Source: Clostridia bacterium (lineage in GTDB: Bacteria > Bacillota > Clostridia > UMGS1883 > UMGS1540). Taken from it: DNA of 64,000 bases. The notes under the pieces were generated by a model. That model saw nothing but the letters and a program-made list of their open reading frames with translations, had not been told where the DNA came from and made no database searches. Below are positions 1-64,000 of this stretch, in pieces. The translations under genes and the position numbers were made by a program. Numbering within the stretch: position 1 is the first letter of the stretch; each line of letters starts with the position of its first letter. Where the stretch lies: NCBI GenBank assembly GCA_017620205.1, contig JAFZQX010000035.1, positions 1 to 64,000 of the forward strand, given 5' to 3'.

Positions 1-1
1 C

Positions 2-1216
2 AAAAAACTTATACCCCTCCCTGTTATGCTCTTGGAAAAGCGCAAGAGAAGAAACAAGATACTAAAGCGTATCGGTCTTGCCGTTGCCGCTTGCGCGGTT
101 ATCGGCGCTATATGCGCTGTTCCGTGGTTTATGAAGCTGCCGAAATATAACGCTGCAATGCAGCTTTACTATGACAAAAACTATCCGGAAGCTACATGGG
201 CATTCGCGGATCTTGGAAACTATAGAAACTCTGACGAAATGAAAGAGAAGTGCGAGCTTAGCTGGAGGAAAAGTTTGGCAGTTGTGGTGTCAAGCGGCGG
301 AACAGATGCATACAGCCGTGATTCATATTATATATCTTCCAATGGTACTGTTGAATATGTCAATTCCGGAACTGCAAATAAAGACTTAAACACTAATGAG
401 CATGGGCAAATTGTGTCCATTGCAGCATCTAAACATGATTCTCTATATGCCTTGTATGAAGATGGGTATGTAGCAAATGCAAAAGAAAACAATGGTATAG
501 AAGATGATTCGGGATGGCATGACATCGTACAAATTTCCAGAATTTTCAACTCTACAAATATAGCATTAAGGGCTGATGGAAGAATATTGTACGGAAATGT
601 TGATGGGACAAGAGCTTTTAAGAACAATTACTATCGAGAACTGACTGATGATGATTACAGGGAGTGGAGTGATGACTGGCTGACAGAGACTTCTACATGG
701 ACAGATATCGTGTCATTTGATTGCTATGCAACAGTCAGCTCGGGGGATGCCAACGTCCTGGTTGCGGCAATTGTTGGTGTGAAATCTGACGGTACATTAT
801 GCGCTGTATTTCATGAAGATTATACTTATTCAAATAAACCCTCGTCAACACAATATGAAACAATTAGCAATTATAAAGATATGCTTGATAAATTTTATGA
901 TGTAAATAGTGTATATGTCAGCAGAGATGAAGTTGCGGCAATTACAAATCATAACACAATTATAACACTTAGAGATGGTAGAATTACAGAATATGAAAAT
1001 AAAGATAATATCATAAAACTAACGGAAGCCAATTTAAAATCCAATGGTGATGTATTATATGAAGACAATACTGTTATAAAAGATGCCGTATATATTGAAG
1101 ATGGTTATATTGTTACACGAGCCGGTACTGTGTATCAGTTACAGTATCGTAACACTCCATTAAATATGAATGTTAAGGCAATAGTTTATGATGAATGGGT
1201 AGAAAGGATGGAATAG
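2..1216 (+). CDS. TIR-family-like membrane protein, C-terminal part (cut by window edge)
   Basis: The reading frame is open to the left edge, so the gene probably starts outside the window; the first ATG is at 26. What is visible begins with a basic stretch and one membrane segment (about residues 15-37 from that ATG). A TPR-like segment follows with the pattern 'A..L...K.Y.EA...F..LG.YRNS'. The rest is a beta-rich region with short 'WTDIVSF' and 'GVKSDGTL' units that recall RCC1-type repeats. The next gene has the same membrane plus 'YAEKL..EGKYVEAIEIY' layout preceded by a zinc ribbon and a TIR domain. I therefore infer that the missing N-terminus is zinc ribbon plus TIR. The first ~270 bases are clearly more GC-rich than the remainder. 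It ends 2 bases before the next start, so the two genes form one transcription unit. Function unknown; signalling or defence is inference. Confidence 0.6.
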   Translation, partial: KKLIPLPVMLLEKRKRRNKILKRIGLAVAACAVIGAICAVPWFMKLPKYNAAMQLYYDKNYPEATWAFADLGNYRNSDEMKEKCELSWRKSLAVVVSSGGTDAYSRDSYYISSNGTVEYVNSGTANKDLNTNEHGQIVSIAASKHDSLYALYEDGYVANAKENNGIEDDSGWHDIVQISRIFNSTNIALRADGRILYGNVDGTRAFKNNYYRELTDDDYREWSDDWLTETSTWTDIVSFDCYATVSSGDANVLVAAIVGVKSDGTLCAVFHEDYTYSNKPSSTQYETISNYKDMLDKFYDVNSVYVSRDEVAAITNHNTIITLRDGRITEYENKDNIIKLTEANLKSNGDVLYEDNTVIKDAVYIEDGYIVTRAGTVYQLQYRNTPLNMNVKAIVYDEWVERME

Positions 1217-1218
1217 TA

Positions 1219-3117
1219 ATGAATTGTTCTATCTGCGGTGGAAGATTAAAACGTGACAATGATTTGTATGTTTGTGAAAACTGTGGTCACAAGCAGCATT
1301 TAGCATCATTTTTTGAGGAAGCAGAAGTATTTATTTGTTATGTAGAAAATGACGAATATGGGCGGCGAACAAAAGACAGTATAATTGCACAAGAAATATA
1401 TAATAGATTAAAAGATAATAATATCAAATGCTTTTACCAAAGAGCATTTGAATCGGCGTCGGAAAGGGAAAACAATAAAAATGTAAATGAAACAGCTATA
1501 CAAAAATCAAAAGTCATCATTGTTTTAGCAACATCAAACCACAATTTTAAAAAATTATTAGATAGTTATACAGAATACTTTTGTGGTAAGACAATTATAC
1601 CTGTATATTCAGGATTAAATGCTGCTGATATTCCGGAAGCTCTTGGAGCTTTGCAAGCAATGGACTATGACATAATTGGTGCCGTTGATACATTGACAAA
1701 GAGCATTTTGCAGCTTTTGGGAAGGGAAAATGAAATAAATATTTCACGTCTTGTAAACAGCACGTTCAAAAAAAGGAGAAAAATAGCTATATTAAGTATA
1801 ACCAGTCTGTTGGCTATGGCTATTGCTGCAGCAGCGTATTTTACCTTTTGTACACCATATGTTTTAAAGAGCAAAAAATACAGTTATGCAGAAAAACTTG
1901 TTTCCGAAGGCAAATATGTTGAAGCCATTGAGATATATTCAGTTGTTGATGATTATAAAAATTCAAAAAATGAGCTTCAGAGTATTTATAATAAGTATGA
2001 TGGTTATTATATGAACGAAGAACAAACTATATGTTTGTTTCTGAACATTGACCGCAATCATAATTCTGAAATAAAATTAATCAAAGCATCAGAAGATGGC
2101 AATATCAGTTTTGATACTAATGTGCAAATTGATGGATCGTTTGTCACTTTTGATTTTAAAGATACCAATAATACTGCCGGCACCGGAAGTATCAAATTGT
2201 CCGACGAGGGTGTGCAACTCAATGCAAAAACAACCGATACGAGTGATTTCAGTATTGGAGAAATTAATATTCTATTTAAATTTGAAAACAAATCTGATTC
2301 ACCTATAGTATCGTCATTTAGTGCGAATGACATTACAGGTTGGTTAAAAAATATGATAACAGACGGAGAACTCAAGAAAAAAGGGTATGAGCTTACTCTT
2401 AAAACAATAAATGATGACAATTTAATATATGTATGCGGAAAATACAATGAGGATTATGACTATTATACCGTTAAGGACACTACTGTAGATGTTATGATAT
2501 TTAACCGTGATATATCGAAAGAAGATATTATAGGAAATCTAGAACCGGGGAACAAAATAATTTTTGGTGTTTATGCGCCTGCTAAACTTGTTATCCCCGA
2601 TAGGATTGGGCAGTTAACTCAACCTTTTATAGAGAATGATATACTATTTGTTCCAAATAAAATATTTTATGAACTTGATCGTCGTATACCATACACCGGG
2701 ATTTTTTCATCTATAAATATTCAAAATCCGAGTAGCATTGATGAATCATATGCAAGTATTACTGATGACACTCCTGTTGGAATAATATCAAAAACTGTTG
2801 GTAAGAAGAATTGGGAGAATATTATAAAATATCAATTCATAAATCCCATAGTATATAATGTTGCCAAACAAAAATATGGGGATAGTTTTATGAAAATGGA
2901 TACAGAAGTAACCTTGTATATAGAAAATGAAACCGATAGCGATTTCCTTGTTTCTTATTATCTGAAAGAAAAAAAACTTGCCGTTTTTTATAGAATTAAA
3001 AAGACAGATGGTACGGTAACATTCGTATCAGAATGTCCATATGTTCAAGAGGATAAGACAATTGTTAATGAAAATGCCGAACCACGATTACATATGATAC
3101 AGGACACACAGCCGTAG
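1219..3117 (+). CDS. zinc-ribbon / TIR-domain / transmembrane protein
   Basis: The ATG at 1219 is chosen because AGAAAGGA sits 10 bases upstream; an earlier ATG at 1195 has no such site and would overlap the previous gene. About 632 aa. Residues 1-25 form a zinc ribbon (C3, C6, C19, C22). Residues ~36-165 look like a bacterial TIR_2-type domain ('VFICYVENDEYG', 'KVIIVLATSN'). A membrane segment lies at ~179-201. After it comes a TPR-like unit ('YAEKLVSEGKYVEAIEIY', 'DDYKNSKNEL') and a long beta-rich outer part without recognisable family. TIR domains in bacteria often hydrolyse NAD or act as scaffolds; whether a catalytic Glu is kept cannot be judged here. It lies next to a transposase and a putative defence operon and has AT-rich codon use. 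Zinc ribbon-TIR-TM proteins are common in Clostridia, but their role is not established. Confidence 0.75.
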   Translation: MNCSICGGRLKRDNDLYVCENCGHKQHLASFFEEAEVFICYVENDEYGRRTKDSIIAQEIYNRLKDNNIKCFYQRAFESASERENNKNVNETAIQKSKVIIVLATSNHNFKKLLDSYTEYFCGKTIIPVYSGLNAADIPEALGALQAMDYDIIGAVDTLTKSILQLLGRENEINISRLVNSTFKKRRKIAILSITSLLAMAIAAAAYFTFCTPYVLKSKKYSYAEKLVSEGKYVEAIEIYSVVDDYKNSKNELQSIYNKYDGYYMNEEQTICLFLNIDRNHNSEIKLIKASEDGNISFDTNVQIDGSFVTFDFKDTNNTAGTGSIKLSDEGVQLNAKTTDTSDFSIGEINILFKFENKSDSPIVSSFSANDITGWLKNMITDGELKKKGYELTLKTINDDNLIYVCGKYNEDYDYYTVKDTTVDVMIFNRDISKEDIIGNLEPGNKIIFGVYAPAKLVIPDRIGQLTQPFIENDILFVPNKIFYELDRRIPYTGIFSSINIQNPSSIDESYASITDDTPVGIISKTVGKKNWENIIKYQFINPIVYNVAKQKYGDSFMKMDTEVTLYIENETDSDFLVSYYLKEKKLAVFYRIKKTDGTVTFVSECPYVQEDKTIVNENAEPRLHMIQDTQP

Positions 3118-3130
3118 CATAAGAATAGCC

Positions 3131-3245
3131 ACGGACAAAAGGGGACGTACACAAATTGTCAACTTTTTGGTTGACATAATACGGACAACGGACAACGGAC
3201 AAAAGGGGACGTACACAAATTGTCAACTTTTTGGTTGACATAATA
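3131..3245. repeat. two 51-base direct repeats at left end of the transposase unit
   Basis: The segments 3131-3181 and 3195-3245 are identical as far as I can read and are separated by short CGGACAA-type repeats. Each contains the motif GGGGACGTACAC and a TTGTCAAC/GTTGACA hairpin. They match, in inverted orientation, the repeated right end of the element, which supports a role as the transposase's substrate. Confidence 0.75.
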
Positions 3246-3282
3246 TAACAGATGTGATACAATTCGGTTGAGGAGTGGTAAA

Positions 3283-4020
3283 ATGTCGAGATTAGCGAGA
3301 CAATACAGCGAAACCGGATTGTATCATATTTTTTTCAGAGGTCAAAACAGGCAACACATCTTTGAGGAAGATGAAGACTATAAAAAAATGCTTGAAATAC
3401 TGTCTGATTTGAAGCGGGAAATGGGATTTGAATTATATGTGTATTGCCTTATGAGCAATCACGTACATTTATTAATAAAAGAAAAAGAAACAGGACAGAT
3501 TTCGCTGATAATGAAACGGCTTTTGACGAAATACGTAAGACTATATAATTATAAATATCAAAGAACAGGCTCGCTTATTGCAAACAGATATAAAAGCAAG
3601 CCAATAGAAACAGATGAATATTTTTTGCCGTTGGTAAGGTATATTCATCAAAACCCTGTCAGAGCAGGACTTATGCATGATTTGGCTAAATATCCGTGGA
3701 GCAGTTACAGTCAATATATAAAAAACGATAATAAAATAGTTGATACAGAATTTGTATTAACAATGATGTCGCCAAAAGAATTTAAAAAGTTTCACAAAGA
3801 AACCGAAAAAGAGATTTTTGTTGTCGATGACAGATTAAAGATTACGGACGAGGGAGTCCGCAGGGAGATAAAAAAGAAGTACAGCGTTGAGCCGAAACAA
3901 ATAGCGGAGCTTGATAAAGAAGCGCGGAATATTGTTTTAAGAGAACTGAAAGAGAGATTTTCTATAAGACAGATTGAGCGAGTGACGGGGATATCAAGAG
4001 GGGTAATATACAAAAGTTGA
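3283..4020 (+). CDS. REP-associated tyrosine transposase (Y1/HUH family)
   Basis: About 245 aa. The ATG at 3283 follows GAGGAGTGG; an in-frame TTG at 3268 lies before that site and is less likely. The HUH motif is visible as 'SNHVHLL' near residue 64, after the typical opening 'TGLYHIFFRGQNRQ.IF'. The candidate nucleophilic tyrosine is in 'LLTKYVRLYNYKY', and the block 'GSLIANRYKS...LVRYIHQNPVRAGL' is typical of the TnpA_REP branch of the IS200/IS605 superfamily. The C-terminus adds a helix-turn-helix ('RFSIRQIERVTGISRGVIYKS'), as in many clostridial members. These enzymes cut and join single-stranded DNA at palindromic REP sequences. The gene looks intact. Confidence 0.9.
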   Translation: MSRLARQYSETGLYHIFFRGQNRQHIFEEDEDYKKMLEILSDLKREMGFELYVYCLMSNHVHLLIKEKETGQISLIMKRLLTKYVRLYNYKYQRTGSLIANRYKSKPIETDEYFLPLVRYIHQNPVRAGLMHDLAKYPWSSYSQYIKNDNKIVDTEFVLTMMSPKEFKKFHKETEKEIFVVDDRLKITDEGVRREIKKKYSVEPKQIAELDKEARNIVLRELKERFSIRQIERVTGISRGVIYKS

Positions 4021-4153
4021 CAAAACGTGTACGTCCCCTTTTGTCCCGATTGAGCGAGTGACGGGGATATCAAGAGGGGTAATATACAAAAGTTGACAAA
4101 ACGTGTACGTCCCCTTTTGTCCCGTCCCCTTTTGTCCCCGTCCCCTTTTGTCC
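3972..4153. repeat. tandem 76-base duplication of the transposase 3' end plus GTCCCCTTTTGTCC repeats
   Basis: The segment from the last 16 codons of the transposase through GTCCCCTTTTGTCCCG is repeated head to tail (3972-4047, 4048-4123). Two further GTCCCCTTTTGTCC copies follow up to 4153. This looks like slippage or recombination at the element's right end. Confidence 0.8.
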
Positions 4154-4325
4154 TAAAACGCTGTCTCTGCACATAGATAGCTTGCTACATACAAGACAGT
4201 ATGACAGCGACAAGTTTAGTTTGATTTTTACTTCGTACGGAGAATTTGAAATAAAGTATTCAGTAATGTGTGCGGAATGGAAAAAACCTGTTGAAGGTAA
4301 ATTTCAGATAAAAGCAGAGTATTGA
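4152..4325 (+). pseudogene. C-terminal remnant of an unidentified gene behind the transposase unit
   Basis: Directly after the last GTCCCCTTTTGTCC copy a frame is open for 57 codons and ends at TGA 4323-4325. It reads as ordinary protein ('FSLIFTSYGEFEIKYSV', 'EWKKPVEGKFQIKAEY') but has no start codon or ribosome binding site. The most direct reading is the tail of a gene broken by insertion or by repeat-mediated rearrangement. The second TIR gene upstream is a possible parent because it ends abruptly just before the left repeats, but the join is not proved. Confidence 0.35.
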
Positions 4326-4773
4326 AACAATAAACAGTTATGAGTATGAGGTGAAAGTTCATTTCGCCATGATGGATATCACTAAAAATGGACAAGGAAG
4401 TGCCGCAAATGGGGACAAATCCATTCTCGGCTTGAGATATTCTTTGGCTAAAGACTGCCGCGGTAGCATAAAATTACCGACAAATCAAGGGTAAAATGCA
4501 CGGTTCAAAGAAGCCGCCCTTGACACCAACTTATCGTTTTACTGTATGAAAGTTAAGGGCTTCAGCCCCATAAAACACTCACTATGCTTCGTTCTGAAAA
4601 AGTTTGCAAATAGATTTGCGTATAAATCTTGCCACTACCTGAACGACTCCTTTAAACCTTGTATCTTCATTTTATCAGAATGCAATTACTGTTACTTGGC
4701 AAGTTCACTAGGCGGATGGATATTTATTCGATCGTTAGGATTATCTATTTTAATTTATCAAAAAAATAAAGCA
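4326..4773. other. intergenic stretch, no gene recognised
   Basis: No start with a ribosome binding site and no convincing protein frame was found on either strand. A small hairpin (GGGCTTCAGCCCC, near 4558-4570) is visible. The mixed composition suggests debris from mobile elements, but I do not recognise a family. Confidence 0.4.
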
Positions 4774-5943
4774 TTATTTTAAAACTAATAATATGGATAA
4801 TATTGCAAACATCAATGCAACAACTCCAAGGTAAATATTTTGCATTATGCGACTTTCGTTTTTTAACTTTTCAATTTCCTTTTTTAATTCGTTTATAGCG
4901 CCATGTAATGCGTTGGCAGGAATATAATCTATTATTTTACTCTTTCCCTGATAATCACCTTCATATAGTGGAGCGGGTTCAAGTAACTTGTTAAACTCAA
5001 TTGTAGCATAATGCATCCCTCGTTTCAAATGCACAGCCCTATTGGACGTGTTAAACAAAAGGCAAAATAATGTCCCATTAAATCCAGGATCAATTTGTGG
5101 ACCGTTTGATAAAATTATACCTTGACAGAACAATCCTACTGTCAATCCAAATTTCCCGATTATATCTCTAGGAATACGAGCGCTTTCTTTACAAGAAACT
5201 ATTGCATAGTCATATGGTTCAATTGTTAAAAAAGACGACGAATTTGTTAGGTGATTGATTTTGCCATCATAGTAGTATTCGTCGCCTAAAAGCAAATCAT
5301 ACGATGCTCCTTTTACACTTGATTCAGTTGCATTATCTAAAAGCATTCCGCACCTTAGCATCAGTTTTATGATTCTTCCGGATAGACCGCCGCCGATATT
5401 TGTCGTGTGAACCAACACCTCAATTAATTCTATTATATCTTCTAAATTATTTGAGGTACTTTTTATAACGTAGTTAGCTTTGTTAGAATATGTACGGTCA
5501 TTGCAATTCTGCAACATTAATGCCTTATATTTTTCCTTGTTGTATTTTTCTCTCTTTTTGTATCTTTCTAATATTAAATCATCGTTTGCATCAATAAAGA
5601 AGCAAGTACAATCAAAATTTTTCTCGTTCAATAAAGTCTGGACCGACTCGGCGGATAAAATCAAAATGGGAGTTTTATTTTTTGACATAGTAGCATCATA
5701 GTCTAATTTTAGAATCCCATAATAATGATTTAGGTATGTGGTATTAATTAGAAAATCATCATTTTCAATGTGCTTTTCAAATGTGTCTTTTCCACAATAA
5801 TTATAATTAAAATCATCTTTTCTTTGCGGACGAGTAGTTACAGCATCCACTATGATATAATTACCTGTTTTTTGGAGTTCTTTTGCGATAGTACTTTTCC
5901 CTGCACATGACAAGCCAGTAAGAATTATAGGTTTAATGCTCAT
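4774..5943 (-). CDS. guanylate-kinase-like / dCTP-deaminase-like fusion with C-terminal membrane anchor
   Basis: About 389 aa, last gene of the five-gene operon. The ATG at 5943 is chosen because AAAGGAG lies 7 bases upstream; it overlaps the methyltransferase stop by 11 bases. Residues ~4-175 resemble guanylate kinase: P-loop 'GLSCAGKST' (10-18), 'TTRPQR' (36-41) and a 'YYGI' segment as in GMP-binding regions. Residues ~195-335 resemble the trimeric dCTP deaminase/dUTPase fold ('GASYDLLLGDEYYYDG', 'QIDPGFNGTLFCLLFN', 'LKRGMHYATIEFNKL'). The Glu usually found before the 'N' in dCTP deaminase is Leu here, and the usual RSS.AR box reads 'GKFGLTVG', so classical deamination is doubtful. A short coiled coil (~350-368) and one membrane segment (~369-388) close the protein. 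It probably senses, phosphorylates or depletes a nucleotide at the membrane; that is inference. Confidence 0.75.
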   Translation of the reverse strand: MSIKPIILTGLSCAGKSTIAKELQKTGNYIIVDAVTTRPQRKDDFNYNYCGKDTFEKHIENDDFLINTTYLNHYYGILKLDYDATMSKNKTPILILSAESVQTLLNEKNFDCTCFFIDANDDLILERYKKREKYNKEKYKALMLQNCNDRTYSNKANYVIKSTSNNLEDIIELIEVLVHTTNIGGGLSGRIIKLMLRCGMLLDNATESSVKGASYDLLLGDEYYYDGKINHLTNSSSFLTIEPYDYAIVSCKESARIPRDIIGKFGLTVGLFCQGIILSNGPQIDPGFNGTLFCLLFNTSNRAVHLKRGMHYATIEFNKLLEPAPLYEGDYQGKSKIIDYIPANALHGAINELKKEIEKLKNESRIMQNIYLGVVALMFAILSILLVLK

Positions 5944-7144
5944 CGCTTTTCTCCTTTCTGAAAACATAAATTTTTTCATTGATCAAGCTTGCCCATTGTA
6001 TGCTAATGGTTCTTCGGTTGCTTGGTATGTATCTTTGAAAGTCCTGTACCAGCTTTAATCCGTATTGCTCATATGACAAAACCATTTGGTCGATTACCCT
6101 TTTTCTATCGTCGCTTTCTGCATACTCCGGTAAAATTATACATAAAAAACCATTGTTTTTTAATATTTTGCTTAAGTGACAGTTTATGCGCTTCATCGAG
6201 TCTTCATATTCGTTTAACGTCTCTTTTCTTGAACGTCTGCACCTTGCGCCTATCTCTTGCGAAACATATTCGTTGAATGCTTCGTTAAAAAAACACAAAG
6301 ACATTCTTTGGGATTTAACATAATCTATCATACGAGGATATGGAGGAGAAGTAATTATTAAATCAACTTTTGTTATGGGTGTATTTATAACAGATGTATT
6401 AAAAATACGATCTTCTTTTAGAGTTTTTTTATAAAACCCCACATACAAAGGCGAAGTGTTTTTTAGATGTATCATGATATCCTCAAATAATACATTGACC
6501 CTTGATTTATAAAAATCAAATACATCCTTTTCTTTATATTCGTCCATCTTTGGTTTTACATTATCTGCAATATAAGCCCAGCCCTTATTCTGACTTGATA
6601 GAGTTGTTAAGATACTACTTATTACATACTTCAAAATACCTTTAACAAAAACATTTTCAACACTGTTATGGCAATGTATCAGGTAGCACAATTTGTTAAA
6701 GGTTTGTATTTCATACCAACCCATTAATTCCTTTTGTAGCTCACTTATGTTATTTCTATAATCGTAATTTTCATCATAATTTACACATAGTTCAAGAAGT
6801 TGCTGCTTTATATCTGCGTGTTTTAATGAGGGATTTAATAAATCATATATTTTCTCACATACATTTGTCGCAACCGGATTGATATCACAAGAAAACGGAA
6901 AACGTTCTAATAAGAGAGATTGAATAAAAGTAGTACCAATCCCTCCGAATGGATCTAAAACAATATCACCTTTATTAGATAGAATTTCTATAAGAGTATA
7001 CGGAATTTCTGGAATAAAAGTTGCTGGATAAGAGTAGTGTTTTCTGCAATCAAATGGGAACAGAGATTCCGGGGAGTAATTAATATTAAAATCAAAGTTC
7101 CAGTTTACGCTATTTAGTTTATTCTTGATATCTTTTAATTCCAT
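5933..7144 (-). CDS. DNA methyltransferase (N4-cytosine/N6-adenine type, SPPY motif)
   Basis: About 403 aa. The ATG at 7144 is 9 bases after AAGGAGG; an ATG at 7150 is only 3 bases from it. The SAM-binding motif is 'LDPFGGIGTT' near residues 60-69, followed by 'CDINPVA'. The catalytic motif IV is 'TSPPYPRMIDYV' in the second half. This order (DPF.G first, SPPY late) is that of amino-methyltransferases acting on DNA, with a long middle region that may read the target. No restriction endonuclease is next to it. It overlaps the HD gene upstream and the fusion gene downstream, so translation is coupled. Its role could be self-marking in a defence system or one step in base modification. Confidence 0.8.
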   Translation of the reverse strand: MELKDIKNKLNSVNWNFDFNINYSPESLFPFDCRKHYSYPATFIPEIPYTLIEILSNKGDIVLDPFGGIGTTFIQSLLLERFPFSCDINPVATNVCEKIYDLLNPSLKHADIKQQLLELCVNYDENYDYRNNISELQKELMGWYEIQTFNKLCYLIHCHNSVENVFVKGILKYVISSILTTLSSQNKGWAYIADNVKPKMDEYKEKDVFDFYKSRVNVLFEDIMIHLKNTSPLYVGFYKKTLKEDRIFNTSVINTPITKVDLIITSPPYPRMIDYVKSQRMSLCFFNEAFNEYVSQEIGARCRRSRKETLNEYEDSMKRINCHLSKILKNNGFLCIILPEYAESDDRKRVIDQMVLSYEQYGLKLVQDFQRYIPSNRRTISIQWASLINEKIYVFRKEKSDEH

Positions 7145-8768
7145 ACTCATCCACCTCCTTGTATAATTCTACTTCCTCAACATTCATATTAAAGGTTTTT
7201 TCAAAGAAATCTATTATGAGGACCTTTAAATTCTTACGATATCGTTTTAAGGGTTCTTTGGCATATTTTAACCCGTAGGGTTCGTTTTTTAAAAAGATAC
7301 CTAACAGCAACTCTTTTGAAGATTTTCCTATTGTGGTAAGCTCATTTTCATTTTCAAAACAAACGCTTAATTGACGTTCAGTTTTGTTTACGTCTAAAAT
7401 GGGATGTATTCCCAGACGCACTCGCTGAAAATCTTTATTATTTCTTATATAACATTCAAGTTCATTTTCTATTATTATTCTTTTTGAATATTCGAGGAAG
7501 CTATCATAGCTTGTTATATCAGATGTTTTTATAATCATAACACAATCATAAAGATCTCCAGTCATAAGTCTTGATATGATTTGAGAAGGATTATATTTAA
7601 TATTTGTAATTTTATACAACTTGTTGTCACTTATTTCAAATTTCATATTTCGATCTTCTATGCAAATCTGTCCTAAAGGAGAAATAGTATATTTGAATGA
7701 ATTTGACAAAATGATTTGTTTTGAGTTTCCGCTTTTGCCTTTATCTTTTACATATGATAACAATTCAATCGATTCTACATATGATTTTAGAGCTTCTTTT
7801 TGTTCATCATTATTTAGTTGAAGTATTTTTTCTATTTTCGTTTTGTTAAGGCCTTTTTGAAGAAGAACTCTTTTATTCAACCATATTTCTTTGTGCATAC
7901 ATAATGTCTGTAGCAATTCAAAGTCCGTGTAATACCATTTTATATCGGAAGATAAGTTGTTCTTTTGCGATATGCCATCAAACACTATGTCCATAGCTTC
8001 TGTTAACATATATTTTCCAGAAAATTCCTGGGGGTTTAATAATAGAAATTTGTATACTTTCTTTCTAGTATCAAACCAAATATTAAGATAGCGTTCAGCG
8101 CTTTTTTTAAATACTATCCTATCACCATCTAAATACATTGCTTTTGCAAGTTCTATAGGTGCTCCTAGTGGAAAAGGAATTCCCATATGATAGGCCATCC
8201 TAAATACATTATCTATATTATCAAGATCTATTGTATCGCTAATAAGCTTGCTAAAATAATGTTTTCCGGAAATTATAGACGAAACGGTTTTTTTTTGTTC
8301 TGAATTAAGGATGCTATTTAATCCACGTAGCTTCCCGAAATATATAGGTTCATAAGGGGAAGAGTATCCATGAGCACCTTTTCCAGCAGATGTAACATCT
8401 ACAAACACATTTTCTAAGCCTTTTTCGGGAATAAATCCTTGTTTTTCCATTATATATTCATAAGAATGCCCAAAAGGTCCGTTTGCAACATCATGTAAAA
8501 GCGCTGAAACAATTAATAGTTCTTGTTTCTCTTTATATTCAGAGTACTTTACGTAATTATATTTAATATTCTGAGATGCCAAAAAAGCAGTTCCTACAGC
8601 ATGCTCAAATCTATTTGTGTTTGAGCTACCAGTTATGCATAAAGAATTTATATTACATAATCTCACTTCGCGCAGCCTTTGCATCTCTGGAGTCATAAGG
8701 CAACGTAAAATAAGTGGTGAAAATTCAATTTTTCCATACATAGGGTCATATATATACAACTCAATCAC
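7119..8768 (-). CDS. HD-domain phosphohydrolase (dNTPase/SAMHD1-like)
   Basis: About 549 aa. The likely metal ligands are H56 ('RFEHAVGT'), H92-D93 ('LLHDVANGPFGH') and an Asp around 178-183 ('SDTIDLDNID'). The layout 'R.R.VRLCN....SSNTNRFEHAVGT' is that of COG1078/SAMHD1-like enzymes, which remove triphosphate from (d)NTPs. The usual GH after LLHD is replaced by VAN. The C-terminal ~350 residues are not recognised. The start is ambiguous: GTG at 8768 touches the GGGGG site, while a TTG at 8759 is spaced 8 bases from it and fits better. It overlaps the FAD gene by a few bases. Nucleotide hydrolysis is expected from the family; a defence role through dNTP depletion is inference. Confidence 0.8.
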   Translation of the reverse strand: MIELYIYDPMYGKIEFSPLILRCLMTPEMQRLREVRLCNINSLCITGSSNTNRFEHAVGTAFLASQNIKYNYVKYSEYKEKQELLIVSALLHDVANGPFGHSYEYIMEKQGFIPEKGLENVFVDVTSAGKGAHGYSSPYEPIYFGKLRGLNSILNSEQKKTVSSIISGKHYFSKLISDTIDLDNIDNVFRMAYHMGIPFPLGAPIELAKAMYLDGDRIVFKKSAERYLNIWFDTRKKVYKFLLLNPQEFSGKYMLTEAMDIVFDGISQKNNLSSDIKWYYTDFELLQTLCMHKEIWLNKRVLLQKGLNKTKIEKILQLNNDEQKEALKSYVESIELLSYVKDKGKSGNSKQIILSNSFKYTISPLGQICIEDRNMKFEISDNKLYKITNIKYNPSQIISRLMTGDLYDCVMIIKTSDITSYDSFLEYSKRIIIENELECYIRNNKDFQRVRLGIHPILDVNKTERQLSVCFENENELTTIGKSSKELLLGIFLKNEPYGLKYAKEPLKRYRKNLKVLIIDFFEKTFNMNVEEVELYKEVDEYGIKRYQE

Positions 8769-10071
8769 CCCCTATAATACTACCACAGTATATACCCGAG
8801 CATAATGATTGTAAAATTCCTCTGAATTTTCCGGTAGCCGACCCAACAACAAAAATATTAGGCGCAACTTGAAAATCGTTGTTCAGGGTTATGTTATTTA
8901 ATAGTTTTAGCTCAGGTGAAACAAGCACAATGTCTTCGCTTGATAAACATAAAGCTTTAATTAAAACATTGTCAATGAACTCAATAATGTCAGAATTAGT
9001 GTTTTCATTGAACATATCTCGAATGTTACCTGTTTGAGTAAATATATATTTTTCATCGCAATAAAACAGTGATATTTTGTTATTTAAGTAATCATTAAAA
9101 TTTTGTTTGACTGGAACTCCGTGAAAAACACTTTTATACTTGTTTATAAATTCTTCGTATGTCGAAAGATTATTTGATTTAAATATTATAGCTAAATTAG
9201 TCTTGTCGGTTAAATCATCTTCATCGGCATAACCTTCAAGGAAAGACATATTGTCTGTTGAGTAAGAAATTACATGTCCGTTTTTACAAACACAATAAGT
9301 TCTCCCAGCCTTATATTTTAACTTTAAATCGCCGTGGCAATCTAAAAATTTAATAATCTTATCCGTAGGAACAATAGCTCTAACTCCTAGCTCATATGTT
9401 GGTGGAGCGTCAAATGTATATTCACTACAAGGCAAAAGATTAAAATTCAAATTGCCAGTAGCAATGATAATTTTTCTTACTTTATACTTTTTTGTTATAT
9501 TTCCTATGTTGACAAAGATATAATATACTTCATCAAAAGCGCACTTTTCAATTTTTATAACAGTAGCTTCAAAATGTATTTTTAGACCAGCATCTTGTGC
9601 ACGTTTTACTTGCGAATCAATATATTGAAAATATACGCTTTTTTTAAATTCATAGACATCATAATATTTATAATCAATTTCGAAATGTTTAAAATAAGAA
9701 GACATACTAGTTATCTTTTCTTCGGACACATCAATTTTTTGCAGTTGTAATGCTTCGTTTAACGCTTCAACTTGTGTGGTCATAAATGATTTTAAATTAT
9801 CTTTGGATCCCCAAAAATATTCCAAACCACTACCTGCAGGAAAGCCACTTATTTTGCCACAACTAAAGCGTGAGGCCCCACCCAATCCGTAAACGACATT
9901 ACAGGGAGTGCAACGAACACAGGTAGATGATTCGTGCATCTTACAACCACTAATATTTAAGCCTTTTTCAAAGCATATGGAATTTTGAAGTGTATCTGCT
10001 CCTAATGAGGATAGTGCGCCAACGCCCGCAGGACCTAGTCCAATTATGCAAACGTCATATGTGTTAGACAT
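8761..10071 (-). CDS. FAD-dependent oxidoreductase, COG2509-like
   Basis: 436 aa. The dinucleotide fold 'DVCIIGLGPAGVGALSSL' starts at residue 6. A cysteine cluster follows ('SGCKMHESSTCVRCTPC') running into 'VYGLGGASRFSCGKI', which matches the C..C..C plus GGAG.FSDGK region of COG2509 FAD dehydrogenases. The C-terminus has the FAD-binding 'APNIFVVGSATG' segment. Start ATG 10071 has GAGGAAG 9 bases upstream and overlaps the preceding stop by 8 bases. The substrate is unknown. Finding a redox flavoprotein with DNA and nucleotide enzymes is unusual and may point to base modification or redox sensing. Confidence 0.8.
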   Translation of the reverse strand: MSNTYDVCIIGLGPAGVGALSSLGADTLQNSICFEKGLNISGCKMHESSTCVRCTPCNVVYGLGGASRFSCGKISGFPAGSGLEYFWGSKDNLKSFMTTQVEALNEALQLQKIDVSEEKITSMSSYFKHFEIDYKYYDVYEFKKSVYFQYIDSQVKRAQDAGLKIHFEATVIKIEKCAFDEVYYIFVNIGNITKKYKVRKIIIATGNLNFNLLPCSEYTFDAPPTYELGVRAIVPTDKIIKFLDCHGDLKLKYKAGRTYCVCKNGHVISYSTDNMSFLEGYADEDDLTDKTNLAIIFKSNNLSTYEEFINKYKSVFHGVPVKQNFNDYLNNKISLFYCDEKYIFTQTGNIRDMFNENTNSDIIEFIDNVLIKALCLSSEDIVLVSPELKLLNNITLNNDFQVAPNIFVVGSATGKFRGILQSLCSGIYCGSIIGGD

Positions 10072-10513
10072 AAATAATCACTTCCTCATTTAATCTTGTT
10101 TGAGAGTTTGTTTCTATTGCTTTTGTAAATATTCTTTCCGTACCATCAGGGCTTTTTAGTACGATTGTTAAAAATATTTGTTTTGTTTTTGGTGAAGAGA
10201 AATACAGTGTAAACGGTTCTCCAGATTTAGTTGCAATATTATATCCGCCAATATATACAGTAATGTTTTCTTTAGATTTCACACCGTTCGATTCTACTAA
10301 TCTAATTGACCCATTGAATTCGTACGATAGTGGGAGTTCAGTGGTCTCAATCAAGTAACCGATAATAGGAGTTTTATGAAAAAGATTTGGAAATAATAAG
10401 GCTAAAGATGTTATAACGCTTATCAACAAAAATATAATAGAAGCATTCCTGCCAAAATTTGCAAACAAACGTCTAAAAAATCTCTTGCAATGTAACATAA
10501 ATAATTTATACAT
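10064..10513 (-). CDS. small membrane-anchored protein, first gene of the five-gene operon
   Basis: 149 aa, no family recognised. A basic N-terminus (~1-22) is followed by one membrane segment (~24-45, 'ASIIFLLISVITSLALLFPNLF'). A beta-rich domain of ~100 residues then ends in 'LNEEVIIYV'. The start is clear: TAGGAG 6 bases before ATG 10513. Topology is probably N-in with the beta domain outside. It is translationally linked to the oxidoreductase by an 8-base overlap, so it belongs to the same complex or pathway. Confidence 0.7.
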   Translation of the reverse strand: MYKLFMLHCKRFFRRLFANFGRNASIIFLLISVITSLALLFPNLFHKTPIIGYLIETTELPLSYEFNGSIRLVESNGVKSKENITVYIGGYNIATKSGEPFTLYFSSPKTKQIFLTIVLKSPDGTERIFTKAIETNSQTRLNEEVIIYV

Positions 10514-10627
10514 ATTTTTCTCCTACGAACAAATAAATATATGATTAAACAAATTTAATGACTGCCTATATATGACAATCTATGTTTCGCAAATTTTTAA
10601 GAGAATATCTAATTTACTGGTTTGTTT

Positions 10628-10667
10628 TTACCGAGTTTAGCTAATGTGCATGCGCTAATTTCGGTAA
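10628..10667 (-). promoter_or_regulatory. leader hairpin upstream of the five-gene operon
   Basis: TTACCGA and TCGGTAA form the base and TTAGC/GCTAA the upper stem of an imperfect hairpin in the predicted ~245-base leader between the promoter and the first gene. It is not followed by a T-run, so it is not a plain terminator. It could be a regulatory RNA structure or a protein-binding palindrome. Confidence 0.4.
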
Positions 10668-10767
10668 CATGAAGCTAATCCATATTGTTCATATTTTTTC
10701 TAATAAACGCCACAATGGTTTATAACATAACTGCATAAAAAACATCAAAAAAATTATTATATTATAA

Positions 10768-10796
10768 ATTATACCATAAAGTTCCCCTAAATACAA
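10768..10796 (-). promoter_or_regulatory. sigma-A-type promoter of the five-gene operon
   Basis: Read on the minus strand, TTGTAT (-35, 10796-10791) and TATAAT (-10, 10773-10768) are separated by exactly 17 bases. Transcription would begin near 10760 and leave a long leader before ATG 10513. Confidence 0.6.
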
Positions 10797-11101
10797 TATT
10801 TTGCAAAAAAAACTGTATATGTAAAAGGGAATACAGAATTAAAAAAACAAACAGCAATAAAACTAATTATGTTAATAAAGTAAAATATAACTACTTATAT
10901 TTTGAAAAAATTAATGTTTACTATTAAAACTAGGCAGTTAAGATACAACAAAAATCCGTATCCCATATCAATCGGTACAGGGTTCGGATTTCTGCCGTAT
11001 GGTGCGCAGACAGCAGCCATATTCGTTTATTCAAAAACGATTACCATTCCCCAAACACCGCCCGCGACAAAAAGTTCGTATTTGTAACGGTTTGCTCCAC
11101 C

Positions 11102-11141
11102 AAAAAAGCATCGGCCGCCCTTTGGCGGCTGATGCTTTTTT
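11102..11141. terminator. hairpin with T-run on both strands
   Basis: AAAAAGCATC-GGCCGCC pairs with GGCGGC-T-GATGCTTTTT around a 4-base loop. Both strands end in T-runs, so it can stop transcription from either side and may separate the accessory region from the operon to its right. Confidence 0.6.
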
Positions 11142-11154
11142 ATGTAAATTAAAA

Positions 11155-11309
11155 CATAGGGGGATCGAAGCCTGAGAGGGCTGCGAGCTAAAAGAAAACA
11201 GTTCGGTGAACTGTTTTTAGCGAAGCAGGTGTGAAGGCGGGTACTGAAAGCCTGGGCTTTCGGTCGCCGAGCAAGACAGATTTGCAAAGCAAATATGTTC
11301 CCCCCTATG
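11155..11309. repeat. structured block bounded by CATAGGGGGA / TCCCCCCTATG inverted repeat
   Basis: The ~10-base ends are inverted copies. Inside are GAAAACAGTTC/GAACTGTTTT, GAAAGCC/GGCTTTC and GCAAA/TTTGC-type stems. A short non-autonomous element or structured RNA is possible; no family is recognised. Confidence 0.4.
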
Positions 11310-11316
11310 GTCCACC

Positions 11317-11363
11317 AAATAAGAAATCACATTTGTATACCAAGCAAATGTGATTTCTTATTT
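11317..11363. terminator. 19-bp perfect inverted repeat
   Basis: AAATAAGAAATCACATTTG (11317-11335) is followed after 9 bases by its exact reverse complement (11345-11363). It may be a terminator or the end of a mobile repeat; it lacks a long T-run. Confidence 0.45.
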
Positions 11364-11395
11364 GCCAAAAAACCGCATAACCACGCGCTTTTTCG

Positions 11396-11431
11396 GACTT
11401 TCGGAAAATTTCCGAAGGTCTTATTTTTTTA
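11396..11431 (+). terminator. plus-strand terminator-like hairpin
   Basis: GAC-TTCGGAAA pairs with TTTCCGAA-GTC and is followed by TTATTTTTTT. It faces plus-strand transcription even though no plus-strand gene is seen upstream. Confidence 0.45.
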
Positions 11432-11497
11432 TAAAAACAGCAAAAAATCGCGAAATCAAGAGCAGGAATAGGCCTAAATATTCATAGGCTGTTAATT

Positions 11498-12787
11498 TTA
11501 TTCCAGGCTTCCGTATGCCGCCACAGCTTCGTCAATCGTCATTTCTCCCGTCCCGACCTTAAAAGAGGCAAGCCGTATCTGAACGGCGAGCGTATCCTCA
11601 ATGCCGAGTTCGGCGGGTGATATTATAAGCTCCGGCGCGGTATCGGCAACAGGAGCATACACCTTATCAAACGAAAGATCATTTGTCGGCGTTATCAGAC
11701 GTTTTATGGACGCCATTTCATTCAATTCAGTTTTTGAAATCAAAAAGCGCATGAATTCGTTCGTCATATCCAGGTTGTCACAGGAACTGTTTACCGAAAA
11801 CTGTACCGAGGGACTGTCAAGAAAATATCCGCCCTTGTCCGTTGTAGGAAGCGGCGCGAAGGTATAGGTAAACGGATGCGCCGTAAAGGCTTCCGACTGG
11901 CTTTCGCGTTTCTTTGTTCCCGAAACCGTATCGCCTGTGCAGATCATCATAGGAACGTCTCCCTCGTAAAAGCGCAGTATGACCTCGGTATAGTTATCGC
12001 TGATTTCAGCGCATTTTTCCAGATTTATGCATCCTTTATCAATCAGCTGCGTCAGCGTTTCGAGAGACGTACGCATATATTCACCTGCGGCGGGATCGCA
12101 CCCGTTTGCGAGGGCCACCATTTCAGGATGCTCTTGCAGCGTTCCCGCAAAAACGGGGTATGCTACGGTATTCATAAGGCAGCCTGACGAGTCTTTGCTG
12201 TATCCCATCATCGGGCTTTCATACCCTTTTTCCTTAAACGAGGCGCAAACGTCATAAAGCTCCTGCAAATTCGTTGGCACCTTGAGTTCCTCTTGCGCAA
12301 AAAGATCGTTATTTATAAGCATACCGTAGGACGTTGAGAAAACAGGAACCATAAGCATGCGCCCTTTTTCGTCACGGCTTATAAGACCGGGACGGATGCA
12401 GTCAAGGTTCAAACCGAGAGATTCGTCCGAAAGGTTTTCCATATGATCGAAAACACCGTCGTATGCGGGATTGCCGATCATCCAGCTAAACGAAAAGAAA
12501 ATGTTCGGCGCGTCGTTTCCGTTCAGAACGGTTTCTATCGCGCTGTTATATTCATCAATTTTCGTGTAGCTCATCTCAACGTTCGGGTAATACTCGTTAA
12601 AGCGGTCAAATTCCGCTTCAAGAGCCTCAAAATTGCTGTATGTACCCACAATGCTGATTTTACACGCTGTTGATTTGTCGAGCTTCGGCACAAAGCCTTC
12701 TTCGTTTTTCTGCTGATTTCCCGAGCCGCAGGCGGCCAAACCGAAAATCATAAACGCCGTCAGAATAACGCTGTAGATTCTTTTCAT
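11498..12787 (-). CDS. extracellular solute-binding lipoprotein (family 1, sugar type)
   Basis: About 429 aa. The ATG at 12787 is the start because a lipoprotein signal follows ('MKRIYSVILTAFMIFGLAAC') with AAAGGA upstream; the longer frame to 12949 is read-through into the kinase gene. The mature part shows the family-1 binding protein pattern ('GTYSNFEALEAEFDRFNEYYPNVEMSYT', 'INNDLFAQEELKVPTNLQELYDVC'). Such proteins normally feed sugar ABC importers, but no permease genes lie nearby. Instead its start overlaps the stop of a hybrid histidine kinase (ATGA). It may therefore act as the kinase's ligand receptor rather than as a transporter part; that is inference. Confidence 0.85.
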   Translation of the reverse strand: MKRIYSVILTAFMIFGLAACGSGNQQKNEEGFVPKLDKSTACKISIVGTYSNFEALEAEFDRFNEYYPNVEMSYTKIDEYNSAIETVLNGNDAPNIFFSFSWMIGNPAYDGVFDHMENLSDESLGLNLDCIRPGLISRDEKGRMLMVPVFSTSYGMLINNDLFAQEELKVPTNLQELYDVCASFKEKGYESPMMGYSKDSSGCLMNTVAYPVFAGTLQEHPEMVALANGCDPAAGEYMRTSLETLTQLIDKGCINLEKCAEISDNYTEVILRFYEGDVPMMICTGDTVSGTKKRESQSEAFTAHPFTYTFAPLPTTDKGGYFLDSPSVQFSVNSSCDNLDMTNEFMRFLISKTELNEMASIKRLITPTNDLSFDKVYAPVADTAPELIISPAELGIEDTLAVQIRLASFKVGTGEMTIDEAVAAYGSLE

Positions 12788-15324
12788 TTTTTGTCTTTCC
12801 TTTCTTTTATCTTGCGAATTTCTTTGATTACAAGTTTTACATCCACGGGCTTTGCAATATGTCCGTCCATACCGGCGTTCAGACATTCGGTGACGTTTTC
12901 GGAAAACGCATCCGCTGTCATCGCGATAATAGGTATCTCCGCCGCCCACGGGTTTTCCAGTTTGCGGATTGTCCTTGTGGCGTCAAGTCCGTTCATTTCC
13001 GGCATCTGTACGTCCATAAAGATAAGCGTGTAACGTCCTTCCTCCGCATTTTTGATAATATCAACGCAAACCCGGCCGTTTTCCGCGCGGTCCGCTGTGA
13101 TGCCGAACATATCAAGAGTTGCCTGTATTATTTCCCAGTTAATATCGTTATCTTCCGCTACAAGTACGTGAACTCCTTTAAGATCCGAATAATCGTCTTC
13201 CGGTTCAACGGGTGTTACTTCTTTTCCAAGCAACTGATTAATCTTTTCATAAAGCGTGGAACGGAAAAGCGGCTTGCTGACAAAGCCGTTCGCGCCGGCT
13301 TTTTTTGCCTCATCTTCTATTTCCGATCTGTCATAAGCGGACATAATAAGAATAGGTATATCCCCGTCTATATCATTCCTTATACGGCGTATCGTTTCGA
13401 TACCGTTCATATCCGGCATTTTCCAGTCGAGCAAAACAAGTCCGTAGTCCCGCCCTTCCCGGCGGCGTTTACGTATCTTCTCTATCGCCTCAGCGCCGCT
13501 TTTAGCGCATTCCGCCTCAGCGCCCAGAGTTTTGAGCGTATCCGCGGTTGTCTGAAGGAGCACTTCATCATCATCGACAACAAGAACATCAACCGGGGCA
13601 AGATGCATATCGGCTATTTGTCTGTCTGATACGGGAATATCCAAAACGACGGTAAATGTTGTGCCTTTGCCTTGCTCGCTCCGGCAGTCTATCTCCCCGC
13701 CCATAAGGTCTACCATTTGTTTTGTAATGGCAAGGCCGAGGCCCGTACCCTGAATACTGTTAACACGGCTGTCCGTCTGGCGGGAAAACGGCTGATACAG
13801 CCTTTTCATAAATTCCGGACTCATACCTATTCCGGTGTCTGACACTGTATATATCATTCTGACGCAGCCTGAAACAGGGCTTTCCTCTTCCCTCATATCC
13901 ACGCTGACTTTGCCGCCGGGCTCCGTGTATTTAACGGCGTTTGAGAGGATATTTATATATATCTGGTTCAGCCTTAGCTGGTCCGCATACAGATATTCTT
14001 TTTCCATATGATTGACACGGAAATTAAAATCTATATTCTTTTCTTTGACTATGGGCTGAGAAAGATTTACAAGATTTTCAACCATTTCAACTACAGAAAA
14101 CGTAACCGGTGATAATGTCAGTTTTCCGCTTTCCACCTTCGAGATATCCAGAATATCATTAATAAGCGTAAGCAGGTGGTTTCCTGCAAGACCTATCTTT
14201 CGGAGATTTTCTCCAGTTGCCTCGGTATCGTCAAGATTCTTTTGCGCGATCGCCGTCAGACCGATAATCGCGTTCATAGGCGTTCTGATATCATGGGACA
14301 TAGTTGAAAGAAAATCGGTTTTCGCTCTGTTTGCGGCATCCGCCGCCTTTGCCGCCACTCTCAGCTTCTTATTGAAACTCTGAATAAAGAGCAGGTCCAT
14401 AAGAAACAGTACAAGCAGTCCGGCGGAAATTACGCCTATCAAAAGCCAGTTCTCCGTGTTTATTCTAAGGTCCGACTCAGGTATGAGACTCAGCAATATC
14501 CAGCCAGCCGTTTCCGAAACCGGAGTATATGCCAGCAGCATTTTTTCCCCTTTGGAGTTAAGTACCGAAACAGAGCCGGTGCCGGTTGTTATTTCGGCAC
14601 GCAAACCGTCAACAAGCTCCGGATCCGAAGCGTTATATGATTTATAAAACTCATAAAAGTTTGAATTCTTGAACGTTTTGCTTTTAATAATATAGTCTCC
14701 GTCTGCGTCTATCAAAGTAAGTTCGGCGTTCTCAAATTCCTCCTGCGGGAATATCCATTTCTGCTCCAGCTCGGATATAGGCAGAACACGCAGTAAAACC
14801 GCGTCTTTTGCGGCGCCGCCATCGGGATCGTAAAGCTCTATTTTATTACAGAAAGCGAGGGACTGTTCGCCGTTCATCGGATTTGTATAGGCGCGGGAAA
14901 TATTAATTGATTCGCCGATGTCCGATATCCACGACGTATCGCTCAGAAAATCTATTTTCTCATATGAGATTTCGTAGTCATCGTCGGTACCCAGATGCGA
15001 TCTGGTTGATATGCCTTTTTTGCTGTCAAGATATATAAGATGGGCGGAAGCATTCGGCAGCACGTGCGAAATACGGATAAAAGCCGACGCTTCTTCCATA
15101 GTCATTTCACGGCTGTTTATATAGTGCGCCCATACGTCGCATATGCGCTGCTCACCTTCCAGATAGTTCTCCGTGACACGCTCCATTGTAACGGTTGTGT
15201 TTTCGAAATGCTCTATTTGCCTTTGACGTGTGAACCTGTCGTTAAACACGGTATAAACCGAAACAAAGGTAAGGATTGCGACCATAATTAGGATATTGAT
15301 TATGATTATTCCTGTTTTCTTCAT
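12784..15324 (-). CDS. hybrid sensor histidine kinase with Cache-like sensor and two receiver domains
   Basis: 846 aa. Membrane segments at ~5-27 and ~291-315 frame an outer sensor of ~260 residues resembling a dCache domain. The cytoplasmic part has HisKA with the phospho-His in 'STMSHDIRTPMNAI'. The ATPase boxes are 'INILSNAVKYTEPGG', 'DTGIGMS' and 'GTGLGLAITK'. Two receivers follow, with Asp in 'VLLDWKMPDMNG' and 'IFMDVQMPEMNG'. All catalytic motifs are present. It is co-transcribed with the Hpt and GGDEF-EAL genes upstream and the binding lipoprotein downstream, so a multi-step phosphorelay is likely. The signal is unknown. Confidence 0.9.
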   Translation of the reverse strand: MKKTGIIIINILIMVAILTFVSVYTVFNDRFTRQRQIEHFENTTVTMERVTENYLEGEQRICDVWAHYINSREMTMEEASAFIRISHVLPNASAHLIYLDSKKGISTRSHLGTDDDYEISYEKIDFLSDTSWISDIGESINISRAYTNPMNGEQSLAFCNKIELYDPDGGAAKDAVLLRVLPISELEQKWIFPQEEFENAELTLIDADGDYIIKSKTFKNSNFYEFYKSYNASDPELVDGLRAEITTGTGSVSVLNSKGEKMLLAYTPVSETAGWILLSLIPESDLRINTENWLLIGVISAGLLVLFLMDLLFIQSFNKKLRVAAKAADAANRAKTDFLSTMSHDIRTPMNAIIGLTAIAQKNLDDTEATGENLRKIGLAGNHLLTLINDILDISKVESGKLTLSPVTFSVVEMVENLVNLSQPIVKEKNIDFNFRVNHMEKEYLYADQLRLNQIYINILSNAVKYTEPGGKVSVDMREEESPVSGCVRMIYTVSDTGIGMSPEFMKRLYQPFSRQTDSRVNSIQGTGLGLAITKQMVDLMGGEIDCRSEQGKGTTFTVVLDIPVSDRQIADMHLAPVDVLVVDDDEVLLQTTADTLKTLGAEAECAKSGAEAIEKIRKRRREGRDYGLVLLDWKMPDMNGIETIRRIRNDIDGDIPILIMSAYDRSEIEDEAKKAGANGFVSKPLFRSTLYEKINQLLGKEVTPVEPEDDYSDLKGVHVLVAEDNDINWEIIQATLDMFGITADRAENGRVCVDIIKNAEEGRYTLIFMDVQMPEMNGLDATRTIRKLENPWAAEIPIIAMTADAFSENVTECLNAGMDGHIAKPVDVKLVIKEIRKIKERKDKK

Positions 15325-15392
15325 GTCTTTTATCCGCCTTTTGTTTATTGCAATTAAAAGAAACGCCTCAAACCGTTTCTCCTTCCGGATCC

Positions 15393-15734
15393 TTATTTCA
15401 TAAGCTCTGCCAGCTCGTTTGTTTTCAAAACAATCCGCGCATGCAGTTTTTCGTATTCGCCCGGTGTTTTATTGCGCAGCAGCTCGGTAAGCTCGCATAT
15501 AGGTTCTGATATCGGATTCAGTGCCAGATTGCAAACGCCGCCCTTTATCTTATGGGCAATATCAAAAGCACGGTCAATCTCGCCCTCCTTCAGCGCTATG
15601 CCAAGCTTGTCCTCAAGAAGTTCATTTATGCATATTCCGACAAGACGCAGATAAAGCGCCTCGTTGTTTCCGCAGCGCTGAAGCGCTTTTTCAACCTCGG
15701 CTCCGTATTCCTTCAAGTTTTCTATGGTAAGCAT
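15393..15734 (-). CDS. Hpt-domain phosphotransfer protein
   Basis: About 113 aa, a single Hpt four-helix domain. The phospho-accepting His is in 'AFDIAHKIKGGVCNLAL'. The ATG at 15734 has GGAGA 8-9 bases upstream; an in-frame ATG at 15752 lacks a site. It would carry phosphate from the hybrid kinase to a receiver, most simply that of the neighbouring GGDEF-EAL protein. Confidence 0.85.
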   Translation of the reverse strand: MLTIENLKEYGAEVEKALQRCGNNEALYLRLVGICINELLEDKLGIALKEGEIDRAFDIAHKIKGGVCNLALNPISEPICELTELLRNKTPGEYEKLHARIVLKTNELAELMK

Positions 15735-15767
15735 AGTTTTATCTCCAATCATTTTTGGTATATTTTT

Positions 15768-17468
15768 TTACTGCGCTTTTTTTATAAACTTTTCAAATTC
15801 TTCCGCGGGAACGGGACGCGAGAAATAATAGCCTTGAACAATGTCACATCCCATTTTTTCAAGCGCTGTTACCTGTTCTTCCGTCTCTACACCCTCCGCT
15901 ATTGTCGGCAGCTTAAATAGCGCGGCAAGCCCAATCATAGCTTCAAGCAGGCGCGTGTCTTTGCGCTCTCCGAAAGCGCTCCAAATGAAATGCATATCAA
16001 GTTTCAGCGCGTCAATCGGCAAATATGACAGCATGCTGAGGGACGAATAGCCCGAGCCGAAATCATCCATTTCAATTTTAAATCCCATATTGCGCAAATT
16101 TTTAACTCTCTCTATAATCTGTTCCGCGTTTTCCGTATATGCGGACTCAGTAATTTCAAGCACCAAATCACCGGCGCAAAGGCCGTTGCCGTCTATAATT
16201 TTCTGAAGCTTTTCAGTCAGCTCAGGGTCATATAAATCAATGCGCGATACATTTACGGATACGGGCAGCGTTACATTATATTCTTCTTTCCATTTGCGTA
16301 TCTGCGCCGCCGTTTCCGACCAAACGTAACGGTCAAGCTCCTGAATAAGTCCGTTCTTTTCAAACAAGGGAATAAAAACTCCGGGGCTTATCATGCCGAG
16401 CTTTGAATGATTCCACCGCACCAGCGCTTCCGAGCTGACAAGATGCGGCTTCTCCCCACGTATATTGTATTTCGGCTGATAAAACACCGCAAACTGTTTT
16501 TCGCGGATAGCAGAAGAAAAATCATCTATCAGCTGTTCTGCGAGCACTTCTGTTTCATGTATTTCGCTGTTATAGAAACCTATCGGTTTTGACAGATTGC
16601 CTCTCACTTTGTCAGCCGCCATTTTGGCGCGGTCAAACCTGCGTTCAATATCGAGCGTCTTGTCAACATCTGAATATACGCCCATTCTCAAACGGATGCG
16701 ATAGTCGCCCGGTGTGCCGCCCGTATAATCGGACATTTCTTTAAACATTGCCTCGTATTCGTCGCGGTGCGGACAGTAAAACATAAATGTATCGGCATCG
16801 CTTCTGCAAACGATGCCGCCGGCTTCGTTTACATAGTCCAAAGCCTTCTCCGCGACACGCTTTAGTATCTCGTCTCCGCAAGCTTTTCCAAAGCGTTCGT
16901 TAATGGTACTGAAACGGTTTATGTCCAGCACAATCGCATCGGTTTTCGTGTCTTTATGATACAAATCAAACTGTTGCGCATAGCGGTAGAAAAACTCTTT
17001 ATTATAAAGGCCCGTCAGATTATCGCGCTCCGTAACGCGCAGAATATCACGGTCTTCCGAAAGCTCAACCGTACGCAAAATGCGGGCAAGTATGACTTTG
17101 GACGGCGGATATGGCTTCGGGATAAAGTCAATTGCGCCGAGCGTAAGGCATTCCACCTCCGCCTCACCCTCCGATGTCATTACAATAACAGGCAGGTGTG
17201 AATACGCGGGGTTTGCTTTGATGCGCTTGAGCACCTCAACGCCTTTGATGCCCGGCAGATTTAAGTCAAGCAGAACAATACTGATTGTTTCGTATTGCGT
17301 GCGCAGTATACTGAGTGCGTCCTCACCAGTTTCGGCAATGACTATATTATATGTTCCGCCGAGGCTCTCTTTAAGCATTTCGCGGTTTACTATATCATCC
17401 TCAACAAGCAGTATCCGTCGTTTTTCTTCGTATACGCGAAACCTTGTTTTTTTATCTTCAGTAAGCAA
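15768..17468 (-). CDS. response regulator with degenerate GGDEF and intact EAL domain
   Basis: 566 aa, TTG start at 17468 with GAGGG ~8 bases upstream. The N-terminal receiver (~17-135) has its Asp in 'VLLDLNLPG'. The GGDEF domain (~150-300) carries 'RSDADTF' in place of GGDEF, so it should not make c-di-GMP. The EAL domain (~315-560) keeps 'SEALVRW', 'EITESAY', 'DDFGSGYSS' and 'AEGVETEEQ', so phosphodiesterase activity is likely. It is the first gene of the operon; receiver phosphorylation probably controls c-di-GMP breakdown. Confidence 0.9.
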   Translation of the reverse strand: MLTEDKKTRFRVYEEKRRILLVEDDIVNREMLKESLGGTYNIVIAETGEDALSILRTQYETISIVLLDLNLPGIKGVEVLKRIKANPAYSHLPVIVMTSEGEAEVECLTLGAIDFIPKPYPPSKVILARILRTVELSEDRDILRVTERDNLTGLYNKEFFYRYAQQFDLYHKDTKTDAIVLDINRFSTINERFGKACGDEILKRVAEKALDYVNEAGGIVCRSDADTFMFYCPHRDEYEAMFKEMSDYTGGTPGDYRIRLRMGVYSDVDKTLDIERRFDRAKMAADKVRGNLSKPIGFYNSEIHETEVLAEQLIDDFSSAIREKQFAVFYQPKYNIRGEKPHLVSSEALVRWNHSKLGMISPGVFIPLFEKNGLIQELDRYVWSETAAQIRKWKEEYNVTLPVSVNVSRIDLYDPELTEKLQKIIDGNGLCAGDLVLEITESAYTENAEQIIERVKNLRNMGFKIEMDDFGSGYSSLSMLSYLPIDALKLDMHFIWSAFGERKDTRLLEAMIGLAALFKLPTIAEGVETEEQVTALEKMGCDIVQGYYFSRPVPAEEFEKFIKKAQ

Positions 17469-17820
17469 TGCAGTACCCTCTTTTTCAGTTTATTATTTCG
17501 TTTTCTTTAACCGGTTTGCAAATGTCTTTATAACCGTTTAGACTAAAACTTTTTTGGCAAATATGCTTTTACGTGTTTTTATTTGCCGCAGCCTTATTTT
17601 TTTCCTAAATGTTTAGTACTATAATTATATATATTTTAGCATATAAATAAAAAAAATACAAGTTTTAATGTCTTAATTTGAATGATTTTAACAAACAAAT
17701 AATCAGACGACAGCGTATGCACAAAATAAAGCGGCGCAAGCAAAAAAAAGGATTGAAGTGTGTTTTTGTTGATTTTTTTATATATATAATTATCTATAAA
17801 TAACTCTAAGGAGTGAGGAA
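17469..17820. other. divergent intergenic region
   Basis: AT-rich and gene-free. It contains the minus-strand promoter of the phosphorelay operon at 17633-17661 and, near 17806-17818, the ribosome binding site of the truncated secreted-protein gene. No other structure recognised. Confidence 0.5.
17633..17661 (-). promoter_or_regulatory. promoter of the phosphorelay operon
   Basis: On the minus strand TTGTAT (17661-17656) and TAAAAT (17638-17633) are spaced 17 bases, with TGC in front of the -10 as an extended -10 element. It lies ~165 bases upstream of the TTG start of the GGDEF-EAL gene. Confidence 0.5.
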
Positions 17821-18066
17821 ATGAAAGGTTTTAACAGACTACTTAGCATCGTGCTCTCCATGAGTATGACGCTGGGGTTTACCCCGAAGTTCGCTGCTTT
17901 TGCAGAGACGGAAGACGCCGTTCTTCTCCCTGCGGAGAGGGCGGGCATTGAGGGCTTGCCGGAAGGCGGAACATACTTTACCTCGGGTAATTCCGAAATA
18001 AAGGTAGAGGAGCGCGGCAAGTATATTCTTACGGTTTACCGCGACAGCGACGTATCAGGCGAATAG
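17821..18066 (+). pseudogene. truncated secreted protein (signal peptide plus Calx-beta-like start)
   Basis: 81 codons with a good ribosome binding site (AAGGAGTGAGG) and signal peptide ('LLSIVLSMSMTLGFTPKFAAFA'). Then comes 'SEIKVEERGKYILTVYRDSD', which looks like the opening of a Calx-beta-type adhesin domain. The frame stops within that domain and the DNA runs straight into the tail of a CPBP protease gene in another frame. I read it as the 5' end of a once larger surface protein left by a deletion. Confidence 0.6.
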
Positions 18067-18371
18067 ATTTAAGTCTTGCAAACCGATTGGGCGCGCTTCT
18101 GGTTGCCGTTTACCTGCGCGGAAAAAGTCTATGGGCACTGATTCTGCTGCACGGGTTTTATGATATGTCACTCCTTTGCGGCGCGCTGTTTACAAAGACA
18201 CACGGAATCGATCCCGTGCTCAGTCTCGCGAAGGAACAAACATCGTTTGAAGACATGTTAATAACCTGCGCTATGGCGCCGGTTTATATACTGATTACCT
18301 TGTTCTTGCTTCGCAAGTCAAAATGCGATGAGATTCTGGAGCGTTATAAGTCCGGAGAACAGCAGGATTAA
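18066..18371 (+). pseudogene. C-terminal fragment of a CPBP intramembrane protease
   Basis: From about 18066 the frame reads 'SLANRLGALLVAVYLRGKSLW' then 'ALILLHGFYDM', which is the last catalytic motif region (H..x..D/N) of CPBP/CAAX proteases, followed by two membrane-like segments and a charged tail. The N-terminal EExxxR motif is missing and no proper start exists. With the truncated gene before it, this marks a deletion join near 18050-18066. Confidence 0.6.
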
Positions 18372-18376
18372 ATTAA

Positions 18377-18419
18377 AAGCCCCGGGAGATTATAGAAATC
18401 TCCCGGGGCTTGTTTTTTG
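18377..18419. terminator. bidirectional terminator
   Basis: AAGCCCCGGGAGATT pairs exactly with AATCTCCCGGGGCTT across a 5-base loop, followed by TGTTTTTTG. It serves the stalk-domain gene on the minus strand and the scar region on the plus strand. Confidence 0.85.
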
Positions 18420-18423
18420 TGTT

Positions 18424-19647
18424 TTATCCCACAGCAATACTGTCTGCAAATCTGCAGTTATCCATATTAAGATTTACTCTGTTTGAGCTTAAGAAATCAA
18501 CGTAGCTTATTCTGCTGAAAGTACAGTCTCTGATAGTAATATCGGACGTGTCGGTGAGAGTTTCAATAAAAGCCGAATCACATTTGATATCGTGTATAAA
18601 GCATTCGGTAAGGCGGATTTTTGATTCATCAATTCTAATAAATCCACTCATGTGGCTGCTGTCGCAAAACTCCGATTTTGATACTTTTGCCGTACTGCCG
18701 TGCGTCAGCCAAATTCCCGTATAAGAGCAGTCATAGATTTTGCCGCCCGTAACATTTATTTTTTTTGTGTTGTCCGCATAAATGCCGAATGCGCCGCAGC
18801 CGTATAAATAACAATCGGCGATATAAATGTTGTTACATGAATCAAACCTTGTAACGGCGCCTTCGCACATATATTCGGGAAGACTCTTTGTATGACCGAT
18901 TTTGAGATTCAAAAGCTCTATGAATTCGCAGTTGTCAAAGGACAGAACGTCCGCCAAAATATCGTCCGTAACAATTTCGGCACCGTTCCCCGAAATCATC
19001 ATATTGGAAACATTTTTAACCTTATATCCGCTGTCATACGCGTTCTTTTCAACATAAGGGTTATTAACCTTTATTTCATCCGATAAGTTGTAAAGCGTAC
19101 CCGTAAGTACAATTTTTTTATCTGTGCCTATGAAGTTCAGCAGCTCTTCCGCGTTTGCCGCTTCAACAGTTTCCTGCCGTGCGGTTAAATCGAGAGCGTA
19201 TTGAAGATCTTCGTTTATAATGTCAACTTCTCTTTCAAGCCCGTCCCATTCCACAAGACATCCGAAAGCCTCCGAAACTGCGCGAAGCGGCAAAAGCGTT
19301 CTGCCCGATTCTATTCTTGCGGGAACATCAAGTATAATCTTGTTGCCGTCGCCGTCGAGCATAATATTTGAGCCTATCGTTATAGCCAGTACCCTCTCCG
19401 TTTCCGGGTCATAGGCAATTGCCGTTTTTGTTTCACCTTCCCATGTAACTTCCGCGCCGAGCGCTTCAAAAATCACGCGCATCGGTACAAGCACTCTGTC
19501 GTCTACTATTATCGGCGCAACGTCAAACGAAAGCTCTTTGTTGTCAAGATAAACTTTTATGTCTTCTCCCTCCGCGAAGGCGGGGACACAGCACATTGCC
19601 AGCGCAAGCGCGGCGATGATCATAAGTGATAAAACTTTTCTTTTCAT
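18424..19647 (-). CDS. secreted protein: copper-amine-oxidase-type stalk domain plus beta-helix
   Basis: 407 aa with a signal peptide (~1-25, ends 'CVPAFAEG'). Residues ~30-140 are a stalk domain of the 'copper amine oxidase N-terminal' family ('PIIVDDRVLVPMRVIFEALGAEV', 'ARIESGRTLLPLRAVSEAFG'). Residues ~160-405 form a right-handed beta-helix with repeated short strands ('IADCYLYGCGAFGIYADNT', 'GGKIYDCSYTGIWLTHGS'). Such proteins sit on the cell surface and often bind or cut polysaccharide; no catalytic motif is identifiable. It stands alone with its own terminator. Confidence 0.8.
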   Translation of the reverse strand: MKRKVLSLMIIAALALAMCCVPAFAEGEDIKVYLDNKELSFDVAPIIVDDRVLVPMRVIFEALGAEVTWEGETKTAIAYDPETERVLAITIGSNIMLDGDGNKIILDVPARIESGRTLLPLRAVSEAFGCLVEWDGLEREVDIINEDLQYALDLTARQETVEAANAEELLNFIGTDKKIVLTGTLYNLSDEIKVNNPYVEKNAYDSGYKVKNVSNMMISGNGAEIVTDDILADVLSFDNCEFIELLNLKIGHTKSLPEYMCEGAVTRFDSCNNIYIADCYLYGCGAFGIYADNTKKINVTGGKIYDCSYTGIWLTHGSTAKVSKSEFCDSSHMSGFIRIDESKIRLTECFIHDIKCDSAFIETLTDTSDITIRDCTFSRISYVDFLSSNRVNLNMDNCRFADSIAVG

Positions 19648-19715
19648 TTTAAACCTCCAAGTTCATTCTAATTTTATTATACCATTTTTTCGCCCGAAAT
19701 CAATAACTAAAATTC

Positions 19716-19744
19716 TTGAAAAGAGTATAAATATATGATAAAAT
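19716..19744 (+). promoter_or_regulatory. promoter of the alcohol dehydrogenase-copA unit
   Basis: TTGAAA (19716-19721) and TAAAAT (19739-19744) are separated by 17 bases. Transcription from here gives a ~190-base leader before the dehydrogenase start. Confidence 0.45.
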
Positions 19745-19772
19745 CAAACTATAAAACATAAGGAGGCGTAAT

Positions 19773-19886
19773 TTGAAAAAAATTCAAGTTAGCCTCCGGC
19801 GGAATTTATGCGCGTGCGAAATTTTCCTAATTTCATTCGGAAACGCACATGCGCCATTAATCCCTTATCATTCCTTGCTCTGTTGA
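19773..19886 (+). CDS. possible 37-aa leader ORF
   Basis: A TTG at 19773 follows AAGGAGG by 6 bases and opens 37 codons ending at TGA 19886 ('MKKIQVSLRRNLCACEIF...'). It overlaps a hairpin (TGCG-TTTCC / GGAAA-CGCA, about 19810-19850). The strong ribosome binding site is the only support; it could be a regulatory upstream ORF or chance. Confidence 0.2.
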   Translation: MKKIQVSLRRNLCACEIFLISFGNAHAPLIPYHSLLC

Positions 19887-19943
19887 TAAGAGATAATTTA
19901 ATAACTATTTGAGCCGACGCGGATCGGCGGAATGGAGATTAAT

Positions 19944-21110
19944 ATGCTCGGAAACTTCACATACTGTAACCCCACAAAGCTTTATTTCGGAGAAAACTCG
20001 CTTGAAAATCTTTCGGGTGAGCTTAAAAATTACGGAAAAAACATACTCTTTGTTTACGGCGGCGGCTCTGTTAAAAAGAGTGGTCTTTATGATGAGATTA
20101 TAAAAATTCTTAAAGAAAACGGCAAAAATGTAACGGAACTGCCGGGCGTTATGCCAAATCCCACCGCGGAAAAACTGCGCGAGGGCGCAAAGCTTGCGAA
20201 GGAAACAGAAGCAGATCTTATTTTAGCTGTCGGCGGCGGCTCTGTGTGCGACTATTCAAAAGCCGTTTCCGTATCAGCCCACTGCGGCGACGACCCCTGG
20301 GAAAAGTTTTATGTAAGATATGAAGAACCAACGGACAAAATTATTCCCGTAGGAGTTGTACTGACCATGGTCGGCACGGGATCGGAGATGAACGGCGGCG
20401 CGGTTATTACAAACCATGAGCTTAAAATAAAAGCAGGGCATGTGTTTGACGAGAGGGTGTTCCCGAAATTTGCGATTTTAAATCCCCGCCTTACATTTAC
20501 GCTTCCGAAAGAACAGATGGTTGCGGGCTTTTTCGATATTTTAAACCATATAACCGAGCAGTATTTTTCGGGTACGGACGATAACACAAGCGACTATATC
20601 ATGGAAGGGCTTATGAAGTCGCTTATTCATAGTTCCTATAAAGCGCTTAAAAATCCCGAAGATTATGAGGCGAGAAGCAATATTATGTGGACGGCTACAT
20701 GGGCGCTGAATACTTTTGTCGCCAAAGGTAAAACTGAAGACTGGATGGTGCATATGATAGGTCACGCCGTAGGCGCCTTCACAAACGCCACGCACGGCAT
20801 GGCGCTTTCTGCCGTTGCGATCCCCTATTACAGATTTGTAATGCCCTTTGGGCTTTCAAAATTCAAACGCTTTGCGATAAACGTATGGGGAGTTGACTCG
20901 GAGGGCAAAAGCGATAAAGAAATAGCCTCGGAAGGCCTTTTGGCAATGGAAACATGGATGACCGAGATGGGCCTGCCCTTGAGTCTTCGAGAGATAGGCG
21001 CGACGGAAGACATGATAGAAGGCATTGCAAACGCTACGTTTTTGCTTGACGGCGGATATAAAAAACTTACGAAAGAAGAAGTAATTGAGATACTTAAAAA
21101 CGCTTTTTAG
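19944..21110 (+). CDS. iron-containing alcohol dehydrogenase (butanol-dehydrogenase type)
   Basis: About 388 aa from ATG 19944, which has GGAG 6 bases upstream; ATG 19932 is weaker. The opening 'FTYCNPTKLYFGENSL', the NAD(P)-binding 'AVGGGSVCDYSKAV' and 'TMVGTGSEMNGGAVI' are those of group III metal-dependent (BDH-type) alcohol dehydrogenases. Metal ligands are visible as Asp and His in 'FFDILNH', then His in 'MIGHAVGAF' and 'NATHGMAL'. It reduces aldehydes to alcohols with NAD(P)H in fermentation. Only 9 bases separate it from copA, so the two are co-transcribed. Confidence 0.9.
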   Translation: MLGNFTYCNPTKLYFGENSLENLSGELKNYGKNILFVYGGGSVKKSGLYDEIIKILKENGKNVTELPGVMPNPTAEKLREGAKLAKETEADLILAVGGGSVCDYSKAVSVSAHCGDDPWEKFYVRYEEPTDKIIPVGVVLTMVGTGSEMNGGAVITNHELKIKAGHVFDERVFPKFAILNPRLTFTLPKEQMVAGFFDILNHITEQYFSGTDDNTSDYIMEGLMKSLIHSSYKALKNPEDYEARSNIMWTATWALNTFVAKGKTEDWMVHMIGHAVGAFTNATHGMALSAVAIPYYRFVMPFGLSKFKRFAINVWGVDSEGKSDKEIASEGLLAMETWMTEMGLPLSLREIGATEDMIEGIANATFLLDGGYKKLTKEEVIEILKNAF

Positions 21111-21119
21111 GAGGCTTAA

Positions 21120-23555
21120 ATGAGGCAATTTGACATAACGGGCATGAGCTGTGCCGCGTGCAGTGCGAGAGTTGAAAAAGCGGTATCAAATCTTCCGGAC
21201 GTTTCTTCGTGCTCCGTAAATCTCCTTACAAACTCAATGGCGGTTGAAGGCACGGCAAGCGCGGAAGAAATAATAAAAGCCGTAGAAAACGCGGGCTACG
21301 GCGCGGCTTTAAAGGGAGAAAAAACCGTAAAAAAAGAAGATAATACGGAAGAGCGTGCAGTTTTAAAAAGACTTATAGCCTCCCTCGTTTTGCTTTTACC
21401 GCTTATGTATTTAGGCATGGGGCACATGATGTTTGGCGCTCCCCTTCCGGCCTTTTTAAAGGAAAACCATGTTTTGCAGGCACTTTTACAGATGATTTTA
21501 TCCGGCGCGGTGCTTCTTATCAATAAAAAGTTTTTTGTAAGCGGTGCAAAGGGCGTTTTGCACGGTAGCCCGAATATGGATACTTTGGTATCTCTCGGCA
21601 GCGGCATATCGTTTTTATGGAGCCTTTATATTCTCTTCAAAATGACGGGCGCGGAAAACCCCGGAATGCTTATGGGCAATCTCTATTTTGAGTCTGCCGC
21701 GATGATTTTAACGCTTATAACGGTCGGGAAAATGCTTGAAGCGCGTTCAAAAGGCAAAACGACTTCGGCCATAAAAAGCCTTGCGGATCTGTCGCCCAAA
21801 ACGGCGCGCGTTCTGCGCGAAGGAAGCGAAACGGTCATTCCCATAGAGGACATGGAAGAGGGCGATGTTTTCCTTGTAAAACCGGGCGAGAGTATACCTG
21901 CGGACGGCATGGTTTTAGACGGCGAAAGCGCCGTTTCCGAAGCCGCCTTAACGGGCGAGAGCGTGCCGCAGGATAAAAGCGCGGGCGACAAGGTTTTCGC
22001 GGCTACTATAAATTCCTCGGGGTTTTTAAAATGTAAGGCCACACACACGGGCGATAATACAACCCTGTCGCAGATAATAAAAATGGTGACGGACGCATCC
22101 GCAACGAAAGCTCCCATCGCGAAAACCGCGGACAAGGTCGCGGGCGTTTTCGTGCCGGTTGTAATCGGGGTTGCGGCGGTTACGTTTGCCGCATGGCTTT
22201 TCCTTGGGGAAAGCGCTGCGTATGCTTTAAAAAGAGCAATATCGGTACTTGTTATAAGCTGTCCGTGCTCTCTGGGACTTGCAACGCCGGTTGCCATTAT
22301 GGTCGGCAGCGGCGTGGGCGCAAAGCACGGAATTTTATTTAAAACGGCGGAGTCGCTTGAAGAGACAGGCAAGGTAAGTATTGCGGCGCTTGACAAGACG
22401 GGCACTGTAACGGAGGGCGTGCCGCGTCTTACGGACATAATACCCGACAAGGATCAAGACGCGCTTTTAAAAGCGGCGGTGTCGCTTGAAAGTAAAAGTG
22501 AGCACCCGCTGTCTGTTGCAATTACAAAGTATGCGGAGGAAAACGGGATTGAGGCAGATGAAGTTTCGGAGTTTAAAGCAGTTCCCGGAAACGGGCTTTC
22601 GGCAAAGATTCACGGTATTGAGCTTTTCGGCGGAAACCTTAAATTCTTGGCGGACAAGACTGATATTTCTGCGGACATGATTCGGCGCGGCGAAGAACTT
22701 GCGGAAAAAGGGGAAACGCCTTTGTATTTCGCGGCAGACGGCAAATTCCTCGGCATAATAGCCGTTGCGGATACCGTAAAAGAGGATTCGGCAGAAGCTA
22801 TTGCGGAGCTTAAAGATTTGGGCATAAAGACACATCTTGTGACGGGAGACAACCGCCGCACGGCGAAGGCGATTGGAGATATTGTCTGCGCAGATGCAAT
22901 ATTTGCGGACGTTTTACCCGGCGAAAAGGAAGAGGTTATAATAAACCTTCAGAAAAGCGGCAAAACGCTTATGGTAGGCGACGGCATAAACGACGCGGTA
23001 GCACTGACGCGCGCCGATATCGGCATGGCGATTGGCGCAGGAACGGATGTTGCCATAGACGCTGCGGACGTTGTTCTTATGAAAAACAGCTTAAAGGATG
23101 CGGCTGCATCGGTAAGGCTAAGCCGCGCCACAATGCGGAATATCAAGCAAAACCTTTTCTGGGCGTTTATTTATAATATTATAGGCATACCGCTTGCCGC
23201 AGGCGTTTTTAAAAACGCACTCGGCTGGGATATAAACCCCATGTTCGGCGCGGCGGCAATGAGCCTTTCAAGCGTATGCGTTGTTTTAAACGCGCTGAGA
23301 CTTAATTTTGCGAAAATCTATAAAGATAATAAAACGGAGGTTGGTATGGAAAACACGGTAACTTTAAATATCAAAGGCATGATGTGCCCGCACTGTGAAG
23401 CGGCGGTAAAAGGAGCGCTTGAAGCGTTTCCCGAAGTTTTAAAAGCTGAGGCTTCGCACGAGACGGGCACGGCGGTTATATCGCTTAAAGACGGAAATGC
23501 GGATATAGAGAAAATGAAAAAGGCGGTAGAAGAAAAAGGGTATGAAGTGGTTTAA
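21120..23555 (+). CDS. copA: copper-exporting P1B-type ATPase with N- and C-terminal HMA domains
   Basis: 811 aa. An N-terminal metal-binding domain ('GMSCAACSARVEKAV', ~5-70) precedes the membrane core. Key motifs are the actuator 'TGESVPQ', the CPC metal site 'SCPCSLGLATP', phosphorylation 'DKTGTVTEG', 'SEHPLSVAI', 'TGDN' and 'VGDGINDAVAL'. All are intact. It pumps Cu(I) out of the cytoplasm. The last ~69 residues form a second HMA domain ('KGMMCPHCEAAVKGAL'), an unusual position for this family. An internal ribosome binding site lies in front of that domain and may yield it as a separate protein. Confidence 0.95.
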   Translation: MRQFDITGMSCAACSARVEKAVSNLPDVSSCSVNLLTNSMAVEGTASAEEIIKAVENAGYGAALKGEKTVKKEDNTEERAVLKRLIASLVLLLPLMYLGMGHMMFGAPLPAFLKENHVLQALLQMILSGAVLLINKKFFVSGAKGVLHGSPNMDTLVSLGSGISFLWSLYILFKMTGAENPGMLMGNLYFESAAMILTLITVGKMLEARSKGKTTSAIKSLADLSPKTARVLREGSETVIPIEDMEEGDVFLVKPGESIPADGMVLDGESAVSEAALTGESVPQDKSAGDKVFAATINSSGFLKCKATHTGDNTTLSQIIKMVTDASATKAPIAKTADKVAGVFVPVVIGVAAVTFAAWLFLGESAAYALKRAISVLVISCPCSLGLATPVAIMVGSGVGAKHGILFKTAESLEETGKVSIAALDKTGTVTEGVPRLTDIIPDKDQDALLKAAVSLESKSEHPLSVAITKYAEENGIEADEVSEFKAVPGNGLSAKIHGIELFGGNLKFLADKTDISADMIRRGEELAEKGETPLYFAADGKFLGIIAVADTVKEDSAEAIAELKDLGIKTHLVTGDNRRTAKAIGDIVCADAIFADVLPGEKEEVIINLQKSGKTLMVGDGINDAVALTRADIGMAIGAGTDVAIDAADVVLMKNSLKDAAASVRLSRATMRNIKQNLFWAFIYNIIGIPLAAGVFKNALGWDINPMFGAAAMSLSSVCVVLNALRLNFAKIYKDNKTEVGMENTVTLNIKGMMCPHCEAAVKGALEAFPEVLKAEASHETGTAVISLKDGNADIEKMKKAVEEKGYEVV
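23346..23555 (+). CDS. possible internally initiated CopZ-like copper chaperone
   Basis: Inside copA, CGGAGG (23335-23340) is 5 bases from an in-frame ATG at 23346. Starting there gives 69 aa with one HMA domain ('MMCPHCEAAVKGAL'), the size and fold of a CopZ chaperone. The spacing is as good as any in the window, so separate translation is plausible but not proved. Confidence 0.4.
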   Translation: MENTVTLNIKGMMCPHCEAAVKGALEAFPEVLKAEASHETGTAVISLKDGNADIEKMKKAVEEKGYEVV

Positions 23556-23564
23556 ATAACGCAA

Positions 23565-23602
23565 AAAAGCAGATGTGACACTCTCGTCACATCTGCTTTT
23601 TA
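23565..23602. terminator. bidirectional terminator after copA
   Basis: AAAAGCAGATGTGAC pairs perfectly with GTCACATCTGCTTTT with T-runs on both strands. It ends copA and the convergent lipoprotein gene. Confidence 0.9.
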
Positions 23603-23609
23603 TTATGGT

Positions 23610-24185
23610 TTATTTATCCAGTCTGGCAAAAACGTATGATGAATCCGGATGCAAATATTCTTTTGACATATCAAAAATCAGTATTTCTGTGCCGTTATAT
23701 GTAAATGACGAGCCGTATGTATCGTCCATAATATTATATTCCGCCTCTTCAATACCGGTGCCGGTTAAATCCGAAAGCTCTTCGCGCGTATAAGGCTTGC
23801 CGTTATCCAATCCGAGAATGCAGTTGTCTAAAGAGGAACGGAATGCAAAACATTCGGAAGACAGTTCGGGCTCGGTTTTATCCAAATCTTCTTCGTCTTT
23901 AAACGAGAAAAGAACTGTTGATTCGCCGTTTGAAAAAACATAGCAAACGCCTTCTTCCCAAACGGTCTCGGTAGGCTTGCCCCAAACGCTTTTAACTTCT
24001 TCGTAAGTTTTGCCGAGCATATCGAGCGCGTCTGTATTAAGCCGCGCCGTCTCAGGCTCCGCTGTTTGTTTCGGCGTTTCGGTTTTCGCAGGCGCTTTTT
24101 TATGGACTGCGGGTTCGGCTTCGTCACAGCCGCAAAAGCCCCAAAGAACAAAAAGCGACATCAAAAGACAAAGAGCTTTTTTCAT
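23610..24185 (-). CDS. lipoprotein of unknown function
   Basis: About 191 aa from ATG 24185 (GAAAGAAGG upstream; upstream codons to 24224 are not needed). The signal ends in the lipobox 'LWGFCGC'. A Lys/Pro/Glu-rich linker follows, then a domain of ~130 residues ('LDMLGKTYEEVKSVWGKP', 'YVFSNGESTVLFSFKDEED', 'REELSDLTGTGIEEAEYN') that repeats an SmpA/BLIP-like 'G.....V....G.P' pattern. It is anchored on the outer face of the membrane; role unknown. Confidence 0.7.
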   Translation of the reverse strand: MKKALCLLMSLFVLWGFCGCDEAEPAVHKKAPAKTETPKQTAEPETARLNTDALDMLGKTYEEVKSVWGKPTETVWEEGVCYVFSNGESTVLFSFKDEEDLDKTEPELSSECFAFRSSLDNCILGLDNGKPYTREELSDLTGTGIEEAEYNIMDDTYGSSFTYNGTEILIFDMSKEYLHPDSSYVFARLDK

Positions 24186-24237
24186 TAAAAAACCTTCTTT
24201 CGTGATGTAAATTTGTTTGGACAATAAAAAGATTTGC

Positions 24238-24273
24238 AGGAAAAAGGGGACAAAGTGTGTATGTCCCCCTTTG
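24238..24273. repeat. REP-like palindrome related to the transposase ends
   Basis: AAAAAGGGGACA and TGTCCCCCTTT form a hairpin around AAGTGTGTA. The GGGGAC...GTGTATGTCCCC layout resembles the transposase-unit ends at 3131-3245 and 4027-4123. It lies just upstream of the lipoprotein gene and downstream of the protease gene, where it could also serve as a minus-strand terminator. Confidence 0.45.
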
Positions 24274-24305
24274 AGTTATTTGTTTTTCGCGATATTTTCA
24301 GCGGC

Positions 24306-27203
24306 TTACCGTCCCGCTTCAAGTTCTTCGGCAAAGAGCATGAATATTTTAGCCGATTGCGCGCGTGTTGCCTTTTCCTTCGGTGCTATGGTTCCGTCGC
24401 CCATGCCGCTTATGATGTTCTGCATAGTCATCCAGCAAAGCGGTTCATACGCGTAGTCCGAAACTTCGGAAGCGTCGGAAAAATCAAGCGGAAACGCCCA
24501 CATGCCCGTAAAGCCCGGCCCCTTACTTTGAGCGTAGCGGTATAAAATTGCCGAAAGCTGCTCGCGCGTTACGGGCTCATCGGGAGCAAAGCATGTATCT
24601 GTCACGCCGAGTACAACACCGTTTTCGGCAGCCCATGCCACGGCGTCCGCATACCAGGCGCCCGTCAAAACGTCTTCAAATTGTGTCGAAGCCGCGCTTT
24701 CGGGTTCACCCGCAAGCCTCCAAAGCATGGTAACCACCATGGCGCGTGTGACTTCACCGTCGGGGTCAAATTCGTTGTTGCTTACCCCTACCATAATACC
24801 ATTCTCAACTGCCCACTGCACCGCGTCCGCATACCAGTCGTCCGGGTTTACGTCGGAGAAACGCTCGGAAACGCTTTGAACAGCGGGAGTTTTAGGTAAG
24901 TCTGTGTTTTCGGTTTTTGGAATTTCTTCGAACACGGGAGTGACGGTGACTGCCGAGGCGGGCATTGTGAACGTGTATGTGCCGTCACCTGTTTTTGTAA
25001 CGGGGATATCGTTGCCCTTTGAATCTGTAACTGTGATATTTTTATCGCGGTAGCCTTCGTCGGGATTGGCGGTAACGGTTACCTTTTCTCCTTCTGCGGC
25101 CTTGTCCGCGCTGAATTTTACAGAGCCGTTTGAACCGCCCGCTTCGGAGACACCGTATGAAGCCGTGCTCGCTGTGGAGCCGCCGGACGATCTGCGGCGG
25201 CGCGGCGTTTCCTGTTCGGGCTCCGGAGCCGGCGTACTGTCAAGAATTACATATGCCTTTATGCTGAAGTTGTCTAAGACATACTTGTCGCTGACGCTCT
25301 CTCTGTCATCGTCATCGCGATAGTCTATCCAAGTTCCTTCGCCGGTTTCCTCATCTGTTTCATAAAGGAAGCTCTCGCCGGGGTTTACAATTGCAACGCT
25401 GTATACAGGTTCTCCCAAGCTTTCTGCTTTCTCTGTCGCATAGGCGGCGTTTTCTGAGTATTCGTAGAGCTTAACTCCGTCTTCCGTAACCGTTTCCTCT
25501 ACCACAACGGAGATACGTTCGCCGGGGCTTATTGTAACATCGCCGCTGAGCTTTTCGCGGTGGAAGCCGGGATAAGTATATGATGCCGTTTTGGTTTCAA
25601 GCAGAGTACCGTCCTCCGGGTTTTCGGGGTTTTCATTCAGCTTATATATGGAGTAGCTGACTTCCGCGTCCGGCATAGCCGTCCTTGTGGATACCGAATA
25701 TAAATGCGCGTCGGTGTCTGCACTGTTTGTAAATACGTTTGCCGTTTTTAAAACGTTTTCGTCCTGCACAATCGTATCCATTTCAAGTCTTACCATTGCG
25801 GGCATATAGTCGTATGCCCAAACGTCAAAATCGCCGTCAAGCTCTGAGAGATCGGTGTCAAAACTCATGGTTTCGCAGCTGCCGAGACTCTTGTCATAGT
25901 AAGAAAGCCAGAAATAACCGGTGTGGTTTCCGTTTTCGTCCTCAATGCCCCAGTCGCCTTTGCCTATATTCATTCCGTTTTCAAGCGTGACATAATCGGT
26001 CTCGGAGCCCCATGAATTTTTCACAAGCCATGCGCCGTCTCCGGGCGGCATATAGTCTTCGTTAAAGTTTTCTTTGGGATATGAATCGTCCCAGCCCACG
26101 ATGCATACTACGTGGTTGGTGGAACTGTCCCTGTGGGTATATTGCGCCCAGGTTTCGGTGTTAAGATAACTGTCCTCCGTTATGGGATCGCCGGGCGAAG
26201 CCTGATCTGCCATGAAACTTGCGGATACACCGTGTCCCTTTTGAAGCTCCGATTTAATGGCACGAAAACCTTCGGGGTTTATCCCTTCCCAGTGACCTTC
26301 TTCGTCCTTTACGGATACTTCGGGGAGAATATTGCCGTCTACCATCGTATAGCCTGCGCTGAAGTTGCGGTTCGGAAAACCGTTTTCGTCAAGCTCCGGT
26401 ATAGACCAGTCGTCATATTTTGAGTAAACATCGGGGCTTGCCACAAGCGACAGATAAAACTCATACAGCGCGTTTTCAAACAGCTCAATTGTAAGCGTGT
26501 CATCGCCGTCTAAATATCCATTTTTTTTGAAAGTATTCAGCGCCGATCTGAAACGTGAAGCATCAAGCGTTTCCAGAGCTTCTGAAACCGTCATTTCGGT
26601 ATCCGGCATCAAAGCGATTACATCCTCTTTTGGAATCTCCAGAGAGTCGTATGCGAGAGGTATGCCGAATTCGGGATAATTTTTAAGATATTCAAGATCC
26701 GAGAGCCCTTCTTTGCCCCGGTACGGGAACGACTCTTCAAGTACGGGCCCCACGCCGGATGAAAACAGCGTTGTTATTAAGAGACCGAAACCGCCGTTGT
26801 TGTACGCATAATTCGGGTCGTCTTCAAACATAAACATACCTTCGCCCGCCTGCGTAGGATCTACGGACTCAGTTATAGGCTGAGTTGCAAACCATATAAG
26901 GTGCTTTTCGGACAGGTCAAAGGTCTTTGCGTCAAGAGGCGTACCCTTTTCAGCAAGCATTGACAATATGCTGCTTTCCGCCGCGGCAATACCGCCGAAC
27001 GCCCAGCAGCTGCTCCAGGGGTCCTGCTTTTTGACAGGCGTTACATAGCCCTCTGCGCGGAGATCGAGCGCGGAAGCAAACTCGCCGCCGAAGGTGGGGT
27101 CAAAGGCCACATTTCTCTCAGGGGCGTTTGCCGATGCAGTCAGCGCAAAGCTTATGCAAAATACAAACGCGAGCATAACGGAAATAAGTTTTTTGGCTTT
27201 CAT
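24306..27203 (-). CDS. papain-like (C1A) cysteine protease with three SLH domains
   Basis: About 965 aa; ATG 27203 is ~9 bases from GAAAGG, while ATG 27212 touches it. Signal peptide ~1-26. The C1A catalytic set is visible: Gln60 and Cys66 in 'KKQDPWSSCWAFGG', His in 'NHVVCIVGWDD', Asn in 'LVKNSWG'. A lectin-like beta domain (~455-610) is typical of bacterial members of this group. A Pro/Arg/Ser linker and a bacterial repeat domain ('GGSNGSVKFSADKAAEGEKV') follow. Three SLH repeats end the protein ('FSDVNPDDWYADAVQWAVENG', 'FEDVLTGAWYADAV', and a weaker third). SLH repeats hold it to the cell wall, so it is a surface protease. Confidence 0.92.
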   Translation of the reverse strand: MKAKKLISVMLAFVFCISFALTASANAPERNVAFDPTFGGEFASALDLRAEGYVTPVKKQDPWSSCWAFGGIAAAESSILSMLAEKGTPLDAKTFDLSEKHLIWFATQPITESVDPTQAGEGMFMFEDDPNYAYNNGGFGLLITTLFSSGVGPVLEESFPYRGKEGLSDLEYLKNYPEFGIPLAYDSLEIPKEDVIALMPDTEMTVSEALETLDASRFRSALNTFKKNGYLDGDDTLTIELFENALYEFYLSLVASPDVYSKYDDWSIPELDENGFPNRNFSAGYTMVDGNILPEVSVKDEEGHWEGINPEGFRAIKSELQKGHGVSASFMADQASPGDPITEDSYLNTETWAQYTHRDSSTNHVVCIVGWDDSYPKENFNEDYMPPGDGAWLVKNSWGSETDYVTLENGMNIGKGDWGIEDENGNHTGYFWLSYYDKSLGSCETMSFDTDLSELDGDFDVWAYDYMPAMVRLEMDTIVQDENVLKTANVFTNSADTDAHLYSVSTRTAMPDAEVSYSIYKLNENPENPEDGTLLETKTASYTYPGFHREKLSGDVTISPGERISVVVEETVTEDGVKLYEYSENAAYATEKAESLGEPVYSVAIVNPGESFLYETDEETGEGTWIDYRDDDDRESVSDKYVLDNFSIKAYVILDSTPAPEPEQETPRRRRSSGGSTASTASYGVSEAGGSNGSVKFSADKAAEGEKVTVTANPDEGYRDKNITVTDSKGNDIPVTKTGDGTYTFTMPASAVTVTPVFEEIPKTENTDLPKTPAVQSVSERFSDVNPDDWYADAVQWAVENGIMVGVSNNEFDPDGEVTRAMVVTMLWRLAGEPESAASTQFEDVLTGAWYADAVAWAAENGVVLGVTDTCFAPDEPVTREQLSAILYRYAQSKGPGFTGMWAFPLDFSDASEVSDYAYEPLCWMTMQNIISGMGDGTIAPKEKATRAQSAKIFMLFAEELEAGR

Positions 27204-27387
27204 TTTAAGCATCCTTTCTGTTACAATAGTTGCGGCATATATGCCATATTATAAAAATTTTAAAGGTCAAGAATAACATAATTTTATTATAACAGATTCC
27301 TGTTTAACAATCAATATTTTGGTGAAATTTAGTGATAATGCACAAATGCGCCGTTAAAAATAAAAGAAGCGGGAATTGGGTTTGGAC

Positions 27388-27484
27388 ATTCATTATTAAT
27401 TTTTAAGTCTTCAGTATTCATTATTCATTTAGAAAATCCTGTCTCCCTAATGAATACTTAATAATGAATATTTAATAATGAATA
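27388..27484. repeat. TAATGAATA repeats with inverted copies
   Basis: TAATGAATA occurs at 27448, 27462 and 27476 (period 14). Inverted copies (TATTCATTA-type) lie at 27388-27430, on the other side of a short centre. The arrangement is a small palindromic repeat downstream of the tRNA gene; origin unknown. Confidence 0.5.
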
Positions 27485-27489
27485 ATACA

Positions 27490-27529
27490 AAGCGAAAATC
27501 CTGCCGCTTACGTGACAGGATTTTCGCTT
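27490..27529 (-). terminator. terminator of the tRNA-Arg gene
   Basis: AAAGCGAAAATCCTG pairs with CAGGATTTTCGCTTT across a 12-base loop, directly after the CCA end of the tRNA. Confidence 0.75.
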
Positions 27530-27604
27530 TGGCGTCCCGGGCAGGAGTCGAACCCGCATCGGAGGAACCGGAATCCCCAGTCGTATCCGTTAGACCACCG
27601 AGAC
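27530..27604 (-). tRNA. tRNA-Arg (anticodon CCG)
   Basis: On the minus strand the acceptor GTCTCGG pairs with CCGGGAC. The D-stem is GTC/GAC, the anticodon stem GGGGA/TCCTC with loop TTCCGGT, and the T-arm GCGGG-TTCGACT-CCTGC. Discriminator G and CCA are encoded. The loop gives anticodon CCG, reading CGG codons. All arms fold, so the gene looks functional. Confidence 0.93.
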
Positions 27605-27747
27605 ATATAAGAGATATTTTATGATATTTTAACACAAAAACCTTAAAAAATAAATAGTTTTCCGAAATTTCTTTACTTTCTTATAAAATAATGGTAAAAT
27701 ATTGTTTTAAGGAAAGATAATAATATGCGATTATTAGGAGGTCTTTT

Positions 27748-28191
27748 ATGAGAAAGCATTTATTACCTTTGTTATTATGTATAATGCTTGTTTTTGTTTC
27801 CGCGTGCTCTGAAAAGCCGCAGGAAACAGGCGGTATTCCGAAGCCTACGGTTGAGCCCCGTCCCGATCCTTCGGAGCACCCGAAAGGCTCCGTGGTATTT
27901 GGCGTTATTAACATGCTGCCTGCAGAGAGCGATATATACTATATGTCTTTAAAACCGGCGTCCGATGAAGATTTAAGCGTTGACCAAGAGCATGATTTAT
28001 TAAAAGATATTTTGAAAAACGGCAAACGGTGTGAAGTTGCCTTTTTGCCGGAGGTAGAGACGCAGTATTGGAATTTAAGCGTTAAAACCGAAAACGGAAA
28101 TACATACACCTGGCAAAATATAGAGCTTGGCACTTTTTCCGATATAACGCTTATGATAGGCGATAACGGTCCCGAATTTACCTTAAACTAG
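27748..28191 (+). CDS. small lipoprotein of unknown function
   Basis: 147 aa, start ATG 27748 with AGGAGG upstream. The lipobox is 'VFVSAC', followed by a Pro-rich linker and a domain with 'GVINMLPAESDIYYMSLKPA', 'DLLKDILKNGKRCEVAFLPE' and 'YWNLSVKTENGNTYTWQNIEL'. The domain resembles small surface domains found in clostridial lipoproteins, but I cannot name it. It is 15 bases upstream of a methyltransferase gene and probably shares its transcript. Confidence 0.75.
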   Translation: MRKHLLPLLLCIMLVFVSACSEKPQETGGIPKPTVEPRPDPSEHPKGSVVFGVINMLPAESDIYYMSLKPASDEDLSVDQEHDLLKDILKNGKRCEVAFLPEVETQYWNLSVKTENGNTYTWQNIELGTFSDITLMIGDNGPEFTLN

Positions 28192-28206
28192 AAAAGAGGA
28201 AAAAAT

Positions 28207-29055
28207 TTGTTTGTTTCCGAAAATTGGAAAGACTATGAAGTTTTAGATACTGCCGCGGGCGAAAAGCTTGAAAGATGGGGAAATGTAATTCTCCGCCGCC
28301 CCGACCCGCAGGTTATATGGAAAGAGCCATATGATAAATCGATCTGGAAGCGCGCGGACGGTTTTTATCACAGAAGCCGCAGCGGCGGCGGTAAATGGGA
28401 GTTCTTTAAAAAACTTCCCGACAGATGGACAATAAGCTATAAAAACTTAAAATTTTATGTGCGCCCGACAGGGTTTAAACATACCGGTCTTTTCCCCGAA
28501 CAGGCTGTAAACTGGGATTATATCATGGAAAAAACATCGGGCAGGAAAAACCCTAAGGTTTTGAATCTTTTCGCGTATACGGGCGGCGCTACGCTTGCGG
28601 CTGCCGCGGGCGGCGCGGACGTTGTTCATGTTGACGCGTCAAAGGGTATGGTTTCGTGGGCGAAGGAAAACGTGGCGCTCTCGTCCCTTTCCGACAGATA
28701 CGTCCGTTTTATAGTTGACGACTGCGAAAAATTTGTAAAGCGCGAAATAAAGCGCGGTCATTTTTACGACGGCATAATTATGGACCCGCCCTCTTACGGC
28801 AGAGGTCCGGGCGGCGAGATGTGGAAAATGGAAGACAAGATTTACGATCTTGTAAAAAGCACAGCTCCGCTTTTGACGGACAACCCTTTGTTTTTCATTA
28901 TAAATTCGTATACAACAGGGCTTCAGCCTACTGTTATCAAAAATATAATTACTCTCGCGCTGGGCTGCAGGGCGGAGGCGGACGAAATAGGACTGCCCGT
29001 AACGTCATCGGGTATTTGTTTGCCTTGCGGCGCTACGGGACGCGCGATTTTTTAA
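28207..29055 (+). CDS. class I SAM-dependent methyltransferase (COG1092/RlmI-like)
   Basis: 282 aa, TTG start with AAGAGGA 7 bases upstream. The N-terminal ~105 residues ('GNVILRRPDPQVIWKEPYD') and the Rossmann core are those of COG1092-type rRNA methyltransferases. The SAM loop is 'KVLNLFAYTGGATLAAAAGGA', acidic residue 'HVDASKG', and 'IIMDPPSYGRG' is the catalytic DPPSY motif. The expected substrate is a base in 23S rRNA; the exact position is not known for this group. It ends 15 bases before ecfA1. Confidence 0.85.
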   Translation: MFVSENWKDYEVLDTAAGEKLERWGNVILRRPDPQVIWKEPYDKSIWKRADGFYHRSRSGGGKWEFFKKLPDRWTISYKNLKFYVRPTGFKHTGLFPEQAVNWDYIMEKTSGRKNPKVLNLFAYTGGATLAAAAGGADVVHVDASKGMVSWAKENVALSSLSDRYVRFIVDDCEKFVKREIKRGHFYDGIIMDPPSYGRGPGGEMWKMEDKIYDLVKSTAPLLTDNPLFFIINSYTTGLQPTVIKNIITLALGCRAEADEIGLPVTSSGICLPCGATGRAIF

Positions 29056-29070
29056 GAAAAGAGATACCAA

Positions 29071-29910
29071 ATGATTAAAGCGGAAAATGTTACATTTTCA
29101 TACAGTGATGATTTGTCTGTGCCGGTTCTCGATAATGTGAGCATTACGGTTGCGGACGGCTCGTTTGTTGCGGTGCTCGGTCATAACGGTTCGGGAAAAT
29201 CTACTTTGGCAAAGCATTTTAACGCCATTTTACTGCCTTCGGGCGGTAAGGTTTATGTTTTCGGACAGGACACGGCAAAGAAAAACGCTCTGCTTGACGT
29301 GCGCAAAAAAGTAGGCATGGTGTTTCAGAATCCCGATAATCAGATTGTTGCGACCGTTGTTGAAGAAGACGTGGCTTTCGGGCTTGAAAACCTGGGCGTT
29401 CCGTCAGATGAGATGCACGAAAGAGTCGGGAAAGCTCTTGACGCCGTGCAGATGTCGGAATTTGCAAAATCCGCGCCGCACAATCTTTCGGGCGGTCAGA
29501 AGCAGAGAGTTGCGATTGCGGGCATCATAGCGATGCGCCCGAGATGCATAGTTTTAGATGAACCGACCGCTATGCTGGATCCTTCGGGCAGACGCGAAAT
29601 CATGAAAACAATAAAAACTCTCAATAAAGACATGGGTATAACGGTAGTTTTAATTACGCACTATATGGACGAAGCCGCGCAGGCGGACAGAGTTATAGTT
29701 ATGGACAGCGGCAAAGTATGCATGGACGATTGCCCAAAAAATATTTTCACAAGAAGAGAAGAGCTTTTAGCGCTCGGTCTTGACGTGCCGCAGGTTACGG
29801 AGCTTATGCACAGGCTCCGCGAAAAGGGACTTCGCGTCAGAGAGGATATTATATACACAGACGAATGTATAGAAGAGCTCGTATCTCTTTTGGAGGAAAA
29901 ATATGATTGA
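29071..29910 (+). CDS. ecfA1: energy-coupling factor transporter ATPase 1
   Basis: 279 aa. Walker A '[10 protein letters not shown]', Q-loop '[10 protein letters not shown]', signature '[14 protein letters not shown]', Walker B '[12 protein letters not shown]' and switch His '[10 protein letters not shown]' are all present. It pairs with EcfA2 and EcfT to drive uptake of vitamins or metals by interchangeable S components, none of which is encoded here. It overlaps ecfA2 by 8 bases. In Firmicutes this set usually follows rplQ; here it follows a methyltransferase gene. Confidence 0.95.
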
Positions 29911-30763
29911 GCTTAGAAACGTAAGCTTTATTTATTCGGACGACGGTCCGTTTGAAACAAAGGCTTTAAACGATATATCGCTAAAAATTGAAGATAACGG
30001 CTTTTACGGGCTTATAGGCCATACGGGCTCGGGCAAAACAACGCTTGTTCAGCTTATTGCCGGCCTCGTTAAACCCTCGTCGGGCGAGATACTTATAGAC
30101 GGAGTGAACATAGCTGAGAAAAAGTTTAAAATGCGCGATATGCCTCAGAGGATAGGTCTTGTTTTTCAGTATCCCGAATATCAGCTTTTTGAAGAAACCG
30201 TTTTTGACGATGTGGCTTTCGGTCCGCGCAACATGGGCTGTGATGAAGCGGAGGTCCGCCGGCGTGTAACGGAAGCGCTCCAAACGGTAGGGATAAAAGA
30301 AAAGTATTATAAAGCTTCTCCGTTTGAGCTTTCGGGAGGACAAAAAAGGCGCGTTGCGATTGCGGGCACCATTTCAATGGAGCCGCCCGTTTTAATACTT
30401 GACGAGCCCGCGGCGGGGCTTGACCCTCACGGAAGAGAAAGCATTCTGCAGAAAATAACAAAGCTTCAGAAGGACAGAAAAATTACGGTTATTTTAGTTT
30501 CGCACAGCATGGAGGATATTGCAAGAACAGCCGAGAAAGTAATCGTTTTAAATAAAGGAAAACTCGAAATGCTCGGTACCACGCGCGAGGTTTTCGCAAA
30601 GGGCGAGAGGCTTTCTGAAATGGGACTTTCGATTCCCGAAATAAGCCGCGTTGTTCTGGGCCTGCGCGAGAGGGGAATCAACATTAGAGAAGATGTTTTA
30701 ACAGTTGACGAAGCCGCGGAAGAAATATTAAAGCTCGCGGCGGAGAAAGGACTTATCAAATGA
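29903..30763 (+). CDS. ecfA2: energy-coupling factor transporter ATPase 2
   Basis: 286 aa. Walker A '[10 protein letters not shown]', '[11 protein letters not shown]', signature '[14 protein letters not shown]' and Walker B '[12 protein letters not shown]' are intact. The '[12 protein letters not shown]' box is typical of EcfA2. Its start lies in a GGAGG context inside the end of ecfA1, and its stop overlaps the ecfT ATG (ATGA). Confidence 0.95.
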
Positions 30764-31563
30764 TAAGAGATATTACGCTCGGACAGTATTTTCCGGGCAA
30801 CTCGGTTATTCACAGACTTGATCCGAGAATAAAAATAATATGGACGTTTTTCTATATTGTACTGCTCTTTTTCGTAAACAACTTTTGGGGCTTTTTGGTT
30901 TATGTTGTTTTTACGGCGATAATCATAAGGCTTACAAAAATTAAACCGAAGCTGATTTTTCGCGGACTGCGGCCCGTTTTGTTTCTGCTTTTGTTTACGG
31001 TCATAGTAAACGTATTTATGACGGGCGGCGGAGATGTGTTGTTTAAGTTCGGGTTTTTAACCGTTACAACGGAAGGGTTAAAATTCGCCGGCCTTATGGC
31101 GATGAGACTTATTCTGCTTGTTACGGGCACGTCGATTTTAACTTTCACAACATCTCCCATAATGCTGACGGACGGAATAGAAAGGCTTTTGTCGCCGCTT
31201 GCAAAAATCGGCGTGCCGGCGCACGCTATAGCCATGATGATGACTATTGCAATACGTTTTATACCTACCATCTTAGATGAAACGGACAAGATAATGAAAG
31301 CGCAGAAAGCGCGCGGCGCAGACTTTGAAAGCGGAAATATAATAAAGCGCGCAAAGGCGATGACGCCCATTCTTATTCCGCTTTTTATAAGCGCTTTCCG
31401 CCGTGCGGACGAGCTGGCGACGGCTATGGAGTGCCGCTGCTATCACGGCGGCGAGGGCAGAACAAGGTTTAAACAGCTAAAAATAAGAAAACTTGATATT
31501 ATTTCTCTTTTGTTTGCACCGTTGCTGCTTGCGGCAGTAGTTGCGACGAAATATATTTTTTAG
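30760..31563 (+). CDS. ecfT: energy-coupling factor transporter transmembrane protein
   Basis: 267 aa with about five membrane segments. The coupling motifs contacting the ATPases are visible as 'KAQKARGADFESG' and, near the C-terminus, 'TAMECRCYHGGEGRTR'. The opening 'GNSVIHRLDPRIKIIW' is typical of the family. Confidence 0.95.
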   Translation: MIRDITLGQYFPGNSVIHRLDPRIKIIWTFFYIVLLFFVNNFWGFLVYVVFTAIIIRLTKIKPKLIFRGLRPVLFLLLFTVIVNVFMTGGGDVLFKFGFLTVTTEGLKFAGLMAMRLILLVTGTSILTFTTSPIMLTDGIERLLSPLAKIGVPAHAIAMMMTIAIRFIPTILDETDKIMKAQKARGADFESGNIIKRAKAMTPILIPLFISAFRRADELATAMECRCYHGGEGRTRFKQLKIRKLDIISLLFAPLLLAAVVATKYIF

Positions 31564-31572
31564 GAGATATAT

Positions 31573-32316
31573 ATGTCACGTAACATTCGAATAAATCTGA
31601 TGTATGACGGCACCGCGTATCACGGTTTTCAGCGTCAGAAAAACGGCATAACCATACAGGAGTGCCTTGAAACGGCAATAAAAAAACTGACGGGAGAAGA
31701 AGTAAACTTAATAGGCTGCGGCAGAACGGACGCGGGCGTTCACGCAATTAATTACACTGCTAATTTTCTGTCGGAGACAAAAGTTCCCGCGGAGAGACTT
31801 CCTCTTGCTTTAAACGCATATCTGCCGCCTGATATAAGAGTTTTTTCGGCGGAAGATGTACCGCTTGATTTTCACGCGCGCTTCTCGGCGGTGGGTAAAA
31901 CTTATATTTACAGAATTGTCACGGGTAACGTATACAACGTTTTTTTGAAAAATTACAGTTGGTTTTATCCCGGAAAGCTTGATTTTGAAGAGATGAAAAA
32001 AGCAGCATTGCCTTTTTGGGGCACGCATGATTTTAAAGCGTTTATGGCGACCGGCTCGCCGAGAAAATCTACGGTAAGAACGGTAAAAGAGCTAAAGGTC
32101 ACTAAAAAAAGCGAAGACGAAATAGAAATTGAAATAACGGCCGATGGTTTTTTATATAACATGGTAAGAATAATTGCGGGAACGCTTTTGTATGCCGGAT
32201 GCGGCAAGATAAAGGCGGACGATATTCCCTCCATCATAGAGTCGGGCGAAAGAGTGCGCGCGGGGATTACGGCGCCGCCCGAAGGCCTTGCGCTAAAGCA
32301 AACATATTACGAGTAA
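31573..32316 (+). CDS. truA: tRNA pseudouridine(38-40) synthase
   Basis: 247 aa, normal length. The catalytic Asp is in 'GCGRTDAGVHA'; 'YDGTAYHGFQRQ', 'FHARFSAVGKTYIYRI' and 'FLYNMVRIIAGTL' are family hallmarks. It modifies U38-40 of tRNA anticodon arms. TAGGAG precedes the start 9 bases after ecfT. Confidence 0.96.
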   Translation: MSRNIRINLMYDGTAYHGFQRQKNGITIQECLETAIKKLTGEEVNLIGCGRTDAGVHAINYTANFLSETKVPAERLPLALNAYLPPDIRVFSAEDVPLDFHARFSAVGKTYIYRIVTGNVYNVFLKNYSWFYPGKLDFEEMKKAALPFWGTHDFKAFMATGSPRKSTVRTVKELKVTKKSEDEIEIEITADGFLYNMVRIIAGTLLYAGCGKIKADDIPSIIESGERVRAGITAPPEGLALKQTYYE

Positions 32317-32325
32317 TTCTGCGGG

Positions 32326-33456
32326 GTGATAAGTTTGGGTGAAATAATAGAATTTAAGCAAAAATCAAATAAAAAGCTTTATATAATTCTTGCGGTCTTG
32401 CTGGTTGTAACGCTTGCCCTGGTTTATATAAACATAGTTCACAGCGCATACAGAAAAAGCCTGAATTTAAACGCTGCGTCTATAATGAATCTGGAGGATT
32501 CGGGATACAGCTTCGGCAAATGCGGCAATAACGTAATAGTATGCGGTCAGGACGGACTGACGGCTATTGACAAAAACGGCGAGATAGTATGGAAATATGC
32601 TTCGCAGACTAATGAACCGCTAATGTCAGCTGCCGGCAATTATATTCTCTATGCGGATTTAAACGGAAACAAAGCGGAGCTTGTTACGGAAGGAAAATGT
32701 GTTGCAAGCTTTTCGCCCTATGAAATAATAACCGCGAAGGTAAACGCCGCCGGTTATTCCGCCTTGGCGGCAAAGCAGAGAGGTTATAAATCGCAGGTAA
32801 TAGTTTTCGGACCTAAAGGCAACCGCGTTTTTGCATGGCATTCGACAAAGTATTACGTAATAGACGCGCTTGTTGCGCCCGACAACAAAAGTCTTTTTGT
32901 CTCAGCGCTTGAGTTTGACGAGGGCGAGGGCTTTCTGTCAAAGCTTCTGTATTTCACATTTTCATCAGACGAGCCAAACGTCTTGTCTGCGGGCGACGAT
33001 AACCTTGTAGCGTCGCTTGTAACTTCGGGGCAGTCGGTGCTCGCCATAGGCAACAATTCGATTTATGCATTTAATAAAAACGGAAAGAAAGATTTCAGTA
33101 TAGACTATGCGGGACGTACATTGCAGGAGTATGCCGTATCTGACGGCGTTATCGCTTTGGGCCTAACAAAGACTTCCACGGAAGGCAGTATAGGCGGTTC
33201 CGTTGTTGAGATGTATTCGGAAAACGGCTCCCGCAAAGGCTCATACAACACGGGATATGAAATAAAGTTTCTTGATGTTGACGGGAAAAAGGTTCTTGTA
33301 AACTCTGCCGATGGGGCATATATTTTAAGCGAGAGTGGACGTCTTTCCGGCACGCTGCTTTTTGAAAATGAGGTTCGTGACGGTCTTATTTTCTCGGGCG
33401 GCAAAAAGCTTATGCTGATAAACGGTTCAAACGTAAACGTTTATGATTCAAAATAA
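32326..33456 (+). CDS. DUF5711-type membrane protein with beta-propeller-like outer domain
   Basis: 376 aa from GTG 32326; a TTG at 32335 is better spaced from GGGGTGA and may be the true start. One membrane segment at ~18-39 is followed by an outer domain of ~330 residues built from short PQQ/propeller-like strands ('DGLTAIDKNGEIVWKYA', 'NSIYAFNKNGKKDFSIDY'). DUF5711 proteins have this build in Clostridia; their role is unknown. It shares a transcript with truA and the cvpA gene. Confidence 0.75.
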   Translation: MISLGEIIEFKQKSNKKLYIILAVLLVVTLALVYINIVHSAYRKSLNLNAASIMNLEDSGYSFGKCGNNVIVCGQDGLTAIDKNGEIVWKYASQTNEPLMSAAGNYILYADLNGNKAELVTEGKCVASFSPYEIITAKVNAAGYSALAAKQRGYKSQVIVFGPKGNRVFAWHSTKYYVIDALVAPDNKSLFVSALEFDEGEGFLSKLLYFTFSSDEPNVLSAGDDNLVASLVTSGQSVLAIGNNSIYAFNKNGKKDFSIDYAGRTLQEYAVSDGVIALGLTKTSTEGSIGGSVVEMYSENGSRKGSYNTGYEIKFLDVDGKKVLVNSADGAYILSESGRLSGTLLFENEVRDGLIFSGGKKLMLINGSNVNVYDSK

Positions 33457-33470
33457 GGGTGGTGGAATCA

Positions 33471-34061
33471 ATGATTTATGACGTAATTCTTGTTTTGTTT
33501 GTAATAGCAATGGCGTATTTCGGCAAAAAGCGCGGTCTTGTTAAAACGCTTATCGGGTTTTTATCGTCGATTATAGCGTCGGTACTCTCATATTTTCTTA
33601 CGCCGTTTGCTGTTGACGCGATCAAACCCACACAGTTTTATGAAAACCTTGTAAGCGGCATAGCGGAAAAGGTTTCGCCGGACGAAATAAACAGCAGCGC
33701 CGCGATGCCCGAAAATCTTTCGGACGCCGTAAAAAACGCGGGCGACAAGGCGACCTCGGTGCTCGCTGAACATATTGCGGCCATCTTAGTCGGAATAGCC
33801 GTATTTTTCATAATAATTGTACTGCTTAAAGTAATTATGTCACTGCTTACAAACGTATTTGAACTGCCCGTTTTAAAACAGATAAATTCCGTAGGCGGAT
33901 TTGTTTTCGGTTTGCTTCTTTCTTTGGTTTTGTTATATGTGGCATTTGCAATCTGGGGATGCACGACGGCGTTTGAAACGCCCGATGTTTTAAAAGAAAC
34001 ACAGCTTGCAAGGAGCATGTTTGAAAACAATCTGCTGATGATATTTTTTGTTCATTCATAA
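33471..34061 (+). CDS. CvpA family membrane protein
   Basis: About 196 aa. ATG 33471 lies 5 bases after GGTGG; the GTG at 33459 is less likely. Four membrane segments (~2-20, ~24-45, ~95-120, ~135-160) and the opening 'DVILVLFVIAMAYFGKKRGLV' fit the CvpA/colicin V production family. It may act in envelope or septum functions; the role in Clostridia is not defined. Confidence 0.85.
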   Translation: MIYDVILVLFVIAMAYFGKKRGLVKTLIGFLSSIIASVLSYFLTPFAVDAIKPTQFYENLVSGIAEKVSPDEINSSAAMPENLSDAVKNAGDKATSVLAEHIAAILVGIAVFFIIIVLLKVIMSLLTNVFELPVLKQINSVGGFVFGLLLSLVLLYVAFAIWGCTTAFETPDVLKETQLARSMFENNLLMIFFVHS

Positions 34062-34076
34062 AAGGAGAAATTTAAA

Positions 34077-34949
34077 TTGGATTATATTCAAAGAGCATTA
34101 ACAGGCGACGGCGCGATACGCGCCATAGCCGCAGTTACAACAGATATGACGGATAAGGCGCGCAAAATTCACGGTCTTTCAAAAACCGCGACTGCCGCGC
34201 TCGGCAGAACGCTTACCGCAGCTGCCATGATGGGCTGCTGCCTTAAAGGTGAGCGCGACAGCATAACCGTTCAGATAGACGGCGGCGGACCTATAGGCAA
34301 AGTGGTCTGCATAAGCGACAGCGAGGCAAACGTTAAAGGCTACGTTTCAAATCCGGAAGCGGAAGTTCCGCCCAAAAACGGAAAGCTTGACGTTGGCTCT
34401 CTTGTCGGGCATGACGGCTTTTTAGGCATCATACGCGACTTCGGCTTAAAAGAGCCGTATGTAGGAAAAGTTAAGCTTCAGACGGGCGAGATAGGCGACG
34501 ATATCGCAGCGTATTTCGCGCAGAGCGAGCAGATACCGTCTATTGTTGCTCTTGGGGTTTTGGTAAACCGCGATCTCAGCGTAAAAGCCGCAGGCGGTCT
34601 TATCGTTCAGGTTATGCCAAACGCGGAGGAGCGTCACATAGCGGCGCTTGAAAAAATGGTTTCGGAGATGCCCGCCATGACAAAAATAATATCGGAAGGC
34701 GCAACGCCCGAGGATATTATAGGCTATGCGCTTTCGCCTTTTGATTCATATACCATGAAGCGCTTTGAAACGGCGTATAAGTGCGACTGCTCCGAGGAAC
34801 GCATAGAAAAGGCGCTTATATCCCTCGGCAAAAAGGAGCTTTCCGACATTATAGAAAAAGAAGGCAAAGCGGAGCTTAAATGCCATTTCTGCAACAAGAA
34901 ATACAATGTTTCCGCAGACAGACTGCGCGAACTGTTGGAAGAAGCATAA
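34077..34949 (+). CDS. hslO: Hsp33 redox-regulated chaperone
   Basis: 290 aa, TTG start with AAGGAG 9 bases upstream. The N-terminal fold shows 'GLSKTATAALGRTLTAAAMMG' and 'GGGPIGKVV'. The C-terminal zinc site is 'KCDCSE...CHFCNKKY', the four Cys that release zinc on oxidation. It holds unfolding proteins under oxidative stress. Confidence 0.95.
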   Translation: MDYIQRALTGDGAIRAIAAVTTDMTDKARKIHGLSKTATAALGRTLTAAAMMGCCLKGERDSITVQIDGGGPIGKVVCISDSEANVKGYVSNPEAEVPPKNGKLDVGSLVGHDGFLGIIRDFGLKEPYVGKVKLQTGEIGDDIAAYFAQSEQIPSIVALGVLVNRDLSVKAAGGLIVQVMPNAEERHIAALEKMVSEMPAMTKIISEGATPEDIIGYALSPFDSYTMKRFETAYKCDCSEERIEKALISLGKKELSDIIEKEGKAELKCHFCNKKYNVSADRLRELLEEA

Positions 34950-34961
34950 CAATTATTTATG

Positions 34962-35006
34962 ATACCTCATACAATAAATAGAAACCATATTTATTGAGTG
35001 AGGTGT
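34962..35006 (+). promoter_or_regulatory. hairpin covering the ribosome binding site of the next gene
   Basis: CAATAAATA (34972-34980) pairs with TATTTATTG (34988-34996). Below an internal loop ATACCTCA (34962-34969) pairs with TGAGGTGT (34999-35006). The GAGGTG inside the 3' arm is the ribosome binding site for ATG 35011. The structure could limit translation or end hslO transcription. Confidence 0.5.
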
Positions 35007-35010
35007 TTAT

Positions 35011-36054
35011 ATGAAAACAAGACATTTTTTCGCAGGTGTGAATTCACCTTCCGGTTTTTATTCGCATTTTGACATGATAGCGCCCGATAAGGACTGCAAA
35101 AGGAAAATATATATAAAGGGCGGTCCGGGCACGGGCAAATCTTCTTTAATGAAAAAGATAGCGGCTTATGCTGCAGAAGAAGGATATGACACTGATGTGT
35201 TTCACTGCTCGTCGGACGCCGCATCGCTTGACGGCGTATATATCCCAAAGCTGAAAACCGCGGTTGTTGACGCTACCGCGCCGCACGGAGACGATCCCGA
35301 TTTCCCCGGCTTAAACGGTGGAATTTTCAATGCGGCGGCATATCTCCGCAGGGAAAGCTTAAAGGAGCATTACGGAGACATAATCCATTTTGCAAATTAT
35401 AAGAAAACCGCTTTTTCAAGAGCTTATGCTTATCTTTCGGCTGCGGCGCCGCTGCTTCAAAGCATTGAAAAATCATACCGTGAAAAGATGTATATGCACG
35501 GAGTTGAGATAGAGGCTCAGCGCACAATTTCAAAATATCTGCCGGATATAATAATGCCGAAGACGGGAAAACTGCGCAAGCTTTTTTTAAGCGCGGTGTG
35601 TCCCGAAGGCTATGTAAACTATCTGGATTCGGCTTTTTCGCCGCGAAACACCGTTACGGTAAAAGGCGCGGGCAGCCGCGATTTTTGCGGAAGGGTTTTA
35701 AACGCCGCGCTCTCGCGCGGCTTTTCGGCGGAAGCGTTTTACTGTCCTATGGCACCCGGGGCCGCGCCCGAGCACATTATAATTCCCGAGCTTAAAATTG
35801 CATTTACCACGTATAACCATTTCCACCACTTTCAGGGCGCCGATACAATTGATTTAAACGAATATACGGGCGGCGTTCCCGAAACGGCGGACGCTGACTG
35901 GCGTGAAGCGGAAAACCTTTTGCTTGCGGCGCAGACAGCGCTTTCGGATGCGCGCGCAGCGCATAAATGTCTTGAAGATTTTTACGTTCCGGCAATGGAT
36001 TTTGAGTCGCTTTCAAAAGACGCGGAAAAGATAATAGATTCAATATTTGAATAA
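35011..36054 (+). CDS. PRK06851-type P-loop ATPase of unknown role
   Basis: 347 aa. Walker A 'KGGPGTGKSSLM' lies at ~30-41. The protein looks like two related halves: the second has 'VKGAGSRDFCGRVLNAALSRG' at the matching position, so its P-loop is degenerate. 'HCSSDAASLDGVYIPKLKTAVVD' in half one matches 'YCPMAPGAAPEHIIIPELKIAF' in half two. The family occurs in sporulating and other Clostridia; no function is established. Confidence 0.7.
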   Translation: MKTRHFFAGVNSPSGFYSHFDMIAPDKDCKRKIYIKGGPGTGKSSLMKKIAAYAAEEGYDTDVFHCSSDAASLDGVYIPKLKTAVVDATAPHGDDPDFPGLNGGIFNAAAYLRRESLKEHYGDIIHFANYKKTAFSRAYAYLSAAAPLLQSIEKSYREKMYMHGVEIEAQRTISKYLPDIIMPKTGKLRKLFLSAVCPEGYVNYLDSAFSPRNTVTVKGAGSRDFCGRVLNAALSRGFSAEAFYCPMAPGAAPEHIIIPELKIAFTTYNHFHHFQGADTIDLNEYTGGVPETADADWREAENLLLAAQTALSDARAAHKCLEDFYVPAMDFESLSKDAEKIIDSIFE

Positions 36055-36069
36055 AAGGAGTTAAAACTT

Positions 36070-36858
36070 ATGAAAATATCGGACGTTTTGCTTAGACTTG
36101 AAAACTACGCGCCCATCCCTCTTGCGGAGGAGTATGACAACGTTGGCCTTATGGTTGGGGATGCGGACACAAGCTTTAAAGCGGCTCTCTTAACTCTTGA
36201 CGTGGATATAAACGTTGCGGAGGAGGCAAAGAAATGCGGCGCAAATCTTATAATAAGCCATCATCCGCTTATTTTCAGTCCATTAAAAAGAATAACTTCC
36301 GATACGGCAGAGGGACAGTGCCTTTTATATCTTATAAAAAACAATATCGCGGTGTACAGTGCGCATACAAATCTTGACAGCGCGGCAGGGGGTCTTAATG
36401 ACCTTCTGGCTGCGATACTCGGGCTTCAGGATGTATCGCCCCTGTCGGGAGAGGATACGGACACGGGCATTGGCAGAGTGGGCTGCCTGCCCGCACCGCT
36501 TACTATGGACGGACTCTCTCGCGATATTATGAAAAAGTTTGCGCTTCCCGCAGTTCGCTTTACGGGCGAGGGGGATGACCTTATATCGCGCGTTGCGCTT
36601 TGCACGGGCGGCGGAGCGTCGCTTATAGACGAAGCAGTTTCCGCTTTTGCGGACGTTTATATAACGGGCGATATAAAATACCACAACGCGAGAGAAGCCT
36701 GTGAGCGCGGCATAAACCTTATAGAGCTTTCACATTATGACTCCGAAATAATAGTAACGCGGCTTTTTAAAAGAATACTCGGCGACGATATTAAAACGTA
36801 TATTTCGGAAGCCAACAAAAATGTTTTCAGCACACTTGTAAATAACGGCAATTTATGA
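36070..36858 (+). CDS. Nif3-like dinuclear metal-centre protein
   Basis: 262 aa, start with AAAAGGAG. The metal ligands are in 'NLIISHHPLIF', 'AHTNLD' and, near the end, 'ELSHYDSEI'. 'AEEYDNVGLMVGD' is the standard opening. The ~100-residue insert found in some members is short here. These hexamers have been linked to GTP cyclohydrolase I-type or nucleotide functions, but the role is not settled. Confidence 0.9.
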   Translation: MKISDVLLRLENYAPIPLAEEYDNVGLMVGDADTSFKAALLTLDVDINVAEEAKKCGANLIISHHPLIFSPLKRITSDTAEGQCLLYLIKNNIAVYSAHTNLDSAAGGLNDLLAAILGLQDVSPLSGEDTDTGIGRVGCLPAPLTMDGLSRDIMKKFALPAVRFTGEGDDLISRVALCTGGGASLIDEAVSAFADVYITGDIKYHNAREACERGINLIELSHYDSEIIVTRLFKRILGDDIKTYISEANKNVFSTLVNNGNL

Positions 36859-36894
36859 TAAAATAATTTAAATACATAAAGGCGGGTGAATACT

Positions 36895-38421
36895 GTGATT
36901 TCAAAAGTAAAAAGCTCATGTCTTTTGGGACTTCAAGGGTATTTAATTGACGTTGAAAGCGACGTCTCACTCGGCCTGCCCGCTTTTGATATCGTAGGTC
37001 TGCCCGATACGGCGGTTAAAGAAGCGAGGGAAAGAGTCCGCGCGGCGATAAAAAACTGCTCGTTCGAGTTTCCTTCAAGACGTTATACGGTAAACCTTGC
37101 ACCTTCGGGCATCAAAAAAGAGGGTCCCGCGTTTGATTTGCCCATAGCCGTTTCAATTCTCGCGGCAACGGGGCAGATAAAGGGAAATCCCGAAGGATTT
37201 GTCTTCCTGGGAGAGCTTTCGCTTTCCGGCGAAGTGCGCCCCGTTCCGGGTGTTTTGCCCTGCGTTTTAAGCGCGAAGGAGCAGGGGATTAATAAATTTA
37301 TCGTTCCGTATGACAACAGAGAAGAAGCCGCCCTTGTATCGGACACTGAGGTTTACGGCGTTAAAACCCTTTTTGAAGCGGCGGAGTTTATCGAAGGCAA
37401 AGCAGATATTGAAAAAACGGTAGTTGACATAGAAAAAATCTTTTCGGAAACGAAAACATACCCGTTTGACTTTTCCGAGGTTCACGGTCAGTCAAACGTT
37501 AAAAGAGCGCTTGAAATAGCGGCGGCGGGCGGTCATAACTGCCTTATTGTGGGCTCGCCCGGCTCGGGTAAAACGATGCTCGCGCAGAGATTGCCCTCAA
37601 TCCTGCCCGATTTAACACCGGAAGAAGCGCTTGAAACAACGAAAATTTACAGTGTCGCAGGGCTGCTCAAAAACGGCAGTGCGCTTATAACGCAGAGACC
37701 TTTCCGCGCACCGCATCACAGCACATCAACCGTAGGTTTGGTCGGCGGCGGCACAACTCCGCACCCCGGTGAGCTTTCGCTCGCCCACAACGGTGTTTTG
37801 TTTTTGGACGAGCTGCCGGAATTTCACCGCGACGCGACAGAGATCATGCGCCAGCCGCTTGAAGACGGCAAAGTAAATATAACGCGAGCTTCGGGAAGCT
37901 TAACGTTTCCGTGCAAAACGATGCTTGTTGCCGCGATGAACCCGTGCAAATGCGGCTACTACGGCGACAGAAGCAGAAAATGCAGATGTACGGAAAGTGC
38001 GATACATAAGTATTTGTCGCGCGTAAGCGGGCCGTTGCTTGACAGAATAGATATTCAGACGGAAGCGGCGTCCGTTTCGTATAAAGATATGAAAGCACCT
38101 GCGGCGGAGAGCTCCGCGGAGATAAAAAAGCGCGTGCTGGGTGCCCGCATGATTCAATACGAAAGATACAAGGACGAAGACTTTTACTGTAACGCGGGTC
38201 TTTCGGGCAGTAAAATAGAAAAATACTGCACGGCGGAGCCCGAAGCGGAAAAGCTTTTAGCGGAAGCGTTTGACAGCATGAATTTAAGCGCGAGAGCGCA
38301 TACGCGCGTTTTAAAAGTTGCAAGAACTATAGCGGACCTTGAAGGCGCGGAGAAAATATCGGCGCTTCACATAGCGGAAGCTATTCAATACAGAAGCTTG
38401 GATAAAAAGTTTTGGGGATAG
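36895..38421 (+). CDS. comM: YifB/ComM family Mg-chelatase-like AAA+ ATPase
   Basis: About 508 aa; GTG 36895 is preferred over GTG 36886 because of spacing from AGGCGGG and the usual family start 'MISKVKSSCLLGLQG'. The N-terminal ChlI/Lon-like domain ('GLPDTAVKEARERVRAAIKN') precedes Walker A 'GSPGSGKTML', Walker B 'LFLDELPEF' and the Cys cluster 'NPCKCGYYGD'. ComM homologues are hexameric helicases that extend branch migration in natural transformation. The gene seems intact. Confidence 0.9.
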   Translation: MISKVKSSCLLGLQGYLIDVESDVSLGLPAFDIVGLPDTAVKEARERVRAAIKNCSFEFPSRRYTVNLAPSGIKKEGPAFDLPIAVSILAATGQIKGNPEGFVFLGELSLSGEVRPVPGVLPCVLSAKEQGINKFIVPYDNREEAALVSDTEVYGVKTLFEAAEFIEGKADIEKTVVDIEKIFSETKTYPFDFSEVHGQSNVKRALEIAAAGGHNCLIVGSPGSGKTMLAQRLPSILPDLTPEEALETTKIYSVAGLLKNGSALITQRPFRAPHHSTSTVGLVGGGTTPHPGELSLAHNGVLFLDELPEFHRDATEIMRQPLEDGKVNITRASGSLTFPCKTMLVAAMNPCKCGYYGDRSRKCRCTESAIHKYLSRVSGPLLDRIDIQTEAASVSYKDMKAPAAESSAEIKKRVLGARMIQYERYKDEDFYCNAGLSGSKIEKYCTAEPEAEKLLAEAFDSMNLSARAHTRVLKVARTIADLEGAEKISALHIAEAIQYRSLDKKFWG

Positions 38422-38467
38422 GGCTCGAAAAAATGCACAGACCGCATAAAGCTATGGAGATTAATAT

Positions 38468-38890
38468 ATGAATACAATATATAATTCAAAAAGTGTTAGT
38501 GAAACTGAGCGTTTTGCGGAAGAGCTTGCAAAAAAGCATACGCCTCCGCATACGTTTTGTCTGTCGGGCGATCTCGGTGCGGGAAAAACCGCGTTTACGC
38601 GCGGCATAGCTAAGGGATACGGGTACGAAGGCAGGGTTATAAGTCCCACTTTTACCATCATGAATATTTACGAAGGCGATACAAGTATTTATCACTATGA
38701 CCTTTACAGAATCTCGGACGAGGATGAGCTTTTTGACGCGGGATTTGAACTGCCCGACGGCTTAAATGTTGCGGTACTCGAATGGTATGATAATTTCGCT
38801 TATCTTTTTGAAGGCGATAATATAACGTTTGTAAAAATCACGCGTGTAGGTGATGATGAAAGAAATATTGAGGTGAGCGAGTCTGAATAA
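38468..38890 (+). CDS. tsaE: tRNA threonylcarbamoyladenosine biosynthesis ATPase TsaE
   Basis: 140 aa. P-loop 'GDLGAGKTAFTRGIA', 'SPTFTIMNIYEG', 'YHYDLYRI' and 'LEWYDN' are the family motifs. With TsaB and TsaD it makes t6A37 in tRNAs reading ANN codons. tsaB follows after ~93 bases; tsaD is not in the window. Confidence 0.95.
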   Translation: MNTIYNSKSVSETERFAEELAKKHTPPHTFCLSGDLGAGKTAFTRGIAKGYGYEGRVISPTFTIMNIYEGDTSIYHYDLYRISDEDELFDAGFELPDGLNVAVLEWYDNFAYLFEGDNITFVKITRVGDDERNIEVSESE

Positions 38891-38983
38891 ATTCAGACAG
38901 GAAAAAAGTAACAGTGAAGAAGTAATAAGTAAGGGCGAAATGCTATGCATTTTGTTTCTTTTGAAAGGAACGGGTAAAAGAAG

Positions 38984-39679
38984 TTGAAAATATTAGGGCT
39001 TGAGTGCAGCGCGGCTGCGGCGGGCGCGGCAATAGTTTCAGACGGCAAGCTGCTTTCCGAAGCTTATTTAAACATCGGCTTAACGCATTCCGAAACGCTT
39101 ATGCCGCTTATCGATACTGTATTAAACTTTGCAAAACTTGATATTTCCGATATAGATTTGTTTGCCGTATCAAACGGTCCCGGCTCTTTTACGGGACTGA
39201 GAATCGGCGTCGGCACAATTAAAGGCCTTGCCATGGGCCAAAACAAGCCCGTCTGCGGCGTATCTTCTTTAAAAGCACTTTGCTATAACGTAAAAAACGC
39301 TGAGGGCCTTATAGCGCCCATTATGGACGCGAGGCGCGGCGAGGTTTATAACGGTCTTTACAAATGGGACGGCGATACTCTCTGCGAGATAGAACCCATG
39401 CGCGCGATACCGGTAGATAAGCTTGCAATTGAGTGCTTTGAAGGCGCAACGTTTGTAGGCGACGGCGCGGCAGTTCATAAAGCGCGGCTGCGCGAGCTTT
39501 TGGGAGATAAAGCAAAATTTGCCCAGGACGCATTTATATATCAGCGCGCTTCATCTGTAGCAATGGCGGCGATAAACGAAAAAGAGGTAAACGCGGAAGA
39601 ATTACTTCCTGTTTATATAAGAAAACCACAAGCAGAGCGTGAGCTCGAAAACAAAATAAAAGGAGAGAATAAAGAATGA
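38984..39679 (+). CDS. tsaB: tRNA threonylcarbamoyladenosine biosynthesis protein TsaB
   Basis: 231 aa, TTG start with a weak site. 'LGLECSAAAAGAAIV', 'HSETLMPLID' and 'NGPGSFTGLRIGVGTIKGLA' mark the ASKHA-fold TsaB. It is the dimer partner of TsaD. Its stop overlaps the rpiB start (ATGA). A rimI gene often found behind it is absent. Confidence 0.95.
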   Translation: MKILGLECSAAAAGAAIVSDGKLLSEAYLNIGLTHSETLMPLIDTVLNFAKLDISDIDLFAVSNGPGSFTGLRIGVGTIKGLAMGQNKPVCGVSSLKALCYNVKNAEGLIAPIMDARRGEVYNGLYKWDGDTLCEIEPMRAIPVDKLAIECFEGATFVGDGAAVHKARLRELLGDKAKFAQDAFIYQRASSVAMAAINEKEVNAEELLPVYIRKPQAERELENKIKGENKE

Positions 39680-40116
39680 AAATTTCAATAGGTTGCGATC
39701 ACGGCGGTTATGAGCTTAAGATGGAGATTATAGAGCATCTCAAAGAGCGCGGCATCGAGGTAAAAGATTTCGGCTGCGGCGAAGGCGAAAAGTGCGACTA
39801 TCCCGATATAGCTTTCCCTGTTGCGGAGAGTGTTGCGGCGGGCGAAGCCGATAAAGGCATTCTCGTTTGCGGTACGGGTATCGGTATGAGCATTGCGGCA
39901 AACAAGGTAAAAGGAATCCGTGCGGCTGTAGTTGACCAGCCCACATCCGCAGGCCTTACAAAAGAGCACAACAACACAAACGTTTTATGTCTCGGCGGCA
40001 GAATCTCGGGCACCGTAATAGCGCTTGAAACGCTTGACGCTTGGCTTTATTCCGAGTATCAGGGCGGCCGTCATCAGGAAAGACTTGATAAGATAGCAGC
40101 ATACGAAAACCGTTAA
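39676..40116 (+). CDS. rpiB: ribose 5-phosphate isomerase B
   Basis: 146 aa. '[10 protein letters not shown]' at the start, catalytic Cys in '[15 protein letters not shown]' and '[13 protein letters not shown]' define the RpiB family. It interconverts ribose 5-phosphate and ribulose 5-phosphate in the pentose phosphate pathway. Confidence 0.96.
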
Positions 40117-40136
40117 AACAGAAAGGATTTGTTTTT

Positions 40137-40595
40137 ATGAAATGTCCGTTTTGCGGCTTTACCGAAAGCCATGTTATCGATTCACGCCCCATTGACGACG
40201 GCGATTCCATAAGACGCCGCAGGGAGTGCGAAAAATGCGGAAAACGCTTTACGACTTATGAAAAAATCGAAAGCGTTCCGATAATGGTTATAAAAAAGAG
40301 TAAGGACAGAGAAGCTTTCTCGCGCGATAAGCTTTTATCAGGCCTTTTAAAGGCATGCGAAAAGCGCCCCGTGCCCACGGATAAGCTTGAAAACCTTGTA
40401 GACGAAATTGAAAATACTATTGCCAACACCTTGGAGAGGGAAATCACTTCGGAGCAGATAGGCGAGCTTGTTATGTCAAAGCTTAAAAATCTTGACGAGG
40501 TTGCATACGTTCGTTTCGCGTCCGTTTACAGACAGTTTAAGGATATAAACACGTTTATGGACGAATTAAACCGCTTGCTTACCGATAAAAATTAG
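40137..40595 (+). CDS. nrdR: transcriptional repressor NrdR
   Basis: 152 aa. A zinc ribbon ('MKCPFCGF', '[12 protein letters not shown]') is followed by an ATP-cone ('[28 protein letters not shown]'). It senses ATP/dATP and represses ribonucleotide reductase genes through NrdR boxes; no such genes are in the window. Its last 17 bases overlap the convergent small gene. Confidence 0.96.
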
Positions 40596-40812
40596 GTGTA
40601 AACTTCATTATGAAGTTTTGTGCGGTGTTTTGAAGATATGTAAAGTCCATACTGTAATCTATTTCGTTTTTTACATACGCTGACGTCTCAGGAGAGTATG
40701 TTTTTAACAGGAATAAGATTCCGAACGCTAAAGCGGATAAAGCCGTGCGGATAAAAAAAGATTTCACGCGGCTTTTCCGCTTTTTCGGCTTTTTCATATT
40801 TTCTTCCGGCAT
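40579..40812 (-). CDS. small membrane protein of unknown function
   Basis: About 77 aa from ATG 40812 (AAAGGGG ~10 bases upstream); the longer frame to 40956 runs into the divergent decarboxylase gene and is not supported. A very basic N-terminus ('[11 protein letters not shown]') precedes one membrane segment (~22-40) and an outer tail of ~35 residues. It converges on nrdR. It may be the N-terminal anchor of a once longer protein. Confidence 0.5.
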
Positions 40813-40881
40813 AAAAAAGCATCCCCTTTCGGTATATACTATTATTCTATTGCTTGAAATATTATTAAAAGGTGAAAAAAC

Positions 40882-42207
40882 ATGGATACGCCTATATTTG
40901 ACGCCATAAAAAAATATAAAGAAAAAAAACCTCTCCGTTTCCATATGCCGGGGCATAAGGGAAAAGAGGAGCTTTTCGGCGAATACGCGAAAGAGCTTAT
41001 CTCCCTTGACGTAACCGAGCTTGATGAAACGGATAATTTAGCCGCGCCCCGCGGCGCTATTTTAAAAGCGGAAGAGGAAATATCAAAAGCGTTTTCCGCG
41101 GTGCGCAGCTTTATTCTGACGGGCGGCTCAACGCTCGGAAACCTTTCGATGATTTACGGTAATCTTAAATGCGGCGATAAAATTTTACTTGACAGAAACA
41201 GTCATCTTTCCGTTTTTTCGGCACTTGTGCTCTCGGGAGCAGATCCCATATATATAGGCGGCGGACTCTTCGACAAATGCGGCGCGCTTCGGCCGCCCTC
41301 TGCTGAAGAGGTGCTGAAAGCGGCAAAGGAAAATCCGGATGCCAAAGCAGTTTTTATAACGTCGCCAAACTCATTCGGAGTTTGCGCAGACCTTTTTGAA
41401 ATTTCAAAAATATGCAAAGAGAAAAACATGCTTTTACTTGTTGACGAAGCGCACGGCGCACACTTTGCGTTTCATAAAAAATTGCCTGAAACCGCAATGA
41501 AAAGCGGCGCGGATGCGGCGGTGCAAAGCTTTCACAAAACGCTGCCGGCTTTAACACAGACAGCCGTTTTGCATATCGGAAACGGAAAAATCAAGGAAAG
41601 CACAGAAAGGGCATTAAGACTTTTTCAGTCAAGCTCACCTTCGTATCTTTTAACGGCTTCCGCCGATTTTGCGCGCGCGTTTATGGATATTCACGGCAAA
41701 GAAAAGTTTGATGGTATAATAAATTTTTTGGAAAACAATATGCCGCAAAAAGCGCTTAAAAACGATGATATTTTGCGCCTTTGCATAAAGTGCGACGGCA
41801 GAAAGAGTGAAAATATTTTAAAAAGAGAAAATATAGTTCCCGAAATGTGCGGCGCGGGCTACGCCGTGTTTATAATAACCGCGGCAGACAGTATAAAAGA
41901 CATCGGTCGCCTTTTAAGTGTTATAAAAACGCTTCCCGCGTGGGACGGTGAGGATAAGTATTTCGGCATCTGTCCCAAACAGATAACGCCGCATGAGGCT
42001 TTTAACGCGCCTTTCCGCACAGCACCCTTTAAAGAGGCGGCAGGGAAAATCTCAAAAAACGCAATTTTCCGCTATCCGCCGGGAGTGCCCGTTGTAGCGC
42101 CGGGCGAGGAAATAACAAAAGACGCACTCGAATATATTGAAGCGTTTAAGAAAAAGGGCGATGTTTTTTCGGGCGTTACGGATATAATAGAAATATGCAA
42201 TATTTAA
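40882..42207 (+). CDS. Orn/Lys/Arg decarboxylase-family PLP enzyme
   Basis: 441 aa. The fold-type I signature is clear: 'HMPGHKGKEELF' at the start, 'TGGSTLGNLSM', 'LLVDEAHGAHFAFH' and the PLP lysine in 'QSFHKTLPALTQTAVLH'. The size fits the short Gram-positive (SpeA/YaaO-like) group, which makes agmatine or cadaverine, or works in related aminotransfer. The substrate cannot be told from sequence. A strong bidirectional terminator follows. Confidence 0.88.
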   Translation: MDTPIFDAIKKYKEKKPLRFHMPGHKGKEELFGEYAKELISLDVTELDETDNLAAPRGAILKAEEEISKAFSAVRSFILTGGSTLGNLSMIYGNLKCGDKILLDRNSHLSVFSALVLSGADPIYIGGGLFDKCGALRPPSAEEVLKAAKENPDAKAVFITSPNSFGVCADLFEISKICKEKNMLLLVDEAHGAHFAFHKKLPETAMKSGADAAVQSFHKTLPALTQTAVLHIGNGKIKESTERALRLFQSSSPSYLLTASADFARAFMDIHGKEKFDGIINFLENNMPQKALKNDDILRLCIKCDGRKSENILKRENIVPEMCGAGYAVFIITAADSIKDIGRLLSVIKTLPAWDGEDKYFGICPKQITPHEAFNAPFRTAPFKEAAGKISKNAIFRYPPGVPVVAPGEEITKDALEYIEAFKKKGDVFSGVTDIIEICNI

Positions 42208-42244
42208 AAAGCTGCGGCAGTTTTTGAACTGCCGCAGCTTTTTA
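42206..42244. terminator. bidirectional terminator between decarboxylase gene and aspS
   Basis: AAAAAGCTGCGGCAGTT pairs with AACTGCCGCAGCTTTTT across a 4-base loop, T-runs on both strands. Confidence 0.92.
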
Positions 42245-42256
42245 TGCGTTATTTTA

Positions 42257-44059
42257 TTATTCTTCTTCGTCCTCGTCTTCTTCGGTTCTTATAACCGCGA
42301 TTCCGAGTTCGTCAAGCTGCTTCGGATCTACATCGCTCGGCGCCTGCGTCATAAGCTCCGAAGCGTTCTGTACCTTCGGGAATGCTATAACGTCACGGAT
42401 TGACGGGCATCCGCAAAGTATCATCGCGAATCTGTCAAGGCCGTATGCCATGCCGCCGTGCGGGGGAGCGCCGTATTTGAAGGCATCCAAGAGGTGCGGG
42501 AAGCGGAGCTGCGCTTCTTCATCCGTAATGCCTATTGCTTTAAACATCTTGCGCTGGAGCTCGTTGTCGTAAATTCTGATACTGCCACCGCCAAGCTCCG
42601 TGCCATTTAAGATAATATCGTATGCTTTGGCAAGTGCCTTCTCGGGAGTTGTATCAAGAAGTTCAATATCCTCGTCGCGCGGTGCGGTGAAGGGATAGTG
42701 CATAGCCTGGTAGCGGTGCTCGTCCTCGTTATATTCAAAGAGAGGGAAGTCCGTAACCCATAAAAGGTCATAACGGCTCTCGTCTATAAGACCGAGTTTT
42801 TCACCGAGATGCAGACGGAGGTTTCCGAGTGCGTCAAATACTATCTTGTTGTTATCGGCAACCATGAGTACAACGTCGCCAACTTCTGCGCCTGCGGCTT
42901 CAAGGAGTGCTTTGCATTCGTCATCCGTAAGGAATTTAACTATCGGGCTCTTAAGCTCTGTTTCCGTAACCGTTATCCATGCAAGGCCTTTAGCGCGGTA
43001 TGTTTTAACGTATTCAACGAGTGCGTCAAGCTCGCGGCGTGCAAACTTGTCCGCACCGCCCTTGACGGTTATGCAGCGAACGCTGCCGCCCGCTTTAATA
43101 GCGCCGGAGAATACTTTAAATTCGCAGTCTTTTACCGCGTCGGACAAATCGTGAATTTCAAGACCGAAACGTGTATCGGGCTTGTCCGAACCGAAACGCT
43201 CCATTGCTTCCTTGTATGTCATTCTCGGAAGCGGAAGCTTTATGTCGATACCCTTTATTTCTTTAAATACTCTTGCTATAAACTGCTCGTTTAAATCCAT
43301 TACGTCGTCCGCTTCAACAAACGACATCTCAAGGTCTATCTGTGTAAATTCCGGCTGACGGTCTGCACGAAGGTCCTCGTCACGGAAGCATTTTGCTATC
43401 TGCATATATCTGTCAAAGCCCGAAACCATAAGAATCTGCTTATAAATCTGGGGCGACTGCGGAAGAGCGTAGAAAGCGCCGTTATGAATACGGCTCGGTA
43501 CGAGATAGTCTCTCGCGCCTTCGGGCGTGCTCTTTGTTAAAATCGGCGTTTCGATTTCGATAAAGCCGTTTTTGTCATAAAAATCATGCGCGATTGTTGT
43601 AATTTTATGGCGCGTCATGAGGTTTTGCTGAACGGAAGGTCTGCGCAGGTCTATGTATCTGTAGCGAAGTCTGATTTCTTCGCGCACGGAAATATCATCC
43701 GATACCATAAACGGAGGCGTTTCCGCTTTTGAGAGAATACGAAGGTCTGTTACGCGAACTTCGATCTGACCCGTTTTGATTTTGTCGTTTACCGTTTCGG
43801 GATCGCGCTTAACCAGTGTACCTTTAGCGGCAATAACATACTCGCTGCGGAGCTTTTCCGCCTTTTCGTAAATTTCTTTGTTTTCCTGGTTCATAACGAG
43901 CTGCAAAATACCGCTTCTGTCACGGAGATCTGCAAATATAAGACCGCCGAGGTCACGCACGCGCTGTACCCAGCCCATTACAACTACTTCTTTTGAAATA
44001 TCCTCCATAGAAAGCTCTTCACAGAGGTGTGTTCTTTTAAGTCCTTTAATCGTTTCCAT
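42257..44059 (-). CDS. aspS: aspartate--tRNA ligase
   Basis: 600 aa, bacterial-type length. An OB-fold anticodon-binding domain ('VVMGWVQRVRDLGGLIFADLRDRSGI') precedes class II motifs ('RYRYIDLRRPSVQQNL', 'CFRDEDLRADRQPEFTQID', 'GMAYGLDRFAMIL') and the bacterial insert domain. ATG 44059 has GGAGG upstream inside hisS, overlapping it by 14 bases. The C-terminus is very acidic. Confidence 0.97.
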   Translation of the reverse strand: METIKGLKRTHLCEELSMEDISKEVVVMGWVQRVRDLGGLIFADLRDRSGILQLVMNQENKEIYEKAEKLRSEYVIAAKGTLVKRDPETVNDKIKTGQIEVRVTDLRILSKAETPPFMVSDDISVREEIRLRYRYIDLRRPSVQQNLMTRHKITTIAHDFYDKNGFIEIETPILTKSTPEGARDYLVPSRIHNGAFYALPQSPQIYKQILMVSGFDRYMQIAKCFRDEDLRADRQPEFTQIDLEMSFVEADDVMDLNEQFIARVFKEIKGIDIKLPLPRMTYKEAMERFGSDKPDTRFGLEIHDLSDAVKDCEFKVFSGAIKAGGSVRCITVKGGADKFARRELDALVEYVKTYRAKGLAWITVTETELKSPIVKFLTDDECKALLEAAGAEVGDVVLMVADNNKIVFDALGNLRLHLGEKLGLIDESRYDLLWVTDFPLFEYNEDEHRYQAMHYPFTAPRDEDIELLDTTPEKALAKAYDIILNGTELGGGSIRIYDNELQRKMFKAIGITDEEAQLRFPHLLDAFKYGAPPHGGMAYGLDRFAMILCGCPSIRDVIAFPKVQNASELMTQAPSDVDPKQLDELGIAVIRTEEDEDEEE

Positions 44060-45320
44060 TACTTTCCTCCAGTTTCTTTATGTAACTCCTTATTTCTTCT
44101 GCGTTTAAATCTATTTTCTGGGCTTCGCCGCTTTGCATGTTTTTGATTGCGGCTTTTGCCTCTTTTACTTCGTCATCACCGATTACAACGGAGAACTTAG
44201 CGCCGCACCTGTCGGCGTTTTTCATCTGAACCTTAAGGCTTCGCTCAGATATATCGCGCTCCGCCCATATACCTTTTGCGCGAAGCTCCGATAAAAGCTT
44301 TTCGGCAAACTCAAACTGCCCCAATGCCGCGATGTAAATATCGGGTTTCGGGCTTTCCGGGAAGGGCACGCCGATGCTTTCCATAACAAGCAGTATTCTT
44401 TCAAGACCCATCGCAAAGCCGATGCCCGGCGTAGGCTTGCCGCCTATAGACTCAATAAGGTTATCGTATCTTCCGCCGCCGCACACGGTTCCCTGCGCGC
44501 CTATTGTGGTTGAAACAAACTCAAAAACGGTTCGTGTATAATAGTCAAGTCCTCGAACTATTGAAGGGTCAATAGAAAACTCAACATCCATATTCCGGAG
44601 TCTTCTTTGAACTTCCTCAAAATGCGCCTTGCAGTCATCGCATATGAAGTCCAGAATTGACGGCGCGCCCGAGGCTATACCTTTGCATATTGGGCTTTTG
44701 CAGTCTAAAACGCGCATCGGGTTTTTCTTTAAGCGCTCATGGCATGTTTCGCAAAGGTTTTCGCTGTTATCTGTAAGATATTTTAAAAGCGCATCGTTAT
44801 AATTCTTTCTGCACTCTTTGCAGCCTATGCTGTTTATATTAAGTGATAAACCCGTAATACCGAGGTTTTTAAATATTGCAGCCGCGAAAGCAATTATTTC
44901 CGCGTCCGCCGCGGCTTCGGCGTTTCCGTACATCTCCGCGCCGAACTGGTGAAACTCACGCATTCTGCCCGCCTGCGGTTTTTCGTAGCGGTAGCAGGCA
45001 ATATCGTAGAAAAGCTTTACGGGGGCGGGAAGCGCATAGAGTGAATGCTCAAGATACGCGCGCGCCGCAGACGCCGTGCCCTCGGGGCGGAGCGTTATGC
45101 TTCTGTCGCCCTTGTCTGAGAAGGTATACATCTCTTTTTGTACAACGTCCGTAGTGTCTCCTACGCCTCTCTGAAATAAATCCGTCTGCTCGAAAACGGG
45201 CGTTTTTATTTCGGAAAAGCCGAAGCACTTCGCGGTGTCTTTGGCAACCTTTTCAACATAGTCCCATTTATAAATTTCCGACGGCAGAATATCCGCCGTG
45301 CCTCTCGGAGCTTTTATCAT
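44046..45320 (-). CDS. hisS: histidine--tRNA ligase
   Basis: 424 aa. Class II core with 'RPEGTASAARAYLEH', 'YRYEKPQAGRMREFHQFGAE', 'GLDYYTRTVFEF' and 'GFAMGLERI', plus the anticodon-binding C-terminal domain. It is first in a hisS-aspS operon. The ~100-base upstream gap is too short for a T-box leader and none is seen. Confidence 0.97.
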   Translation of the reverse strand: MIKAPRGTADILPSEIYKWDYVEKVAKDTAKCFGFSEIKTPVFEQTDLFQRGVGDTTDVVQKEMYTFSDKGDRSITLRPEGTASAARAYLEHSLYALPAPVKLFYDIACYRYEKPQAGRMREFHQFGAEMYGNAEAAADAEIIAFAAAIFKNLGITGLSLNINSIGCKECRKNYNDALLKYLTDNSENLCETCHERLKKNPMRVLDCKSPICKGIASGAPSILDFICDDCKAHFEEVQRRLRNMDVEFSIDPSIVRGLDYYTRTVFEFVSTTIGAQGTVCGGGRYDNLIESIGGKPTPGIGFAMGLERILLVMESIGVPFPESPKPDIYIAALGQFEFAEKLLSELRAKGIWAERDISERSLKVQMKNADRCGAKFSVVIGDDEVKEAKAAIKNMQSGEAQKIDLNAEEIRSYIKKLEESNGND

Positions 45321-45420
45321 CTTATTACTCCTTTAATATATTTTTTGCATAAAAGCACATAATACGCCTATTATCACTATATTTTACTCCAAATGACATA
45401 CTTCTGTCAAGCTTTTTCCC

Positions 45421-45849
45421 TTATTTTATTTGAAATTCACGTTCATTTACCGCGTGCATAAATCCGTCAAGAGAGGTTGACATTATATCGCCTCCTATCA
45501 TTTTGCCGCCGCAGACTAAAATATTTGCGTAAACCTCCGTATTTTCGCTCTCTTTGTGGTTATATACTTTATATGTATACCGCACCGCCGTTTTGCCGTA
45601 ATAGGGCGCCAAATCAAACCCCGCCTTTTTCTGGATTTTATTGTACTGCTCATAAACCGTATCGGGCGCGTCGGGCAATTTTACTTCCGTAACCGATATG
45701 GGCGAAACAGACACATCCCAACCGTATCTTTTAAAAAGCTTTTGCCTATCCGCTTCCGTTTCCGCTTTAACACCGTGCGCGGAGCAGACGGCGGTAAGCG
45801 CAACAGCCGCTATTACCCAAAGAAAAATAAAAAGATACCTCTTAAACAA
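45421..45849 (-). CDS. DUF4830 membrane-anchored protein
   Basis: About 142 aa. A TTG at 45849 is 5 bases after AGAGGTGG; the GTG at 45858 lies within the site. One N-terminal membrane segment ('YLFIFLWVIAAVALTAVC') precedes the DUF4830 domain ('YGWDVSVSPISVTEVKLP', 'VYEQYNKIQKKAGFDLAPYYGK'). The domain lies outside the membrane; function unknown. Confidence 0.75.
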   Translation of the reverse strand: MFKRYLFIFLWVIAAVALTAVCSAHGVKAETEADRQKLFKRYGWDVSVSPISVTEVKLPDAPDTVYEQYNKIQKKAGFDLAPYYGKTAVRYTYKVYNHKESENTEVYANILVCGGKMIGGDIMSTSLDGFMHAVNEREFQIK

Positions 45850-45888
45850 AAAGACCACCTCTTTAAAAGATATTCCAAAGAGGCGGGT

Positions 45889-46356
45889 TTAATGCCTAAC
45901 TGTGTTCGCTATATTATATATTTTTATTCTTTTTCTTTTGGCATACTCAAGCGTTTTTACAGCTCCGCCAAAAGAGAGTTTAACATAACAAATCAAAAAA
46001 TCAGAATTGTTTACCATGTATTCATTAGCTTTTAATATATATAATTTTTTTGGAGTTTTTTCGGGGATGTCTGCAATTATTATGTTATCGAAATTTTCTT
46101 TGTAGTAATCTTTGTGTCTTGTTATTTCTTGCGTTAAATAAGGAATAATCAAATTAAGTGTTATTCCGTCATATGTTTTTTTTAAACTTCTGACAGCATA
46201 TGCGGCGCTTCTGTCAAAATCACCGTAGTTGCCTATCCAAAATTCATTTACAGAAAATTGTTTAATGAGAATATCTGCTGTATTAATTATTCTTTGGCCT
46301 ATGTCGCCGTCGCGTATCATTCCGTGTCCGGCAAAACAACATCTTAAAGTTTGCAT
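45889..46356 (-). CDS. SLOG-family protein (DUF1273/YpsA-like)
   Basis: About 155 aa; ATG 46356 has GGAGGTG 5 bases upstream, so the GTG at 46368 is rejected. 'CCFAGHGMI', 'FWIGNYGDFDRSAAYAVRSLK' and the late 'SFGGAVKTLEYAKRK' fit a SLOG Rossmann-like fold, which binds nucleotides or nucleotide derivatives. It is divergent from a small Xre regulator. SLOG proteins occur in stress and conflict systems; the role here is unknown. Confidence 0.7.
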   Translation of the reverse strand: MQTLRCCFAGHGMIRDGDIGQRIINTADILIKQFSVNEFWIGNYGDFDRSAAYAVRSLKKTYDGITLNLIIPYLTQEITRHKDYYKENFDNIIIADIPEKTPKKLYILKANEYMVNNSDFLICYVKLSFGGAVKTLEYAKRKRIKIYNIANTVRH

Positions 46357-46400
46357 AGGCACCTCCACACATTAACTACCGTGTAAAGGTAGTTTTATTT

Positions 46401-46442
46401 AATTATAAACAATAAAAATTTATTTGTAAATAGTTTATAATT
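46401..46442. promoter_or_regulatory. 10-bp inverted repeat between the divergent SLOG and Xre genes
   Basis: AATTATAAAC (46401-46410) and GTTTATAATT (46433-46442) are exact inverted copies 22 bases apart in the shared promoter region. A further AACTACC/GGTAGTT palindrome lies close to the SLOG start. Either could be the Xre operator. Confidence 0.45.
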
Positions 46443-46486
46443 ATTTTGAGAAAACTATTGATTATTCAATGCTTGTGAGGATTTTT

Positions 46487-46732
46487 ATGAACGCTTTTAA
46501 TGAAAAAGAATATGAAATGTTTATAATAAAAGTCGGGTTGAAGGTAGGTTATTACCGTAGGCTTGCCAATATGACACAAGAACAGCTTGCCGAATACAGC
46601 GGTATGTCCTTAAATTTCATTTCACAGCTTGAGGGACCGAGCGCACCTTATGTACCCTCGCTTAAATCGCTTTTCAAAATAAGCAAAGCGTTGGGTGTTC
46701 CCATAAACAAGCTGACAGATGTAGAAGACTGA
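46487..46732 (+). CDS. Xre-family HTH regulator
   Basis: About 81 aa; ATG 46487 is 6 bases after GTGAGG, the ATG at 46469 has no site. Helix-turn-helix 'MTQEQLAEYSGMSLNFISQLE' with the family-typical 'SLKSLFKISKALGVPINKL'. No further domain, so it is a plain DNA-binding repressor type, likely controlling the divergent SLOG gene and itself. Confidence 0.85.
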   Translation: MNAFNEKEYEMFIIKVGLKVGYYRRLANMTQEQLAEYSGMSLNFISQLEGPSAPYVPSLKSLFKISKALGVPINKLTDVED

Positions 46733-46772
46733 AAACGGTGTTTGACAAAACTTGTCAAACACCGTTTTTTTT
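46732..46772. terminator. bidirectional terminator
   Basis: AAAACGGTGTTTGAC pairs with GTCAAACACCGTTTT followed by T-run; it ends the Xre gene and the convergent nucleotidyltransferase operon. Confidence 0.9.
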
Positions 46773-46778
46773 GCATTA

Positions 46779-49184
46779 TTAATTATCATCCAGTATTTTT
46801 CTGATTCTATCCGTAAAATCCTCCGCAAGCTCGTTTGCGTATTCTTCGCGTTTTGCGTCAACCGTCATTTGACAAACGGGTTTGCTCCCGTGCGGAATTA
46901 TATAGACCGCGCCTTTTTCGTTTTTTATGCACACCCTGTCCGCGCCCTTGTCTTTTACAAGCGATGAAAGCTCACGCATAAGCTTACCCTTGTCCTTTTC
47001 CGCGCAGTCTATGTCTTTTCTTATCACACAGTATTCGGGAATTTCATCTAAAAGATGCGAAAGCGAAGTTTTTTCAGAGCACAAAAATTCCGCAAGCTTT
47101 ACTATTGCGGCAAACGCATCAAAATTAAAATAAAACGTATCGCACTCTTTGGGGTTTGACATGTTTTTTATAAGCTCCGCCAAAAAACCGCTTTTTTCAA
47201 AACGTTTTATCCCGGCGCCGTTTTTTTCCGCAAGCTCTTCGAGCGCCGACGGCGCTGACGCATCCGCCAAAACTTCGCCTCCGTATTTTTTCATAATGAC
47301 AAGCGCGGACATAAGTTTTTGCATGTCAAAGTCCGTACACCTTGCGCCGTCCGAAAATAAAACGCTGCCGCAGCTTTTATCCGTCACGGCGCCGAAAGCG
47401 TAGTTTCCGCTTTTTGTTTTTTTAGTAAATTCCGAAATGAAGGCGGAGTCGTTTAAATCCGTTTCGCCGCGCACCGCAGTTATATTAATATTTAAATCCG
47501 CCGCCACAAGAGACAAGAGATTTAAAAGATGCTCCGACGGCGTTATTACAAGAATACTTAAATCGATATTTGCCCGCACAGAGCCGAGTATGTCTCTTAT
47601 ATACGAAAGCTTATAGTCGGAAAGGGAGTTTTGCGGCTTTATACTGCCTGCGGAGCAGTATGAAAAATCGCACCTTTCAAGAGCATGACGTATCTCGCGC
47701 ATCTCACCGCGGCTTAAATCATTGCCGTTTTTGCCCAAAAGATAAATGGAAATTTTGTCGCCCGTGTTTTCTATATAAACGCCGCCCGAAATTGCGTATG
47801 TTTTAAGTCCCGCGCGAGTGACCGGTAAGATATTCTCCCCCAAATCAAACACCGCGCCGCCGCCTGCCATAATCCCCGATATAATTGCTCTTTTTATCAT
47901 AAGCGACGGCACTTCGCCGTCCGATGAAACGCTGAGCTTTCCGCCCTTTATAACTTTGCAGAGCGCCGCCCCGAGTGACGCGGCAAAAGGCGGCGTTATA
48001 TCGGAGCCTATGGCGCCCGAAATATAGCTGTCGCCAAAAAGCTCATTTTTTTTGCCGCTGCCCCAAACGATGTTTGATATAACAGCCGCGCCGTCCGCTG
48101 TTTCCTTGTAAGGCCAAATTTTTACGCGCGGCATAACCTTTGAGTTTTCGCCGAGCGTGCTCCCTTCGCCTATAACGGCCTGCTCAAAAACCTCGCTGCC
48201 GCGGCGCATTACGGTTTTATCGCACAAAACGGCACCGCGTATCTGCGCGTTTTCGCAAATTTTGCAGTCGTGCCCCAAAACGCTCCGTTTAATTGCAGCG
48301 CCTTTTAAAACCTCGCAGTTTTCGTTTAAAACGGAATAGCTGTCTATTTTCGCGCCTGCGTGTATTTTGCAGTTTTTGCCGATAAAAGCAGGGGCGTTTA
48401 TCTCAGATGCGGGGTCAATAAAAGCGCCCTCGCCCGCAAATATATTTTCTTTTATTTCGCGCGCGCCGAGATTTATATTTATTTTCTTGTCAAACACGTC
48501 AAAATGACAGTGTCTGAAAACGTCTATATCGCCAATGTCGCACCAATAGCCTTCGGCGCGGTATCCGTAAAGGGCGCGGCCCTCTTTTAAAAGCTTAGGG
48601 AAAACGTCCTTTGAAAAATCAAAATTTCCGCCAGTAAAACCGTCAAACACGCTTTTATTTAAAATATAAATGCCCGTATTTACCGTGTCGCTGAGTACCC
48701 GGCTCCAGTCGGGTTTTTCGAGAAAACGCTCTATCTTGCCGTCTTCGTTTGTAACTACAACGCCGTATTCAACAGGGATATCCATAGAATAGAGCAAAAG
48801 CGTAGCTTCCGCTTTTTTCCGCCTGTGAAAATCTATTGCGGCGGAAAGGTCAAGGTCGCAAAGCGCGTCGCCGCTTATAATAAGAAACTCACCGTCTAAA
48901 AAATCCTTCGCGGCAAAGACCGCGCCCGCCGTGCCGAGAGGCTCATCTTCCGTAAAATATGTTATGTTTATGCCAAATTTACTGCCGTCGCCGAAATAGC
49001 TTTTTACGCTTTCGGGAAGGTAGCGCAGCGTTATGCCTATATCTCTTATCCCGTGCTTTGATAAAAGCTCCGTTATGTGCAGGAGCATCGGCTTTCCGAA
49101 AACGGAAGCCATGGGTTTCGGTTTTGTGCATGTTAAAGGCCTCAGTCTCGTACCGCCGCCGCCCGCCATAATAATTGCTTTCAT
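46779..49184 (-). CDS. sugar-1-phosphate nucleotidyltransferase fused to a degenerate phosphomannomutase domain
   Basis: 801 aa. Residues 1-235 are a nucleotidyltransferase ('MAGGGGTRLRPLT', 'LIISGDALCDLDL', 'EYGVVV', 'YWCDIGD'). Residues ~245-370 are left-handed beta-helix repeats ('AFIGKNCKIHAGAKIDSYS'). The C-terminal ~430 residues follow the phosphohexomutase layout. However, the TASHNP serine loop is replaced by 'SGGVYIENTGDKISIY', and the DGDxDR metal loop by 'GAVTDKSCGSVLFSDG'. The mutase part is thus probably inactive. The first part should make GDP-mannose or another NDP-sugar for cell-surface glycan. It is the last gene of an operon with DUF421 and DUF4363. Confidence 0.85.
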   Translation of the reverse strand: MKAIIMAGGGGTRLRPLTCTKPKPMASVFGKPMLLHITELLSKHGIRDIGITLRYLPESVKSYFGDGSKFGINITYFTEDEPLGTAGAVFAAKDFLDGEFLIISGDALCDLDLSAAIDFHRRKKAEATLLLYSMDIPVEYGVVVTNEDGKIERFLEKPDWSRVLSDTVNTGIYILNKSVFDGFTGGNFDFSKDVFPKLLKEGRALYGYRAEGYWCDIGDIDVFRHCHFDVFDKKININLGAREIKENIFAGEGAFIDPASEINAPAFIGKNCKIHAGAKIDSYSVLNENCEVLKGAAIKRSVLGHDCKICENAQIRGAVLCDKTVMRRGSEVFEQAVIGEGSTLGENSKVMPRVKIWPYKETADGAAVISNIVWGSGKKNELFGDSYISGAIGSDITPPFAASLGAALCKVIKGGKLSVSSDGEVPSLMIKRAIISGIMAGGGAVFDLGENILPVTRAGLKTYAISGGVYIENTGDKISIYLLGKNGNDLSRGEMREIRHALERCDFSYCSAGSIKPQNSLSDYKLSYIRDILGSVRANIDLSILVITPSEHLLNLLSLVAADLNINITAVRGETDLNDSAFISEFTKKTKSGNYAFGAVTDKSCGSVLFSDGARCTDFDMQKLMSALVIMKKYGGEVLADASAPSALEELAEKNGAGIKRFEKSGFLAELIKNMSNPKECDTFYFNFDAFAAIVKLAEFLCSEKTSLSHLLDEIPEYCVIRKDIDCAEKDKGKLMRELSSLVKDKGADRVCIKNEKGAVYIIPHGSKPVCQMTVDAKREEYANELAEDFTDRIRKILDDN

Positions 49185-49227
49185 GTTATCACCCTTTGCA
49201 AAAAGTATGTACGGGCGGCGAAGCCCT

Positions 49228-49608
49228 TTAAAAAATATTTTCTAATGTCACCCGTTCTTTTTTGGGGATGTGTGCCAGAAGCTCGCGCAGCGTTTCAATA
49301 TTTGCCATAAGCTCGGGCTTGTCGCGGTATTTTTCATACTGCGAAATCTCGGACATGGTTGTAATAATAAGGTCCGTTTCGCCGTGGTCTATAAGCATGG
49401 CGAGCCACTTGTCGTTTTCCGCCCATTTTTCCGATAAATCTTTTAAGACGGAATCAGCCGTTTCCCAATCGTCGCTGTCGACCGCGCTTGTCAGCGCATC
49501 AAGCGGCTTTGTCATCTCATCTCCCGCTTTTTCAAGAGACATCTGCGCAAAAATCATTCCCAAAATCAAAGCGGCGAAAATAAAGCAGGTAAGTATTGTG
49601 CCCTTCAA
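49228..49608 (-). CDS. DUF4363 protein
   Basis: 126 aa, TTG start overlapping the DUF421 stop, with AGGAG 8 bases upstream. One N-terminal membrane segment ('ILTCFIFAALILGMIFAQ') and an outer helical domain ('WETADSVLKDLSEKWAENDKWLAMLIDHGETD') are typical of DUF4363. In Clostridia this family commonly sits beside DUF421; the role is unknown. Confidence 0.8.
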   Translation of the reverse strand: MKGTILTCFIFAALILGMIFAQMSLEKAGDEMTKPLDALTSAVDSDDWETADSVLKDLSEKWAENDKWLAMLIDHGETDLIITTMSEISQYEKYRDKPELMANIETLRELLAHIPKKERVTLENIF

Positions 49609-50282
49609 TTATTATTCTCCTTTTTCTTGAAGCACAGCTTGCCGTCGCGCGTATAGTTTGCAAGCAGTACGTCCGGAATAGCAAGCTTTTTCTTTTTAAT
49701 CTCTCCCATAAGCCATTTTTCGCTTTTATTTATTTTGTTTAAATTATCGGTTATTATTCTGCCGTCGCTGATAATCGTATATGGCATCTCTTCCTCTTTC
49801 GGGGAAAGAGCGAGGTCCTCCGGTGTCAGGGGTCTTTTCGCGGCTTTGGGGACTATGCATATCTCTCCGTCCGTATCAAGTATCGCCGTTTCAACGTCGT
49901 CTATATTTACTATGTCCTTTGAACGGAGCGCTTCCATAACGTCGTCCATGCTCATGCGAAGACGGCGAAGCTCTTTTAAATCAATTTCGCCGCGTCTTAT
50001 TATTATGCTCGGGCTGCCCGAAATAAAGCGGCGGAAGCGCTTACTTTTAAGCGATATCGCGGAGAGCATAACCTCAATAAACACAAGCGTTATAATAGGC
50101 GCTATGCCGTTTATAAGCGGTATTCCCGTCTCCTGCATCGGAACCGCGGCGAGGTTGCCGAACATTATCGTTATTACAAGTTCGCTCGGCTGCAGCTCGC
50201 CTATCTGCCGCTTGCCCATAAGCCTTAAGCCGAGCATAACGGCTATATACAAAATAAAAGTTCTTATAACGGAAATAGTCAT
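49605..50282 (-). CDS. DUF421 (YetF-like) membrane protein
   Basis: About 225 aa from ATG 50282 (GGAGG 6 bases upstream; codons to 50345 are not used). Three N-terminal membrane segments ('LGLRLMGKRQIGELQPSELVITIMFGN' region) precede the cytoplasmic DUF421 domain ('SGSPSIIIRRGEIDLKELRR', 'MSMDDVMEALRSKDI'). The family is spread through Firmicutes, some members being spore-related; function unknown. Confidence 0.85.
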   Translation of the reverse strand: MTISVIRTFILYIAVMLGLRLMGKRQIGELQPSELVITIMFGNLAAVPMQETGIPLINGIAPIITLVFIEVMLSAISLKSKRFRRFISGSPSIIIRRGEIDLKELRRLRMSMDDVMEALRSKDIVNIDDVETAILDTDGEICIVPKAAKRPLTPEDLALSPKEEEMPYTIISDGRIITDNLNKINKSEKWLMGEIKKKKLAIPDVLLANYTRDGKLCFKKKENNN

Positions 50283-50327
50283 AAAACGCCTCCGCATATA
50301 TTTTGCGCCGTAAAATATAAAATATTC

Positions 50328-50363
50328 AAAAAAAAAAGCAAGCACCTAAAATAGGTGCTTGCT
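50328..50363 (-). terminator. terminator of the DUF1232 gene
   Basis: Read on the minus strand, AGCAAGCACCTA pairs with TAGGTGCTTGCT across 3 bases and is followed by a run of nine or more T. Confidence 0.85.
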
Positions 50364-50371
50364 CTTGTGTA

Positions 50372-50869
50372 TTAATCTTTCTCCTGCGTATCCTCTTCCG
50401 GCACGAATATACCTTTCCATTCCTTGTATGCCGCTATATCGTTTTTTGCAGCCTTGCCTATCATATAGAGTACGGCGGTGTCATCAAGCGCACCGATAAA
50501 GGGCAGAGCGTCCGGCAGAAGATCTATGGGCGCTACAAAATATATCAGTCCGCCGAGCAGGGTTGCTATGGTAGCTATGGGAATTTTGTTGTACTCGCCC
50601 TTTAAATAGTCCGAGACGATATCGCACATAACGCCGGCGTTTTCGAAAAACGTTCCGACAACCGGAACATTTGAAAGCATGGCGCAAAGCCATTTTGCCT
50701 TTTTCAAAATCTTCTCCGCTTTTCCTTTGTCGCGGAGAACGTCTTCCGCTTTTTTCCTGCTTTCTTCTATCTGTTCTTGAATCATTTCGCTGTTTATTCC
50801 CTTGTCATGGAGAACTTCACCGATTTCTTCGATAAACTCTTTGTTTGTGTTTGTTTCTTTTTCGTTCAT
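50372..50869 (-). CDS. DUF1232 (YkvA-like) membrane protein
   Basis: 165 aa. A charged helical N-terminus (~1-65) is followed by the DUF1232 core 'IPIATIATLLGGLIYFVAPIDLLPD' and 'LPFIGALDDTAVLYMI', which holds one or two membrane helices. Function unknown. It has its own promoter region and terminator. Confidence 0.85.
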   Translation of the reverse strand: MNEKETNTNKEFIEEIGEVLHDKGINSEMIQEQIEESRKKAEDVLRDKGKAEKILKKAKWLCAMLSNVPVVGTFFENAGVMCDIVSDYLKGEYNKIPIATIATLLGGLIYFVAPIDLLPDALPFIGALDDTAVLYMIGKAAKNDIAAYKEWKGIFVPEEDTQEKD

Positions 50870-51007
50870 TTTATATCCTCCTTAAAAATAAGGTTTCAGG
50901 TAAATTTGAATATGGCTTTTCATCTTGAGTATATTATATCGCACCTTTAAAAAAAGCACGATAGCAATTTGTGCAAAATAAGCGGGTGAATTTTAACAAT
51001 AAGTGCA

Positions 51008-51037
51008 AAAAACTGCGGCAATTTTGCCGCAGTTTTT
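51008..51037 (-). terminator. terminator of the giant surface-protein operon
   Basis: AAAAACTGCGGCAA pairs with TTGCCGCAGTTTTT with almost no loop spacing and T-run, just after the stop of the 2693-aa gene. Confidence 0.85.
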
Positions 51038-51054
51038 GAATGTTTGAAAACGAC

Positions 51055-54000
51055 CTATTTTACATCGTCTATTCTGATGATTGTAGGCTTCGCAATAGGC
51101 TTCATAGACTGAAGGCTTTCCCACCAGAATACTTTGATATATTTGGCGTCTTCGGTTTCGTCAAGACTTAAAGTGCCTGTATCCGTAATCTCGCTGACAT
51201 CTAAATCCGCGAGGTTGCCCGAAATGTCTACAATGGTTGCAAGAACCTGTCTGGGAGCTTCTTCTTCGGATTCTATGGAAATTTGAACTTCAACGGAGCC
51301 CGTGTCCTCATCAACATCAACGCTGTTTACCGTGAGATATGTTTCGGTATCTTCTTCCGGAGTATATCCGTCATCATAAACGTTTAGTTTGTTTTCACTG
51401 CCGGAAAGAACGGTCATAATGTGTGTGCCGTCATCTGTAAATACAGCCGTGTCTTTAAACTTTCCTGACGGGGCTGTTTTAATTATATTGTCGGCGGAAA
51501 CTACTCTGCCGTTTTTGTTTACCGCTGCCGAATAAAGCGTTTTGTTGCCGTCTCCACTCCAGCTGATTATAATATCGTCGCCGCTTATTGCCGCAGCAGG
51601 ATTGCCCGTACTCATCATCTTCGTTACGGAATACTGCTTTTGCGACCAGCTGCCGTCGTCGTTTCTCGCATAAAGAGAGAGACCCTTTTTAGCTTCGTTT
51701 ACAAGATAAGCTGCAGTGCCGTCTGAGCAGAGAGCCGTTTCATAACCGTAAGCGCTAAATGTCTGTTCGGAAACGGAGCCGTCCCACGAGAGTATGTGAA
51801 GCGTTTTATCTGACGTTACAAACGATACTATCAGCGCACCGCTTGCGGCACATGCTGAAATGTCGTAAAGGCTCTTGTCTTTTGCAAGCTCAAACGCGCT
51901 GCCCCATGCGCCGCCTGTGTATTTATAACCGTAAACGGTCATCTTTTCTGCAAGAGCGCCTTCGCTTGTCTTTAAAGCGGCAAGATATACGCTGCCGCTG
52001 TCTTTTACAAGCAGGAGCTTTTTATAAACGGACTGCGGAAGGGATTCAAGAGTGTTGATTTCTCCCGTCCATGCGCCGCCTTTTACAGTGCCGACTGTAA
52101 ATTTTACGTCAGACGGCGGGCAGGTTTTTGCCATATCTTCTTTCGCAATCTCAGTCCAGATGGCAAGATAGTTGCCGTCAGCAAGCGTTATAATGTCATA
52201 CGAAGGAATAAGTCCGTCAGACGAGGTAATCTCTACGGGGCTGTTCCAATTATTATCGCCCCGGTATTCGCTGATACAAAGTTTTACGTCACCGCCGCGT
52301 GTTTCCATATCCGTATAGACGAACGTGCCGCTGCCCTCATCTGCCGCATAACCGCCTATGGGAAGAAGATTATCAATAACTGTTTCGGGTCTGCCGTTAA
52401 ACGTTGAGGGATCAAAGTCGTCTCTGCTGCGTATACTGCCGTTTATACCGAGAGGCGTCAGTGTAAACTGCGTTTCCGTTCCGAACTGGTACTTAAACGG
52501 TATTGAGCCGAACTCAAAATCCTTTTCGCCGTTTATAAACCATGTTGATATTTCAATATGCGCGTCCGCCGTAAGCTTTCCTTCAACGTTATTAAGCTTA
52601 AAGCCTTCGCTGCCCACCGTGGCTGATGCTGTTGTCATGTCTTCGAGCTTGTCGTTGTCGCCACTCAGCTTTAAGTTTGCTTCAGCGCCGAGAGCGCCGC
52701 CGAAAGCGTTTGCGTATACGCCTATGCCCGCACCTACGCCTACTGTAAACTCAACCTCGTGACTCGTTTCACCGCCGTTTACAACGGTGTATGTATATGT
52801 TCCGTCAGCGCCTGCCGCAACCTTAATCTGAGCTCCTATATCAAGAGCGCCGCTCTTTTCAAGGGAGACAAGTATGGGGCCTACGGTTGGCACAAGCGCA
52901 AGAGACTTAAATGCGCTGATCTGCGCGTTTACATGTACCTGACCGTTAACGCCGAAAGAGTATTCTTTCGAAACATTGTTATTCTTTTTGTCTTTTGTAT
53001 CTGTTTCGGTAAGGGTTACGGTGCCCGTCGGAGGATTGCTTTCGTCAAACTCTATCTTAACAGGCAGAGCGTTAAACAGCGGGGGCAGGTAATCCATAAC
53101 ATCCATATCTTCTGCCGAAACCTTTACGTCATATCCTTCGGAGAACGCACGCTCTTTGCCGTCAAGCGACATGTTCCAGTCGCCCGAAATCATTATGCCG
53201 AGAGTAGCGGGAGCGAGCGAGAGGTTTGCCGAATCGGGACCGGAAACGGACTGTTTGCCCTGAAGCAGCTGAACTTCGATGTTATATTTATATGTCAAAA
53301 ATCCGTCGTCCTCTTCAACTGATGCCGTAAACGAGGGGAGAGGCAAAACGGAGCCTGTCGGCTGCGCTATTTCCAAAAGCTTGTCGACGGCACCGCCGCC
53401 GAGAGCCTTGGCGTTTGCCATAAGCGTTATGTTATTGAGCATTGTCGCCATATCGCCGTCAAGGCGGATGCCCACAAGCTGCTCTTCGTCATCGTCTTCG
53501 TACTCAATATTATATATTGCAACGGCATCTTTATCCGTTACGGCTACAAAAGCCGGTTCAAAGCCGTCGGGCGGAAGCTCCCAAAGCGGAATTGAAGACG
53601 AGAGCTTGTATTGATTTTTTTGTTTGTCGAGCGTTTTGCCTTCAAACGTTATATCGTTTTCTCCTTCAAAACGGTGATAATAAACATTGCCGAAATCACC
53701 GCTGCGTAATCTTTCAAGCCAGCCCAAAACCGCGGAGGGGTTATACTCTGCGCCGCTTGTTGAAGGTACTGCCAGCTCCTCGGGAGAATCGGAATAGTCT
53801 TTGTTTTTAAACGCCTTTCTGTCAACAATATATATTTCTTTAAGATTGTCGCCGGCTAAGGTGTTAAAGTCGCCCTCAACGCCTAAAGACAGTACGGAGT
53901 TGTTTGATAATGCGTTTCCCAAAAACTCAATCGTGTTGCTGCTGCCTACATAGTTTACGCCGGGCAGAAACGCGCCTTTTTTATCGAGCTTTACCGTGTC

Positions 54001-57000
54001 TTCGCCGATTTCGGGCTGCACGGCTCTCTGAAGGGTAATCTCTTTTGTTTCGCCGTTTGTAACCTCTGTCTCCGTCAGCGTAAAGGACTTGCTTTCATAG
54101 CCCTTTGCGATAATTTTAACCGCATACTGCTGATACGTTAGTCCGCTGTTTATCTCGTCGGTATTTGACCAGCTGTAATGCGTTATAGTACCCGCCTGCG
54201 CGCTGCCGTCCTCTTTTGACGTGATAATAACGGAAGCGTCTCTTAAAGCGCCCGTAAGGGATATATCGGCGCCCGATATGGGATTACCCGCATCGTCCTT
54301 TAAACTGAATTTATTAACATACTGCTTTCTTGTCAAAGGAACAATAATTGTTTCCGTCTTTGAGCCCTCGTCATATTCGCCCGTTATCATGCCGGGGTTC
54401 GGGCATTCCCATTCGTCCGAATTGACAGTAACAGCCGAAGCCGATGATGAGCAGGTCTGCTCAGCGTACGTCTGACCTGTTGTAAATACATTACTGCCGC
54501 CAAGTGTTACGGAAACGGGAATATTCAGCTCGTTATCGACATTGCCGGACTCTACCGCTTTAACTTTTATTGTTCTCGGATTTAAGAGATTTTTTATCTC
54601 GCTCTGCGAAAGGATATGCGTACCCGCCGAGCAGTTTCCGGGATTTAAGAAATCGAGGAAGCAGTTTATCGGTCCGTTGTCTTTAAGCTCTACGGAGAAC
54701 CAAAGATCGTTATTGCAGAGTTCGGGGTATCTTTCCGGATTCCGGTGATAGCTCTGCCATGAAAGAACATATTGATCCCAGTATGAATCATTTGCCGCGC
54801 AGAAGTAAAGCGTTACGTTTCCGTCGGGAATAGATGTAAAAGATTGATCGTTCCACTGGTCGCGGCGGTAATACCCCTGTCTCGGATGACCTGTATAAAA
54901 CAGCTTGCCCGGAATCTTATCCGTTTCATAAGCGAACAGCATTGACATTATATAGCCTTTATCATCATCGCGGACAAGCGCGTCATCCATGTGCGCATGA
55001 TATTTATTATCTTCGGTATCTGCCGGAATATATTCATATAAAACAGCAGTTTGCGGCATAACAGCCGCCATAAGCTCTGCTTCGGAGCCGTCACCTGTCT
55101 CATCTACGGACGATAGTGTTGCTTCGCCGGTGCAGACATGAAGGTCGTCAAACTCTTCGGGATGGCTCTGCATAAACTGAAGCCTTGCCTGACCGTACTC
55201 CTCGCTCAAATCTATATATTCGGAGGTGTACAAGTCAAGATTATAGAATTTAAAGTGCAGCTCGCCGTCTGATTCGTCGTTGTCATAAAGGTCATAGAAG
55301 GTGCGGTGTCCGTCCGCGTCCTGGTCAAAGTCAACCGTTACCTGTGTGTCCGCAACGGTTGACAGGGGCCACGGGTTTTTGCACCTGTCGTCGGGATAAT
55401 TTATATCTACATAGTCCTCCGGGAACGGATGGTCCGCGTCGGGCAGTTTTCCGGGCGCGGGGAAATCATAGAACGTAAAGCTCTTTACTCCGTTGTGCGG
55501 AAGTCTTTCCCTTGTCTGGTTTGTCCAGTCCGAAAGACTGAGGTGCGAGAATGTGTCCGAGAGGGTGTATGTAAACGTGTATTCGCCCGGATCAAGCTCA
55601 TTGAATATAGCGGGGAATTTCTCGCCCGTCATAGCGAGAGTCTTGTCTTTCGCGCCCGACATCGTAACAGTCGCGCCGCGGCTTTCTGTGTGATAATTTG
55701 ATGTCTTAAATGTGTGATAGAAAAGTCCGTCATGATCTCTCTCTGATTCAGGGGTAGGCTCAAATCCCGTTATCATGTGCATTTCCGCGGCAGTTTCCAT
55801 ACCTATACCTACGCCTGATGCCGTTTCGTTTATATCGCCCAAAAGGTATGTAAACTGCTTTTCCATCATAACAAGGTCTGCTATAACCGTGCCCGATGAA
55901 AGGTTCATGCCCGCTATATCGCCGTACGGCTGCTGTGTTCCCGATGAGAGCCATGCCCATGCCGATTTTCTCGTTCCGAGCCATTTGCCCGTACAGGGCC
56001 AGCCGCGGACGTTGTAATCATAATAGCATGTATCTGTCGCACCTTCGTGGTATATAAGGTGACCGCCGAAATAATCCTTGTATTTTCCGTCAACCTCAAC
56101 GCCGTACAGACCGGGCGCGAGCGTTACGGAATAGAAACCGTTTTCGTCTGTTGTTATTTCGTGTCCTGCCGCGTTTTCGCCGTTTTGTGTATAATATGCA
56201 GACGGCTTTATAATAATTTTCGTATTTGGAACGGGAACGGTTGTAATTGTGCCGTCCGCGTTCATGTCGGATTTATAAAGCGTTCCGGAAAAGCTTACGG
56301 GGTCGGGCGTAACACGAACGCTTGTTTTTGATGCTTTGCCTATTGTTGCAGCTGCCGTGCCCGTGCCGCTGAATTCGGCGTAGAAGTATTTCGGACCGTA
56401 GCGTGTGTTTTCCGTAGAGCTGTAAATCTCCTTGCTGTCGACGCCCGACAAAACGCTTACATATCTCTTTGCCGCGCCGTTTACCGCAACGCGATATGAG
56501 CCCGGGAGGAGGCCTTCAAAGTTTGCCTTTCCGTTTTCGTCAAGCGTAGTTTCTCTTACAATGCCTTCGGTAAGCGTGCCCGTTGTGCCTATAAGCTCAA
56601 CTTTAAGTTCGGCTCGGCTGTCTTCTCCCGTAAACTTATCGCTTTCGCCGGTGGCGCGTGTTTTAAATATATCGGGGTCGGCATAAGGCGAGGTTAAGCT
56701 TACAGTCACGGGTGAGTCCGCGAAACGCATTGTAAGCGGCAGATTGTTTTGCGTAAGGTTTCCGGCACCGTCCGAATAAATATACGCTTCCGCTGTTTCA
56801 TAACCTATGGAGCTGCATGTTATTTTCCATGTGACCGGCACTAATTTTTCAACCGTAACAACGCCGTTTTCATCTGTTGAGGCGGTGAAACTTATAATTT
56901 CTTTTGTTTGGTCTTTGGGGTCGAGACCCGTAAATTTTACCGTTTTTCCGGGAAGCGGCGCACTCTTCGCTTCCAAAACGGGGTCAAAGCCCGTAACCGT

Positions 57001-59136
57001 TACGGTAAGCTGCTGATAATTCGGTTTTAAAGCGCAGGAGAGATTGTAGTCGCCTGTAAGCGTATGTGTTTCGGAAACATAGCTTTCCCAGCCGGCTCTG
57101 CCTGCTTCGTTTATGTGAAATACATAATTTCCTGCGGGGATACCCGAAAACTGCGCGAAGCCGTTTTCATCCGTATACTTTGTATATGTTCCCAAATCGC
57201 CTTCGCCTACGGCTCTTATCTGAACGCCGCGGAGCATAATGCCCGAATAAACGCAGCTTATGTTTGCGTAAATATCTATCATGCTGTCGCTTGTAAGTTT
57301 ATTAAGCGCGGCGTCAAAGCCGAGAGAGGTGTTTTCAACCGTAAAACCTTCTTCTTCAAAATCGCCGTAGCCGTCGGCGGACACAGTAACCGTATAGCTG
57401 CCGTCCGAAACGTTTGTTATGCGGTAAAAACCAAAAGTATCCGTCAAGGCGTTTTGTCCGTTTGAAAGCGTAACCTGTGCTCCGCTTATACCGTCGCCCG
57501 TCTCTGCGTCCGTTATTCTGCCCGTCACGGATATTCCCGTGGCGTCCGTCCATTTAGCATACAGCGCCATGGGACCGCTTACGGTTTCCGCAAAATCCCA
57601 CTCTTCTGTATAATCCCTGTCTTTGTACCAGCCGCCGAAAGAGAAGCCCGATTTTTTCGGTGCGTCCGGAACGGAAACGGTTTCGTCCTGATATACTTTT
57701 TGCGGAAATACAAAAGTGCCTCCGCAGCTGTCAAACAGCACGGCATATCCGTGCGCATCCCATTTTGCCGTAAGCGTCAGGTTATCCGCCAATGCTTCCG
57801 AGAAATCATACGGCGTGTCTTCGTCCTCCGAATACCAATAAAGGAAGGTATAGCCTGCGCGCGACGGCTCATCGGGCAGAGAAAGCGTGCCGCCGTCGGG
57901 AACCGTCTTTGAAATAACGGTTTCGCCTGCCGAAACGAAAGTAACGGTATAGTACTGACGTATTCCCGCTTTTTTGATATTAGGGAAGCCGCCGTTTTCG
58001 TCTTCCGAAATGCTCCATTCTTTCGCGCCGTCAATTCCCGCAGATGCACTATTCAGTATATCTGCAAAAGCTGACGATTTCATTTCGCCCTCTGTTTTTG
58101 CCTGCGCTATGCCGTCATTGCCGTAATATGTATATCTCGCGGCAAGCGGCTCATATTTGTAAGTTTTATTTGAATACTCTTTGAGGTTAGTTTCTATGAT
58201 ACAGGTGTTTTTATATGCTGTCGTGTCCGGGGAGATATAAAGCCTGTTTGCACCGCCGCAGTCTGTAATGCCTATGCAGTTTTCGGCGTTTGTGCCGTAT
58301 GCGTAAATACCGCCGACGGCAATGCTGTCATAGTATGTGCCATCGGGAATGGAAGCCGTAACAACCGAAACGCAGTTTCTGCTTTTTCCGGAGCCTTTTG
58401 CTGATATACCGCCGAGAGAAAACTCTTTATCCGCGTCAAGCGCGCCTACCGTAACATAGGCACGGCAGCTTTCTATAAACCCGTTTTGGGAGAGGTTGCC
58501 CGCGATACCTGCCGCCGCAGCGTATTCATCGTTTGAATATGACGTGCCCGCGGTATATACAGAGCCGCTTACGTCACAGTTTGATATACCCGTGTTATAG
58601 CCGCCGAAATAACCCGCAATAAGACCCGCGTACGTTTCTATACCGTCTGTGCCGGGCGTTGCCGCGTATACGGCGGCGTCCGTGATTTTTACATCGACTA
58701 TCTCGCCGCTTACATATCCGAAAAGACCGGCGTAATAGCCGTCGCTGTATGGCGCGTCTGCCGTACCTACGCGAAGACCCGAAACAGTATGTCCGCCGCC
58801 GTCAAATACTGCCATAAACCCGCTATTGCGCGTTTTGCCTATCGGCAGCCAGAGATGATCCGAAAGATTTATATCGGCTGTCAGACGGAATACGCTGCGC
58901 ACCATATCCCAGTTTTCGTCATAAGTATACTGAGTAAGCGTGCCGTCATTTACGGATTTTGCGAGCCACGCAAGACCTTCTGCAGTTGATATTTCGTAAA
59001 CACCGTCAGCGTTTGGCAAAACGGCCTCTGCATATTCTGTCCAATAAGATGTGTCCGCTTGCACCGCGGCAGGCATGATAATCAGCGTCATGCACATTGC
59101 CAATGTGGTTAAAAGACTAAAAACTTTTCTTTTCAT
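51055..59136 (-). CDS. giant secreted multidomain protein (GLUG-like, InlB-type and CNA/carboxypeptidase-regulatory-like domains)
   Basis: 2693 aa with signal peptide (~1-27). Residues ~30-330 are GLUG-like beta-helix strands ('YYAGLFGYVSGEIVDVKITD', 'ETYAGLIAGYFGGYNTGIS'). Residues ~395-530 hold two InlB-type repeats ('YYTVTFVSAGETVISKTV', 'LTLTAKW'). From ~530 onward are several carboxypeptidase-regulatory/CNA-B-like folds ('GRITDAETGDGISGAQVTLS', 'ENGFAQFSGIPAGNYVFHI'). The long middle and a C-terminal part with propeller-like strands (~2290-2600) are not recognised. No LPXTG, SLH or choline-binding anchor is seen, so it may be released or held by partner proteins. It follows the 1417-aa gene by 28 bases and is co-transcribed with it. 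Confidence 0.85.
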   Translation of the reverse strand: MKRKVFSLLTTLAMCMTLIIMPAAVQADTSYWTEYAEAVLPNADGVYEISTAEGLAWLAKSVNDGTLTQYTYDENWDMVRSVFRLTADINLSDHLWLPIGKTRNSGFMAVFDGGGHTVSGLRVGTADAPYSDGYYAGLFGYVSGEIVDVKITDAAVYAATPGTDGIETYAGLIAGYFGGYNTGISNCDVSGSVYTAGTSYSNDEYAAAAGIAGNLSQNGFIESCRAYVTVGALDADKEFSLGGISAKGSGKSRNCVSVVTASIPDGTYYDSIAVGGIYAYGTNAENCIGITDCGGANRLYISPDTTAYKNTCIIETNLKEYSNKTYKYEPLAARYTYYGNDGIAQAKTEGEMKSSAFADILNSASAGIDGAKEWSISEDENGGFPNIKKAGIRQYYTVTFVSAGETVISKTVPDGGTLSLPDEPSRAGYTFLYWYSEDEDTPYDFSEALADNLTLTAKWDAHGYAVLFDSCGGTFVFPQKVYQDETVSVPDAPKKSGFSFGGWYKDRDYTEEWDFAETVSGPMALYAKWTDATGISVTGRITDAETGDGISGAQVTLSNGQNALTDTFGFYRITNVSDGSYTVTVSADGYGDFEEEGFTVENTSLGFDAALNKLTSDSMIDIYANISCVYSGIMLRGVQIRAVGEGDLGTYTKYTDENGFAQFSGIPAGNYVFHINEAGRAGWESYVSETHTLTGDYNLSCALKPNYQQLTVTVTGFDPVLEAKSAPLPGKTVKFTGLDPKDQTKEIISFTASTDENGVVTVEKLVPVTWKITCSSIGYETAEAYIYSDGAGNLTQNNLPLTMRFADSPVTVSLTSPYADPDIFKTRATGESDKFTGEDSRAELKVELIGTTGTLTEGIVRETTLDENGKANFEGLLPGSYRVAVNGAAKRYVSVLSGVDSKEIYSSTENTRYGPKYFYAEFSGTGTAAATIGKASKTSVRVTPDPVSFSGTLYKSDMNADGTITTVPVPNTKIIIKPSAYYTQNGENAAGHEITTDENGFYSVTLAPGLYGVEVDGKYKDYFGGHLIYHEGATDTCYYDYNVRGWPCTGKWLGTRKSAWAWLSSGTQQPYGDIAGMNLSSGTVIADLVMMEKQFTYLLGDINETASGVGIGMETAAEMHMITGFEPTPESERDHDGLFYHTFKTSNYHTESRGATVTMSGAKDKTLAMTGEKFPAIFNELDPGEYTFTYTLSDTFSHLSLSDWTNQTRERLPHNGVKSFTFYDFPAPGKLPDADHPFPEDYVDINYPDDRCKNPWPLSTVADTQVTVDFDQDADGHRTFYDLYDNDESDGELHFKFYNLDLYTSEYIDLSEEYGQARLQFMQSHPEEFDDLHVCTGEATLSSVDETGDGSEAELMAAVMPQTAVLYEYIPADTEDNKYHAHMDDALVRDDDKGYIMSMLFAYETDKIPGKLFYTGHPRQGYYRRDQWNDQSFTSIPDGNVTLYFCAANDSYWDQYVLSWQSYHRNPERYPELCNNDLWFSVELKDNGPINCFLDFLNPGNCSAGTHILSQSEIKNLLNPRTIKVKAVESGNVDNELNIPVSVTLGGSNVFTTGQTYAEQTCSSSASAVTVNSDEWECPNPGMITGEYDEGSKTETIIVPLTRKQYVNKFSLKDDAGNPISGADISLTGALRDASVIITSKEDGSAQAGTITHYSWSNTDEINSGLTYQQYAVKIIAKGYESKSFTLTETEVTNGETKEITLQRAVQPEIGEDTVKLDKKGAFLPGVNYVGSSNTIEFLGNALSNNSVLSLGVEGDFNTLAGDNLKEIYIVDRKAFKNKDYSDSPEELAVPSTSGAEYNPSAVLGWLERLRSGDFGNVYYHRFEGENDITFEGKTLDKQKNQYKLSSSIPLWELPPDGFEPAFVAVTDKDAVAIYNIEYEDDDEEQLVGIRLDGDMATMLNNITLMANAKALGGGAVDKLLEIAQPTGSVLPLPSFTASVEEDDGFLTYKYNIEVQLLQGKQSVSGPDSANLSLAPATLGIMISGDWNMSLDGKERAFSEGYDVKVSAEDMDVMDYLPPLFNALPVKIEFDESNPPTGTVTLTETDTKDKKNNNVSKEYSFGVNGQVHVNAQISAFKSLALVPTVGPILVSLEKSGALDIGAQIKVAAGADGTYTYTVVNGGETSHEVEFTVGVGAGIGVYANAFGGALGAEANLKLSGDNDKLEDMTTASATVGSEGFKLNNVEGKLTADAHIEISTWFINGEKDFEFGSIPFKYQFGTETQFTLTPLGINGSIRSRDDFDPSTFNGRPETVIDNLLPIGGYAADEGSGTFVYTDMETRGGDVKLCISEYRGDNNWNSPVEITSSDGLIPSYDIITLADGNYLAIWTEIAKEDMAKTCPPSDVKFTVGTVKGGAWTGEINTLESLPQSVYKKLLLVKDSGSVYLAALKTSEGALAEKMTVYGYKYTGGAWGSAFELAKDKSLYDISACAASGALIVSFVTSDKTLHILSWDGSVSEQTFSAYGYETALCSDGTAAYLVNEAKKGLSLYARNDDGSWSQKQYSVTKMMSTGNPAAAISGDDIIISWSGDGNKTLYSAAVNKNGRVVSADNIIKTAPSGKFKDTAVFTDDGTHIMTVLSGSENKLNVYDDGYTPEEDTETYLTVNSVDVDEDTGSVEVQISIESEEEAPRQVLATIVDISGNLADLDVSEITDTGTLSLDETEDAKYIKVFWWESLQSMKPIAKPTIIRIDDVK

Positions 59137-59164
59137 TTTTGCTCTCCTTATGATAGTACCTGTA

Positions 59165-62100
59165 TTATTTAAGCTCTTTTACTTTTAAAAGCGGTGTTAT
59201 TATATCGTCTTCGTTTAAGAAGAGTTTAACCGTGCCCGTGCCGCGCATGTTTATTGTGCCGGATGTATCGGGGTTTTCTAAAATCTTAATATCGGAAAGT
59301 GCGTTGCCGTCATACTGCGCCGCAATAAGAACAAAGCTTTCGGGCGCGTTTTTAATTTCATATGCAATTTCGTTTTCGCTTCTTGAAGCCAGGAGCGTAA
59401 GCGCCGTAGGATCGGGCGCGCCGAAGCGGAATTTATAAACACTGCTGTCCGCCGCCCAGTCCGCCTGATCTGCGTATTCCTCAACGTCTCCCGACAATAC
59501 GGCGCTGCCGTCGTCTATCAGAAACGTTCCGGAAAACTCGTAATAATCCGTAAACAGCGTCTTTTCATTTTCCTCAAGCTCCGCATACGATACCATACTG
59601 CCGTAGCGGTTTACATAGTACTGATCAAGATTATTCTGGTCAACGTCATCGGGGTCAACGGGCACATAGCCGCTAAAGAGCGTCATGGGGTCAAAGGCAA
59701 AGTATCCTCCGCTAAGCACGAGAGTAGGTCTTGCGCCGCCGCCGTTTCCCATTACTCTGTAATCCATATTCTTTATACGCGCGTCGCCCTCTATGGTCAT
59801 TTGGGTGGGGCTGTCGCTTTCGTAATCATAGATAACATACTGCAGATTATTGAATTCAGCGTCGTCCGAAATGTTTATCGAAAGGTTTGCTTTTTGGTTG
59901 CCGTTATTAAAGGTCATGGTCGGAATAAAGTGTCCGCCGCTTATATAGTATGTGCCGCCGTCTGCAAAGAAGCTTGCGTTTTCGCCGAAGCCGCCGTCCG
60001 TGAAATAATATGTATCCTGCGTCCATGGCTGAATGCTGAGGTTTATAATGCCGCTTAATTTAACCGTGCCGGGAGTGGTACTTACCATATGGAAATCTGT
60101 CGGGTAAATACAATCTTCTTCAACGCCGCCTATAGTCCTTGTGCCGGGCGTGCCGCCCGTTATAGTTCCTTTAATATCAAATGTATGACCGTTTAAGTCA
60201 AACCATATAGAGCGCAAATCGTCGGAGCGGGGATTTATTTCCCAGGTTTCACCCTCGGGGAGCTCCGCGTCTTTCAGCATCTTTACATATTCGTCATTGT
60301 AGGAAAACATATAGTTGTCGTGTTCGGGTATCGTTTCAAGACTTTCTTCATAGCCCGTCACAGGCAAAGCCGAAGCTAAAAGCGCATCTTTCAGCGTAGA
60401 ATAATAAGTTTGGCAATAGGTATCGTCCAAACGCGTGTTTGTTTCGTGGTCAATTAAAGAATATGACGATTCAACAGACGCTTCAAAGCTGTCCGATACG
60501 CCGTCCCACGAGAGCGTACCGCCGTTTAAAACGCGTATTCCGCCGCCTTTTATTTCGCCGCCCGAAGCGGTATCTTTTATTGTAAGATTTCCTTTAACAA
60601 GTATTATAACGCCGTGCTCATCCAGTGCGGCGGTTTTTGTGCCGTCTATTTTATGCCCCGCAAGGTCAAGCGTTGCCGTTACGCCTTTCGGAACATAAAG
60701 CATATCGCTGCCCGTGCCGCCTACAAGGTCTTCATTTAAAACTATAGTGCCGAGGTCTGTGCCGCTTTCTGCGTTTAATGTTTCTGCCATGTCATCCCAG
60801 GGCGACGGCTCAAGCCATACCGCCGTAAAGGTTATGTCTTCGGTAGTAGAAAACGTATCGCCTACATTGTATATTACATTGCCGTACTTCCAGCCGCCGA
60901 AGACCTTGCCTTCGGGAACATCAAAGAAATCCTTCGCGGACGGGAATGTGTTTTCTTTGCCCGCGTTTACGGGGAATGATACAGATGTTTTGCCGCTGTC
61001 GCCTGAAAGCGATGCGCCGTTTCCGTCAAGAGTTACTACGGGCATATCTGCGAGCACCGCCGTAAGGATTATGTTTTCGTTTGCCGTATATGTATCGCCC
61101 GGTGCGTATTTGTCGTTACCATTTTGCCAGCAAATGAATTCCTTGCCGTAGGGCAGCTCAAACAGCTTTTCAAAATTTGCGATAATAACTTCGGAGCCTT
61201 TTTCAACAACAACCGGATTTATTTCGTCTCCGAAAGCGTATGTAATGTCCGCGGGTTCTACGACGGTTACGGTAAGCTCAAAGCCTTCATTTTCGCTCCA
61301 TGAGTCCGAACGGAAATAGAGTTTTACCGAATTGCCGTATGACGTTAAGTTTTCAAACGAAAATTCTCCGCCGAAGTTTCTGCCGCCGAGCTGCGTTGTG
61401 CCGTCGGAATCGTATACGGTAAGATAATCCCAGTACCTGCTTTCGGTCTTTCCCGCGCCGCTTATTTTAAGTATTGTGCCTGCGGGCGCTGTGATATTTA
61501 AATAGCCGCTGCAGCGTGAAGAATAGTTTGCGTCCTTGCCGCCGTCATCGTAAACTTTAAACGAAAAGCCTATATTTTTATCGGAGATATCCGCCGTAAG
61601 CTCTTCTGTTTTGTCCATATTTACAAAGAAGCCGCCTTCGCCGTCTTCTACCAAAACAGGCTCGGGCACGAATATGGCTTCAAAAGTTACGTCTCCGTTT
61701 ACAGTATATTCGTCGCCCGCTTCGTATTCGGTTTCATCCGCCTTCCAGCAGCTGAAAAGCTGTCTTGAGGGCGGCTCAAACATAGATGTATATTCCGGGA
61801 GCGTTATTTTGGTGCCTTTGGCATAGTCAAACTGCTCGGAGGAGTAACCATATGTGTATATAACCGTTGCCTTCTCCGCGAAAAGCGCCGTAAATGTTGT
61901 GTCTTCGTAAAGGGTTACCTTATCGCCCTCGCCGTATATAATTGTGCCGTCCGTGTAACCTACGAAAATCATGCCGTAATTCGGATAGAAATTGCATTTA
62001 GGAAGCGTAAACGCAATGCCGCGAAGTGCGCCCATGTCTGCCATGCTTCCGTAGCCTTCGCCGCGGTCAAATGAAACTTTTAAAAGCGTTTCGGGGTCTG

Positions 62101-63418
62101 CGAGCGTTATTTTAAACGCAAAGCCGTCATAGCTGTAACTATAGTCAGAAGAAGTAAACTTAAGCTTTATTTTGTTTCCGGTAGAATAGTGATCGGAAAA
62201 GGTGGTACCGAATCCGTCTAAAGCATAGCCGCCGATATACGAGGTCATATCGGTGTCGTAAATACTTAAAGTATCGTAATAGTCGCTCGAAAGCGTGCCG
62301 CTTATCATAAATATAAAGCCTTCGGGCGCGGTTAATGTCAAAGAGCCGTCACAGCCGCTTGAATAGCCGCCGTCCTTGCCGCCGTCATCATAAACCATGA
62401 GGGAGAATCCGTTTTCCTTATCGGAGAGATCGAGCTCCGCGTCCCCTGTTTTGGGCATAAGCGCATAGAAGCCGTTTTCTCCGTCATCTATTAAAACGGG
62501 AAGGTCTTGGAGGACAGCTGTAAAGGTTGTGTTTCCGTCCGGAGTATACTCATCGGTTGCATCAAACTCCGCGCCGTCTTTTTCCCAATGCATAAACTCT
62601 GTTCTGTAAGGCAGTTCAAAGAGATCACGGTAGCCGGGGAGTTTCATTATTTTTCCCTTCGGTGCGCTTATGTCTTTTGTTTCATCGCCCGAAACAAATG
62701 TTACAGTTACGCCTTCAACGTATACTGCTGTCAGCGTTACGCTTTTGGCAAGCGTGTATTTATCGCCGGGGTAATATATATTTTCGCCGTCCGTGTAATA
62801 GTCAAAGAAAGTGTTTTCGGGGAGCGTAAACGTGCATTCGGGCAATGTAAATTCATCGCCCGCCGCGCCGACAATCGGCGTCATACTGCCGCTGCCGTCG
62901 CCCGCATCAAATGAAACTTTTAAGATATCTGCGGGGTCAACAACAGTTACGGTAAGCTCAAAGCCCGTTTGGTTTACGCCGCCGTCGGAAGCGAAGCATA
63001 CTTTTAAAACGTTTGAGGACGTATAGCAGGTGTTAATGCTGAAACTGCCGCTGTGCTTACCGCTTAAAATTTTATCGGTATTGCCGTCATAAACCGTTAA
63101 ATAGTCGTAATTCGATTCCGTATAACCGCTTCCCGAAATGCTTAAATAAGTGTTTTCGGGCGCAGTGATGATAAGTGATGCGTCGTAATTATCCGAATAA
63201 TTTGCCGCCTTGCCGCCGTCATCGTAAAGCGTAAACGAAAAGCCGCAGGCCTTTTCCGATAAATCAAGCGAAAGGTCGCCGCCGCCTTTGGGCAAATCAA
63301 GGAAAAAGCTGCCGCTGCCGTCATCGGACAGCGCCATATCTCCCGCAAATACCGCCGCGGGAATAAAAGTCATCACCATACAAAGTACAACTATTGCCGC
63401 AAATATCTTTTTCGTCAT
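59165..63418 (-). CDS. secreted multidomain protein with three CUB-like domains and InlB-type repeats
   Basis: 1417 aa with signal peptide (~1-25). Three copies of a CUB-like domain start near residues 40, 330 and 610, each with 'GFSF.(L/V)YDDGGK' then 'YDYLTVYD' or a close variant, and end in 'GFELTVTV' or 'GFAFKITL'. Between them are divergent InlB-type units ('FTALF', 'LTAVYV', 'FTAVW'). The last ~500 residues look like a beta-helix ('NLTIKDTASGGEIKGGGIRVLNGGTL', 'LVLSGGYFAF'). No wall anchor is visible. It is first of the two-gene surface operon. Binding of host or plant-derived glycans or proteins is a guess from the fold. Confidence 0.85.
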   Translation of the reverse strand: MTKKIFAAIVVLCMVMTFIPAAVFAGDMALSDDGSGSFFLDLPKGGGDLSLDLSEKACGFSFTLYDDGGKAANYSDNYDASLIITAPENTYLSISGSGYTESNYDYLTVYDGNTDKILSGKHSGSFSINTCYTSSNVLKVCFASDGGVNQTGFELTVTVVDPADILKVSFDAGDGSGSMTPIVGAAGDEFTLPECTFTLPENTFFDYYTDGENIYYPGDKYTLAKSVTLTAVYVEGVTVTFVSGDETKDISAPKGKIMKLPGYRDLFELPYRTEFMHWEKDGAEFDATDEYTPDGNTTFTAVLQDLPVLIDDGENGFYALMPKTGDAELDLSDKENGFSLMVYDDGGKDGGYSSGCDGSLTLTAPEGFIFMISGTLSSDYYDTLSIYDTDMTSYIGGYALDGFGTTFSDHYSTGNKIKLKFTSSDYSYSYDGFAFKITLADPETLLKVSFDRGEGYGSMADMGALRGIAFTLPKCNFYPNYGMIFVGYTDGTIIYGEGDKVTLYEDTTFTALFAEKATVIYTYGYSSEQFDYAKGTKITLPEYTSMFEPPSRQLFSCWKADETEYEAGDEYTVNGDVTFEAIFVPEPVLVEDGEGGFFVNMDKTEELTADISDKNIGFSFKVYDDGGKDANYSSRCSGYLNITAPAGTILKISGAGKTESRYWDYLTVYDSDGTTQLGGRNFGGEFSFENLTSYGNSVKLYFRSDSWSENEGFELTVTVVEPADITYAFGDEINPVVVEKGSEVIIANFEKLFELPYGKEFICWQNGNDKYAPGDTYTANENIILTAVLADMPVVTLDGNGASLSGDSGKTSVSFPVNAGKENTFPSAKDFFDVPEGKVFGGWKYGNVIYNVGDTFSTTEDITFTAVWLEPSPWDDMAETLNAESGTDLGTIVLNEDLVGGTGSDMLYVPKGVTATLDLAGHKIDGTKTAALDEHGVIILVKGNLTIKDTASGGEIKGGGIRVLNGGTLSWDGVSDSFEASVESSYSLIDHETNTRLDDTYCQTYYSTLKDALLASALPVTGYEESLETIPEHDNYMFSYNDEYVKMLKDAELPEGETWEINPRSDDLRSIWFDLNGHTFDIKGTITGGTPGTRTIGGVEEDCIYPTDFHMVSTTPGTVKLSGIINLSIQPWTQDTYYFTDGGFGENASFFADGGTYYISGGHFIPTMTFNNGNQKANLSINISDDAEFNNLQYVIYDYESDSPTQMTIEGDARIKNMDYRVMGNGGGARPTLVLSGGYFAFDPMTLFSGYVPVDPDDVDQNNLDQYYVNRYGSMVSYAELEENEKTLFTDYYEFSGTFLIDDGSAVLSGDVEEYADQADWAADSSVYKFRFGAPDPTALTLLASRSENEIAYEIKNAPESFVLIAAQYDGNALSDIKILENPDTSGTINMRGTGTVKLFLNEDDIITPLLKVKELK

Positions 63419-63458
63419 TTTCCAATTCTCCTTTCACATGCTGATAACATATACATTT

Positions 63459-63487
63459 ATTTTACTATATTTTATAATAATGTACAA
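63459..63487 (-). promoter_or_regulatory. promoter of the giant surface-protein operon
   Basis: On the minus strand TTGTAC (63487-63482) and TAAAAT (63464-63459) are 17 bases apart, ~40 bases before the start at 63418. Confidence 0.45.
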
Positions 63488-63536
63488 TAATTTTGGCATA
63501 GGCGGTATCAATTTTGGTACAAACGGCTTGTTTTTT

Positions 63537-63566
63537 GCCGTTTAAGCCGAAAATCATACCGTTTAG
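63537..63566 (+). promoter_or_regulatory. LytTR-type direct repeat in front of the regulator's promoter
   Basis: ACCGTTTAG (63558-63566) fits the LytTR box consensus (T/A, A/C, C/A, GTT, N, A/G, T/G). GCCGTTTAA (63537-63545) is a near match. They lie 12 bases apart, the usual spacing of a LytTR operator, just upstream of the -35. Confidence 0.5.
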
Positions 63567-63576
63567 AACGCTCTTG

Positions 63577-63605
63577 TTGAAAAAATTGCATAAATACTAT
63601 ATAAT
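63577..63605 (+). promoter_or_regulatory. promoter of the LytTR regulator gene
   Basis: TTGAAA (63577-63582) and TATAAT (63600-63605) are separated by 17 bases, 35 bases upstream of ATG 63640. Confidence 0.65.
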
Positions 63606-63639
63606 CAATATTATAGTACACATACTTAGGAGAACTTTA

Positions 63640-64000
63640 ATGAAAAAGATAAGGGTACGGTTTGAAAAAGACAGCTCGCTGTCTTATATTGATATAGCCG
63701 TCCGCGCCGCCGAGCGTGACGCGGACGCCGAAACGCTGATAGGGCGCATTTTGGAGATTTCGTCAAAAAAGATAAATCTTTTAGACGGTGACGGCAACCT
63801 CTGCGTTATATCTGCGGACGATATAATATCCGCAACGGTCAGCGGAAAGCGCATTAAGGTTATAACGGAGCAAGGCGCGCATTTTTCGCAAAAGCCGCTG
63901 CAGACGCTCTCTGAGGAGCTTGGCGAAGAGCACTTTGTCCGCATATCGAGGTTTGAGATAGTAAATACGGATAAAATAGCAAAGTTTGACTTTACTTTAA
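63640..64000 (+). CDS. LytTR DNA-binding domain regulator (cut by window edge)
   Basis: ATG 63640 has TAGGAGA upstream; the frame is open through the right edge (120 codons seen). 'INLLDGDGNLCVISADDIIS', 'GKRIKVITEQGAHFSQKPLQTLSEEL' and 'HFVRISRFEIVNTDKI' are the LytTR core, preceded by ~45 residues without a receiver. This is the compact LytTR type, often followed by a DUF3021 membrane protein. LytTR-like boxes before its own promoter suggest autoregulation. Confidence 0.85.
   Translation, partial: MKKIRVRFEKDSSLSYIDIAVRAAERDADAETLIGRILEISSKKINLLDGDGNLCVISADDIISATVSGKRIKVITEQGAHFSQKPLQTLSEELGEEHFVRISRFEIVNTDKIAKFDFTL

Follow-up and report, generated by a model that had tools for sequence, protein, structure and literature searches.

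The five genes at positions 4,774–10,513 on the minus strand of our window (the whole stretch of DNA analysed, 64,000 nucleotides) are, as far as their sequences tell, one operon and one horizontally moving cassette that is rare but strictly conserved. We rate the cassette as new at the level of the gene system, although each of its folds is known. With regard to its function, our best but tentative reading, which we regard as quite possible, is that of a membrane-associated anti-phage defence cassette in which a kinase–dUTPase-like fusion would sense, an HD triphosphohydrolase would hydrolyse dNTPs, and a DNA methyltransferase would mark or inspect self DNA.

Table 1 Genes of the cassette and the island that holds it, with their positions in the window.
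Feature	Position	Strand	Size or composition
Gene 1, one-pass membrane protein	10064..10513	-	149 aa
Gene 2, FAD oxidoreductase, COG2509-like	8761..10071	-	436 aa
Gene 3, SAMHD1/COG1078-like HD triphosphohydrolase	7119..8768	-	549 aa
Gene 4, SPPY-type amino-DNA methyltransferase	5933..7150	-	405 aa
Gene 5, guanylate-kinase fold + dUTPase/DCD fold + C-terminal helix	4774..5979	-	401 aa
AT-rich island: cassette, TIR-like membrane protein, REP-associated transposase	1..11100	.	30-36% GC

The ORFs were found where the initial annotation had placed them, and its description of an overlapping five-gene set on the minus strand was confirmed, with overlaps of 8, 8, 32, and 47 bases between the ORFs as listed. 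Later starts are likely, judged by Shine-Dalgarno context and family alignments, at TTG 8759 for the HD gene, ATG 7144 for the methyltransferase (preceded by AAGGAGG), and ATG 5943 for the fusion (preceded by AAAGGAG). These starts leave an overlap of 0–26 bases or direct contact, so that the genes would still touch or overlap. The GC content of the surrounding island (Table 1) compares with 43–50% for most of the remaining window. Both the low GC content and the transposase of the proposed AT-rich setting stood, the latter as REP-associated, but the TIR match is weak and falls under Pfam's cut-off. No RNA families were found in the island with Rfam, and promoter patterns occurred there at chance level only.

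Relatives of the cassette are scarce. Among 398 genomes drawn from the phylum, the HD protein was found only in the window's own and was absent from the 397 others, and the fusion was absent from the 390 other genomes of the class, save for a degenerate DCD-TM gene (L003) and ordinary kinases; relatives were therefore sought by a global scan. The best plasmid relative of the HD protein is on pA of Rhizobium etli CIAT 652 (34%, 2e-38), where the same order of flavoprotein (frameshifted in the record), HD protein, methyltransferase, and stand-alone kinase is seen, with a nucleoside-phosphorylase-domain protein upstream in place of gene 1. Using an alignment of two HD proteins (window and R. etli) as the query, one scan of ~85,000 species genomes returned 13 further loci. 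Their hosts include bacteria (Bacillota, Mycoplasmatota, Spirochaetota, Thermotogota, Actinomycetota, and Hydrogenedentota) and archaea (ANME-1, Thermoplasmatota, and Bathyarchaeota), of which single assignments may be binning errors since most hosts are metagenome-assembled genomes.

Although only HD proteins had served as query, the FAD, HD, methyltransferase, and kinase-DCD genes occurred together in all 12 of the sufficiently complete loci, and because the set recurs in this way it is not due to chance. The genes overlap or nearly so in each of these 12, and their order is constant except in L042, where a divergent FAD gene is placed after the fusion. Other departures are a kinase and DCD encoded as separate overlapping ORFs (L043), a frame-broken fusion (L047), and a contig that ends inside the HD gene (L049). 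The initial annotation had taken the overlaps to imply one functional unit, to be checked by how often the genes are neighbours; with HD as the query this check did not refute the claim, which is borne out by genes that stay together, in order and overlapping, from one phylum or domain to the next. The DCD domain of the fusion is the best conserved part (48–86% to the window). The HD, MTase, fusion, and FAD trees are largely congruent, and the agreement of the first three suggests that the cassette travels as a unit. Thermoplasmatota and Spirochaetota copies share 86% identity in both HD and MTase, which points to movement of the entire unit or else to an error in one of these two bins.

The HD domain of gene 3 was recognised by Pfam (E 3e-6), and SAMHD1 was its nearest match (phmmer, 9e-13 to 1e-10), confirming the HD hydrolase with SAMHD1/COG1078 motifs that had been claimed. 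Its metal ligands H56, H92, D93, and D183 are accompanied by R53 and H101/E104; the four ligands, R53, and H101 are retained in 20/20 HD sequences compared, and E104 is replaced by Q in L045, L050, and L051. At the level of sequence, the HD site motifs are intact in the cassette. All HD proteins linked to the MTase fall into a single clade (100/100 support) against eight chromosomal COG1078-type controls, and none of 14 such chromosomal controls had the MTase within 1.5 kb. HD matches in Natrinema, Listeria, Staphylococcus, and Priestia were set aside as distant COG1078-type genes, and no cassette was found near the Natrinema match.

Gene 4 encodes a DNA methylase of the N6_N4 type that carries DPFGGIGTT (66–74) and TSPPY (267–271), as expected for the SPPY-type enzyme that had been described. 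The AdoMet motif DPFxGxGT and the catalytic (S/D/N)PPY are kept in the family (SPTY in L045), and the MTase motifs are thus intact. An MTase match in R. anhuiense was set aside as part of another system, which comprises two MTases, an ATPase, PLD, and a nuclease. The protein matches the PADLOC MTase_II model (E 3e-24), and the type II MTase profile aligns with it along its entire length. This alignment, together with the joining of two loci (L041, L051) to type I restriction-modification (RM) genes, would be consistent with an RM accessory or BREX-like unit, in which the MTase would be the modification half and the kinase and phosphohydrolase would act as in Pgl/BREX, blocking unmodified DNA at the membrane. 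BREX/Pgl systems likewise combine an MTase, a phospho-hydrolysing enzyme, and a kinase and have no nuclease. However, the cassette has none of the BREX families (neither a PglZ/BrxZ phosphatase nor a BrxC/PglY ATPase was found in it), it is devoid of nuclease and AAA+ or helicase proteins, and in PADLOC the MTase models alone match, which makes such a unit improbable.

Gene 5 joins a guanylate-kinase fold (residues 16–191) to a DCD/dUTPase fold (200–345), and its C-terminal helix (361–400) carries a hydrophobic TM segment. The folds and helix of the proposed GMP-kinase-like/dCTP-deaminase-like fusion were therefore recovered, but the residues for guanine contact and deamination are lost. Specifically, the kinase domain keeps the P-loop and the TTRxxR phosphate-binding arginines (with variation in a few members, such as GSGKM as the P-loop of L050), and scores 62 against an NCBIfam guanylate-kinase cut-off of 160. 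Its guanine-contacting acidic residues (the Glu of FLE and the Asp of DIDWQG) are lost, and GMP specificity, as 'GMP kinase-like' would imply, was rejected for this reason. In alignments to E. coli Dcd and Dut, the Dcd residues S111, R115, and E138 are replaced in 13/13 sequences compared, respectively by V (N in L050), C (V in L051), and L (M in L051). As these deaminase residues are lost in every member, deamination is very unlikely, dCTP deaminase activity of the fusion was rejected, and the suggested draining of dCTP is not supported. The alignments were computed; the roles given to individual Dcd, Dut, and Gmk positions are background on these enzymes.

The DCD domain instead resembles dUTPases, whose base-pocket Asn (N84) and catalytic Asp (D90) are kept as invariant N292 and D297; the phosphate-binding RSS/RSG motif is absent, with (T/S)V(G/S)LFC in its place. 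Its nearest solved relatives are 9ln0/9ln3 (deposited as thermostable dUTPase) and 8y1w. Archaeal-type dUTPase P45 (PDB 9ln0/9ln3) and E. coli Dut share the fold with gene 5, the pocket Asn and Asp are common to Dut and gene 5, and all are without Glu at the deaminase position; gene 5 differs in the missing RSS/RSG and in its fusion to a kinase and TM helix. Since the guanine-contacting acids and RSS/RSG are lost and the P-loop, TTRxxR, and Asn/Asp are kept, gene 5 looks like an altered-specificity kinase with an altered uracil-nucleotide pocket, tied to the membrane. Like AvcD and dCTP deaminase defence proteins, it has a kinase-like and then a pyrimidine-nucleotide domain in one protein, but this second domain is of the Dcd/Dut fold and without deaminase residues. 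The deaminase of AvcD is of another fold, and the CDA-fold zinc deaminase domain typical of AvcID/deaminase toxin–antitoxin systems is absent from the cassette.

The view of gene 2 as a COG2509-like FAD oxidoreductase with a Cys cluster agreed with its profile match to 3nlc (VP0956; E 9.5e-17) and with C43, C51, and C57, which are invariant in 13 sequences; the cluster is missing in the R. etli and L051 flavoprotein versions. Gene 2 is thus like the COG2509 FAD dehydrogenases in sequence profile and Cys-rich motif, but differs in that its full-length identity to the chromosomal COG2509 copies, present in 127/391 genomes of the class, is only 22–28%. Genes like it are common on chromosomes, so that the FAD protein serves poorly as a probe, and the cassette was not found in the one neighbourhood read, around the FAD relative L016. 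A cassette for metabolism or salvage, serving nucleotide repair or house-cleaning and moving horizontally by happenstance, would fit the likeness of genes 2, 3, and 5 to housekeeping enzymes acting on nucleotides or in redox reactions. This is quite improbable given the loss of base-specific and deaminase catalytic residues, the DNA MTase that is always adjacent, the patchy spread across domains, and the second, separate guanylate-kinase-like gene in the same organism.

Gene 1 proved to be the one-pass membrane protein that had been reported: a basic N-terminus is followed by a single TM helix (about residues 24–47) and a seven-strand beta-sandwich (AF2 model, pLDDT 83), predicted by the positive-inside rule to be outside the cell. 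Its family alignment (A8) has nine members, its fold matches are weak (Ig/TTR/starch-binding-like, E > 1e-3), and it is missing from the ANME-1/Actinomycetota loci L046–L048, R. etli, and L051. The R. etli protein that replaces gene 1 has a domain of a type seen in defence effectors. This replacement and the fusion of a binding-type domain to a TM helix could fit second-messenger signalling: a signal nucleotide would be made by the kinase and flavoenzyme, the dUTPase-like/TM protein would bind it and damage the membrane, and the HD enzyme would degrade it. Such a system is highly improbable, as no nucleotidyltransferase or cyclase was seen in any locus and a lone C-terminal helix is a weak effector.

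The lack of a match to a named system held in PADLOC, NCBIfam, Pfam, and PHROGs. PADLOC and NCBIfam gave clear matches to generic type II MTase models only, and the absence of any specific PADLOC defence protein counts against a defence reading. No description was found in the literature searched, outside of which lie subscription journals, most preprints, and newer DefenseFinder models, and a key-term check of papers on BREX diversity, Dnd, and DefensePredictor did not return the cassette. Clover, BREX, AvcD, and dCTP-deaminase defence each fail a tested defining feature. Clover pairs the CloA dGTPase with the CloB nucleotidyltransferase, and its HD dGTPase is regulated by nucleotide signals (PMC12265719). 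In both Clover and the cassette the predicted effector is an HD dNTP triphosphohydrolase that has an H/E dyad besides its HD metal site, and a partner is proposed to regulate it. The partners of the cassette, however, are an MTase, a kinase–dUTPase-like fusion, and a flavoprotein, and no Pol-beta nucleotidyltransferase (CloB-type) ORF was present in the window operon or homologous cassettes. Defence dGTPases (SpdGTPase and similar) share the HD fold and catalytic layout of gene 3, whose clade differs in being nearer to SAMHD1/COG1078 than to dGTP triphosphohydrolase and in having an MTase partner wherever the contig allows.

The surroundings of the loci lend support to, but do not prove, a defence role. 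Recognised defence genes flank ~1/3 of loci with usable flanks, a raw share uncorrected for background; the other ~2/3 have no recognised defence gene (e.g., L035, L040, L043, L045, L047, and L050). Specifically, L041 adjoins type I RM, L042 adjoins AbiD and Schlafen-AlbA_2, L046 adjoins AbiEi/AbiEii, L056 has a ParE-type toxin and phage tail genes alongside in a prophage, and L040, from the cultured strain Anaerotignum lactatifermentans An390, adjoins, by our reading, a relaxase and an integrase. Several independent loci thus have defence genes or mobile elements nearby, in keeping with the suggested defence-island setting.

As an anti-phage defence, the cassette would have as its core the HD triphosphohydrolase and the SPPY DNA methyltransferase, joined by the P-loop kinase and the flavoprotein and attached to the membrane through gene 1 and the tail of the fusion. 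The fusion may sense infection at the membrane, where it would bind a nucleotide that is phage-modified or of an unusual uracil type and process it; the HD enzyme, as the effector, would hydrolyse dNTPs. The MTase, perhaps with the flavoenzyme providing a redox step, may mark or inspect self DNA and so keep the effector off in uninfected cells. Precedents cited for this mechanism are Clover (PMC12265719) and DndF, whose P-loop kinase domain was proposed as a sensor of phage-modified nucleotides (PMC10853773). Such a defence would couple DNA-methylation self-recognition and dNTP hydrolysis, known separately, through a membrane-bound nucleotide sensor, and would be among the few systems of this kind common to bacteria and archaea. 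Two further observations speak against it: the cassette is rare (1/398 phylum genomes), and it has many synthetic-looking enzymes for a pure sensor-effector (flavoprotein, kinase, and methyltransferase, with AIRS, PP-loop-like, and SAM enzymes in relatives).

These relatives came from viral contigs, where single-protein scans (fusion, FAD, and HD queries) gave no matches and alignments were needed. The alignment scans added L051 and three kinds of HD-MTase pair. In L051 the full set FAD-HD-MTase-kinase-DCD-TM shares an operon with type I hsdR-hsdS-hsdM, and the hsdM and FAD genes overlap by 4 bases. The pair in L052 is accompanied by an AIRS/ThiL-like enzyme, and that in L055 by a PP-loop-ATPase-like protein (a manual reading of its SGGRDS motif), a membrane protein, a P-loop kinase, and a second MTase. 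In L056/L057 it stands with a SAM methyltransferase, with a P-loop kinase and membrane protein on the opposite strand and phage tail genes adjoining. It may be, though we consider this somewhat doubtful, that a superfamily of interchangeable cassettes exists in bacteria and archaea, in which a dedicated SAMHD1-like HD clade inseparable from one SPPY MTase family is the base. Added to it would be a membrane protein, an enzyme whose chemistry varies, and a phosphotransferase that is GMK-like, AAA-type, or ThiL/AIRS-like. At the membrane, the window version would then make or sense a non-canonical uracil-type nucleotide, and it would link DNA methylation status to dNTP destruction.

The recurrence of the HD-MTase core with interchangeable biosynthetic-looking enzymes (AIRS-like in L052, PP-loop-ATPase-like in L055, SAM-MTase in L056) keeps a modified-nucleotide or DNA-hypermodification pathway a serious rival, and the main one, to anti-phage defence. 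Here the MTase and flavoenzyme (or AIRS, PP-loop-like, and SAM enzymes) would make a modified base, the kinase would raise the odd nucleotide to its diphosphate, and the HD and dUTPase-like domains would clear competing canonical or uracil nucleotides. DatZ/MazZ in 2-aminoadenine phages and gp1/gp56 in T4 are parallels, and a kinase without guanine contacts and a retained dUTPase pocket Asn/Asp would also suit such a role. We nevertheless hold this pathway to be unlikely: the cassette is without polymerase, base synthase, and glycosyltransferase, membrane anchoring would not be expected, the hosts are cellular rather than lytic phages, and an HD scan of an annotated phage collection gave distant matches only. 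A T4-like substitution of bases in phage DNA was rejected as first choice because there is no polymerase or synthase. Should the cassette be a modification pathway, it would lead to a DNA base or signal nucleotide not known so far. Under either reading the enzymes can be tested one by one, and the cassette, with five genes in ~5.7 kb, is compact and clonable.

The composition of the cassette varied between loci. At one of the loci obtained from the genome-wide scan with the HD triphosphohydrolase (L042), a divergent flavoprotein of a second type, sharing ~21% with that of the window, was located after the fusion gene and not before HD. The first gene of the R. etli cassette (L035) encoded a protein of 611 aa carrying a nucleoside phosphorylase domain at its C-terminus; this gene replaced gene 1 and directly abutted the flavoprotein. 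The DCD-TM module is also found outside the cassette, as in L003 (another genome of the class), where a stand-alone, frame-broken relative of this domain occurred without the kinase.

Scanned viral contigs carried HD-methyltransferase pairs with other partners. In one operon (L055), the pair was accompanied by a PP-loop-ATPase-like protein, a membrane protein, a P-loop kinase, and a second methyltransferase; this operon may represent a different system, of modification or defence. In L052, an AIRS/ThiL-like enzyme came after the pair; ahead of the pair lay a HIT-like protein and a membrane protein resembling terpene cyclases (both named by eye, with no match in Pfam). The HD-methyltransferase cassettes of L056 and L057 were almost identical and both were located in prophages near tail gene D, with a ParE-type toxin pair nearby in L056 and an Mrr-like nuclease, identified by eye, in L057.

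Within the window, copies of the motif GTGTACGTCCCCTTTTGTCC or its reverse complement were present on either side of a REP-associated tyrosine transposase gene, the tail of which was partially duplicated. The second gene of an overlapping pair encoded a zinc-ribbon-like N-terminal stretch, a TM helix, and a long additional part; its TIR match was weak (E 1e-4, under the Pfam cut-off), and the two genes possibly constitute a separate TIR system.

Coordinates of the features described
Locus	Position	Strand	Feature
Window	26-3117	plus	Overlapping gene pair, the second with a weak TIR match
Window	3268-4020		Transposase gene
Window	3120-4150		Transposase region with flanking motifs
Window	~4050-4125		Partial tail duplicate
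L003	1453-2112		DCD-TM relative
L035	6957-8792		611-aa protein
L042	13952-15292		Second-type flavoprotein
L052	5996-11501		HD-methyltransferase pair, AIRS/ThiL-like enzyme
L055	6228-12366		HD-methyltransferase operon
L056	568-6611		Prophage HD-methyltransferase cassette
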